Shown: positions 1 to 37,361 of the stretch, piece after piece
How the letters are laid out: each line of letters starts with the position of its first letter
Numbering within the stretch: the stretch's first letter is position 1
Origin: Chloroflexota bacterium
GTDB taxonomy: Bacteria; Chloroflexota; Anaerolineae; Aggregatilineales; Ch27
Assembly: GCA_019873685.1 (NCBI GenBank)
Contig: JAIOAT010000036.1
Location: 1 to 37,361 of the forward strand
DNA length: 37,361 nt
Direction: 5' to 3'
Translations under genes and position numbers: made by a program
Notes under the pieces: model-generated
Database searches by the model: none
Told to the model about the DNA's origin: nothing
Seen by the model: the letters and a program-made list of their open reading frames with translations, nothing else

Positions 1-470
1 GCTTGAGCCGCCAGGGCGCTTTCCACTTCTACCAGCGCGGGGAGCAGCACCGTCTCCAGCCCCTGCCGGATCAGCAGCCCGTACGCCAGGTTGGACACAT
101 CCTCCGAGGTCAGGCCAAAGTGGATGCCCTCCCGCAGGGCCTCCAGCGACGTCCCGCTGACTTTTTCCCGCAGGTAGATTTCCACCGCCTTGACATCGTG
201 ACGGGTGACGGCTTCGATCTGCTTGACACGGGCCGCCTCCGCCGGGCCGAAGCCCGCCACCAGATCGTGCAGGAAGCCGATCTCGGCGGCGGTCAGCGGA
301 CGCAGGAAGGTCACGCCGGGATGGGCGGCCAGAGCGATGAAGTACGCTACTTCAACGCGCAGCCGGGCGCGGATCAGGGCGAATTCAGAAAAGCAGGCGC
401 GCAGCGGCTCGACGGATTCGGCATAGCGGCCATCCAGCGGCGACAGGGCGAATAGCGGATCGGGGCACAC
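1..470 (-). CDS. purB: Adenylosuccinate lyase, N-terminal part (runs off the window)
   Basis: Catalyses two beta-eliminations in purine synthesis: SAICAR to AICAR plus fumarate, and adenylosuccinate to AMP plus fumarate. Only the first 156 codons are present; the gene continues beyond base 1. The translation starts VCPDPLFALSPLDGRYAES, and the SPLDGRY motif near residue 10 is typical of the PurB N-terminus. Further on are VTRHDVKAVEIYLREKV and IHFGLTSEDVSNLAYG, which match the conserved HDVKAVEY and FGLTSEDINN blocks of the longer E. coli-type PurB. The start is GTG at 470, preceded by GGGAGG about 7 nt upstream; no in-frame ATG precedes it. It diverges from the gene at 608. The family call is firm; catalytic residues farther downstream are outside the window. 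Confidence 0.93.
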   Translation of the reverse strand, partial: MCPDPLFALSPLDGRYAESVEPLRACFSEFALIRARLRVEVAYFIALAAHPGVTFLRPLTAAEIGFLHDLVAGFGPAEAARVKQIEAVTRHDVKAVEIYLREKVSGTSLEALREGIHFGLTSEDVSNLAYGLLIRQGLETVLLPALVEVESALAAQ

Positions 471-545
471 GGCGCACCTCCCGGAGACATGATGCTGATT
501 CCATCCTGATTGTATGCCAGGGCAGGCCGGACGCGCTTTTTTTCT

Positions 546-573
546 TTGGCTTGCCGCCGGGCTGATCTACAAT
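546..573 (+). promoter_or_regulatory. Candidate sigma70-type promoter for the DUF6544-like gene
   Basis: TTGGCT (546-551) is separated by 16 nt from TACAAT (568-573), about 35 nt before the ATG at 608. Both hexamers deviate slightly from consensus. Assigned by eye only. Confidence 0.4.
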
Positions 574-607
574 AGCAGGTGTGCGGTGGGAGGAGAAGGA
601 GCATATC

Positions 608-1396
608 ATGACGGCAGGGTTCGTGATCGGCTTGCTGGCGCTGCTGGGGCTGGGCGGGCTGGGCTTCCTCATCCGACCGCGTCCGTTCCCGCCGGTGATT
701 CCGTCAGCGACGACTCCTCCCAGCAGGGACCTGCCGGCGGATTTGCCGGCGCCGGTGGCCCGTTACCTGCGCGTGGCGCTGGGTGGGCAGCTCCCCGGCT
801 ACCGCACAGCCATCCTCAGCGGGCGGATCCGCCTGCGCTTTGGGCCGCTGCGGCTGCCGGCGCGCTTCCGCTTCTACTACGCCGTCGGGCAGGGCTACCA
901 TCACACCATCGAGATCACCTGGTTTGGCTTCCCGGTCGGGCGGGTAGAGGAAAACTACCACCGCGGGCGGTCGCACTTCAACCTGCTGGGGCGGATCATC
1001 GACGACGATCCGGCGGTCAACCGGGCGGCTAACATGGGCCTGTGGGCGGAGATGATCTGGCTGCCCTTCGCCTACGCCGATCCTGCCGTGCGCTGGGAAG
1101 CGGTCGACGCGACCTCAGCGCGGCTGCACTTTCCGTTTGGCGCGGAGGAGGATAGCCTGCTCTTCACCTTCGATCCGGAGTCCGGCCTGCCGGTAGAAGC
1201 CTTCGGGATGCGCCAGCGGGCGGCGGGCGCGCCATTCACCGGCTGGCGCAACGTCGTCCGCCGCTGGGGAACCCTCAGCGGCGTGCAGGTCCCGCTGGTA
1301 GCCGAGACCATCTGGGAAGATCAGGGCTACGCCTGGGCGGTCTGGCAGGTGGAGGCCGTCTGTTACGGCGCGGATGTGGCGGCGTGGCTGCCGTAG
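608..1396 (+). CDS. DUF6544-like membrane-anchored protein
   Basis: 262 residues. An N-terminal hydrophobic segment (about residues 3-20, rich in Leu/Gly) suggests a membrane anchor. It is followed by a soluble domain opening with LPAPVARYLRVAL and containing a run of Trp/Tyr-rich strands such as YHHTIEITWFGFPVGRV and NMGLWAEMIWLPFAYADP. The overall pattern (PVxRY motif, the AANMGLWAEMIWLP block, C-terminal TGWRNVVRRWGTLSGVQVP) resembles the DUF6544 family, whose function is unknown to me. The start at 608 is chosen because AGGAGAAGGAG sits just upstream; an in-frame GTG at 581 would put the anchor internal. The next gene follows after 36 nt on the same strand. Confidence 0.7.
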   Translation: MTAGFVIGLLALLGLGGLGFLIRPRPFPPVIPSATTPPSRDLPADLPAPVARYLRVALGGQLPGYRTAILSGRIRLRFGPLRLPARFRFYYAVGQGYHHTIEITWFGFPVGRVEENYHRGRSHFNLLGRIIDDDPAVNRAANMGLWAEMIWLPFAYADPAVRWEAVDATSARLHFPFGAEEDSLLFTFDPESGLPVEAFGMRQRAAGAPFTGWRNVVRRWGTLSGVQVPLVAETIWEDQGYAWAVWQVEAVCYGADVAAWLP

Positions 1397-1432
1397 CCCG
1401 GACGTATGCGGTAATTAGAGGGGGTAGTGTCG

Positions 1433-1600
1433 ATGGTCGACGGGACGGGCTGCCTGATTTTCGGGCTGATCGTGATCCCATTCCTGATCAAGGCCGCAAT
1501 TGAGGATATCCGCCGCATCAGGCGGTATGGCTGGCCCAGACAATCCACCCGCGGGAGTGAGTTCATTCTCTACGACATGCTTGATGACGATGACTGGTGA
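1433..1600 (+). CDS. Small hypothetical protein with one hydrophobic helix
   Basis: 55 codons beginning MVDGTGCLIFGLIVIPFLIK, a short hydrophobic stretch (about residues 6-19) that could span or lie on the membrane. A basic segment (DIRRIRRYGWPRQ) follows, and the tail is acidic (DMLDDDDW). AGAGGGGG lies 8 nt before the ATG, which supports translation. It sits between two forward genes (36 nt after the previous stop, 27 nt before the next start), so co-transcription is likely. I do not recognise a family. No homology evidence is available from sequence alone. Confidence 0.5.
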   Translation: MVDGTGCLIFGLIVIPFLIKAAIEDIRRIRRYGWPRQSTRGSEFILYDMLDDDDW

Positions 1601-1627
1601 TGTGCTGACCACAGGACAGGCAAGGCC

Positions 1628-2614
1628 ATGAGAACCATGCTTTCAAAGGAAGCGGAACGGCATAAGCCTCTCACAGCGACCGACCGGCTGCGGGAGACGC
1701 TGGACGAACTGGAGCGCCAGATCGGCGTCCTGGGCCGCAGCAGCCCGGAAGAAGTACGGCGCATCCCATCTTTGCTGGATGAAGCGACGGTGCAGCTGGC
1801 CGAACTGAAGAGCAAGGGCGGCGACTTCCTGGCGGAAGAGGTGCGTCTGCAATCCCTGTACGCCCGGCTGGAGCGCAAAGCGGCGGCCTTTCTGAACGCC
1901 GCCGGGGGCGCGGCGGCGCTGGCGGCCATCCGCCCGGCGGAGGTTCCGGAAGGCCACTGGTGGTGGCATATCGAGCGCATTGTAGCCGAACAACGGCGCG
2001 CCCGGCTCAAGCAGGTGTTGCGCATCGCAGCGATCGTGGTGGCTGTCGTGATCGTGGCGGCCATCATCTACCAGGCTTTCCTGGCCCCCGACCCTGCCGT
2101 GCGCGAGCGCGCCCTGCGCATCGACGCCGCCGGTGCGCTGGCCGAACAGGGCGACTACGCCGGGGCGATCCAGGAGATTCAGATCGCCCAGACCGCCGTG
2201 CCCGACGACCCTTACCTGCTGATCATGGAAGGGGCGTACTATGAACAACTCGGCCAGACGGAGTCAGCGGAACAGGCCTTCGGCGCGGCCAAGCGGCTGG
2301 CCGAGGACGAATCGAACTTCCTGATCATGCGGGCTGAGGTCTACCTGCGCACATTCCAACCGGCCCGCGCCCTGGAAGATTTGCAGGTCGTCCTGGCCCG
2401 CGAGCCGGAGAAAGCGGTCGCCCACTATCTGCGGGGCGTCGCCTACCAGAACCTGGGCCGGCTGCAGGAGGCGGTCACCAGCTTCCAGATGGCCGCCGAC
2501 TACGCCTCCGCTGCTGGCGATACCCAGCTGGAAGGCATGAGCCGTGTTCAGATCTCCTACCTGATGCAACAGATGATGGTCCCCCCGCTGACCACGCCGA
2601 CCCCAACATCCTAG
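1628..2614 (+). CDS. TPR-repeat protein with a central transmembrane helix
   Basis: 328 residues. Residues 15-90 are charged and heptad-like (for example LRETLDELERQIGVL and VRLQSLYARLERKAAAF), probably a coiled coil. Residues 130-152 form a strong transmembrane helix (IAAIVVAVVIVAAIIYQAFL). Residues 160-295 contain about four degenerate tetratricopeptide repeats with the usual G/A-Y-A pattern (LAEQGDYAGAIQEIQIA, GAYYEQLGQTESAEQAFGA, GVAYQNLGRLQEAVTSFQMA). TPR domains are protein-protein scaffolds; the partner is unknown. With a single helix and an N-terminal coiled coil, the TPR part is expected on the outer face, though orientation is inference. The ribosome binding site is weak, and an ATG three codons later is possible. 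A rho-independent terminator follows 29 nt after the stop. Confidence 0.8.
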   Translation: MRTMLSKEAERHKPLTATDRLRETLDELERQIGVLGRSSPEEVRRIPSLLDEATVQLAELKSKGGDFLAEEVRLQSLYARLERKAAAFLNAAGGAAALAAIRPAEVPEGHWWWHIERIVAEQRRARLKQVLRIAAIVVAVVIVAAIIYQAFLAPDPAVRERALRIDAAGALAEQGDYAGAIQEIQIAQTAVPDDPYLLIMEGAYYEQLGQTESAEQAFGAAKRLAEDESNFLIMRAEVYLRTFQPARALEDLQVVLAREPEKAVAHYLRGVAYQNLGRLQEAVTSFQMAADYASAAGDTQLEGMSRVQISYLMQQMMVPPLTTPTPTS

Positions 2615-2642
2615 CCGGTCAGCGCGGATCGCGAACGTCACG

Positions 2643-2678
2643 AGCGCAGGCGTCGGGCTTCCCCCGCCTGCGCTTTTT
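2643..2678 (+). terminator. Rho-independent terminator after the TPR gene
   Basis: Perfect 10-bp stem AGCGCAGGCG (2643-2652) with CGCCTGCGCT (2665-2674), 12-nt loop, continuing into a T run (2674-2678). Only the forward strand has the T tract, so it serves the gene ending at 2614. Confidence 0.85.
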
Positions 2679-2697
2679 CGTCCACCAACCGGGGCTG

Positions 2698-3444
2698 TCA
2701 TGGCCGCACGGTTTCATCCAGGCGGCGCAGGAAAGCGCCGATCGCCAGCACCGCCTGCGCGTAATCCGGCTCCCACAGGCACCCTCCGCTCTCCGCCAGG
2801 CGCCACACCCGCGCGTCAGGCAGCAGCTGCAGGTACCGTTCGACCTCCGGCAGGGTCAGCCCCGCGCCCGGCTGCCCGCCATACAGGATCAGCGCCGGGC
2901 AGGTAATGCCTGGCAGCGCCTCCCACAGGGAGACTTCCTCCGTCTCGCGCTGCAATCCTTCCGCCACATGGCGCATCATCCGCTCGGAAACCGGCAGGTT
3001 CCGCCAGGTGGAAGCCAGGAAATCTTCCACCCACCCCGGCGGCAGGGCTGACTGACAGGCCGGATGGTCGCCCACGATCAGCCCGGCCAGCCGATCCGGC
3101 CAGCGGGTGGCATAGGCCAGGGCGTAAATAGCGCCTTGCCCGCAGCCCAGCAGGCAAAACGGGGGAAGCCCCAGGGCGGCAACGAACGCCGCCAGATCGC
3201 TGACATGGTCGGCCAGGGTATACCCGTGCGCCGGCGCGCTGCTCTGCCCCCTTCCGCGCAGGCTGAGCGCGAAGCAGGGCCGGGGAGCCAGCGCCTGGAG
3301 CAGGTCAGCGTAATCTTCCGCTGCTTCTGCCAGCGCCGGGACAATCAGCAGCGGCGTGCCGTGCCCTTCCGCCAGGGAAGGTACGCCGGTCAGGAAGTGT
3401 AACGCCAGCGGACCATTCCTGACCCGGCCTTCCCACAGTTTCAT
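2698..3444 (-). CDS. Alpha/beta-hydrolase-fold protein with a degenerate catalytic triad
   Basis: 248 residues with the usual fold landmarks: LLIVPALAEAAEDYADLLQAL, a strand-turn SLRGRGQSSAP (residues 61-71) resembling the DLRGHGxS turn, a cap region around 130-175, and ITCPALILYGG before the acid position. The nucleophile elbow, normally GxSxG, reads GCGQG (100-104), so the central Ser is Gly102. The usual GH near the C-terminus is ESGGCLWEP (219-226), so His is also missing. No Asp follows the ILYGG strand. All three triad positions therefore look lost, while the frame is intact and the reading was checked at both sites. It begins 3 nt after the upstream esterase stop, so the two are surely co-transcribed. 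It may be a non-catalytic or binding member; function unknown. Confidence 0.75.
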   Translation of the reverse strand: MKLWEGRVRNGPLALHFLTGVPSLAEGHGTPLLIVPALAEAAEDYADLLQALAPRPCFALSLRGRGQSSAPAHGYTLADHVSDLAAFVAALGLPPFCLLGCGQGAIYALAYATRWPDRLAGLIVGDHPACQSALPPGWVEDFLASTWRNLPVSERMMRHVAEGLQRETEEVSLWEALPGITCPALILYGGQPGAGLTLPEVERYLQLLPDARVWRLAESGGCLWEPDYAQAVLAIGAFLRRLDETVRP

Positions 3445-3447
3445 CGT

Positions 3448-4119
3448 TCAGCCGCCGCGCCGCTGGGCCAGGAACCACTCGTACAGGGCCGGGCTGTCGT
3501 ACGTCTGCGTCCACGAATCATGGCCCACGCCGGGGTAGACGGTGAAGATCACATTTCCGCCGCACTCCCGCAGGGTATCAACGAGTTGCTGCGAAGCCGT
3601 CAGCGGCACAACATCGTCGTCTCCGCCATGAAAAGCCCACACCGGCACATCGCGCAGAGCGCAGACCCGCTGCGGAAAACCGTATGCCCACAGCGCCCCG
3701 CCGCAGATCGGAGCGACCGCGGCGAAGCGCTCCGGGTAGGCGCTGGCCAGGTGCCACGATCCATAGCCGCCCATGCTCAGGCCGGTCAGGTAGACACGGT
3801 CAGGATCAGCGTGGTAGCGGCCCAGCACCTCATCCAGCAGCCCGATCAGCGCTTCCAGAAAGTCCGGCCACCACTGGTTTTCCGGGCATTGCGGCGAAAC
3901 GGTGATGAACGGCAGGTCGGGGCGCGCGGCGACCACTTTCGGGATGCCATGAATGCGGACGCGCTCAAGGTCGGCGCCGCGTTCCCCCGCGCCGTGCAAG
4001 AACAGGATCACCGGCCAGCGCTCGCCGTCCTCCCGGTAGCCTTCCGGCAGGGTTAGCAGGTACGGCAGGCGTACCTGGCGGGTGATTGTCGTCTCAAAAG
4101 CTCCCGCTACTTCGGTCAC
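3448..4119 (-). CDS. Serine esterase, alpha/beta hydrolase (phospholipase/carboxylesterase or PHB-depolymerase-like)
   Basis: 223 residues. LPYLLTLPEGYREDGERWPVILFLHGAGERG is the oxyanion/HGxG region typical of COG4099-type esterases. The nucleophile elbow is GLSMGG (Ser115), the acid is in HGGDDDVVP (Asp168 or Asp169), and the His is in PGVGHDSW (His200); all are in the expected order and spacing. No clear signal peptide, so a cytoplasmic ester hydrolase is likely; the substrate cannot be told. The start is GTG at 4119, with GGGGGG upstream; the nearby ATG at 4126 is out of frame and stops early. It follows the HAD gene by 12 nt and precedes the degenerate hydrolase by 3 nt. Confidence 0.85.
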   Translation of the reverse strand: MTEVAGAFETTITRQVRLPYLLTLPEGYREDGERWPVILFLHGAGERGADLERVRIHGIPKVVAARPDLPFITVSPQCPENQWWPDFLEALIGLLDEVLGRYHADPDRVYLTGLSMGGYGSWHLASAYPERFAAVAPICGGALWAYGFPQRVCALRDVPVWAFHGGDDDVVPLTASQQLVDTLRECGGNVIFTVYPGVGHDSWTQTYDSPALYEWFLAQRRGG

Positions 4120-4131
4120 AGGTCATCCCCC

Positions 4132-4806
4132 CTACTGATGATTGTTGCGCAGGGCGCGATCCAGCAGATCCACGCTCAACTCGGCCAGCGACTGCACGCG
4201 CATACTGGCCGCAGAAAGGTCCAGGCGGCGGGTCAATTCGGTCGGCACAACCACACAGAATAGCCCTGCCGCCCGCGCCGCGATCACCCCGTTAGCCGAA
4301 TCCTCCAGCACGACCACCCTGTGCGCTGGGACGCCCAGCAGGTCGACTGCCTTCAGGAACAGATCGGGCGCGGGCTTGGTCCGGGCGACGTCATCGGCGC
4401 AGACAATCGCCTGGAACCGACTGAACAGCCCCAGCCGCTGCAGGTGGCCATCAACCCAGCGGTGCGAGGAACTGGAGGCCACCGCCAGGCGCAGGCCATG
4501 CGCCTGCGCGTCATCCAGCAGGGCGACAACGCCCGGCAGGGCTGGTTGCTGGTTGGCCAGGGCCAGCTCGCGGGCGTAGCGACGCGCCTGGATCGCCTCC
4601 CAGTCCAGCGGACGCCCCAGCCGCGCCTCCAGATCGAGGCACGGGTCAAACGTCTCCGGGCCGTAATCCGCGCCGATGCTGCGGATCCAGTCGTCCAGCG
4701 GCAGCTCAAGGCCATGCTCGCGGTAAACCTCCGCCCAGCTTTGCAGGACGGTGCTTTCCGTATCGACCATCAGGCCGTCAAAATCGAAGATCAACGCTTC
4801 CAGCAT
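4132..4806 (-). CDS. HAD-superfamily phosphatase (beta-phosphoglucomutase-like subfamily)
   Basis: 224 residues with all four HAD motifs: motif I DFDGLMVDTE (Asp8 nucleophile, Asp10 acid/base), motif II VASSSSHRW (about 109-117), motif III Lys144 in RTKPAPDLFLKA, and motif IV VVLEDSANGVIAARAAG (Glu168, Asp169). The helical cap between residues 15 and 90 is the C1 type found in beta-phosphoglucomutase and phosphoglycolate phosphatase relatives. It acts on a small phosphorylated metabolite in the cytoplasm; the substrate is not deducible. First gene of a tight reverse operon with the two alpha/beta-hydrolase-type genes. Confidence 0.87.
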   Translation of the reverse strand: MLEALIFDFDGLMVDTESTVLQSWAEVYREHGLELPLDDWIRSIGADYGPETFDPCLDLEARLGRPLDWEAIQARRYARELALANQQPALPGVVALLDDAQAHGLRLAVASSSSHRWVDGHLQRLGLFSRFQAIVCADDVARTKPAPDLFLKAVDLLGVPAHRVVVLEDSANGVIAARAAGLFCVVVPTELTRRLDLSAASMRVQSLAELSVDLLDRALRNNHQ

Positions 4807-5146
4807 GCTTGCTCAACGCTCCCCGGTGTGCCTGAAACTGGTTTCAGTGTGCCCTCCCGGCAAACTTTGCCCTATCGCCGGGCTTTGCGCAAGCAAATCC
4901 CCAGCCAGGGGCAGGAAGCCGGGAGGCCGAGAGACAGCCCGATCGCTGGCAGGCTGGGCATGCCATCCAAACTGGGCGATTCCGGGGGCCTCACATTGGT
5001 CATTCTCACCTCACGGGGCTGTTAAGAATAAACAAAGGTATCACAATATCCTAATGAAATCTTGTACATTTTGTGCTATCTAAAGCCTTGAGGGATCATT
5101 ATAATGCGACTGAGTTGAGTGGTTTAACGGTTGTCGTAGTGGAGCA
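4807..5146. promoter_or_regulatory. Divergent intergenic region with one candidate -10 box
   Basis: About 340 bp between the reverse HAD operon and the forward ParB-fold gene. Its right third (5025-5110) is distinctly AT-rich against the GC-rich surroundings. A perfect TATAAT lies at 5100-5105, about 42 nt before the ATG at 5147, but I see no good -35 at 16-18 nt. No convincing reading frame, RNA gene or hairpin was recognised in the rest. Confidence 0.4.
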
Positions 5147-6091
5147 ATGATCAAACCCATGGTTGCCGAGCAATCGCCACAATACCGCTCGGAGGCACGG
5201 CTGGAATGGGCGCGGGCACGCCGTAAAGCCCGCATCCACCAGTTCCGGTTCACTCCGGCGTTTCCCGGCCAGCAGGCCGGTTTGCTTGATTTTAATGAGA
5301 TCGAGGAGCGGCTCAAGCTCCGCCATCCCCTCTATCGCGGCGTGCAGAACGTCCCGCTGGAGGCGATCGTGGGCAGTGTGGGCCGCTACAAGGACTTCAC
5401 CAGCGCCTTCCTGCCCGCTGATGACGGCCTCAAAACGCGCTGGCAGAATATCGCCATGGTGTACCTGGACCCGACCAGTGGCGGCGTCCCGCCTGTGGAG
5501 CTGTACAAGGTCGGCTCTGCGTACTTCGTCAAGGATGGCAATCACCGCGTTTCGGTCGCCCGCCAGCTGGGGCTGAAGGACATTGAAGCGTACGTCTGGG
5601 AGTATCCGGGGCCGCTCCCCGACCTGGACCCTGACGCCGACCTGGACACGCTGATCATCGCTGCCGAGCGCCAGGAGTTCCTGGCAAGGACGCAGCTGGA
5701 TGACCTGCGCCCCGGCCACGGCATCGAGTTGACCGCCCCCGGCGGCTACCCCGTCCTGCTGGCTGAGATCGAAGCTTTCCAGCAGGCGCTCAGCCAGATC
5801 GACGGGCGGGACGTTCCCTGGTCTGAGGCCGTCGCCAGCTGGTACGATATGGTCTACGAAACCTCGATCCAGGCGATCGAGCGGGCGGGGGTGATGTCGC
5901 TGTTCCCCGGACGCACCCGCGCTGACTTTTTCGTCTGGGTACGCCAGCATCAGCGCCAGCTGGAGGAACGCTATGGCCGGCGTGTCAAGCTGATCGAAGC
6001 AGCCCGCGACTTCAGCAAGCGTAACCACCCCTGGCAGCCGGGCCGTTTGCTGCGTGCTTTTCTCCGCTGGCTGCTTTCCTACTTCATCTGA
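5147..6091 (+). CDS. ParB/sulfiredoxin-fold protein, tandem paralog 1
   Basis: 314 residues. The core is IVGSVGRYKDFTSAFLP (about 74-90), then YLDPTSGG, then the signature VELYKVGSAYFVKDGNHRVSVARQLG (118-142). The DGNHRxxxA element (Asp130-Arg134) matches the G-x-x-R-x-x-A nucleotide-binding motif of the ParB N-terminal/Srx superfamily, so a ParB-like fold is inferred. The C-terminal half (EAVASWYDMVYE, FPGRTRADFFVWVRQHQRQLEERYG) is a helical domain shared only with the neighbouring paralog in this window. Such proteins are often labelled transcriptional regulators; I see no HTH and assign no function. The basic, hydrophobic C-terminus (RLLRAFLRWLLSYFI) may touch the membrane. Start chosen at the first ATG, with GGAG immediately upstream. 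Confidence 0.75.
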   Translation: MIKPMVAEQSPQYRSEARLEWARARRKARIHQFRFTPAFPGQQAGLLDFNEIEERLKLRHPLYRGVQNVPLEAIVGSVGRYKDFTSAFLPADDGLKTRWQNIAMVYLDPTSGGVPPVELYKVGSAYFVKDGNHRVSVARQLGLKDIEAYVWEYPGPLPDLDPDADLDTLIIAAERQEFLARTQLDDLRPGHGIELTAPGGYPVLLAEIEAFQQALSQIDGRDVPWSEAVASWYDMVYETSIQAIERAGVMSLFPGRTRADFFVWVRQHQRQLEERYGRRVKLIEAARDFSKRNHPWQPGRLLRAFLRWLLSYFI

Positions 6092-6152
6092 TCCGCGGCT
6101 GCGCCACGCCCTCCCCGGCGCCCGCCAGAATCGGCCCGCCCTGCAAAATTGC

Positions 6153-6158
6153 TATAAT
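6153..6158 (+). promoter_or_regulatory. Candidate -10 box for the second ParB-fold gene
   Basis: Perfect TATAAT about 50 nt before the ATG at 6209. No good -35 hexamer at the expected distance, so this rests on the -10 alone. Confidence 0.35.
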
Positions 6159-6208
6159 GGAGTCGCCAGTGTTCACCGGCCCGCACGGGACTGCCGAGGG
6201 GAAACAGC

Positions 6209-7141
6209 ATGCCGGGTCAGATGGGTTCTGTATATTCCCTGGAAGCGCGCAACGAATTCGAACAGGCCACCCGCAAGGCCTTCTGGAGCCGCTTCCTGGC
6301 GCGCCTGCAGGGCCAGCAACCGCCGGAGTTGCTGGATTTCAACGAGATTTCCCAGCACCTGGGCCTGCGGACAGCAGTCTACCGCGGCGTGCAGACCATC
6401 CCGCTGAACAAGATCGTCGGCAGCGTGGGTCGCTACAAGGACTTCACCGGCGCCTTCCTGCCCGTCAACACCGATATGCGCGAGCGCTGGCAGCGCGTGG
6501 CTGTCCTCTTCCTGGATCCGACCAGCGGCGGTGCGCCGCCGATCGAGGTCTACAAGGTGGGGGATGCCTACTTTGTCAAGGATGGCAATCATCGCGTCTC
6601 GGTGGCCAACCAGTTGAATATGGGCACCATCGAGGCGTATGTCTGGGAATTCCCGGCCCCGGTGGCCGGCGTCGATCCGGAGGCCGATATTGACACACTG
6701 CTGCTGGAGGCCGAGCGCAAGGAGTTCCTGGAACGGACGCAACTGGACAGGCTGCGGCCCGGCCACGACATCCGCCTGACCGCGCCCGGCGGCTACCTGG
6801 ATATGCTCCAGCAGATCGCCGCCTACCAGGCCGCGCTCAGCAAAATCGACGGCGTGCCGGTCCCCTACGAGGAGGCGGTCACCGCCTGGTACGACATGAT
6901 CTACGAGACAGTCGTCCAGTTCATCAAGCAGGAGGGCATCCTCAAGCTGTTCCCGGATCGTACTCCGGCAGACTTCTTTGTCTGGACGATGCAGCACCAG
7001 CGTGAGCTGCAGGAGCGCTACGGGCGGCGGATGGCCGTCCGTGAGGTGGCCCGCCAGGTCTCGGACGAGCTACGGCCGGGGATGCTGGGCCGCCTATGGC
7101 AGGCCGGGCGTAGTCTGCTGCGGCGCATCCTGGCGCATTAG
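6209..7141 (+). CDS. ParB/sulfiredoxin-fold protein, tandem paralog 2
   Basis: 310 residues, colinear with the gene at 5147: LDFNEISQHLGLR, VYRGVQTIPLNKIVGSVGRYKDFTGAFLP, FLDPTSGGAPPIEVYKVGDAYFVKDGNHRVSVANQL (DGNHR at 125-129), RPGHDIRLTAPGGY and FPDRTPADFFVWTMQHQRELQERYGRR all align. More than half of positions appear identical by eye. The N-terminus (MPGQMGSVYSLEARNEFEQATRKAF) and the extreme C-terminus diverge. AGGGG precedes the ATG. The pair arose by duplication and probably acts in related roles; the substrate of the ParB-like pocket is unknown. A tRNA gene on the opposite strand follows. Confidence 0.75.
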   Translation: MPGQMGSVYSLEARNEFEQATRKAFWSRFLARLQGQQPPELLDFNEISQHLGLRTAVYRGVQTIPLNKIVGSVGRYKDFTGAFLPVNTDMRERWQRVAVLFLDPTSGGAPPIEVYKVGDAYFVKDGNHRVSVANQLNMGTIEAYVWEFPAPVAGVDPEADIDTLLLEAERKEFLERTQLDRLRPGHDIRLTAPGGYLDMLQQIAAYQAALSKIDGVPVPYEEAVTAWYDMIYETVVQFIKQEGILKLFPDRTPADFFVWTMQHQRELQERYGRRMAVREVARQVSDELRPGMLGRLWQAGRSLLRRILAH

Positions 7142-7156
7142 CGGCCTGCAGCGGGC

Positions 7157-7188
7157 AACGAAAGCGCCGCCGGGATCACCCGACGGCG
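7157..7188 (-). terminator. Probable terminator downstream of the selenocysteine tRNA
   Basis: On the minus strand, positions 7188-7179 pair with 7174-7165 (10 bp with one G-T wobble) around a TGAT loop. The 3' side runs into CTTTCGTT. The T tract is short and interrupted, so efficiency is uncertain. It begins about 10 nt past the tRNA 3' end. Confidence 0.55.
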
Positions 7189-7197
7189 GCAGGGAGG

Positions 7198-7293
7198 CGG
7201 GAGCGGATGGGAGTCGAACCCACCGCGGACTGCTCAGCGCAGCCCGCCACCAGTTTTGAAGACTGGGGCATCCACCGGGACACATCCGCCCCC
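7198..7293 (-). tRNA. selC: tRNA-Sec (anticodon TCA)
   Basis: Selenocysteine tRNA, charged with Ser and converted by SelA, then delivered to in-frame UGA codons by SelB. The minus-strand sequence folds into the special bacterial tRNA-Sec shape. The acceptor stem has 8 bp (7293-7286 with 7206-7199, one G-T). The D stem has 6 bp (GTGTCC/GGATGC) with a CGGT loop. The anticodon stem is CCAGT/ACTGG with loop CTTCAAA and anticodon TCA at 7259-7257. A long 9-bp variable arm (GCGGGCTGC/GCAGTCCGC, one wobble, loop GCTGA) is followed by a T arm with TTCGACT. The discriminator is G at 7198. The next bases are CCT, so CCA is not encoded. At 96 nt it is of the expected large size. No selA, selB or selD lies in the window. 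Confidence 0.95.
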
Positions 7294-7381
7294 GGAGGAA
7301 AGCTTACCCTGCCGGGGGCGCTTCGTCAACGACGGTGGTGGCGTTTGCAGATGGGATCGGGCTGGCCCGTTTTGTGCGCGT

Positions 7382-9610
7382 CTAACGGGAGAATGTGAAC
7401 CAGCCGCTACTCCCAGTTCCACTTTGCGAAAGCACTGTTCGGCCATCAACCAGCACAGTGAGTGACCAGTTTGGACTGCTGGACGCCCCGCAGGATTGGA
7501 ACTGAACTACCTGAACCTGATAGGTGCCGGAAGGTGCAGTTCCCCTAGGCCAGAAAATATTCTCCACATACAGCAGATTGCTCCCACACGGATAGTTTGC
7601 GTCAACATCCAGCTGGCCGCCCGTGCTTGAGGATGGATTGCCAAAGTAGATCTCAGTGCCATTGGGTTCACGAACGTGCAGATCAAGGTCGGCAATATTG
7701 TTCCAGCGCAAGGTCACCTGCACATCCCCGGTGCCAAGGTTGATTGACCCTCCCACATTGACCGTAACCTGGCGTCTGACGCTACTCCCACTGCGGGTAA
7801 TGACTTCCAGGGTATAGGTCGTCGTGGAAGCCGGGCACTCCTGTTGACTTGAATGACCGGTAACACCACGCCCCTGATAGTAGACTGCTTGAACACCTTC
7901 GACATCCCACCTCAGCGTTACGCACTCTCCCGCTGTTATCTCCGTCCGGCTGGCGGTGAACTGGATGCTCTCTCCGGATGGTAATGGCGCTGCGGTCGGT
8001 GGTACAGGGGTAGGTGTCGAGATCGGGATAATCGGCGGGGGTGCAACCATCGGGACATTGTTACAGGCGCCTGATGCAGACACCTCCTGTTGTGGCACCC
8101 AGACCAGTCCACTACGACCCGGAATCTCGATCTGCCACCACATGGAGTTGTCGAAAGCCGCCGCCTGGCCCGTCACACGAATGTCCTGATTCGCCGGCAT
8201 AAAGACCAGCGAAGTCCGGTTAGTGCCCGGACCAACGCGAGCCGCCACCGAATTGGCCCGGGTAGTGCGAACGACACACGGCCTCTGCGGCGTCGCCGTT
8301 GCTGTCGCTGTAGGAGAACGCCTTGCCCTGGTTTCAGCCACAACAGGTGCAAGATCCTGCTCAGTTGCTGAAGCCACAGCTGTTAACAATGCTACCTCTG
8401 ATACAAGAAAATCATAACAGTTGACCACATCTCCGCCGGTAGCGCAGGATGCGGCAGCAACAGCCATTGACGTTCCTTCCAGCAGTGGCGATTCCTCGCC
8501 ACGCAACGCCAGGATGGTACGGATAACTAGCGAGCCACATGTGATACCCGCCGGCAGGCAGGCAAGCGCAGCACCACCCGCCGCCACAGGCGCCGCCACA
8601 CCCACCGTCGCACCCGTCGCCACTCCTGCCATGGCCACTGCACCTCCGCACGCCTTCAGCGATACGGCACACGAAACCGCCCCGGTAGTGAGACTGACAA
8701 CTTTGAGAATGCTCTGCAAATCAACAGCACGGAAGACGCTCAGACGAACGCCGGCTGACGACCACTCATACGATGCCCGAAGCTCACGCAGGGCGGCAAG
8801 ATACTCCGGGTCTATGTCAGCAGCCAACGTCGTCTGGACCGTGCCATCCGGAAAAATGGTCGCTATATCCACGGTACGATCGGTATAGTTTGAGAAGAGG
8901 GTTATGGTGCCATTGGTAATCATCTTTTCCGGAAGGCCATCTTCTCCAAAATACAGGACCACCGCCAATCCTTCCGGGTTCATCCAAATAGCACCGGAAA
9001 CTTCCACAACGTTTCCAGCGCTATCACGTTCAACCAGAGCCGCTATGATTTCTCCATTGAGATGAACAGCTACAGCGCCAATGTTCTGATCATCAAGGAG
9101 TGAAGCAGCAATACCTCGATAGGTAAGCGCTTCATCCAGCACGATTTTATAGGTTGGCAAGCCAGAAATTGCTGAATAATTCGTCGGCAGGGGCGTGGGC
9201 GTGATCGTACTGGGGATAACCTCAGCTGCATTGGTGATCCTTAGCGGCTCAACTTCATGGAATATCGTTTGGCCTGAAGCAAGCACTACCTGTAACCGAA
9301 GGCGGTACAAACCATTTGGAAACCTGGTAGTATCCCACGATGCGAGCGCACCTTCCTCTACCGGTATAGTTTGTGGCAGCGTGATGGGAATCCACAACAC
9401 GTCAGCCCCTTCACGACCGAGTTCTGCTACTTCTAGAAAGTAAAAGCCCAGGTTGGACGGCTTAACCGTACCGGTGATCGTGACGACGCCCGATAGTTCG
9501 GATACAGGTAGAGGGCTGGTAATGACCGCAACACCCTCTTGAGCGGATATACTGGCTCCAGTGAAAGATAAGAGAAATAGGATAATTGATATCATTAATA
9601 AACGATACAT
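7382..9610 (-). CDS. Large secreted multidomain protein (SH3b, Ig-like and YfaP/DUF2135-like domains)
   Basis: 742 residues. The signal peptide is MYRLLMISIILFLLSFTGAS with probable cleavage after ISA (23). Residues 26-128 form an Ig-like beta domain. Residues 150-290 form an alpha/beta region of unknown type. Residues 300-415 are Ala/Gly/Cys-rich and hydrophobic, possibly membrane-associated. A Thr/Pro linker at 430-443 leads to a bacterial SH3-like domain at 446-512 (ARVGPGTNRTSLVFMPANQ, WWQIEIPGRSGLVWV). A second Pro-rich linker precedes an Ig-like domain at 546-620 and a C-terminal domain at 625-742 (LDLHVREPNGTEIYFGN) like YfaP/DUF2135. ATG at 9610 is chosen for its GGAAGGA site and signal peptide. 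The gene is visibly more AT-rich than its neighbours and is followed 88 nt later by selC. Probably cell-surface; ligand unknown. Confidence 0.8.
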   Translation of the reverse strand: MYRLLMISIILFLLSFTGASISAQEGVAVITSPLPVSELSGVVTITGTVKPSNLGFYFLEVAELGREGADVLWIPITLPQTIPVEEGALASWDTTRFPNGLYRLRLQVVLASGQTIFHEVEPLRITNAAEVIPSTITPTPLPTNYSAISGLPTYKIVLDEALTYRGIAASLLDDQNIGAVAVHLNGEIIAALVERDSAGNVVEVSGAIWMNPEGLAVVLYFGEDGLPEKMITNGTITLFSNYTDRTVDIATIFPDGTVQTTLAADIDPEYLAALRELRASYEWSSAGVRLSVFRAVDLQSILKVVSLTTGAVSCAVSLKACGGAVAMAGVATGATVGVAAPVAAGGAALACLPAGITCGSLVIRTILALRGEESPLLEGTSMAVAAASCATGGDVVNCYDFLVSEVALLTAVASATEQDLAPVVAETRARRSPTATATATPQRPCVVRTTRANSVAARVGPGTNRTSLVFMPANQDIRVTGQAAAFDNSMWWQIEIPGRSGLVWVPQQEVSASGACNNVPMVAPPPIIPISTPTPVPPTAAPLPSGESIQFTASRTEITAGECVTLRWDVEGVQAVYYQGRGVTGHSSQQECPASTTTYTLEVITRSGSSVRRQVTVNVGGSINLGTGDVQVTLRWNNIADLDLHVREPNGTEIYFGNPSSSTGGQLDVDANYPCGSNLLYVENIFWPRGTAPSGTYQVQVVQFQSCGASSSPNWSLTVLVDGRTVLSQSGTGSSGWFTFSR

Positions 9611-9651
9611 AGCATCCTTCCTTCTTGATAGGCATGATATACTTTTATACC

Positions 9652-9679
9652 ATGATATGTATTCATAATAGGCTGTCAA
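9652..9679 (-). promoter_or_regulatory. Sigma70-type promoter for the secreted multidomain protein
   Basis: On the minus strand, a perfect TTGACA (9679-9674), 16-nt spacer and TATCAT (9657-9652), in an AT-rich patch about 40 nt before the ATG at 9610. Confidence 0.65.
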
Positions 9680-9864
9680 GAAACAAACCAGGCCGCTGGT
9701 GTATGAGAACAGCGCGTGTATCTGTCCCCAGCACGGGCACATGCAATACACCCCGCGTAAGCAATTCCACCCATCAATCTACCTGAACCGCCCCACTGCC
9801 CCAGGCGGTATAATACAATCACCCGCTGTAAGCATACTCTCCACCCCACCAGGAGCGAGCGGCT

Positions 9865-11445
9865 ATGCCTGCCCTCACCGGCGAGCGGCCGATCAGGGCC
9901 AGCGGCACGGTCACGCTGACCATGATCGTCAACCTCAAGCGTTTCGTCAGGCGCGGGGCCGCGCCCGGCGACGAAAGCGCCCTGGAACGCTTTGAGCAGG
10001 TGCGCGGCACAGAGCGCTTCGCCGCTTACCTGCGGGTGCTGCCGGAGCGTATGCGCCCGCCCTTTGTGCGCGACACCGAGGAGGACGCCCTGATCGATGC
10101 TGCGCACCAGATGCGCATCTTCCGCGGCTATGTCGTCTCGCAGTACTTCTTCCCCACCTACCGCCTGGACGAAGACGCTTTCCTGCGCCTCCCCGACCGG
10201 CTGGAAGGCGACACAGTGCTGATTGAGACCTTCCCCCAGTGGGATTATCAGGTCACCCTGACGCGCAACGGCTTCGCTGTCGTGCGCATGATCCGGCAGT
10301 TTACCGATACGCCGCTCTCCGTCATCGCCGCCGAGATCCAGCGCGTGGAGCGGGCGCGCGGCGGCGAACTGGAATACGCCGAGTCGCGCTCCAGCTGGCG
10401 CATTGCCATGGATGTCACGGCGGCGCTCGTGCAGGCGATGGGCGGCTGTATGACGCTCACCGGCGAACATGGCGAGCCGATCCACCTGCCGCTGGACCCG
10501 GAGCAGCGGCGGGGTCGGCTGCCCCTGCACGACCGCTATACCACCATCCAGCTTGATCATGTCCACCGGGGCGGGGAGACCATCCCGCCGGAAGTCTTCG
10601 CCACCGAATACAGCTCGTTCGCGCTGGGCATGACCCGCCTGGCGACCGTCCTGCACGGCGGCGCCGCCCAGGATATGCGCCAGCGGCGGGCGGTCACCCC
10701 CGCTGATCTGTTCAATCTCTCCCCCTGGGTGGGCGATCTCTGCCTGGTGACCAACGACTCGCTGCTGATCTACAGCCCGCCCCCCACCGACCCTGCTGCC
10801 GACCCGGACGGCTATACCCGCCCGCAGTTCTGGCGCGGCGTGGCCCGCGGCGTGGAATGGCTGGTCAACCTCAAGACGGAATGGCAGTTAATCGAACGGC
10901 AGAGCACCGAGCTGCTGAGCACGATCTCCAACCTGACGACCCGCGTCAATGATGGCCTGCTGGACGATGAAGATAAGCGCCGCCTGCGCGCCCTGGCCCA
11001 GGGCGTCTCCCGCGCCTTCAACATCCTGCCGGAAGTACGCTACGCCCTGGTACCCTCTACGATCTCGCACGCTCCCGACGCGGTGCTGATCTACGGGCAC
11101 GTGCTGGAACAGCTTGGCGTCAATCACGTCGCCGAGCATGTGGACACCAACATGGCCGAGCTAAGCTCCTTCCTGACCTACTACAGCAGCACCCAGCTAC
11201 AGTTTGAGAGCCGCCAGCAGGAAGAGGCGGAAAACCGCACCGGCCTGACTATCTCGATCATGCTGATCCTGCTCTCGCTGGTATCGGTGCCGTCGCTGGT
11301 CAAAGACGCCAGCGAGATTCACTGGGAGGCGCTGGCGGCGTTGCCGCCCCTGCAACAGGTCGCGCTGGTCGGGCTGGCCGCGCTGCCGATCCTGTTGCTG
11401 GTGATCACAGCCCTGTATGTCGTGCGGCGGCTCCGCCGGCGCTGA
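9865..11445 (+). CDS. Unrecognised membrane protein with two C-terminal transmembrane helices
   Basis: 526 residues. Residues 1-430 are soluble and mixed alpha/beta, with no motif I can name. Notable stretches are DAAHQMRIFRGYVVSQYFFPTYRL and a Leu/Thr-rich helical region ERQSTELLSTISNLTTRVNDGLL. After the helix SSFLTYYSSTQLQFESRQQEEAENRT come two transmembrane helices (about 460-479 and 499-520) and a basic tail RRLRRR. A long helix leading into two C-terminal helices resembles the topology of CorA-like and LemA/RMD1-like proteins, but the CorA GMN signature is absent. AGGAG lies 10 nt before the ATG, and a TATAAT at 9809-9814 could be its -10. Product unknown. Confidence 0.7.
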   Translation: MPALTGERPIRASGTVTLTMIVNLKRFVRRGAAPGDESALERFEQVRGTERFAAYLRVLPERMRPPFVRDTEEDALIDAAHQMRIFRGYVVSQYFFPTYRLDEDAFLRLPDRLEGDTVLIETFPQWDYQVTLTRNGFAVVRMIRQFTDTPLSVIAAEIQRVERARGGELEYAESRSSWRIAMDVTAALVQAMGGCMTLTGEHGEPIHLPLDPEQRRGRLPLHDRYTTIQLDHVHRGGETIPPEVFATEYSSFALGMTRLATVLHGGAAQDMRQRRAVTPADLFNLSPWVGDLCLVTNDSLLIYSPPPTDPAADPDGYTRPQFWRGVARGVEWLVNLKTEWQLIERQSTELLSTISNLTTRVNDGLLDDEDKRRLRALAQGVSRAFNILPEVRYALVPSTISHAPDAVLIYGHVLEQLGVNHVAEHVDTNMAELSSFLTYYSSTQLQFESRQQEEAENRTGLTISIMLILLSLVSVPSLVKDASEIHWEALAALPPLQQVALVGLAALPILLLVITALYVVRRLRRR

Positions 11446-11528
11446 ACGGCCCGCCGCTGTAGACGGCAGGCGAGCAACCGTTGTAGAATCGGTCACAGAT
11501 GCCAGCTAACCTGAAGGGGAGCATACCT

Positions 11529-12008
11529 ATGGCCGGCCTGACATCCCATCAGATGGCCGAGCTTGCTGCACTGCGTACCGCGCTGGCGGCAGGTGATCAC
11601 GAGATGGCCGCCGCCTCGTTTGAATTGCTGGTCGGCATGGGCACCCCGCCGCTCGACCTGCTCGACGCTCTGGGCGAAGGGCTGTGGTCAGGCGATGACG
11701 ACGAGGAGATCGGGGGCGAAGACCTGCTGGAACAGGTCTTGCCGATGCTCGATGAGCGGGCCATTCCGGCCCTGGCGACTTACTTCATGGAGGAAGACGG
11801 GCCGGACCTGCTGGTAGATATGGTGGGCGAACGGCTGGCCGAATTCACCGAGGCGGAACAACTGCAGGCTCTGCGGGCCGCCCTGCGCGAAGGGCGCGAG
11901 GACCTTGACGAGCGCCTGCTGGAAGGCATCACCGAATACCTGGGCGAACTGGCGGTAGACAGCCCTGACGCCAGGGCCTTGCTGGAGGAACTGGGGCTGA
12001 ATGACTGA
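11529..12008 (+). CDS. Acidic all-helical hypothetical protein
   Basis: 159 residues, strongly acidic and predicted almost wholly helical (for example LAALRTALAAGDHEMAAASFELLV, LLEQVLPMLDERAIPALATYFME, EAEQLQALRAALREGREDLDERLLEGITEYLGELA). The repeating helix pairs could be HEAT- or TPR-like, which is a guess. No signal peptide or membrane segment. Start at 11529, with GAAGGGGAG upstream; an in-frame ATG at 11499 lacks a comparable site. It lies 83 nt after the membrane-protein gene and ends 19 nt before the chosen start of the lipoprotein, so the three may be one transcript. Confidence 0.6.
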   Translation: MAGLTSHQMAELAALRTALAAGDHEMAAASFELLVGMGTPPLDLLDALGEGLWSGDDDEEIGGEDLLEQVLPMLDERAIPALATYFMEEDGPDLLVDMVGERLAEFTEAEQLQALRAALREGREDLDERLLEGITEYLGELAVDSPDARALLEELGLND

Positions 12009-12027
12009 ACCGGCGAAGGGAAGCGTC

Positions 12028-12924
12028 ATGCGGCTTCGAGATCGATTGCTGGCGGCGGCGCTGCTGATGCTGGGGCTGGCGGCCTGCCGCCCTGCGGCGT
12101 CAGGGCCGCTTGCCGAAACGCTGATCGCTCCCCGCCAGCTGGCGACCGTGATCATCTCCCCCACGCCGGTGCGGACGCTGGTTGTCCCGCCGACGCCCAC
12201 GCCCGTGCCCAGCGCCACACGCACACCCGCCCCGCCAACGCTCACGCCCAGCCCGACGCCCTATGTCGGTATCTTTCTGGGCGACGGCTCCGCGCCGCTG
12301 ATCCTGCCGACGGCGTCGCTGGCCGCGCTGGTGGAAATCACCCTGCTGCCGCCGACTCCACTGGGCGGCGCACCGCCGCCAACCTACGCCCTCCCCACCA
12401 TACCGGGCATGGCAGTCGCCGCTGGCGGGCCATGCAGCGCAGAAGTGGCCGCTACCTTTGCAGCGGCGATCGCCGCCCGGCCAGAGGCGGGGGCGGCGCT
12501 GGGTTGCCCGCTTGGCCCGGCGGAAACGATCTTCATGGCTCACCAGCCCTTTGAGCAGGGGGTGATGTTCTGGTGGTCAACGGGGGAGATCTACGCGCTG
12601 TCGCTGCAGCCGGTCAGCGGCGTCGCCAATCCCTTCTGGCGGGTGCCTGACCAGTGGCACGAAGGAATGCCCCAGGACGATCCGAGCATGACCGTGCCCG
12701 CCGGACTGCTGCAACCAATCCGGGGCTTCGGGCTGGCCTGGCGCACCAACGCCCAGATTCGTACCGCGCTGGGCTGGGCCGTCAGCAATGAGAGCGGCTA
12801 CACGGGGACATTTCAGCGCTTCAGCGGCGGGGCGGTCTTCACCGCGCCGGAAAACGCTGTCTACATCCTGATCGGGGATGGCGCGCCCGGCAGTGCCAGC
12901 CGCTACTTCGGCCCGCTGTACTGA
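12028..12924 (+). CDS. Lipoprotein with a Pro/Thr-rich stalk and LGFP-like globular domain
   Basis: 298 residues. MRLRDRLLAAALLMLGLAAC ends in a lipobox (LAAC), so Cys20 is the predicted lipidated residue after signal peptidase II cleavage. Residues 45-85 are a flexible stalk (PTPTPVPSATRTPAPPTLTP). The C-terminal part holds ALGCPLGPAETIFMAHQPFEQGVMFWW and a following GEIYAL. This ALGxPLG...FExGxMFW pattern resembles LGFP-type or related surface repeats. The in-frame ATG at 12001 overlaps the previous stop but would bury the signal sequence. The ATG at 12028 has AAGGGAAG just upstream and is preferred. Likely exposed on the outer face of the membrane; ligand unknown. Confidence 0.75.
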   Translation: MRLRDRLLAAALLMLGLAACRPAASGPLAETLIAPRQLATVIISPTPVRTLVVPPTPTPVPSATRTPAPPTLTPSPTPYVGIFLGDGSAPLILPTASLAALVEITLLPPTPLGGAPPPTYALPTIPGMAVAAGGPCSAEVAATFAAAIAARPEAGAALGCPLGPAETIFMAHQPFEQGVMFWWSTGEIYALSLQPVSGVANPFWRVPDQWHEGMPQDDPSMTVPAGLLQPIRGFGLAWRTNAQIRTALGWAVSNESGYTGTFQRFSGGAVFTAPENAVYILIGDGAPGSASRYFGPLY

Positions 12925-12946
12925 CGCGCCCCAGACGAAAAACCGC

Positions 12947-13081
12947 TTACAGCAATACGAGGAGCCAGCCCGGCGCCAGCGATGCAGCTTCTCCCTGGGC
13001 CAGCCCCACCGCCAGGATGGTGGCCAGCAGCAGCAGAATCACCCCCAGCGCCACCAGCAGACGATAACGCACTTCGGCCAT
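12947..13081 (-). CDS. Small single-pass membrane protein (44 residues)
   Basis: The minus-strand frame encodes MAEVRYRLLVALGVILLLLA and continues to a TAA. The 7-residue head is followed by one clear transmembrane helix (about residues 8-28) and a short second hydrophobic end (PGWLLVLL). The ribosome binding site is weak (a GGAAG some 14 nt upstream), so translation is uncertain. It lies 86 nt downstream of the LacI-type repressor gene on the same strand and could share its transcript. No family recognised. Confidence 0.45.
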   Translation of the reverse strand: MAEVRYRLLVALGVILLLLATILAVGLAQGEAASLAPGWLLVLL

Positions 13082-13167
13082 ACGTTGAATTCCCGCTTCC
13101 TTACCGGCGCAAAACCAGGGCGGGATTATCCACGCTAGCGGCGCAGATGCAAGGGCCAGAATCCGCG

Positions 13168-14241
13168 TCAGGGACGCGGCGCGGCGCTCGAGTCGCGCAC
13201 GACCAGCTGGATGGGCAGCACAACCGAAGCCGGCTGGCTATCCGCGTAGTCGTCGTGGGTAGCCAGCATGCGCAGCGCGTAGAGACCGAAGCTCTCCTTG
13301 GGGACATGCACGGTGGTCAGGGCGGGGCGGCACATCGCCGCCAGGCCGATGTTATCCACGCTGACCACCGACACATCGCCCGGCACAGCCAGCCCCAGGT
13401 CATGCAGCCCGGCGATCACCCCCAGCGCCACCTCGTCGCTGGCGGCGAAAATCCCCGTCGGCGGTTCCGGCAGGGCCATCAGTCCCTGCGCGGCACTATA
13501 GCCGTCTTCCGGCAGGTTGAACAGGCCATCATGCCGGATATACGCCGGATCGGTGGGCAGGCCGTGCGCCAGGAGCACCTGGCGGTAGCCGTCGACGCGC
13601 TCGTCCACGCCGCCAGCGTAGGCGATCCGCCGGTGGCCCAGCGCTACCAGATGGCCGACGGCCAGACGGGCCGCCTCCGCCCGGTCGAAGAGCACCGCCG
13701 GGAAGTCACCGCTGACCACCTCCAGGCTGACGATGTTGTGCACCCGCTCGCGGATGCGCCCCAGCAGGGCGCGGGCGCGGTCATCCTGCACAGCGTGGTA
13801 GGGCGCGCACAGAATCAGGCCGGAGACAACCTCCGGATGGATGTTCTGGTTGAAGATGACCGGGTTGAGCAGCTCGTTGAAAAAGGTCAGGTAGGCGATC
13901 TGCTGGTTCTGGCGGTGAGCGGCGGCGTAGATGCCGGCCACCACCGAGGCGAAGTAAGGGCGTTCCAGGAGCTGGCTGGTGCCGCCCATGATGATCCCGA
14001 TCCGGTCGACGGCGCGGCGGGCCGGATGGCGCTTGAGGCGCTGGGCGTCCAGGTTGGGGCGGTAGCCCAGTTCCTCAATGGCCTGCAGCACCCGCGCCCG
14101 TGTCGCCGGGGAGACGATACGCGGGCCGTTATTGACCACATAGGAAACCACCGCGCGGGAAACCCCCGCCCGCGCTGCCACATCCTTCTGGGTCACCTGG
14201 CGCTTTTCGCCTGGCTGGGTGTGTTCCTGAGGCTCGCTCAT
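13168..14241 (-). CDS. LacI-family transcriptional repressor
   Basis: 357 residues. The N-terminal helix-turn-helix (16-38, VTQKDVAARAGVSRAVVSYVV) is followed by the hinge region and SPATRARVLQAIEELGYRPN, which is canonical LacI/GalR. The rest is a periplasmic-binding-protein-like effector domain (RIGIIMGGTSQLLERPYFASVVAGI, FAASDEVALGVIAGLHDLGLAVPGDVSVVSVDNI, LTTVHVPKESFGLYA). A signal-peptide-free cytoplasmic regulator, expected to bind a sugar. It is divergent from the sugar ABC operon starting at 14676, whose promoter region holds a matching inverted repeat, so it very probably controls that operon. Start ATG at 14241, with GAGGGGGAG just upstream. The effector sugar cannot be inferred. 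Confidence 0.92.
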   Translation of the reverse strand: MSEPQEHTQPGEKRQVTQKDVAARAGVSRAVVSYVVNNGPRIVSPATRARVLQAIEELGYRPNLDAQRLKRHPARRAVDRIGIIMGGTSQLLERPYFASVVAGIYAAAHRQNQQIAYLTFFNELLNPVIFNQNIHPEVVSGLILCAPYHAVQDDRARALLGRIRERVHNIVSLEVVSGDFPAVLFDRAEAARLAVGHLVALGHRRIAYAGGVDERVDGYRQVLLAHGLPTDPAYIRHDGLFNLPEDGYSAAQGLMALPEPPTGIFAASDEVALGVIAGLHDLGLAVPGDVSVVSVDNIGLAAMCRPALTTVHVPKESFGLYALRMLATHDDYADSQPASVVLPIQLVVRDSSAAPRP

Positions 14242-14338
14242 CTCCCCCTCGTCCGGTTACGCGGCAATGCAACTGGATACGCAATTCAGGCACTTTGCCC
14301 AACATCCGCCGGATGACGGGGATGCGGGCCGGCAATGC

Positions 14339-14367
14339 TTGACAGCCGATCGAACCCGTTTTATATT
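14339..14367 (+). promoter_or_regulatory. Sigma70-type promoter of the sugar ABC operon
   Basis: Perfect TTGACA (14339-14344), 17-nt spacer, TATATT (14362-14367), in an AT-rich patch. Expected start near 14374, giving a leader of about 300 nt before the solute-binding protein. Confidence 0.65.
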
Positions 14368-14380
14368 GTACTATGATTAT

Positions 14381-14400
14381 ACATGTGCGTCTACACGTGT
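14381..14400. promoter_or_regulatory. Candidate operator for the LacI-type repressor
   Basis: Inverted repeat ACATGTG (14381-14387), 6-nt spacer, CACGTGT (14394-14400), with one mismatch between arms. It lies just downstream of the predicted start site, where a bound repressor would block transcription. Its centre lacks the CG typical of many LacI-family operators, so the assignment is tentative. Confidence 0.4.
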
Positions 14401-14526
14401 TGATCTGCCCGCAAACGCCGAGCTGCCCCGTACCCCGAACCGCATTTGTGCGCAGCATACAAAAAGAGGGCTGACGCTGGCAAATTAGTTTTTCCGTTTG
14501 ATTAATGAACCGCCGGGCGCAGCCTG

Positions 14527-14627
14527 AAGGAGGTGAACCGCTCCCCCTGACGCCGGTTATCCGTTCCGCTGGCTTTACGGACGCAACCGCAGGGCGTCCC
14601 CCCGGCCCTCAGCGCCGCCGGGACGCC
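14527..14627 (+). promoter_or_regulatory. Leader of the sugar ABC operon: orphan strong SD and a stable hairpin
   Basis: AAGGAGGTGA (14527-14536) is a perfect complement of the 16S rRNA tail, yet no sizeable reading frame follows: GTG at 14532 opens only five codons. Downstream, GGCGTCCC (14593-14600) pairs perfectly with GGGACGCC (14620-14627). Both sit in the long 5' leader before the solute-binding protein. Any regulatory role is inference. Confidence 0.35.
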
Positions 14628-14675
14628 TCACGCGCTGATTAAATGTTCGGAGCGTTAAAGAAGGAGAAGAATACG

Positions 14676-15944
14676 ATGTCCCGTCTATCCCGTTTTGGCG
14701 TAGTGCTGACCTTCGCCCTGCTGGTCAGCATGGTAGCCCCCGTCTTTGCCCAGGGCGGCCCCACCTACATCACTTACAACTCGTACAACGGCGACCCCAT
14801 CCCCCGCGCCTTCGATGAGAAGATCGTCGGCATGTGGAATGAGGCGCACCCCGAAATGCCGGTCGAGCATTCGATCGTCGCCCATGAGGACTTCAAGCAG
14901 GCCATCCGCGCTTACCTGACCGCCGATCCGGCCCCCGATGTGCTGACCTGGTTCGCGGGCAACCGCGCCCAGTTCTTCATCGACAAGGGCCTGATCGCCG
15001 ACATCAGCGCGCTGTGGACCGATTACGGCTTCGCCGAGAGCTACGCCCCCGGGTTCACCGCCCTGGCCACGGTCGGCGACAAGCAGTACTTCCTGCCGAC
15101 CTCGTACTACTGGTGGGCGGTGTACTATCGCCCGTCGCTCTTTGAGCAGGCTGGGATCACCAAGGTGCCGGAGACCTGGGAAGAATTCCTGGGCGCCTGC
15201 GATACCCTGAACGCCGCTGGCATCACCCCGATCACCATCGGCGCCCGCTTCCGCTGGCCGGCTGCCGCCTGGTTCGACTACCTGAACATGCGCGTCAACG
15301 GCCCGGAGTTCCACATCAACCTGATGCTGCTCAAGGAATCCTACACTGACGAGCGCGTCAAGGCCGTCTTTGAGAAGTGGAACGAGCTGTTTGAGCACAA
15401 CTGCTTCATCGAGGACCCCGCCGCTTACGACTGGCAGGAAGCCATCGACCCGATGGTTCAGGGCCAGGCCGCCATGTACCTGATGGGCCAGTTCATCAAG
15501 GACTCCTATCCGGATGACATGGAGGACGACCTGGACTTCTTCCGCTTCCCGATCATCAATCCTGACGTGCCGGTAGGCGAGGACGCCCCGACGGATGGCT
15601 TCTTCATGTCCGCCAACGCCCGCAACCTGCAGGGCGGGCTGGAGTTCATGGCCTTCCTCGGCTCGCAGGAAGTCCAGCAGATGGCCTTTGAAGAGCTGGG
15701 CCGCCTGCCCACCCGCATTGACGTCGACATCTCCGGCGCCCCGGCGGATGTTCAGAAGGGCATCCAGCTGATCCAGACGGCGGATTACGTCGCCCAGTTC
15801 TATGACCGCGACACCACCCCGCCGATGGCGGAAGCCGGCATGGACGCTTTCATGCGCTTCTGGGACGATCCATCCAGCGTCGACCAGCTGCTGGAGGAAC
15901 TGGAGGCCGAGCGTCTGCGTAACGTGGAAGAGGCGGGCGGCTAA
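14676..15944 (+). CDS. ABC transporter sugar-binding protein (family 1 solute-binding protein)
   Basis: 422 residues. Captures a sugar outside the membrane for the permeases encoded next. The signal peptide MSRLSRFGVVLTFALLVSMV ends with APVFA, with cleavage predicted after residue 25 (signal peptidase I; no lipobox Cys). The mature protein shows the CUT1 binding-protein pattern: a VEHSIVAHEDFKQAIRAYLTADPAPDVLTWFAGN opening, the YYWWAVYYRPSLFEQAGITKVPETWEEFLGACDTLNAAGITPI block, and MVQGQAAMYLMGQF. ATG at 14676 is preferred over the upstream ATG at 14643 because AAGGAGAAG lies at the right distance and the signal peptide then starts cleanly. Rich in Trp/Tyr, as sugar sites usually are. The exact sugar is unknown. 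Confidence 0.92.
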   Translation: MSRLSRFGVVLTFALLVSMVAPVFAQGGPTYITYNSYNGDPIPRAFDEKIVGMWNEAHPEMPVEHSIVAHEDFKQAIRAYLTADPAPDVLTWFAGNRAQFFIDKGLIADISALWTDYGFAESYAPGFTALATVGDKQYFLPTSYYWWAVYYRPSLFEQAGITKVPETWEEFLGACDTLNAAGITPITIGARFRWPAAAWFDYLNMRVNGPEFHINLMLLKESYTDERVKAVFEKWNELFEHNCFIEDPAAYDWQEAIDPMVQGQAAMYLMGQFIKDSYPDDMEDDLDFFRFPIINPDVPVGEDAPTDGFFMSANARNLQGGLEFMAFLGSQEVQQMAFEELGRLPTRIDVDISGAPADVQKGIQLIQTADYVAQFYDRDTTPPMAEAGMDAFMRFWDDPSSVDQLLEELEAERLRNVEEAGG

Positions 15945-16011
15945 CCCTGCCCCCTACTGCGCGCGCCCGGTGCGGTGAGGCGACCGCCGCGCCGGGCGAC
16001 CCGTTGCCCAT

Positions 16012-16044
16012 GCTGCCGGGGCGTGCTCGCCATGCCCCGGCAGC
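16012..16044 (+). other. Intergenic hairpin between binding protein and permease
   Basis: Perfect 11-bp stem GCTGCCGGGGC (16012-16022) with GCCCCGGCAGC (16034-16044), 11-nt loop, no T tract. Such hairpins after binding-protein genes are known to stabilise the upstream mRNA and lower downstream expression (as between malE and malF); that role here is inferred. Confidence 0.55.
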
Positions 16045-16089
16045 GCGCCATCCTGCCTGGTGAACTGGCCCGGCCACAAGGGAGGCCCT

Positions 16090-17466
16090 ATGGCTGCGAT
16101 AACCGATTACCGCATCCGTGAGGACACGGCGAGCGATGTTTCCGGCGCGAACTTCATCGGCCTGTTGTGTTCGGCCCTGCTGTTCATCGCCTTCATTTTC
16201 ATGCCCTGGCATGGCACCAAGATCGTCGATAACGCAGCCAAGCTCCTGGCCGACTTGCTCTCCGGCGTGCCGGGGACGCAGATCACCCTGGCAGTAGCGA
16301 TCCTGCCCATCGCTTCGATCGCCGGTGTGGCGCTGGCGCTGTGGGGCGTGCTGCAGCCGGAACGAGGCCGCCTGGCCGCCCTGCTGACGCTGATCCTGGG
16401 CGTGCTGGTGCTGGCCTACTGCCTGGCGGTGCTCCTCTTCCCCACCGGATCGCTGGATATGGCGGCTGTCGGCGGGGCGGGGTTCTGGACAACACTGGTC
16501 GTGGCGCTGGGGATGGTCGCCCAGTACGCGATCACCGTGCCCGCCCTGCGCCGGCAGGTAGGGCTGGAGGCAGCGCGTCCGGCCCGGCGGCGGCTGCCAG
16601 CCATCCCGCCGAAATGGGTGCCTTACATGTTCCTGCTGCCGCCGCTGCTGCTGTACCTGGTGTGGATCATCGCCCCGACGTTCGCCACGTTCTGGCTGAG
16701 CCTGACCAACTGGGACGGCGTTTCCACGCCGGGCTATGTGGGGCTGTCCAACTTTGAGCGGCTGTTCAGCATCGACCGCACCTTCCGCGAGGCGCTGGTC
16801 AACAACGTACGCTGGCTGGCGATTTTCATTACCGTGCCGACGACGATGGGTCTGGGCCTGGCCCTGATCTTCAACACGGAGATGAAGGGCGGGCGCTTTT
16901 ACAAAGTCAGCTTCTACTCCCCGCTGGTGCTCTCCTTCGCCGTGATCGGGCTGGTCTGGGCCTGGCTGTACAACCCGCGCCTGGGGTTGATCAACGCTCT
17001 GCTGGGCAGCCTGGGGGTGGCCGATTTGCCCGGCTGGCTGGGCGACCGCGAACTGGCGATCTGGTGCGTGATCGCGGCGGCAGTCTGGCGGCAGGTCGGC
17101 TACGTGATGATCCTCTACCTGGCCGGGCTGAAGAACATCGATCCCAGCCTGGTGGAGGCGGCCATCGTCGACGGCGCGGACCGCTGGAACCTGTTCCGGC
17201 GGGTGGTGCTGCCGCTGCTGGCCCCGGTGACAACCGTGGTGATCGTGATCTCGATCATCGACTCGCTACGCGCCTTTGACCTGGTGGCGATCATGACCCG
17301 CGGCGGCCAGAGCACGCAGGTGCTGGCCAACTTCATGTACATGGAAGCCTTCAACAACTACCGGATGGGCTACGCCGGCGCGATCGCTGTCGTCCTGTTC
17401 GGGATCAGCATGGTCTTCATCGGGTTCTACCTGTCGCGCATCGTCAAAGACGAGCTGGAATACTAG
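16090..17466 (+). CDS. Sugar ABC permease, MalF-type, with an extra N-terminal four-helix region
   Basis: 458 residues. One of two membrane subunits of a CUT1 importer. Residues 175-458 are a standard MalF/UgpA-like permease: YMFLLPPLLLYLVWIIAPTFATFWLSLTNWDG, then the EAA loop VEAAIVDGADRWNLFRRVVLPLL (about 355-377) that contacts the ATPase. Residues 1-150 are unusual: about four additional hydrophobic segments (22-40, 64-88, 95-117, 127-150) precede a basic linker (RPARRRLPAIPPKW), making it much longer than the usual 290-310 residues. ATG at 16090 follows GGGAGG. It ends 9 nt before the second permease. Confidence 0.92.
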   Translation: MAAITDYRIREDTASDVSGANFIGLLCSALLFIAFIFMPWHGTKIVDNAAKLLADLLSGVPGTQITLAVAILPIASIAGVALALWGVLQPERGRLAALLTLILGVLVLAYCLAVLLFPTGSLDMAAVGGAGFWTTLVVALGMVAQYAITVPALRRQVGLEAARPARRRLPAIPPKWVPYMFLLPPLLLYLVWIIAPTFATFWLSLTNWDGVSTPGYVGLSNFERLFSIDRTFREALVNNVRWLAIFITVPTTMGLGLALIFNTEMKGGRFYKVSFYSPLVLSFAVIGLVWAWLYNPRLGLINALLGSLGVADLPGWLGDRELAIWCVIAAAVWRQVGYVMILYLAGLKNIDPSLVEAAIVDGADRWNLFRRVVLPLLAPVTTVVIVISIIDSLRAFDLVAIMTRGGQSTQVLANFMYMEAFNNYRMGYAGAIAVVLFGISMVFIGFYLSRIVKDELEY

Positions 17467-17475
17467 GAGGCCGCC

Positions 17476-18345
17476 ATGACCACTCTGGCCCAAACCCGCC
17501 GGGTCACCGGCGCGACCATGACTCGCCAGCAGATCGGCGCTGCGCTGAAGTACATCGGCCTGACTGCCCTGACTCTGCTGTGGTTACTGCCGATCTTCGC
17601 CGCGCTGATCACGTCCTTCCGCACGATGGACGACATCGCGATCAACGGCTTCTGGAGCATCCCCGGCGTCCTGACCTTCCAGAACTTCCAGCGCGCCTGG
17701 ACCGACGCGCAGGTGAACAAGTACCTGCTCAATAGCTTCATCATCACCATCCCCTCGCTGTTCGGGATGATGTTCCTGTCGTCGATGAGCGCCTATGCCC
17801 TGGCCCGCTTCAAGTTCCGGGGCAATCTGTTCTTCTACTTCATGTATGTGGCCGGGACGCTCCTCCCCTTCCAGATTCTGCTGCTGCCGGTCTTCCGGCT
17901 GACCAACGCCCTGGGCCTCTACAACACTTATGGCGCGCTGATCCTGATTCACACCGCTTTCCAGCTGGGCTTTTGCACGTTCGTGCTGCGCAACTTCATG
18001 CGCACAGTGCCGGGCGAGATTCTGGACGCGGCGCGGGTGGATGGCTGCGGCGAGTTCCGCATCTACTGGCAGATCATGCTGCCGCTGACGCTCCCGGCGC
18101 TGGCGGCGCTGGGCACGCTGGAATTCACCTGGGTGTTCAACGACTACCTGTGGGCGATCATCCTGGTGCAGTCCGATTCGCTGCGCCCGGTGACGGCCGG
18201 CCTGGCCACGCTGCGCGGGCAGTACAATACCGACTGGCCGGTGATCACCGCCGGGGCGCTACTGGCGACGCTGCCGACGCTGTTTGTGTTTGTCTTCCTG
18301 CAGCGTTACTTCATCCAGGGCCTGACGCTGGGTTCGGGCAAGTAA
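17476..18345 (+). CDS. Sugar ABC permease, MalG-type
   Basis: 289 residues, the second membrane subunit of the CUT1 importer. Six hydrophobic segments starting at about residue 26; TSFRTMDDIAINGFWSIPG is the typical post-TM1 loop. The EAA loop is EILDAARVDGCGEFRIYWQIMLPLTLPALAAL (about 181-212). GGAGG lies 8 nt before the ATG. The gene ends the operon: a strong terminator follows, and no ATP-binding subunit is encoded here. The ATPase is presumably a shared MsmK/MsiK-type protein elsewhere in the genome, as known for many CUT1 systems. Confidence 0.93.
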   Translation: MTTLAQTRRVTGATMTRQQIGAALKYIGLTALTLLWLLPIFAALITSFRTMDDIAINGFWSIPGVLTFQNFQRAWTDAQVNKYLLNSFIITIPSLFGMMFLSSMSAYALARFKFRGNLFFYFMYVAGTLLPFQILLLPVFRLTNALGLYNTYGALILIHTAFQLGFCTFVLRNFMRTVPGEILDAARVDGCGEFRIYWQIMLPLTLPALAALGTLEFTWVFNDYLWAIILVQSDSLRPVTAGLATLRGQYNTDWPVITAGALLATLPTLFVFVFLQRYFIQGLTLGSGK

Positions 18346-18365
18346 CGCCAACCGCCGAACGTCTT

Positions 18366-18396
18366 CGCCCCGGTCGAAGAGGCCGGGGCGTTTTTT
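18366..18396 (+). terminator. Rho-independent terminator of the sugar ABC operon
   Basis: Perfect 8-bp stem CGCCCCGG (18366-18373) with CCGGGGCG (18383-18390), 9-nt loop, followed directly by six T. Confidence 0.92.
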
Positions 18397-18456
18397 GCAT
18401 CGGGGGATGGAACGCCGTGCTATACTGGAATCAGCAAGCAACGGAGCTAGCCCACG

Positions 18457-18990
18457 ATGAAGCCGTGTCCACAATGCCACCAGATGAACCTCGATCAGGC
18501 CCGCTTCTGCGCGGGCTGCGGGGTGGAACTGGAACGGGAATGCTATACCTGCCACCGGATCGTCCCGGCGGACGCCCGCTACTGCCCGTACTGCGGTGCA
18601 CCGGTGCTGACCGCGCCGCCGACCCCCTGGCTGGAACGGGCGATCAGCCCGGAGGCCCGCCTGGGACTGATGGCCGTGACACGCGGCCTGGGTGTGACGC
18701 TGATCCTGCTGGCTGTCGTGACCGTGTTCCTGACCCCGCCGCCGCGCATGCTCGATGACGCCCTGTTGCTGGCCAGCGGGGCGGCTTTGCTGGTGATCTC
18801 TGAGGTTTTGCGCCAGGGGCGCAAGCCCAAACCGCCGGACGATGACGGCGGCGATACCCTGCGCCAGCCGGACCTCCCTCCGCCGGACGGCCTGCGGCTC
18901 TCCGAACCGGAAACGCCGGAGGAGGTAGCGGAACTGATCAGCCGCCACAAGTTGCCTCCGGGCGGGATGCAGGGGCCGTTCCTCAACTGA
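18457..18990 (+). CDS. Double zinc-ribbon membrane protein
   Basis: 177 residues. Two zinc ribbons open the protein: CPQC (4-7) with CAGC (18-21), and CYTC with CPYC, the DZANK/zinc-ribbon pattern with four Cys each. Two hydrophobic segments follow (about 70-92 and 98-112, GVTLILLAVVTVFL and ALLLASGAALLVISEVL). The charged, Pro-rich tail ends in TPEEVAELISRHKLPPGGMQGPFLN. Zinc ribbons of this type mediate protein or nucleic acid contacts; the role is unknown. A TATACT at 18421-18426 is a possible -10, with no good -35. Its stop lies 18 nt from the convergent ArsR stop. Confidence 0.8.
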   Translation: MKPCPQCHQMNLDQARFCAGCGVELERECYTCHRIVPADARYCPYCGAPVLTAPPTPWLERAISPEARLGLMAVTRGLGVTLILLAVVTVFLTPPPRMLDDALLLASGAALLVISEVLRQGRKPKPPDDDGGDTLRQPDLPPPDGLRLSEPETPEEVAELISRHKLPPGGMQGPFLN

Positions 18991-19008
18991 TTGCAACAGG
19001 CAGAGATT

Positions 19009-19362
19009 CTACGGATGCCGCACGTGGGCCAGGCTGCGGTCGAGCAGATCGCGGACGTGCTCGTCATCCAGGCGGTAGTAGACCTGCCGCCCGCGCCGCT
19101 GCCGCCGTACCAGCCGCCATTCGCGCAGCGTGCGCAACTGGTGGGAAACCGCTGACTGCTCCATCCCCAGCAGCATGGTCAGATCATTGACGCACAGCTC
19201 GGCATCAGCCAGGGCGGTGATCAGCCGCACACGGGTCGGGTCAGCCAGCGCTTTGAACAGGTTGGCGATCCGGGCGGCTGTTTCACCGTCGACCAGCGTC
19301 GCTCTGGCGCGGGCCTGCGGGGTAAGGGAAGACACTTCATGAGGATGGGGCACGGCACACAC
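19009..19362 (-). CDS. ArsR/SmtB-family repressor, zinc-sensor type
   Basis: 117 residues. Winged helix: ANLFKALADPTRVRLITALADAELCVNDLTMLLGMEQSAVSHQLRTLREWRLVRRQRRGRQVYYRLDD, the classic ArsR signature. The alpha-3 Cys pair of ArsR/CadC (CxC) is reduced to one Cys (ELCVNDL). However, the alpha-5 metal site of SmtB/CzrA is complete: Asp100, His102, His113 and His116 match the D-x-H-x10-H-x2-E/H pattern. That points to a zinc (or cobalt/nickel) de-repressed regulator binding across the dimer. Start GTG at 19362, with AGGAG 4-5 nt upstream; a GTG three codons later is possible. No metal transporter is adjacent, so the target is unknown. Confidence 0.88.
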   Translation of the reverse strand: MCAVPHPHEVSSLTPQARARATLVDGETAARIANLFKALADPTRVRLITALADAELCVNDLTMLLGMEQSAVSHQLRTLREWRLVRRQRRGRQVYYRLDDEHVRDLLDRSLAHVRHP

Positions 19363-19556
19363 ACTCCTGCCCTCAACGGTAGCAGATGTGCCGAAGGGCT
19401 GTCAATGGTCGCCGGAGGCGCCGGGGAGAAGCCAGGGGACCGGGTGGCCGGGAGACCCTGGAGCCGGGGCGCTCCCGCCACCTTTGCCGTGACCCATCGC
19501 CTCGCACCGCCCGGAGCGAGGCGCTCGGCGGTATAGCTCCGTACCGCACAACGCCC
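19363..19556. other. Intergenic region with no recognised feature
   Basis: About 190 bp between the end of argJ and the ArsR start, both reverse. GC-rich; I see no terminator with a T tract, no promoter of quality and no small gene. Confidence 0.5.
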
Positions 19557-20810
19557 TCAGGTGCGGTAGTGGCCGTTGATCGAGACGTAATCGTGGCTCA
19601 GGTCGCACGTCCATACGGTGCAGGACGCCGCGCCCAGGCCCAGGTCGAGCCGCGCACTGACCTCCGGCGCGGCCATGATCGCGGCGGCGGCGTCTTCGCT
19701 GTAGGCGGTCGGGCTGCCATCCGCCACCAGTTGCAGGCCGTCGGCGCAATCGCTCTCGCCCGGCGCGATCCACAGGGCCAGCCGGCCAGCGTCCAGCAGG
19801 ACACCGGCGCGCCCCGCCGCCGCCAGGATGCGCCCCCAATTGGCGTCGCCCCCATAGAAGGCTGTCTTGACCAGCGGCGACGTGGCGATGGCCATGGCCA
19901 CCTGCCGCGCCGCCTCTTCATCCGGCGCACCGCTGACGTGCAGGGTGATAAAGCGCGTCGCGCCCTCGCCATCCATGACGATATCTTTGGCCAATTCGGT
20001 GCAGACTGCCGTCAGCGCCGCCTGGAAAGCGGCCAGGCCATCCCCGTCGGTGACGGTCACGCCGCTGGCGCCGTTGGCCAGGGCCAGCACGGTGTCGTTG
20101 GTGCTCATGTCGCCGTCGACGACGATCCGGTTGAAGCTGAGCCGGCTGGCGGCGCTCAGGGCAGCCTGTAGCGCGGCGGGACTCAGCGCGGCGTCAGTGG
20201 CGATCACGGCCAGCATGGTCGCCATATTGGGGGCGATCATGCCCGCGCCCTTGGCGATCGCGGCGATCGTGTAGTCGCCGTCCGGCGTCTGCACGCGGAC
20301 ACTGGCCGTCTTGGGCACGGTGTCGGTGGTCAGGATCGCATCAGCGGCGGCGGCCCAGCCATCCGGAGCCAGGTTCCCGGCCAGGGCGCTGATGCCCGCC
20401 GCGATCCTCTCCATCGGCAGGGGCACGCCGATCACGCCGGTGGAGAGCACAAAGACATCCTCCGCCCGGCAGCCCAGGGCGGCGGCGACCAGCGCCGCGC
20501 TCGCCGCCGCATCCGCCAGGCCCTGTGCGCCGGTGCAGGCGTTGGCCACGCCGGAGTTGACGACGATAGCACGCATCCCCGCCGGATTGGCCGCCAGGTG
20601 AGTCTGATCCAGCAACACGGGAGCAGCCTTGACCTGGTTAGTGGTGAAGACGCCCGCCGCCGCGCAGGGAACCGCGCTGGCGATCAGGGCCATGTCGCGG
20701 CGTCCGGACTTGCGGATGCCCGCCGGGACGCCGGCGACGGTGAAGCCGCGTACAGGGGCGATGATCGTTTCTACGGTGCTGATCGCGTAATCGGCCATCG
20801 TCAGGGTCAT
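19557..20810 (-). CDS. argJ: Bifunctional glutamate N-acetyltransferase / ornithine acetyltransferase
   Basis: 417 residues. Transfers acetyl from N-acetylornithine to glutamate, recycling the acetyl group of arginine synthesis (and in some members also uses acetyl-CoA). The self-cleavage motif is KGAGMIAPNMATML (187-200), with Thr198 the expected N-terminal nucleophile of the beta chain. Other signatures are FTTNQVKAAPV, NSGVANACTG, STGVIGVPLPMERI, DGDMSTNDT and VKTAFYGGDANWGRI, and the C-terminus CDLSHDYVSINGHYRT fits the family. Full length. GAGGAGAA lies upstream of the ATG at 20810. Last gene of the argC-argB-argD-argJ operon. Presence of ArgJ implies the cyclic pathway, so no ArgE is needed. 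Confidence 0.95.
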   Translation of the reverse strand: MTLTMADYAISTVETIIAPVRGFTVAGVPAGIRKSGRRDMALIASAVPCAAAGVFTTNQVKAAPVLLDQTHLAANPAGMRAIVVNSGVANACTGAQGLADAAASAALVAAALGCRAEDVFVLSTGVIGVPLPMERIAAGISALAGNLAPDGWAAAADAILTTDTVPKTASVRVQTPDGDYTIAAIAKGAGMIAPNMATMLAVIATDAALSPAALQAALSAASRLSFNRIVVDGDMSTNDTVLALANGASGVTVTDGDGLAAFQAALTAVCTELAKDIVMDGEGATRFITLHVSGAPDEEAARQVAMAIATSPLVKTAFYGGDANWGRILAAAGRAGVLLDAGRLALWIAPGESDCADGLQLVADGSPTAYSEDAAAAIMAAPEVSARLDLGLGAASCTVWTCDLSHDYVSINGHYRT

Positions 20811-20868
20811 CGGTTGTCAGTTCTCCTCATCATAGCGACCCGGAGGTCGTCTTGCGTACTAACCTCAA

Positions 20869-20908
20869 CCTCACCCCATCAAAAAGGGGCCGGGGATAAA
20901 GGGTGAGG
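20869..20908. repeat. Short inverted-repeat element between argD and argJ
   Basis: CCTCACCC (20869-20876) and GGGTGAGG (20901-20908) are perfect inverted arms around a 24-nt purine-rich centre. It could fold in the mRNA between the two genes. No second copy was found in this window; similar CCTCACCC/GGGTGAGG intergenic repeats are common in some genomes. Confidence 0.45.
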
Positions 20909-22102
20909 CTATCCCCGCAGGATTGCATCCAGCTTCTCCAGCGCCTCATCCACGTGCACCTGCTCCAGGATCAGCGGCGGAACCAGCCGTAGCACGTTTG
21001 GCCCGGCGCTGACCATGATCAGGCCGTGGGCGTAGCCCGCGCTGACCACCTCCGCCGCCGGGACGGTCAGCTCGACGCCGATCATCAGCCCGCGCCCGCG
21101 CACCTCGACAATCTGCGGGGCGCGCAGGGCCGCCAGCCCATCCCGCAGGGCCGCGCCCATTGCTTCCACATGGCGCAGGAAAGCCGGATCGCTGATCCGT
21201 TCCAGCACGACCCTGGCGGCGCTGGCGACCAGCGGCCCGCCGCCAAAGGTGCTGCCATGGTCGCCAACCTCGATGGCAGCGGCGATCCGGTCGCTGATCA
21301 ACGCCGCGCCGATCGGCAGGCCGCCCGCCAGCGGCTTGGCCAGCGTCATGATATCGGGCGTCACGCCGGATGCCTGATGCGCCCACAGCATCCCGGTGCG
21401 GCCCATGCCACACTGCACCTCATCGAAGATCAGGACGGCGTCGTGGGCGTCGCACAGGGCGCGCAGGCCCTGCAGGAATTCTGGCGTTGCCACGTGAACC
21501 CCGCCCTCGCCCTGCACCGGCTCGACAATCACGGCGCAGGTATCCGGCCCGATGATCCCGGCGGCGGCTTCCAGATCGTTGAACGGCGCGATCGTCACGT
21601 CTGGCAGCAGCGGGCGGAAGGGGTCCTGGTACCTGGGGCGCGGCGTGACGGAGAGCGCCCCGATCGTGCGCCCGTGGAAACCATTCTCAAAGGCCACCAG
21701 GCCGGTCTTGCCCGCGCCGGGATGATTGGCGTAGACCCATTTGCGAGCCAGCTTGATCGCGGCTTCGTTGGCTTCCGCGCCGGAGTTGCAGAAGAAGACC
21801 TTCCCGGCGAAGCTCAACGCGCACAGCCGGGCCGCCAGTTCTGCCTGGGGCGCAGTCAGGTACAGGTTGGAAACATGAATCAGCCGCGCCGCCTGCTGGC
21901 TGATGGCGGCGAGCAGCGCCGGGTCGCCATAGCCCAGCGCGTTGACCGCGATTCCGGCGGCCAGGTCCAGGTAACGGCGGCCCTCAGAGTCATAGAGGTA
22001 GACGCCTTCGCCATGAGTCAGCACGAAGGGAGCGCGGGTATAGGTGTGCAGGACGCATTGTGCATCCAGATCAAGAACGGCAGGCATAGTGGTCAGAGTC
22101 AT
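20909..22102 (-). CDS. argD: Acetylornithine aminotransferase
   Basis: 397 residues, PLP-dependent class III aminotransferase. Converts N-acetylglutamate semialdehyde plus glutamate to N-acetylornithine plus 2-oxoglutarate. Landmarks: SNLYLTAPQAELAARL, FFCNSGAEANEAAIKLARK (phosphate-binding SGAEA), FENGFHGRTIGALSVT, VIVEPVQGEGG, FDEVQCGMGRTG (Asp227) and the Schiff-base Lys256 in TLAKPLAGGLPIGA. The SNxY and QCGMGRTG forms favour ArgD over ornithine or GABA aminotransferases; the operon context settles it. It may also serve lysine synthesis (DapC activity), as ArgD often does. GGAGAAG lies about 9 nt before the ATG. Confidence 0.95.
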   Translation of the reverse strand: MTLTTMPAVLDLDAQCVLHTYTRAPFVLTHGEGVYLYDSEGRRYLDLAAGIAVNALGYGDPALLAAISQQAARLIHVSNLYLTAPQAELAARLCALSFAGKVFFCNSGAEANEAAIKLARKWVYANHPGAGKTGLVAFENGFHGRTIGALSVTPRPRYQDPFRPLLPDVTIAPFNDLEAAAGIIGPDTCAVIVEPVQGEGGVHVATPEFLQGLRALCDAHDAVLIFDEVQCGMGRTGMLWAHQASGVTPDIMTLAKPLAGGLPIGAALISDRIAAAIEVGDHGSTFGGGPLVASAARVVLERISDPAFLRHVEAMGAALRDGLAALRAPQIVEVRGRGLMIGVELTVPAAEVVSAGYAHGLIMVSAGPNVLRLVPPLILEQVHVDEALEKLDAILRG

Positions 22103-22132
22103 GTGGCGCTTCTCCAGGAAAGCGGCCTGCCG

Positions 22133-22987
22133 CTAACGGGCGGCGGCGCTGGCGGACGCAGCATTATACGCGCTGGCAGTCGCCGCCAGCGGCGAGGCAT
22201 CACCGTAGAACACCGTCCCACCGCCGCTTTGCAGCCCGGCCAGATCGGTGATCACCGCCTGAGGGATGCCCAGGGCGACGGCGTGCAGGGCGGTCTGTAC
22301 CTTGGGGATCATGCCGCCGCTGATCACGCCGCTGGCGATCAGGGCCTGCGCCTGCGCCGCGCTGAGGGAGGGTTGCGGGCGGCCATCAACCAGCACGGCG
22401 CTGACATTGGTCAGGAAGACGATCCGCGTCGCGCCGATAGCTTCGGCAATGGCTGCGGCGGCATGGTCGGCATTGACGTTGTACGCCCCGCCATCGTCAC
22501 CCAGGGCCAGCGGCGCGATCACCGGTATGACGCCCGCCGCCAGCAGCCCCAGCAGGACATCCGCCCGTACAGCGGTGATCGTCCCCACGCGGCCCAGATC
22601 GCCGCCGGGATGCTGGAGCCTGACGCCGCGCAACAGGCCGCGGTCCGTCCCGCTGAGGCCCTGCGCCTCAACGCCCGCCGCGATGAGCTGGCGCACCAGC
22701 CGCTTGTTGACGCTCCCGCACAGCACCATCTCCACCACGGTCAGCGTGGCCTCGTCGGTCACGCGCAGGCCGTCCACCCACTGCGGCACAATGCCCAGCG
22801 CCGTCTGAAGCTGCCCGATCTCCTTGCCGCCGCCATGCACAATCACCGCCGGGCGGTCAAGAGCAGCCACATACGCGGCCAGATTGCGGAGAAAGTCCGG
22901 GTCGTCGATGTCGTTGCCGCCGATCTTGAGCAGGATCGGTGGGGCAGCGAAAGGGGAAGGCGGGGTCGGATGGGTGGCTGTGGTCAT
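22133..22987 (-). CDS. argB: Acetylglutamate kinase
   Basis: 284 residues, amino-acid kinase family. Phosphorylates N-acetylglutamate, the usual control step of arginine synthesis. Landmarks: ILLKIGGN (Lys21), VIVHGGGKEI (49-57, glycine-rich substrate loop), GLRVTDEATLTVVEMVLCGSVNK, LSGTDRGLL, YNVNADHAAAAIAEAIGA and SGGMIPKVQTALHAV, which are standard ArgB blocks. The N-terminus has only a short Pro-rich segment before the first strand and lacks the extra helix characteristic of arginine-inhibited hexameric ArgB. The enzyme may therefore not be feedback-inhibited, consistent with control at the RNA level; this is inference. It lies 44 nt after argC and 30 nt before argD. Confidence 0.95.
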   Translation of the reverse strand: MTTATHPTPPSPFAAPPILLKIGGNDIDDPDFLRNLAAYVAALDRPAVIVHGGGKEIGQLQTALGIVPQWVDGLRVTDEATLTVVEMVLCGSVNKRLVRQLIAAGVEAQGLSGTDRGLLRGVRLQHPGGDLGRVGTITAVRADVLLGLLAAGVIPVIAPLALGDDGGAYNVNADHAAAAIAEAIGATRIVFLTNVSAVLVDGRPQPSLSAAQAQALIASGVISGGMIPKVQTALHAVALGIPQAVITDLAGLQSGGGTVFYGDASPLAATASAYNAASASAAAR

Positions 22988-23031
22988 GGCAGTGGTCTCC
23001 TTCTCCTGGCTGGGTCGCTGTGATTTGCGGG

Positions 23032-24051
23032 CTAGAGCAGGCCGGTTGTTTCCGGCAGGCCAAACATCAGGTTGAAGTTCTGTACAGCCTGGCTGGCAGC
23101 GCCTTTAAGCAGATTGTCGATTACAGAGACGATCACGACGTGCGTGGCAGTCACGGGGGTGACCGAGATCGCGCAGATGTTCAGCCGCTGGGCGTGACGC
23201 AGCGTGACCAGCTGCCCCGCCGGGAGGACGTTCACCAGCGGCTCAGCGACATAGGTTTCTTCGTAGAGGCTCTGCAGGCCCGCCGGAGGCCAGGGCGCGG
23301 CCAGGGTGACATAGATCGTCGCCAGCAGGCCGCGGTCGACTGGCAGCAGATGCGGAGAGAAGATCAGCGGCCCGGCCTGGCCGTCCAGCCTGGCAATCTC
23401 TTGCTCGATCTCGCCGGTGTGACGGTGGACACGCCCGATGTTGTACGGGGAGAAGTTGCCGAACACCTCCACGAAGTGGGTGCTGGCTTTGGGCGTCCGC
23501 CCCGCGCCGGAAACGCCCGACTTCGCATCGACGATGATCGGCGCGCCGGGGGCCAGGGCATGCGCCGCCAGCAGCGGGTAGAGGCCCAGCAGGGTGGCGG
23601 TCGGGTAGCAGCCGGGGTTGGCCACCACCTGCGCCCCGGCGATGGCCGCCCGGTAAATCTCCGGCAGGCCGTAGGGGACGGGCAACAGTTCCGGGTTGGG
23701 ATGGGCCGCGCCGTACCACTGCTCAAACGCTTCCGCCGTGTCCAACCGCAGATCGGCGGAGAGGTCGATCACCCTGGTTCCGGCGGCCTTCGCCTGTGCG
23801 GCAACCGGGGCGGAAGCGGTATGTGGCAGGGCCAGGAATACAGCGTCCACGCTGGTCGGGTCCGCCGCCTCATGGGGGAGATAGGTCAGGGCCGTGCCGG
23901 GAACCGGCTGTCCGGCGTCCTGGGTTGAGGTGGCAAAGACCAGCCGGACAGCAGGATGGGCGGCCAGCAGCCGGATCAGTTCCGCGCCGGTGTAGCCAGC
24001 CGCGCCGTAGACGCCAACGTTGATGGAGGGGTGAGTGGTCGATTCAGTCAT
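23032..24051 (-). CDS. argC: N-acetyl-gamma-glutamyl-phosphate reductase
   Basis: 339 residues. NADPH-dependent reduction of N-acetylglutamyl phosphate to the semialdehyde. The Rossmann start is NVGVYGAAGYTGAELIRLLAAHP (11-33). The active-site Cys148 is in ANPGCYPTATLLGLYPL. FLALPHTAS, VIDLSADLRL, and the AKSGVSGAGRTPK and FSPHLLPVDRGLLATIYV blocks all fit type 1 ArgC. First structural gene of the arg operon; the ATG at 24051 is 24 nt past the attenuator T tract. The spacing to that terminator means most transcripts must read through it to express the operon. Confidence 0.95.
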   Translation of the reverse strand: MTESTTHPSINVGVYGAAGYTGAELIRLLAAHPAVRLVFATSTQDAGQPVPGTALTYLPHEAADPTSVDAVFLALPHTASAPVAAQAKAAGTRVIDLSADLRLDTAEAFEQWYGAAHPNPELLPVPYGLPEIYRAAIAGAQVVANPGCYPTATLLGLYPLLAAHALAPGAPIIVDAKSGVSGAGRTPKASTHFVEVFGNFSPYNIGRVHRHTGEIEQEIARLDGQAGPLIFSPHLLPVDRGLLATIYVTLAAPWPPAGLQSLYEETYVAEPLVNVLPAGQLVTLRHAQRLNICAISVTPVTATHVVIVSVIDNLLKGAASQAVQNFNLMFGLPETTGLL

Positions 24052-24074
24052 CCTGCTTGTGAGCCGTTCCTGTC

Positions 24075-24104
24075 AAACAAAAATCCCCCCGGTCTGGGGG
24101 GATT
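24075..24104 (-). terminator. Attenuator terminator of the arg operon
   Basis: On the minus strand, AATCCCCCC (24104-24096) pairs with GGGGGGATT (24090-24082) over 9 perfect bp with loop AGACC, and is followed by TTTTTGTTT. It lies between the leader peptide (stop at 24142) and argC (start at 24051), the place an attenuator must occupy. Confidence 0.88.
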
Positions 24105-24169
24105 AAGGGTCGTTTGCCGGGCGTACCGTTCCCAGGCGACACTATCCCTGCCAGACCGGGTCGGTCTGG
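24088..24169 (-). promoter_or_regulatory. Antiterminator and anti-antiterminator of the arg leader
   Basis: Reading the minus strand, segment 1 is CCAGACCG (24169-24162), segment 2 is CGGTCTGG (24158-24151) and segment 3 is CCAGACCG (24097-24090), inside the terminator. Segments 1 and 2 can pair (8 bp). Segment 2 can instead pair with segment 3, extended to 10 bp as CCCGGTCTGG (24160-24151) with CCAGACCGGG (24097-24088). The second pairing destroys the terminator. Segments 1 and 2 lie in the last codons of the leader peptide, directly after its Arg codons. A ribosome waiting there covers segment 1 and frees segment 2. A ribosome at the stop codon covers segment 2 and lets the terminator form. 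The geometry is that of the trp and his attenuators; function is inferred. Confidence 0.82.
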
Positions 24170-24225
24170 GGGCGACGGCGCGGACGGCGCAGTTCAGCCA
24201 CCGGGATAGCGATCAGCAGGGTCAT
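24142..24225 (-). CDS. Arginine leader peptide (27 residues)
   Basis: ATG at 24225 to TAG at 24142, translating as MTLLIAIPVAEL then RRPRRR then PQTDPVWQG. Five of six codons at positions 13-18 are Arg (CGC CGT CCG CGC CGT CGC; the CCG is Pro). A GGAG lies 11 nt upstream of the ATG, a somewhat long but workable spacing. The stop is 38 nt before the terminator stem. The peptide itself is expected to be a sensor: its translation speed through the Arg run reports charged tRNA-Arg. It overlaps the pairing segments described at 24088-24169, which is what separates it from a chance small ORF. Upstream is a promoter (24264-24292); downstream is argC. Confidence 0.82.
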   Translation of the reverse strand: MTLLIAIPVAELRRPRRRPQTDPVWQG

Positions 24226-24263
24226 CCGGGCAAATACTCCACTGCGAAAAAGAGGATGCCTAC

Positions 24264-24292
24264 AGGGTAGCAGCCTGCCAGGAGCGCGTCAA
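24264..24292 (-). promoter_or_regulatory. Promoter of the arg leader and operon
   Basis: On the minus strand, TTGACG (24292-24287), 17-nt spacer, TACCCT (24269-24264). Expected start near 24257, about 30 nt before the leader-peptide ATG. The -10 is a moderate match. Confidence 0.5.
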
Positions 24293-24304
24293 GAAACCCG
24301 GAAA

Positions 24305-24835
24305 AGTTCAGTTATCCCGCCGAAAATCGGCCCCTCTGCTTGTGCAGGTCGTCCAAGAGACAGCCTTGAAAGAACAACCACCGGCGGCGGTTCACATGAA
24401 TCGGTTCAGAGAGCACCTTCGTAACTACTACTACTTTAGTCCTATAGGGATAGTCAGTTTCTTGACAGACAATAATAAATGTGTTTTGCTGAGATAAAGA
24501 GGTTCCAACCGCCGGGATCGGCCCAGGCCGCGCTCATAGGGCGACATCGCCGCTGCCATCGGAGCCTGCCGCTATGCGTGACGGGGTGCCTAACGGCACA
24601 ATTGCCCCGCTTTGCCCCTGTAGTAGTGCGGACGCGCTTGCTGCGCCCCGCGTCGTTTCCCGCTCGTAAGCTCTCTGACGTGCCAGTGACGGTCGTGGAT
24701 TGAGCGATTCACATCGGCTCACAGGGTGACAGTGGATGTCCGGCTGCCCGGTGATACATGGGCCGCTGAAAGGCAACACCCTGCCCTGTCCTCCCCGGTA
24801 ACTGGCTACCAGTGACGACTTCAGGAGAATTCAGT
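24305..24835. other. Long intergenic region before the DUF2589 cluster
   Basis: About 530 bp without a gene I can support. It holds an AT-rich patch at 24420-24495 with a (CTA)n run, the palindrome CCTATAGG, and a TTGACA at 24462-24467 that lacks a good -10 at 17 nt. A forward promoter for the gene at 24836 probably lies here, but I cannot place it. Reading frames in this stretch have atypical composition and no ribosome sites. Confidence 0.45.
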
Positions 24836-25444
24836 ATGCCCAGAGCAGTGACCGAACTCAGGCAAATCCCTTTCGGGTATCTGATCGGCGCACCATTGAA
24901 GGCGGCGGTGGAAGCGCAGGCCCTGGCCGCCCGCACTACGGTGGAGTTCATCGAGAAGGTCGGCTTTAAGGAGCAGGATAGCGACATCGGTTCGATCTTC
25001 AACGATCTCACCCAGGACGCCAACACCGGCGAGATTCGCAACATTACCTTTACCTACAAGAAATTGGATGAGGATGGCGTCATCAAGACTGTTGAGCTGA
25101 CCGTACCGATCCTGTCGATCGTCCCCATCCCCTTCATCCGCCTGGATGACATCTCGATCGACTTCACCGCCAAGCTGACCGACACGATCGCCAGCACCAC
25201 CAAGAGCGACTTCAAGTTCTCCACCGATGCCAAGGGCAAGTTCAAGGCCTGGTGGTCGCCCGTCAGCATGGAGTTCCGCACCTCGGTTTCCTACCAGAAT
25301 ACGCGGGAGAGCGCGTCCAAGTACGTGCGCGAATACACCATGAATGTCAAGGTGCACGCCGTGCAGGATAGCCTGCCGGCTGGCCTGGAGCGCGTGCTGG
25401 ACATTCTGGAGCAATCGATCAAGGAGAAGCCGCCGTCATCGTAA
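24836..25444 (+). CDS. DUF2589-family protein, copy 1
   Basis: 202 residues, cytoplasmic (no signal peptide or membrane segment). The N-terminus LRQIPFGYLIGAPLKAAVEAQALAARTTVEFIEKVGF (8-44) is the hallmark of DUF2589 proteins. Strands follow: IRNITFTYKKLDEDG (67-81), VELTVPILSIVPIPFIRLDDISIDFTAKL (86-114), a charged loop, then MEFRTSVSYQN, YTMNVKVHA, and a C-terminal amphipathic helix starting SLPAGLERVLDILEQSI. The fold looks like a helix plus beta-sandwich. The family has no established function. AGGAG is 9 nt before the ATG at 24836; an in-frame GTG at 24812 is less likely. First of four closely spaced forward genes; copy 2 is at 26736. Confidence 0.8.
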   Translation: MPRAVTELRQIPFGYLIGAPLKAAVEAQALAARTTVEFIEKVGFKEQDSDIGSIFNDLTQDANTGEIRNITFTYKKLDEDGVIKTVELTVPILSIVPIPFIRLDDISIDFTAKLTDTIASTTKSDFKFSTDAKGKFKAWWSPVSMEFRTSVSYQNTRESASKYVREYTMNVKVHAVQDSLPAGLERVLDILEQSIKEKPPSS

Positions 25445-25524
25445 CCGGGCTGACCGGGCCGGGATCGGCAGGGGTGCGCCGCGCCGGGACACCCTGGCTG
25501 CGGCCAGGCGGACAGGAGGAGCTG

Positions 25525-25878
25525 ATGAGCGCTCAGGCGCTGCCGGAAGGACTCAGCGCGCTGGCGGCTTTTGTCCTCAAGACGGTGGAAGAGCTGCGGG
25601 CCATGACCGGCGCGCAGGCCGCCGCAGCGGAACTGGCCGACGTGCGCATCCGCGAGATCACCTTCTCCATCCCCTACGATCCCGGCCCCGGAGCGGCGGC
25701 GCTGAGCGCCGCTGAACGCCCGTCGTTGACGCTCCAGCCGGCCATCCCCATCCTGCCTCTGCCGCAGGCGGTAGAGGTGCTCAAGCTGCTGCCTGCCCAT
25801 GTGGTCTTTGAGCGGGCCAGGCTGATCCGGGTTCCAGAGCAACGCCTGGCCCGGCTGGAGATCACCATTCGCCTTTGA
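25525..25878 (+). CDS. Small DUF2589-cluster companion protein
   Basis: 117 residues, MSAQALPEGLSALAAFVLKT onward. A helical N-terminus (about 5-45) is followed by strand segments IREITFSIPYDPGPG, SLTLQPAIPILPLPQAVEVL and VVFERARLIRVPEQRLARLEITIRL. The PxxPILPLP turn and the alternating hydrophobic strand before it resemble the VPILSIVPIP core strand of the DUF2589 proteins, so it may be a reduced relative; that is inference. ACAGGAGGAGCTG precedes the ATG. It lies 80 nt after copy 1 and 44 nt before the next gene. No named family recognised. Confidence 0.6.
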   Translation: MSAQALPEGLSALAAFVLKTVEELRAMTGAQAAAAELADVRIREITFSIPYDPGPGAAALSAAERPSLTLQPAIPILPLPQAVEVLKLLPAHVVFERARLIRVPEQRLARLEITIRL

Positions 25879-25922
25879 GAGCCGTTGGAACCGGGCTGCC
25901 ACACCGGCGCCCTGGAGGGATT

Positions 25923-26693
25923 ATGGCAGAACTCACACAGGTGCTGGGAACCATCCTCAAAGATGTGGCCCACTCACGGGTGATCAGTGACGCCTTCTCC
26001 CGCGACATCAGCGTTGACTACGCCAAAGACCCGATTCTGGTGAGCTTTCCGGTGCCCCGCGTGGAGATCCGCGAGGCGTCTATCCAGCTCAAGTTCGCCG
26101 TCAACGCCGTGCAGCAGGGGGAGGTCGATCGGGAGGGCATTGCCAGGGATCGCCTGTCGTCGCTGGCCAGCGCCCTCAGCCAGCGTGTCTACCAGGGCCT
26201 GATCCTGGATAGCCCACAGCGCGATCAACTGCTGGCCATGCTGGAAGAAAAAGGGCTGGATGTGCCGGCCCTGCTCGCCGCCCAGATCACGCAGGTCACC
26301 ACGAAACAGTTCCCGCTGGTCCTGGCAGCGGTGCAGGGTAAACCGCAGGAACTGGTCCGCCAGTTAGAAGCCGCCCTGCAGGAAAGCGTGCGTAACAACG
26401 AGGCGCTGTGGGCCATCCTCAAAAAGAGCACCCGCGTGCAGGACCTGCGCGAGCGCGTCAGCGCCGCCGTCGCCCCCGCTGTCAACGACTATGTCGCCGG
26501 GGTCAGCCAGGCTATTGATTCGGCTGGCCGGGAAGGGCTGCGCGTGGATGTCGCTGTGACCCGCAACGAGCTGGCTGATACGCCTGAAAGCGTGCTTTCC
26601 TTTGTCAGCATCGTGACTGAAATCCGCAATTACGCATGGACACAGGTGGGCGGCACAGAAGAACAGCCCATCTGGCGCTTGCAGGCCGAATAG
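25923..26693 (+). CDS. DUF2589-cluster companion protein with long helical region
   Basis: 256 residues, cytoplasmic. A helical start (MAELTQVLGTILKDVAHSRVISDAF) leads to the segment ILVSFPVPRVEIREASIQLKFAVNAV (38-63). Its VPxPxxxIxEAxIxLxF pattern (43-58) parallels the VPIPFIRLDDISIDF segment of the DUF2589 protein at 24836. Residues 75-200 are helical and charged (LASALSQRVYQGLILDSPQRDQLLAMLEEKG, LVRQLEAALQESVRNNEALWAILKKSTRVQDLRERV). A C-terminal beta part (RVDVAVTRNEL, VLSFVSIVTEIRNYAW) ends the protein. GGAGGG precedes the ATG. I assign no family; the shared strand suggests it assembles with the DUF2589 proteins. Confidence 0.65.
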   Translation: MAELTQVLGTILKDVAHSRVISDAFSRDISVDYAKDPILVSFPVPRVEIREASIQLKFAVNAVQQGEVDREGIARDRLSSLASALSQRVYQGLILDSPQRDQLLAMLEEKGLDVPALLAAQITQVTTKQFPLVLAAVQGKPQELVRQLEAALQESVRNNEALWAILKKSTRVQDLRERVSAAVAPAVNDYVAGVSQAIDSAGREGLRVDVAVTRNELADTPESVLSFVSIVTEIRNYAWTQVGGTEEQPIWRLQAE

Positions 26694-26735
26694 CAGGCGC
26701 GCACCGACCCTTTTCAGGAGAGAGGCGGCACATCT

Positions 26736-27350
26736 ATGGCAGGTACAGTCCAGGGAATCCGGTCTTTGCCCTTAGCTGATCTGATCGGCGCGACCCTGGT
26801 GGCGATCGTCCAGGCCGATACCGAAGCCGCCAGGGCCACGCTGGACTTTATCGAGACGGTCGGTTTCGTCCCACCCGCCCAGGAGCAAACCGCCGAAGGC
26901 GGCATCGCCGCTGGCAACCTGCGCATGGCGGAGTTCCGCTACAAGAAGCTGGACGAAAACAACGAGGTAGCGGAATTCGTGGCGACGGTGCCGGTGCTGG
27001 CCCTGGTGCCCATCCCGGCGCTGCAGGTCAAAGACGCCCGCTTCAAGCTCGCCGCCCAGATCACGGACATCAGCCAGGAAAAACCGGCGGCCACCCCGGC
27101 GCCAGCGCCAGCGACGCCGACGGCTCTGGCAGCGGCGAACGTCGCCGCCATCAGCCGCCTGCAGCCGCTCCGTTACCAGCTGCTGGCCAAGCCTGCCGCC
27201 GCTTCCGGCGCCAAAGAACAGGAAGTGCGCGGCACCTTCCACATCGAGCTGGAGGTGACCATGGGCCAGGCGGATCTGCCGCTGGGGATGGAAAAGCTGT
27301 TCAACCTGATGGATCAGGCCATTCAGGATCGCAAGCCAGCCGAAACCTGA
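26736..27350 (+). CDS. DUF2589-family protein, copy 2
   Basis: 204 residues. It aligns with copy 1 throughout: IRSLPLADLIGATLVAIVQADTEAARATLDFIETVGF (8-44), MAEFRYKKLDENNEV (64-78) and VATVPVLALVPIPALQVKDARFKLAAQITD (82-111), ending in LPLGMEKLFNLMDQAIQDRKP (181-201). It differs by an Ala/Pro-rich insert (about 117-135, KPAATPAPAPATPTAL) in place of the charged loop. AGGAGAGAGG precedes the ATG. With copy 1 it suggests a heteromeric pair; the intervening two genes are probably part of the same unit. The long hairpin at 27371-27425 may end transcription after it. Confidence 0.8.
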   Translation: MAGTVQGIRSLPLADLIGATLVAIVQADTEAARATLDFIETVGFVPPAQEQTAEGGIAAGNLRMAEFRYKKLDENNEVAEFVATVPVLALVPIPALQVKDARFKLAAQITDISQEKPAATPAPAPATPTALAAANVAAISRLQPLRYQLLAKPAAASGAKEQEVRGTFHIELEVTMGQADLPLGMEKLFNLMDQAIQDRKPAET

Positions 27351-27370
27351 GCGAGCGTGGTTCGACCATG

Positions 27371-27425
27371 AAACCCGGCGTCCGCGGGCAGCCCCCGGCG
27401 GGGCTGCGCGCAGGGCGGCGGGTTT
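27371..27425 (+). terminator. Possible terminator-like hairpin after the DUF2589 genes
   Basis: Outer arms AAACCCG (27371-27377) and CGGGTTT (27419-27425) pair perfectly. An inner 8-bp stem GCAGCCCC (27388-27395) with GGGGCTGC (27400-27407) closes the centre. Only three T follow, so it may act as a partial terminator or an mRNA processing element. Confidence 0.35.
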
Positions 27426-27469
27426 ATGCTGGGTGGCTGTACCCGGTTTGACCAGCCGAGGATGAGGGT

Positions 27470-28111
27470 ATGCCCGATAACAAACGCATGAGCGCCCGCG
27501 AGGTCCGCCAGACCGCCCGCATGCTGGAGAAGTCCCTGAAGTCCACCGCCGAAGGGCTGGACATGCTACGCCAGTCGCTGGAGCGTGGCGGGCTGGGGGC
27601 GGCAGCCGGCCCGTACCAGCAACTGGGCAGGGTGTTGATCCAGCAGCGGCTGTGGGCGCTGGATTACCGGCGCGACGAACTCAAGCCACTGTGGAAAGCG
27701 ATCGCCGCCAAAGCCGCGGCCATCCACGCCCTGCTGGAGCCATTCGCCGCCGTGATGGGCGAGTTGAAGGACATCGACCGCATCACGGCAACCGGAAACG
27801 TCGCGGAAGCATCCGCCCCGGCTCCCACGCCAGCCCCCAAGCCGCCGCCCGCCCCGGACGCCCTGACCGGCCAGGTGATCGACCTGCTGGTGGCGGAACT
27901 GGCGGTATCGGGGGTGCGGCTGGCCGGGGCGCTCGATTGTCCGCCGGAGGAGCGCCGCCAGCGGCTGCGGCGGCTGGCGCAGGCCGGTATGCTGGAGGAA
28001 CGCGGCTGGGGGCGGGGACGTAGCTATCGGCTGACCCCGGCGGCGCGGCAGGCGCTGGCAGAACGGCTGGCCGCGCTCCTGCCGCCAGCGGAGGGCAGCG
28101 GAGAGCGTTAG
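27470..28111 (+). CDS. Winged-helix protein of the DUF2589 cluster
   Basis: 213 residues. The N-terminal part (1-105) is helical, basic and then amphipathic (SAREVRQTARMLEKSLKSTAEGLDMLRQSLERGG, LGRVLIQQRLWALDYRRDELKPLWKAIAAKAAAIHALLEPFAAVMGEL). Residues 113-130 are a Pro/Ala linker (APAPTPAPKPPPAPDA). The C-terminal domain (about 130-205) reads as a winged helix: ALTGQVIDLLVAELAVSGVRLAGAL, then RRQRLRRLAQAGMLEERGWGRGRSYRLTPAARQALAERL. This recalls a DNA-binding regulator, yet the N-terminal half is not a known sensor. Its stop overlaps by two bases the stop of the convergent gene. GAGG precedes the ATG. Whether it belongs with the four genes upstream is a matter of position (119 nt gap) only. 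Confidence 0.6.
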   Translation: MPDNKRMSAREVRQTARMLEKSLKSTAEGLDMLRQSLERGGLGAAAGPYQQLGRVLIQQRLWALDYRRDELKPLWKAIAAKAAAIHALLEPFAAVMGELKDIDRITATGNVAEASAPAPTPAPKPPPAPDALTGQVIDLLVAELAVSGVRLAGALDCPPEERRQRLRRLAQAGMLEERGWGRGRSYRLTPAARQALAERLAALLPPAEGSGER

Positions 28112-28635
28112 TCTGCCGCGGCTCCCCGCTGCCCGGCCAGCCAGCGCGCCGCCTCCTCCACGGAGAGGGCAGTGTTATCCAGCCGCCAGTCGTATTCCCG
28201 GAGTTGCGCCTGCTGCTCGTAAGGCAGTGCGGCCTCGGACTCGGTGATAGTCGGCCCCCGGGAGCGCAGGCGGCGCAGCGATTCCTCCCATGTCGGCAAC
28301 AGCAACACGATCTTGAAGTCCTGCCCGGCCAGCAACTCCCGGTAGTAGCGGGCCAGCGCATCGCCAACCACGTCGCAGATCACGACCTCGTACCCTTCCG
28401 CCGCAAACGAACCGGCCAGCATACAGCAATGCCTGATCCCCAGGCGGTGCTGCGCCTGGGCAGGCGAGTCCGGCGGGTCGGTCGGCCAGGGAGCCAGGTG
28501 CGGGTTGCGCAGCATCCAGCGCACCAGGTCGCCATCGATGACGGCGCAACGCTGCCGGAACTGTGTGGCGTAAACATGGGCGACGGCGTTCTTGCCGGAA
28601 GCAGCCGGCCCCGTCAGCAGCGTGATCGGTGGCAT
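28108..28635 (-). CDS. P-loop NTPase / small-molecule kinase-like protein with a GKN Walker A
   Basis: 175 residues, cytoplasmic. MPPITLLTGPAASGKNAVAH places a P-loop at residues 9-16, but the usual GK[ST] is GKN (Lys15, Asn16), read directly from the DNA. VIDGDLVRWMLR (33-44) is the substrate Asp region of kinases like adenylylsulfate kinase or chloramphenicol phosphotransferase. VVICDVVGDALARYYRELL and IVLLLPTWEESLRRLRSRGPTITESEA carry the Walker B strand and the Arg-rich lid (RRLRSR). The fold is that of AAA-type nucleotide kinases; the substrate is not known. Loss of the Thr/Ser that binds Mg could mean altered activity. It precedes the UGT gene's end by 13 nt. Confidence 0.75.
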   Translation of the reverse strand: MPPITLLTGPAASGKNAVAHVYATQFRQRCAVIDGDLVRWMLRNPHLAPWPTDPPDSPAQAQHRLGIRHCCMLAGSFAAEGYEVVICDVVGDALARYYRELLAGQDFKIVLLLPTWEESLRRLRSRGPTITESEAALPYEQQAQLREYDWRLDNTALSVEEAARWLAGQRGAAAD

Positions 28636-28648
28636 AAAGTGACTCCTT

Positions 28649-29902
28649 TCAGGGATGTTGGTTCAGGTGCGCAGCGATGATCTCCACCGCCCGCGCCACG
28701 CCATCCTCGGCGCGGATGCGCGCCCCCAGCGCCGCGGCGCGCTGCCGCATGGGCGCGTGCTCCGCCGCCACGCGGATGGCGTAGGCCAGCTTTTCGGCGG
28801 TCAGAGCGCGGCGCGGGATCGGTTCCGGGCTGACGCCGAGCGCCCGAACGCGCCCCGCCCAGAACGCCTGATCCGCCGCGAAGGGCACGACCACCATCGG
28901 CGTCCCGGCCCGCAAGGCGGCGGCAGTCGTCCCCGCCCCGCCGTGATGCACGACCGCCGCCATACGCGGGAACAGCCAGTCATGCGGCGCGGCGTCGATG
29001 CGCAGGACAGTCGCCGGCAGATCAGCGCGGCCCAGCCCACCCCACCCGCCCAGCAGCACTGCCCGCTGACCGGTCCGCGCCAGCGCCTCCAGCACAGTCG
29101 TGGTCACAGCATCCATGTCGCGGCTGATCATACTGCCAAACCCCACATAGACCGGCGGCGGGCCACCCTCCAGGAAGGCGGCCAGATCGTCCGGCGGCGT
29201 CCAGCCCGCGCCCTCGTCGGTCAGCCAGAAGCCGGTCATGTGGGCGTGATCCGGCCAGTCCGCCGGGCGAGGGATCACCTGCGGGCTGCAACCGATCAGG
29301 GTCAACGGCGGCTCCGGCGAATCAAAGGGCCAGCCGTGCAGCGGCGGCAGATCGGGGTAGCGTCGCTGCAGGAGGCGGTAAGACAGGCGGTTGCTGCCCC
29401 AGAACAGGGCCGTGTACAGGCGGTGGGTCAGGCGGTTAGCTGCCGCTGTGAAGATCGGCAGCCGCGGGAAGAGCAGCGCCGGGAACTCCGCCGTGGGTAC
29501 AAACAGCGGGTACATCTGGGCGAAGATCTCCGGGATGCCACGCGCTACGGCGATCTCGTGACCGGCTACCGCCAGCAGAAAACCGGCGATCACCGCGTCG
29601 GCGTCAGCGCAGGCCTCGCGGCACTGGGCCAGCACCTGCCGCCCCAGCGGGAAGGCGTAGGCAATCACCGCCTGCACCGTCCGCAGCGGGTTCAGCCCGG
29701 CGACATCCACCAGCCGCTGGCTCAGGACGGCGGGGTCACCGGCCAGCGGGGCGAAATCCAGCCCGTAGGCGGTCACAAAATCGGCAAAGCCCTCCGGCGC
29801 AGCCAGCCGGACGCGGTAGCCGGCCCGTTGCAGGCCCAGCCCCAGCGCCACATAAGGCTGCACATCCCCCCGCGAGCCATAGGTCAGGATGGTGATACGC
29901 AT
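28649..29902 (-). CDS. UGT-type glycosyltransferase (GT1/GT28-like, sterol-glucosyltransferase related)
   Basis: 417 residues. MRITILTYGSRGDVQPYVAL is the N-terminal signature of the GT28/UGT family, with the GSRGDVxP donor-side loop at residues 9-16. The C-terminal half has VYVGFGSMISRD, then DAAPHDWLFPRMAAVVHHGGAGTTAAALRAGTPMVVVPFAADQAFWAGRVRALG, the HGGxGT and PxxxDQ sugar-nucleotide motif. It transfers a sugar from an NDP-sugar to a lipid or natural product, probably at the cytoplasmic face. The start at 29902 is chosen because it begins exactly at the family N-terminus; an in-frame upstream GTG extension of 49 codons is Cys-rich and unlike the family. The substrate is not deducible. Confidence 0.85.
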   Translation of the reverse strand: MRITILTYGSRGDVQPYVALGLGLQRAGYRVRLAAPEGFADFVTAYGLDFAPLAGDPAVLSQRLVDVAGLNPLRTVQAVIAYAFPLGRQVLAQCREACADADAVIAGFLLAVAGHEIAVARGIPEIFAQMYPLFVPTAEFPALLFPRLPIFTAAANRLTHRLYTALFWGSNRLSYRLLQRRYPDLPPLHGWPFDSPEPPLTLIGCSPQVIPRPADWPDHAHMTGFWLTDEGAGWTPPDDLAAFLEGGPPPVYVGFGSMISRDMDAVTTTVLEALARTGQRAVLLGGWGGLGRADLPATVLRIDAAPHDWLFPRMAAVVHHGGAGTTAAALRAGTPMVVVPFAADQAFWAGRVRALGVSPEPIPRRALTAEKLAYAIRVAAEHAPMRQRAAALGARIRAEDGVARAVEIIAAHLNQHP

Positions 29903-30055
29903 CGGCGTGATCCCTCTCGCCCCGCCGGGGGCGGTGTGATAGGATGATGACGCAGCGACAGGCGGCGGCGTGGCACAGCAAAAAGGCAGCCGCGGGACGC
30001 CGCAACAGGCAGCGGCGCGGCAGAAAGAAGCAGCTACAGAGCAGCACAAAGCAGC

Positions 30056-30078
30056 CGCCCTGCGATTATAGCAGGGCG
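30056..30078 (+). other. Small hairpin in the divergent intergenic region
   Basis: CGCCCTGC (30056-30063) pairs perfectly with GCAGGGCG (30071-30078) around GATTATA, 23 nt before the ATG at 30102. No T tract. May lie in the leader of that gene; function unknown. Confidence 0.4.
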
Positions 30079-30101
30079 TGCGGGTTCAGGAGGGAAACGG
30101 C

Positions 30102-30878
30102 ATGGCGCAACGCCTGGTAATTCTGGTGATGGTGGCCGTCCTGCTGGCGGGCAATGGCTGGCCCGCGCTGGCCCAGGGCGGGGAGGGCGAACGGCCCCCC
30201 TGTACGGCGGCAGATGTGGAACCGGTCAGCCGCCTGGTGATCGCCATGATCGACTCGCTGGGCCAGGGCGGCCTGAGCGTCGACGATCAACTGCGCTGGC
30301 GGGCGGAAATCGCCGCGCTCGATGTCACCAACTGCGCCGGGATGCGTGACGCGCTGGTGCAGCTCCATCTGGCCGCTGACGAACTCCTGATCGGCGCGCT
30401 GCTGCTGGAGCGGGCCGCTGACCCCAGCAGCAATTCCGCCGCCGACACCGCTGCGCTGGCGATCAACAACGGTCTGACTGCCCTGGTCGGGATGCGCTTC
30501 GCCCTGCGCGATACACCCGCGCCCGCCGACAACTCGCCTGACGCCAGTCTGGGCGACCTGGACGGCGAAGCGGTGCTGGCAGCGTTCCGCGCGGCAGGGC
30601 TGCCGGTGGGCGAGGTCACCCGCCCGGATGCGCCCGCTTCCGCCGCGCTGATCGCGCAGATCGACTTCAGCCTGACCGGGTTGCCGGAGGGCGAGGGCGG
30701 GCAAATCCTGGTGTTTGCCAGCGCCGCCGGGCGCGATTCCTGGCTGGCCGACCTGCTCAGTGAGGAAGCCGAGCCGGGCTACCTGTATCTGCACCGCAAC
30801 GTGATCGTCCGGCTTAGCCCGGCGCTGGATGGCGCAACCGCCCGGCAGTTCCGCGCCACGCTGCGCGGGATCGAGTAG
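30102..30878 (+). CDS. Secreted hypothetical protein
   Basis: 258 residues. MAQRLVILVMVAVLLAGNGW and the following PALAQG form a signal peptide with cleavage likely after ALA (about 24). The mature part is alpha-helical and polar: CTAADVEPVSRLVIAMIDSLG and MRDALVQLHLAADELLIGALLLERAADP, then a beta-containing C-terminus (LIAQIDFSLTGLP, GQILVFASAAGRDSWLADLL). Two Cys (residues 34 and about 77, in PPCTAAD and TNCAGM) could form a disulfide. GGAGGG precedes the ATG by 8 nt. No family recognised; it is a plausible exported or surface protein. Confidence 0.65.
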   Translation: MAQRLVILVMVAVLLAGNGWPALAQGGEGERPPCTAADVEPVSRLVIAMIDSLGQGGLSVDDQLRWRAEIAALDVTNCAGMRDALVQLHLAADELLIGALLLERAADPSSNSAADTAALAINNGLTALVGMRFALRDTPAPADNSPDASLGDLDGEAVLAAFRAAGLPVGEVTRPDAPASAALIAQIDFSLTGLPEGEGGQILVFASAAGRDSWLADLLSEEAEPGYLYLHRNVIVRLSPALDGATARQFRATLRGIE

Positions 30879-30935
30879 CCGACCAAGACGCGCCAGTGGG
30901 CGAAATGCCCTCTTCCCAAAACTTGCTTTTTGGTG

Positions 30936-30963
30936 TTTTACGGTAAACTTACTACATTATACT
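30936..30963 (+). promoter_or_regulatory. Candidate promoter for the gene at 30989
   Basis: TTTTAC (30936-30941), 16-nt spacer, TATACT (30958-30963), in an AT-rich patch about 25 nt before the GTG start. The -35 match is partial. Confidence 0.45.
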
Positions 30964-30988
30964 GTTCCCTGTCGAGGAGAGAGCACCC

Positions 30989-32113
30989 GTGGCCACCCGA
31001 TCGTCGCGGCACCGCCGCCCCCTGCTGCTTGTCATCCTGGCGCTCCTGATCCTGCCGTCCGCCTTTCCTCCGCCCGCCGCCGCCCAGACGGGTGCCCCGG
31101 CGCTGGCCCTGCAGGCCGAATATAACATCGGCTTGGATTGCCCGGTCAGCGCGGCGCTGGACACTACCGGCGTCCTGTGGGTATTGATGGACAACTGCTT
31201 CGACTACGACCACACCCTGCGCGGCTTCAGGGTGGAAGATGGTTCTCCTGTGTCTGCGGGCAGCGCCGATGATTTCGCTGCGGCGCTGGCCGACCTTGCG
31301 GAAGTGTTCTCCTCGGATACAACGATGACCTTTACGCCGGATGGTGCACTGGACATCTTCTACAGCACCTACACCTCCCCGCAAACCTATGACACCCGGA
31401 ATCTGCGGCTGGGCATCCGGACGGAGGCCCCGGCTGACACACGGGCAATACTGCCCACCCTGCAGGCGCTTGAGGAACTGATCCCCGGCTTCACCGGTTA
31501 TCCTGAAGCGACGGTTTACAGCGCGGATCACACCCGCGCTGTCGCCGTTGAGGAAACGCGCTTCACTGTCATTGACCTGCAGGCGGGGGAAGTCCTCCTG
31601 ACGATGGCTATCCCGGCAGGGACGTACGGTTCGTTCCCGACGTTTACCGGGGATGGGCAACTGCTGGCCATCGCCCGGTTGAACGATCCGGATGACTACA
31701 ACACGCTGGAATCGACCCTGACCTTCTACAGCCTGCCAGGCGGCGAGGAGGTGGCGACCATTCCTGTCCCAACGCCATACCTGTGGCTCAGCCCTGATCG
31801 GCGCACCGCTGCTGCCCTGCTGGACACTGACACGTTGATCGCCATCGATCTGACCAGCGGCAATGCCAGCCAGCCGCTCGATATCTTTGAGCGGCCAACC
31901 TCCGTCCCGCGTTGCCTGAACAATGGCCAGGATGTCAGTGATGTGGGGTATACGACTCGCGGTGATCTGTACCTCATGGACCTGGAGTGGCTGCCCGACA
32001 GTTCCGGCTTCCTGACCATCAACTCCTATATGGGCGATGGCGCTCAGGGCAGCGGCAGCGACTGCATCTTCAATTACAGCCGCCTGCGCCTGTACAGCGT
32101 CCGCTACGAGTGA
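30989..32113 (+). CDS. Secreted beta-propeller-like protein
   Basis: 374 residues. The signal peptide (residues 5-32, RHRRPLLLVILALLILPSAF then PPPAAAQT) precedes a mature protein rich in short beta strands with recurring turn patterns (DTTGVLWVLMDN, PDGALDIFYSTYTS, LWLSPDRRTAAALLDTDTLIAIDLTSGN). This resembles WD40/YVTN-type propeller blades, so a beta-propeller is inferred. The Cys at SDCIFNYSRLRLYSVRYE near the end may pair with the Cys of LDCPVS. The start is GTG at 30989, since GAGGAGAG lies 7 nt upstream and it leads straight into the signal peptide. No catalytic motif noted. Confidence 0.65.
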   Translation: MATRSSRHRRPLLLVILALLILPSAFPPPAAAQTGAPALALQAEYNIGLDCPVSAALDTTGVLWVLMDNCFDYDHTLRGFRVEDGSPVSAGSADDFAAALADLAEVFSSDTTMTFTPDGALDIFYSTYTSPQTYDTRNLRLGIRTEAPADTRAILPTLQALEELIPGFTGYPEATVYSADHTRAVAVEETRFTVIDLQAGEVLLTMAIPAGTYGSFPTFTGDGQLLAIARLNDPDDYNTLESTLTFYSLPGGEEVATIPVPTPYLWLSPDRRTAAALLDTDTLIAIDLTSGNASQPLDIFERPTSVPRCLNNGQDVSDVGYTTRGDLYLMDLEWLPDSSGFLTINSYMGDGAQGSGSDCIFNYSRLRLYSVRYE

Positions 32114-32231
32114 TCGATCCGCCGGGCCGCCAGCACGTCCCAGCCGGCCCGGCAGGCCGATCGCTTGGCCGCGCCCTGCAGCGCGTCTATACTCATCGTC
32201 AGGCGCCTTCTCATTCACCGGGTGCTGGACG

Positions 32232-34820
32232 ATGATGAAGTTCCTTTCTCCCAATCGGCTGATTGTGCTCCTGGCGGCGCTGATGGCGCTGGGGAGCGGC
32301 CTGGCCCTGCTGAGCGCGGGCGCAGTAGACGCTGACGGGACGCGCACGCTGGCCTTGGACGACTCCTACATCCACCTGCAGTACGGCTGGCAGGCAGCGC
32401 AGGGCCGCTGGCTGCAATACAACGACGGGGAAGCGCCCTCCAGCGGGGCCACCAGTCTGCTGTACCTGCTGTTGCTGGCGGGTGGCTTTGCCCTGGGCAT
32501 CAGCCGGGCGGCAATGCCGGAGGTCGTGATCGGGCTGGGGCTGGCGCTCTACCCGCTGGCGGCGGCCCTGTTGGCCGATCTGACCCGCCGGGCAGTTGAG
32601 GCCCTGTACGCCCGGCGCGGCCCGCTGGACGACAGCCCGCCGCCTTACTTCCCGCCATGGAGCGCCGGGTTGCTGGCCGGGCTGATCTTTGGCAGCAGCG
32701 GCTGGATGGCCTGGGCCTACCTGAGCGGGATGGAAACCGGTTTGCTGCTCACCCTGATCGCCGGGACGCTGTGGGCCTTCCAGACCGGGCATGTGCGGCT
32801 GACCGCGGTGCTGGGAGCGCTGGCCGTATTGACCCGCCCGGAAGTCGTCCTGCTGGCCGGGCTGTTGCTGCTGGCGCAGGCCATCCTAGACCCGGCGGAA
32901 ACCAATGACCGGCGGCGGCGCTTCCTGTGGGGATGCGTCCCGGTCAGCGCGGTGATCGTCGCCCCGCTGTTCTACCTGGCTGTGACCGGCTCGCCTTCCT
33001 CCAGCGGTCTGCTGGCCAAGTCTTGGCTCACCCTGCAACCCTTCTACCCCGATCGCGTGCTGCTGACCATCCTCGGCACGGCGCTGGACCTGCTGCTGCG
33101 TGTGCTCAACTTGCCCGCCCCGGACGGGTTATGGCACGCCTTCCCGCTGGCGCTGGCCTTCGGGCTGGTGGGGGCACTGGCCCTGGCAGCCCGGGGACGG
33201 GTGAGGGAAAAGCGGCTGGCGCTGGCTGCGCTGGGCTGGGTGATCCTCGGTGCGGCGGCCACCGCCACGCTGCAACCTGCCACCTGGCACCATTACCGCT
33301 ACCAGATGCCACTGTACCCGGCGCTGGTCGTCCTGCTGAGCGCCGGTCTGGCCGCCCTGGCCAATGAGATCGCCCAGCGCCTGGCGGGGCATGGCCTGCC
33401 GGGCCGGGCGGTGACCGTCGTGGGGCTGCTGAGCGTCGCCGCCTGGAGCCTAATTACCCTGGCCAGCTTCCGCGCCCAGTACGCCCTGGACACGGCCACC
33501 ACCGCCGGCCAGCAGATCGTGCTGGCCGACTGGCTGCGGGCCAACACGCCAGAGGACGCGCTGATCGCCGTGCATGATGTGGGGGTGATGCGCTACCGGG
33601 GCGAACGGGCGACCTACGATGTAGTCGGCCTGACCACCGCCGGGATGGCCGCCGTCGCCCGTCACGGACCGGGCGCGATCTACGAGCGGCTGGAGGTGGC
33701 TCAGCCGGACTACTACGCCGTCTATCCGGGGGTTGCGCCGCCCTACTACGGAATCGATGTCGCGCCCACGCTGTTCGGCGAGGAGGTTTTCCGGGTGACG
33801 CTGGAGGAATGGTCACGCTACACCAGCGCCCAGGATACCCAGATCGTCACCCGGCCCGACTGGTCGGGCGTTCCGCTGACGGAGGCGCCACAGCAGCCGC
33901 ACCTGCTGGAACGTCTGGACGGCTGGACGCTGACCGACACACTGGACGTGGCCGATCTGGATAGTGAAGCCGCCCACGACTATGCCTGGTGGCATGCCGC
34001 CCGCCCGGAAGGCTTCCTGACCCTGCCGCTGGTGATGACCTACCATGATGCGCCGGGCCTGACCATCACCGACTCCGTGCGCATCCTGACCGGCGGGGAA
34101 TCCTTCACTGCCCGCACACCGCAGACCGGCGAGTGGGCGCTGCTCGTCGCGCGCCTGCACCAGACGCACGACATGGCCGTGCGCGTCACCGTCAACGGTG
34201 ATGACGCCGGGTTATGGAAGCTGCCAGCGCTGCCCGGCGAATGGCTGGAAAGTGCCTTCCTGATCCGGGCTGACCTGGTGCGCGGGCCGCGCACAGCGAT
34301 CCGGCTGGTGGTGGAAGACGCCCCGCCGGAGGCCCGCCTGAGCGCCGCTCACTTCTGGCTATACCAGGGCGAGCCGCAGCTCCTGCCACCCCCGCCGGGA
34401 ACTATCAGCGGCGCGGCCTTCGCCGATGTCGTGCGCCTGCGCGGCTATGACCTGCCGGGCCGGGTCTATGCGCCGGGAGAAACGCTCTCCCTGACCCTGC
34501 ACTGGGAGGCCATCGCGCCCTACCGCGCTGATCACCGCGTCTTCGTCCACCTGATCGATCCGGCGAATGACACTGCCGAAGGCATCCTGGCCCAGGCGGA
34601 CGGCGCGCCACGCGGCGGGACGTATCCCTTCTGGGTATGGGCGGAGCGCGAGGCCGTCAGCGATACCATCACGCTGACCATCCCGGCGGATGCCCGCGCG
34701 GGCGAGTACCTGTTGCTGATGGGCATCTATGACGGCGCGACGCTGGAACGGCTACCGATCATTGGCGGGGACGACTTCGGCGCCAGCCGCCTGATCCTGG
34801 GGCCGATCACCATCCGCTGA
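32232..34820 (+). CDS. GT-C membrane glycosyltransferase with C-terminal beta-sandwich region
   Basis: 862 residues. MMKFLSPNRLIVLLAALMAL starts the first of about ten transmembrane helices spanning residues 9-430. The first outer loop contains LALDDSYIHLQYGWQAAQGRWLQYNDGEAPSSGATSLLY; the DDSYI (43-47) followed by a YNDGE/T-S element matches the DDxYIxxRYxxNLxxG...YNxGE signature of GT-C enzymes that use polyprenyl-phosphate sugars (GT39/GT83/arabinosyltransferase-like). Residues 440-600 form a soluble domain after the last helix (VHDVGVMRYRGERATYDVVGL). Residues 610-862 contain jelly-roll segments, ending LSLTLHWEAIAPYRADHRVFVHLID. It probably glycosylates a surface polymer or protein on the outer face. 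Start chosen at the first of two adjacent ATGs. Confidence 0.8.
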   Translation: MMKFLSPNRLIVLLAALMALGSGLALLSAGAVDADGTRTLALDDSYIHLQYGWQAAQGRWLQYNDGEAPSSGATSLLYLLLLAGGFALGISRAAMPEVVIGLGLALYPLAAALLADLTRRAVEALYARRGPLDDSPPPYFPPWSAGLLAGLIFGSSGWMAWAYLSGMETGLLLTLIAGTLWAFQTGHVRLTAVLGALAVLTRPEVVLLAGLLLLAQAILDPAETNDRRRRFLWGCVPVSAVIVAPLFYLAVTGSPSSSGLLAKSWLTLQPFYPDRVLLTILGTALDLLLRVLNLPAPDGLWHAFPLALAFGLVGALALAARGRVREKRLALAALGWVILGAAATATLQPATWHHYRYQMPLYPALVVLLSAGLAALANEIAQRLAGHGLPGRAVTVVGLLSVAAWSLITLASFRAQYALDTATTAGQQIVLADWLRANTPEDALIAVHDVGVMRYRGERATYDVVGLTTAGMAAVARHGPGAIYERLEVAQPDYYAVYPGVAPPYYGIDVAPTLFGEEVFRVTLEEWSRYTSAQDTQIVTRPDWSGVPLTEAPQQPHLLERLDGWTLTDTLDVADLDSEAAHDYAWWHAARPEGFLTLPLVMTYHDAPGLTITDSVRILTGGESFTARTPQTGEWALLVARLHQTHDMAVRVTVNGDDAGLWKLPALPGEWLESAFLIRADLVRGPRTAIRLVVEDAPPEARLSAAHFWLYQGEPQLLPPPPGTISGAAFADVVRLRGYDLPGRVYAPGETLSLTLHWEAIAPYRADHRVFVHLIDPANDTAEGILAQADGAPRGGTYPFWVWAEREAVSDTITLTIPADARAGEYLLLMGIYDGATLERLPIIGGDDFGASRLILGPITIR

Positions 34821-34832
34821 ACGGTATAGAAC

Positions 34833-34864
34833 GCAGCGGCGGAGCCTTTGTGCCCCGCCGCTGC
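34833..34864. terminator. Hairpin between convergent genes
   Basis: Perfect 10-bp stem GCAGCGGCGG (34833-34842) with CCGCCGCTGC (34855-34864), 12-nt loop, just after the GT-C stop and before the reverse kinase stop. No T tract on either strand, so classical rho-independent action is doubtful. Confidence 0.4.
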
Positions 34865-34878
34865 CGGACCCGCTGTCC

Positions 34879-35562
34879 TCAGGCCGCCTTTGAGCCAGAC
34901 TGTTCGACCTGCTGGCTCAGGTGTTGCGCCGCGCTCACAATCACCTGCGCCGCCAGGTCCAGGTCACAACGCCCTGTGTTGATCACCAGATGGTAGTGTT
35001 GTGGGTCATCCCAGGCGATATGGAAGAAGCGATCCAGATACTGCGCTGCGGCCAGGTCGCGCTGGTCGATCAATGACCGCGCCTCCACCGGTGAGAGATG
35101 CTCCTTTTCCCGGATGCGCGCCAGCCGCCACTCCAGCGGCGCCTGAATGCGCACATGCAGCACGCCGGGCTTATCCGCCAGGATCGCCTGGCTGCCGCGG
35201 CCCACGATCACCATGTTGTCCCGCGCGTAGGCTGCGTTCACCGCTGCCCGCACCAGGGCGATGCACTGCTCCTCATCCAGTTGGACGACGCTGATCTCCG
35301 TTGCCCCGGCGGTGCCCCGTGTCCGTTCGGAGACTTCCGCCACGACCCGCTGGCGTGGGCCGAACAGGCTGGCGAAGAAGCTACGCGCCCGGTAATGTTC
35401 TTCGGAAAAGTCGACCGCCTCATCCCGTGACAGGCCGACTTCCACGGCCACCTGTTGCAGCAAACGCTTATCCAGCAACCGGTATCCCAGCAAGTTACAG
35501 ACTTGCTCCGCGATTTCATCCCCGCCGCTCCCGTACTGGCGGGAAATCGTGATGACTGCCAT
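34879..35562 (-). CDS. Cytidylate kinase-like family protein
   Basis: 227 residues. MAVITISRQYGSGGDEIAEQV is the P-loop region of the cytidylate kinase-like family (GSGGDEIA in place of the usual GSGKGTIA). YRLLDKRLLQQVAVEVGLS follows. VIVGRGSQAILADKPGVLHVRIQAPLEWRLARIREKEHLSPVEARSLIDQRDLAAAQYLDRFF is the characteristic core with the LID Arg residues. LVINTGRCDLDLAAQVIV near the C-terminus is typical. It is assumed to be a nucleoside-monophosphate-kinase relative; true CMP kinase activity is unproven, as these proteins often lie apart from cmk. GGGGG precedes the ATG at 35562. It sits beside the putative origin and points away from it. Confidence 0.8.
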   Translation of the reverse strand: MAVITISRQYGSGGDEIAEQVCNLLGYRLLDKRLLQQVAVEVGLSRDEAVDFSEEHYRARSFFASLFGPRQRVVAEVSERTRGTAGATEISVVQLDEEQCIALVRAAVNAAYARDNMVIVGRGSQAILADKPGVLHVRIQAPLEWRLARIREKEHLSPVEARSLIDQRDLAAAQYLDRFFHIAWDDPQHYHLVINTGRCDLDLAAQVIVSAAQHLSQQVEQSGSKAA

Positions 35563-35754
35563 CGTGCTTGCCCCCTTGAACCACTGTCAACGACCGGCGC
35601 GATGCCTTTCGGCGGCGGAATCGATATGGCTCTCAGCGGGCGGCATGGGGTCCAGGGAAACCGCGTTGACTAACCCATCTATGTTTATTGTACAGCCATA
35701 TTCACGCAGCATAGCGGATCGGCTTCTTTAGCCTGTCTTGAGGGCGTTTCCCAA

Positions 35755-36272
35755 ATATCGCAAGGGCTTTTCGCCAGCATATCGCAATGTTAAAAAATCG
35801 CGAAGCAGGTTATCCACAGGCCGATCGAAGATGAGAAATTTTAACATTGCCCGCCTCCTCGGCACCCACCCCCACATCTGGCGATCACCCCCCTGTTGAC
35901 TGGCCAGGACTCCCGCATATAAAGCTTTCCGAAAGCCTGTTCGAGAGCGATTCGATTCCCCACCGGCGGGCGATTGTGGATAACCCTGGGGAATCTGGGG
36001 ATAAACGCGAAAAGCTGTGGAAAAGTTAAGGCGGTAGATTCCCCCTCAAGCCAGCGCTGGCGGCGATCAAGCGGCCATCCCCAACCGCTGGCGCCGAACA
36101 AACGTACCGTTTTCCACAGTGCCGAGCCTGTGGAAAAGCGCCGGAATCATCCACATTTCCGGCTGTGGATATGTGGAAAAGACTGGCCCACACAGACAGG
36201 ATCGCAGCCTCCACTTACCCCCACAGATAGGGGGTAGACAGGCGTTTCCTGCCGTTCATCCACATATCCACA
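35755..36272. other. Putative chromosomal replication origin (oriC) with a DnaA-box cluster
   Basis: Eleven sites match or nearly match the DnaA box TTATCCACA. Perfect: 35810-35818 (+) and 35975-35983 (-). TTTTCCACA: 36016-36024 (-), 36110-36118 (+), 36129-36137 (-), 36172-36180 (-). Other close variants: 35996-36004 (-), 36147-36155 (+), 36164-36172 (-), 36256-36264 (+), 36264-36272 (+). An AT-rich stretch at about 35690-35850 lies next to the first box and holds the 9-mer ATATCGCAA twice (35755 and 35779), as a duplex-unwinding element would. Flanking genes point away from the region on both sides. No dnaA or dnaN is in the window. The box density makes chance unlikely; the origin call is inference. 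Confidence 0.85.
35784..35850. repeat. 12-bp inverted repeat flanking the first DnaA box
   Basis: GCAATGTTAAAA (35784-35795) and TTTTAACATTGC (35839-35850) are perfect inverted arms 43 nt apart, enclosing the perfect DnaA box at 35810-35818. AT-rich within a GC-rich genome; possibly part of the unwinding element or a protein-binding pair. Confidence 0.65.
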
Positions 36273-36334
36273 GGCCCTACTATGATGACTGAACGACTCT
36301 GATCCGGCTGGGGATAGCTGAGGTGTGGGGGCAA

Positions 36335-36363
36335 TTGCCCCGCGCCGGGAATTCAGGTACGAT
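36335..36363 (+). promoter_or_regulatory. Candidate promoter of the histidine kinase gene
   Basis: TTGCCC (36335-36340), 17-nt spacer, TACGAT (36358-36363), about 48 nt before the ATG at 36411. Moderate matches only. Confidence 0.4.
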
Positions 36364-36410
36364 GATCACCACCATCTGGCGTTATCCGGAGAGAGGACAG
36401 CACTCTCCCT

Positions 36411-37361
36411 ATGGCAACTCATGAATCGCCTGAGATGCTACGGCAGCGGGTTGACGCACTGACCCGACTGGTGCAGGTCAGCCTGGTACTCAATTCCACT
36501 CTGGCGCTTGACCCATTGTTGCGCTTCATCATGGATTCGGCCAGCGCTCTGGTTGACGCGGAAGCGGCTTCGATTCTGTTGTTGGATAGCGATACGCATC
36601 ATCTGGTCTTTGCCGCCAGCAGCAGCGCCGGTTCGCAGGGTTTGATCGGTCAGCCGGTCCCGCAGGAAGGCAGCATCGCTGGCCAGGTTCTGCGGGAAAA
36701 TCGCCCGCTGGCAATCAACGATGTCCGCCGCGATCCGCGCCATTATCGCCGGATGGATGAGATCACGCAGTTTGAGACGCGCTCCGTGCTGGGCGTGCCC
36801 ATGCTGATCAAGGAGCGCCCGATCGGCGTGCTGGAGGCGGTCAACAAGCGGGTTGGCCCCTGGACAGTGCAGGATCGCACCACGTTGACGATCCTGGCTT
36901 CGCAGGCTGCGGTCGCCATCGAAAACGCCCGGCTGGTCAGCGCCCTGCAGAAAGCCAACCAGGAGCTTTCCCGGCTGGATACGCTCAAGAATCAATTCAT
37001 CGCCATCGCCAGCCATGAGCTGCGTACGCCGCTGGGGATCATCCTGGGGTACGCCTCATTCCTGAAGGAGGAAGCGCAGGGCGCGGTTAGCACCCACGCG
37101 GAGGCCGTCTTCCGCGGTGCGCTACAACTGCGGGCCGTCATCGAGCAACTGACTAACCTGGGCTACCTCAAACAGCACGGCGGGGTGGAACTGGTGCGGG
37201 CCTGGACTCCGCTGGCTGACCTGCTCCGCGTGGCGGAACAGGACATCGCCTCGCTGGCGGAAGCCAAGCGCCACTGCCTGACCGTGATCATTCCGGAGGA
37301 CGCGCCGGCGCTGTATGTGGATGCTGCGCGGGTGCAGTCGGCGCTGGGTAACCTAGATCAT
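36411..37361 (+). CDS. GAF-domain sensor histidine kinase (3' end cut by window)
   Basis: 317 codons present, open to the window end. Residues 10-25 form a short helix (RVDALTRLVQVSLVLNSTL) leading to a GAF domain (about 25-175): DPLLRFIMDSASALVDAEAASILLLDSDTHHLVFAASS, GSIAGQVLRENRPLAINDVRRDPRHYRRMDEITQFETRSVLGVPMLIKERPIGVLEAVNK. A signalling helix (NARLVSALQKANQELSRLDTLKNQFIAIA) joins the HisKA domain, whose H box SHELRTPLG has His202 as the phosphorylation site. The visible end (VQSALGNL) is the start of the ATPase N box. Cytoplasmic: no membrane segment or signal peptide seen. GAF domains bind cyclic nucleotides, tetrapyrroles or other small ligands; the ligand is unknown. Confidence 0.92.
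   Translation, partial: MATHESPEMLRQRVDALTRLVQVSLVLNSTLALDPLLRFIMDSASALVDAEAASILLLDSDTHHLVFAASSSAGSQGLIGQPVPQEGSIAGQVLRENRPLAINDVRRDPRHYRRMDEITQFETRSVLGVPMLIKERPIGVLEAVNKRVGPWTVQDRTTLTILASQAAVAIENARLVSALQKANQELSRLDTLKNQFIAIASHELRTPLGIILGYASFLKEEAQGAVSTHAEAVFRGALQLRAVIEQLTNLGYLKQHGGVELVRAWTPLADLLRVAEQDIASLAEAKRHCLTVIIPEDAPALYVDAARVQSALGNLDH

Follow-up and report, generated by a model that had tools for sequence, protein, structure and literature searches.

Only a few amino acids are known to be served by ribosome-mediated transcription attenuation, which has been regarded as centered on the Proteobacteria, and the control of arginine genes is taught as repression by ArgR. In fungi, arginine biosynthesis is controlled by an upstream ORF, that of the arginine attenuator peptide (arg-2/CPA1), as proposed for the locus described here, although the fungal system is a eukaryotic translational control in which free arginine arrests the nascent chain. 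Among bacteria, leaders for His, Leu, Thr and Trp are represented in Rfam and those for Ile/Val and Phe have been characterized elsewhere, with arginine absent from the list and a gamma-proteobacterial origin suggested (PMC3766115). According to PMC2965389 (2010), leader-peptide systems were not known beyond the Proteobacteria and Actinobacteria before its Firmicutes finding. In Actinobacteria, RNA elements for arginine were looked for but not found by PMC1262725, which cites arginine T-boxes elsewhere. The enterobacterial orf34-speF leader of Salmonella (SpeFL) likewise has a short ORF with consecutive Arg codons, at which low-arginine pausing alters downstream folding, but there are only two such codons and no intrinsic terminator switch, and the system controls ornithine decarboxylase via Rho, sequestration of the ribosome binding site and RNase G (PMC6386406). 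The Arg codons of S. aureus rbfL likewise sense arginine supply, but this 8-residue peptide uses rare AGA/AGG codons and occlusion of the ribosome binding site, and its target is a biofilm regulator that is switched off by low arginine (PMC13009471). The cysteine leader uORFC-8-2, located 5' of cysS, is likewise a newer specificity for ribosome-mediated attenuation that was proposed from comparative genomics, although it concerns Cys codons, a tRNA synthetase gene and the Rhodobacterales (PMC8632094).

The current study examines a leader upstream of argC within a 37,361-nt stretch of DNA from a Chloroflexota bacterium (contig JAIOAT010000036.1 of assembly GCA_019873685.1), hereafter the window. 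The leader resembles the trp, his, leu, thr, ilv and phe attenuators of Proteobacteria and others in its run of regulatory codons, its protector, antiterminator and terminator, its place before the operon and its expected sign of control, whereas its codons and operon are those of arginine and its host belongs to the Chloroflexota. ArgR/AhrC repression and arginine T-boxes perform the same job of arginine-responsive control of arg genes, but the former is a protein repressor and the latter a tRNA-binding RNA, and here neither an ArgR nor a T-box at argC was found. The original prediction for this DNA was a leader-peptide attenuator controlling an arginine operon. Given the conserved Arg codon run, pairing, terminator and spacing described below, we consider it very probable that the argC leader is a classical ribosome-mediated transcription attenuator sensing charged tRNA-Arg.

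Results

The argC gene begins with an ATG at 24051 and is the first gene of an argC-argB-argD-argJ operon (Table 1). Between it and the leader ORF sits the intrinsic terminator, with a 9-bp stem, a T-rich tail and a folding energy of -16.7 kcal/mol that none of 200 shuffles equaled. Both this stem and the 27-codon peptide with five Arg in a block of six codons (positions 13, 14, 16, 17 and 18 of the ORF) are present as predicted. The predicted promoter fared less clearly, as TTGACG and TACCCT can be read upstream, but a strict sigma-70 scan called no promoter at the window leader and the -10 element is weak. The TTGAC-17-TAnnnT arrangement does recur 5' of many relatives' leaders, and 41 of 54 leaders reach a promoter score of at least 8 out of 12; since 226 of 1080 mono-shuffles do so as well, the evidence for a promoter is only moderate. 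Shine-Dalgarno sequences 5' of the leader ATG are weak. At the opposite end of the operon, an ArsR-family regulator (19009-19362, minus strand) lies immediately 3' of argJ and possibly belongs to the same transcription unit.

Table 1. Coordinates of the putative attenuator and of the arginine operon in the window.
Feature	Position	Strand	Basis
Candidate promoter, TTGACG (24292-24287), 17 nt, TACCCT (24269-24264)	24264..24292	-	Direct reading
Leader peptide ORF, 27 codons, MTLLIAIPVAELRRPRRRPQTDPVWQG then stop	24142..24225	-	Direct reading; counterpart ORFs in relatives
Arg regulatory codons CGC CGT CCG CGC CGT CGC	24172..24189	-	Direct reading; Arg block common to leaders
Segment 1 (protector strand), CCAGACCG	24162..24169	-	1:2 hairpin, -17.5 kcal/mol
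Segment 2 (antiterminator 5' strand), CGGTCTGG	24151..24158	-	Folding; covariation with terminator arm
Segment 3 (antiterminator 3' strand), CCAGACCG, within terminator arm and loop	24090..24097	-	Folding; covariation
Intrinsic terminator hairpin AATCCCCCC-AGACC-GGGGGGATT, then TTTGTTTG	24082..24104	-	Terminator scan; folding
argC, N-acetyl-gamma-glutamyl-phosphate reductase	23032..24051	-	TIGR01850, 358.6 bits vs cut-off 233.6
argB, acetylglutamate kinase	22133..22987	-	TIGR00761 over cut-off
argD, acetylornithine aminotransferase	20909..22102	-	TIGR00707 over cut-off
argJ, bifunctional ornithine acetyltransferase / N-acetylglutamate synthase	19557..20810	-	PF01960, NF003802, TIGR00120 over cut-off

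The three predicted segments behave as mutually exclusive partners when truncated RNAs of the window are folded computationally. An RNA beginning at 24162, as if a ribosome occupied the last Arg codons, is predicted to form the 10-bp segment 2:3 antiterminator without a terminator (-39.7 kcal/mol), this helix being the minimum free energy structure of 24162-24078, while an RNA beginning at 24150, with segment 2 masked, folds into the terminator. The originally proposed geometry, in which a ribosome on the Arg block frees segment 2 to pair over 10 bp and one covering segment 2 allows the terminator to form, is thereby reproduced in silico. The whole 207-nt RNA (24257-24051), the folding of which had been suggested as a check, is not unusually stable (z -1.27), although the exclusive pairings within it hold; the signal of the leader is these pairings and their conservation, rather than overall RNA stability.

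At equilibrium and with the full terminator present, the terminator is favored in 34 of 54 leaders and the two states are separated in only 20; it must therefore matter in which order the RNA is made, as it does in the trp attenuator, and according to these models the switch must be kinetic in those 34. Equilibrium terminator probabilities were replaced for this reason by a co-transcriptional partition function covering the RNA up to the terminator loop. With a ribosome on the Arg block, the antiterminator probability exceeds 0.7 at one or more positions of the block in 48 of the 54 leaders (mean of maxima 0.90), whereas without a ribosome it averages 0.27; its value of zero with a ribosome at the stop codon is by construction of the calculation. 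Shuffling the sequence 5' of segment 2 raises the no-ribosome mean to 0.62, the natural sequence being lower in 45/54 leaders (Wilcoxon p 7.6e-8, uncorrected for relatedness of the leaders), and the protector therefore looks selected overall. This suppression is not seen in families f6 and f40, and the pairing of segment 1 is weak in some families. The distance from the last Arg codon to the segment 2 core (median 13 nt, interquartile range 9-17) would let a ribosome stalled on the Arg block mask segment 1 while segment 2 stays free. The distance from segment 2 to the stop codon exceeds 20 nt in some families, in which a ribosome at that codon would perhaps cover the segment just partly. Several leaders (L007, L009, L012, L037 and similar) also contain, within the ORF and about 10 nt after the segment 1:2 hairpin, a T run (GGGATTTTTGCG) that resembles a hairpin-stabilized RNA polymerase pause site.

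ArgC was found in 53 of the 61 relatives within the order; phylum-wide, 169 of 301 genomes had it at E<=1e-60. Loss of the Arg codon run or of the pairing segments in relatives had been set beforehand as a test, and both are conserved: an Arg-rich ORF of 10-50 codons, with at least 4 Arg in 8 codons and followed by a terminator, was present at 43 of 46 order-level argC loci compared to 2 of 460 dinucleotide shuffles, although the relatives in this and the other conservation comparisons are not independent of each other. This count scores L012 as a miss, which carries the leader when read in the correct orientation, while L011 and the named loci L041 and L045, which are alike 5' of argC, have none. 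The same rule applied to other residues detected only 0-4 argC loci each. Relatives retain the run of Arg codons, the terminator, the spacing and, through compensatory changes, the pairing of the antiterminator, and records of named carriers come from Aggregatilineales, Anaerolineae, Thermoflexus sp. and Ardenticatenia, among others. As CGN codons arise easily in GC-rich DNA, such sequence could conceivably yield both Arg codons and a terminator by chance, and just such a match was encountered inside mutS2 of the source genome and discarded (L002); chance is nevertheless excluded for the argC leader by the shuffle comparison, by the covariation below and by its retention in AT-richer relatives such as L014.

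Beyond the order, the leader occurs in families f10, f11, f15 and f18 of the class, and in a weak form in f14. Outside the class, it was recognized by eye in f40 and f67 (L145, L149), in genomes that look Herpetosiphon- and Roseiflexus-like; f40 is presumably Herpetosiphon, G223 is presumably Roseiflexus sp. RS-1, and G175, which lacks the leader, is presumably Chloroflexus aurantiacus. No such leader was present at the argC loci sampled from other phyla (Bacteroidetes-labelled, Planctomycetes, Solimonas and others), among which two weak matches (L087, L088) look like the ends of upstream genes and were rejected. At three loci (L038, L039, L047), a metallophosphoesterase gene (about 1510-2970) separates the leader from argC, and the leader stays at the operon head approximately 1,470 nt 5' of argC; judging from this arrangement, the gene has apparently been captured into arginine control.

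The sequence of segment 2 varies by family (GGTCTGG, TGAGGTC, GGGTCCGG, GAGGTTCGG, GTGTGTC and others), and the terminator arm changes along with it. Paired with its own arm, segment 2 averages -19.8 kcal/mol compared to -15.3 +/- 0.39 with permuted arms, and with one representative per family, none of 20000 arm permutations was as good as the own pairing. Both sides have changed in 8 of the 10 pairs of this helix. Among 45 distinct anchored fragments, 85.8% of cells are paired versus 69.1% after shuffling, with a covariation score of 0.520 versus 0.213 when shuffled and 0.005-0.159 when slid, but these figures lean upward because the best helix served as the anchor of the fragments, with cores picked by best pairing. 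The arm permutation test is cleaner, because own and permuted partners were optimized alike. A single MAFFT alignment of whole leaders was discarded in favor of the anchored fragments, as it misregistered segment 2 between families, and therefore no covariance model was built.

Codon usage within the Arg blocks is highly biased as well. CGT and CGC make up 277 of 322 leader Arg codons (86%) compared to 266 of 469 (57%) in the argC genes of the same loci (Fisher p 3e-19, with codons that are not independent), the share of CGG falls from 28% in argC genes to 4% in leaders and other less used Arg codons are avoided too. The first two positions (CG) are constant and the third varies. In most bacteria, a single tRNA-Arg reads both CGU and CGC. 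According to Elf and Ehrenberg, attenuators favor the codons of the first isoacceptor to lose its charge, and such selective charging has been verified in the Arg family (PMC1183508). Among the leaders outside the class, L149 (G199) has a block of CGA rather than CGY codons, which suggests a different sensed isoacceptor or decoding property.

The CGY bias also helps to discriminate between uncharged tRNA and the peptide itself as the cause of stalling. An Arg-rich peptide might arrest its ribosome because it binds ornithine or free arginine, or because it is positively charged, in the manner of SpeFL, TnaC or the fungal peptide. The leader peptide is certainly polybasic, the final Arg of the block is followed by Pro in 28 of the 54 leaders, and S. 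aureus rbfL pauses at its Arg codons even in vitro (PMC13009471). However, the N- and C-terminal residues vary by family with only the Arg block in common, the strong codon bias points to a tRNA isoacceptor, and an arrest on the block triggered by arginine would switch on a biosynthetic operon at high arginine, all of which render nascent-peptide arrest quite unlikely.

Other operons of the source genome (G000) were sampled gene by gene rather than exhaustively, and a second Arg-rich leader was found 5' of argG (L192, near 234 kb of G000:C1), with the peptide MSIAWVDSSVSRLRRRIRRPHTGLAENFGLR (then stop), a terminator starting CCCCAGACC and a segment 2 core, GGTCTGG, that is the same as that of the argC leader. 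Counterparts exist in G001 (L191), G005 (L189) and G004 (L181), and L187 and L188 have Arg-rich ORFs that are candidates, whereas none of 27 argF/pyrB-type loci has an Arg-rich leader. Of 14 hisG loci in relatives, 6 are preceded by His-rich leaders with terminators (L210, L215, L218, L220, L223, L224), which from their sequences are classical his attenuators outside the usual phyla. In the same order, 7 of 8 trpE loci scanned have T-boxes over the Rfam gathering score (L193, L196, L197, L201, L203, L206, L207), while trpE itself (PF04715) had no match in G000, G001 or G002. Given the His-rich leaders at hisG and the T-boxes at trpE, the leader residue matches its operon. Such a match would not be expected of an attenuator that merely couples general translation speed to transcription, with Arg codons that have no sensing role. 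The dominance of the terminator at equilibrium in most leaders would suit such a device and Arg codons could serve as generic slow codons, but the residue agrees with the operon (argC and argG have R, hisG has H) and CGG and other less used Arg codons are shunned, making this explanation very unlikely.

Known RNA classes do not account for the leader either. At threshold, no Rfam 15 family matched the argC leader; the best weak match was Phe_leader (RF01859), at 22.3 bits against a cut-off of 55. The speF leader (RF00518) gave no match, and the present leader, which has an intrinsic terminator, sits 5' of argC. A metabolite riboswitch or T-box beside which the short ORF is incidental might be entertained given the T-boxes at trpE of relatives and the arginine T-boxes elsewhere in bacteria (cited in PMC1262725). 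This possibility is strongly disfavored, as no Rfam family reached its gathering score at argC in 20 sources, T-box RF00230 included, with a library that does detect the T-boxes at relatives' trpE, and the leader alignment contains no conserved aptamer-like block.

The distribution of ArgR was surveyed using PF01316, which had no match in the source genome and was positive in 9 of 14 controls. Within the order, only family f8 has genomes above the cut-off (6 of the 61), and their matches are partial, starting at profile position 9 or 24 and ending at 68 in frames of 106-112 aa; these are probably not ArgR. In the phylum, 67 of 301 genomes pass, all outside the class and in families such as f23, f33, f36, f38, f49 and f58, often with the match close to argC. 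No leader was present at the argC upstream regions sampled from two of these ArgR-bearing families, f36 (L172) and f38 (L164). Among the genomes sampled, leader and full-length ArgR were never seen together, and ArgR was not found in the leader-bearing families beyond one weak, partial case.

Discussion

The anatomy of the argC leader, its mutually exclusive folds and their covarying conservation are established from sequence, and at this level every testable feature of a classical ribosome-mediated attenuator is present. From these features, we infer that the leader is translated, that ribosomes stall in it on uncharged tRNA-Arg and that readthrough rises in arginine shortage. The attenuator would thus adjust argCBDJ to the amount of charged tRNA-Arg available, and the isoacceptor sensed is probably the one that decodes CGU and CGC. 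At low arginine, the leading ribosome would stall on the Arg block and cover segment 1, leaving segment 2 to pair with the emerging 5' arm and loop of the terminator and permitting readthrough into argC. When arginine is plentiful, the ribosome would reach the stop codon beside segment 2, or leave so that segments 1 and 2 pair; with segment 2 unavailable in either case, the terminator would form and transcription would end near 24080. It is also conceivable, albeit improbable, that in addition to the readout of tRNA-Arg charging, the nascent polybasic Arg block, the released peptide or the attenuator RNA acts itself, by self-slowing in the exit tunnel or in trans, to create a dual arginine sensor that replaces ArgR regulon-wide in two Chloroflexota classes. 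A precedent for action in trans is peTrpL, which reportedly acts in this way.

With regard to novelty, the mechanism is known, while the arginine specificity and the lineage appear to be new. The original prediction considered the leader a potential new class, which is too strong, since the mechanism is of the classical trp/his type, but the new amino acid specificity stands. Its accompanying statement that no well-characterized bacterial arginine attenuator is known has to be qualified, as Arg-codon leaders control Salmonella speF and S. aureus rbf by other routes (PMC6386406, PMC13009471). Among switches of this type, the argC leader appears to be the first for the biosynthesis of arginine; no bacterial counterpart was found in the open-access literature, although a 2010 attenuation survey was outside this scope and priority is not certain. 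The arginine attenuator has been kept through most of one class and into some Chloroflexia-like genomes, and it is present at two arg operons of one genome. It occurs in lineages where ArgR was not found, and thus speaks to arginine regulation in ArgR-less Chloroflexota. Furthermore, leaders that strongly favor one codon pair of a six-codon amino acid offer a natural setting in which to test the theory that tRNA isoacceptors are charged selectively.

Elsewhere in the window, a divergent cluster on the plus strand (24812-27350) encodes two DUF2589 proteins (24812-25444 and 26736-27350) with two unannotated ORFs between them. A tRNA-Sec gene is present on the minus strand at 7199-7293 (Rfam RF01852, 75.7 bits), and selenocysteine decoding is therefore likely in the source genome.
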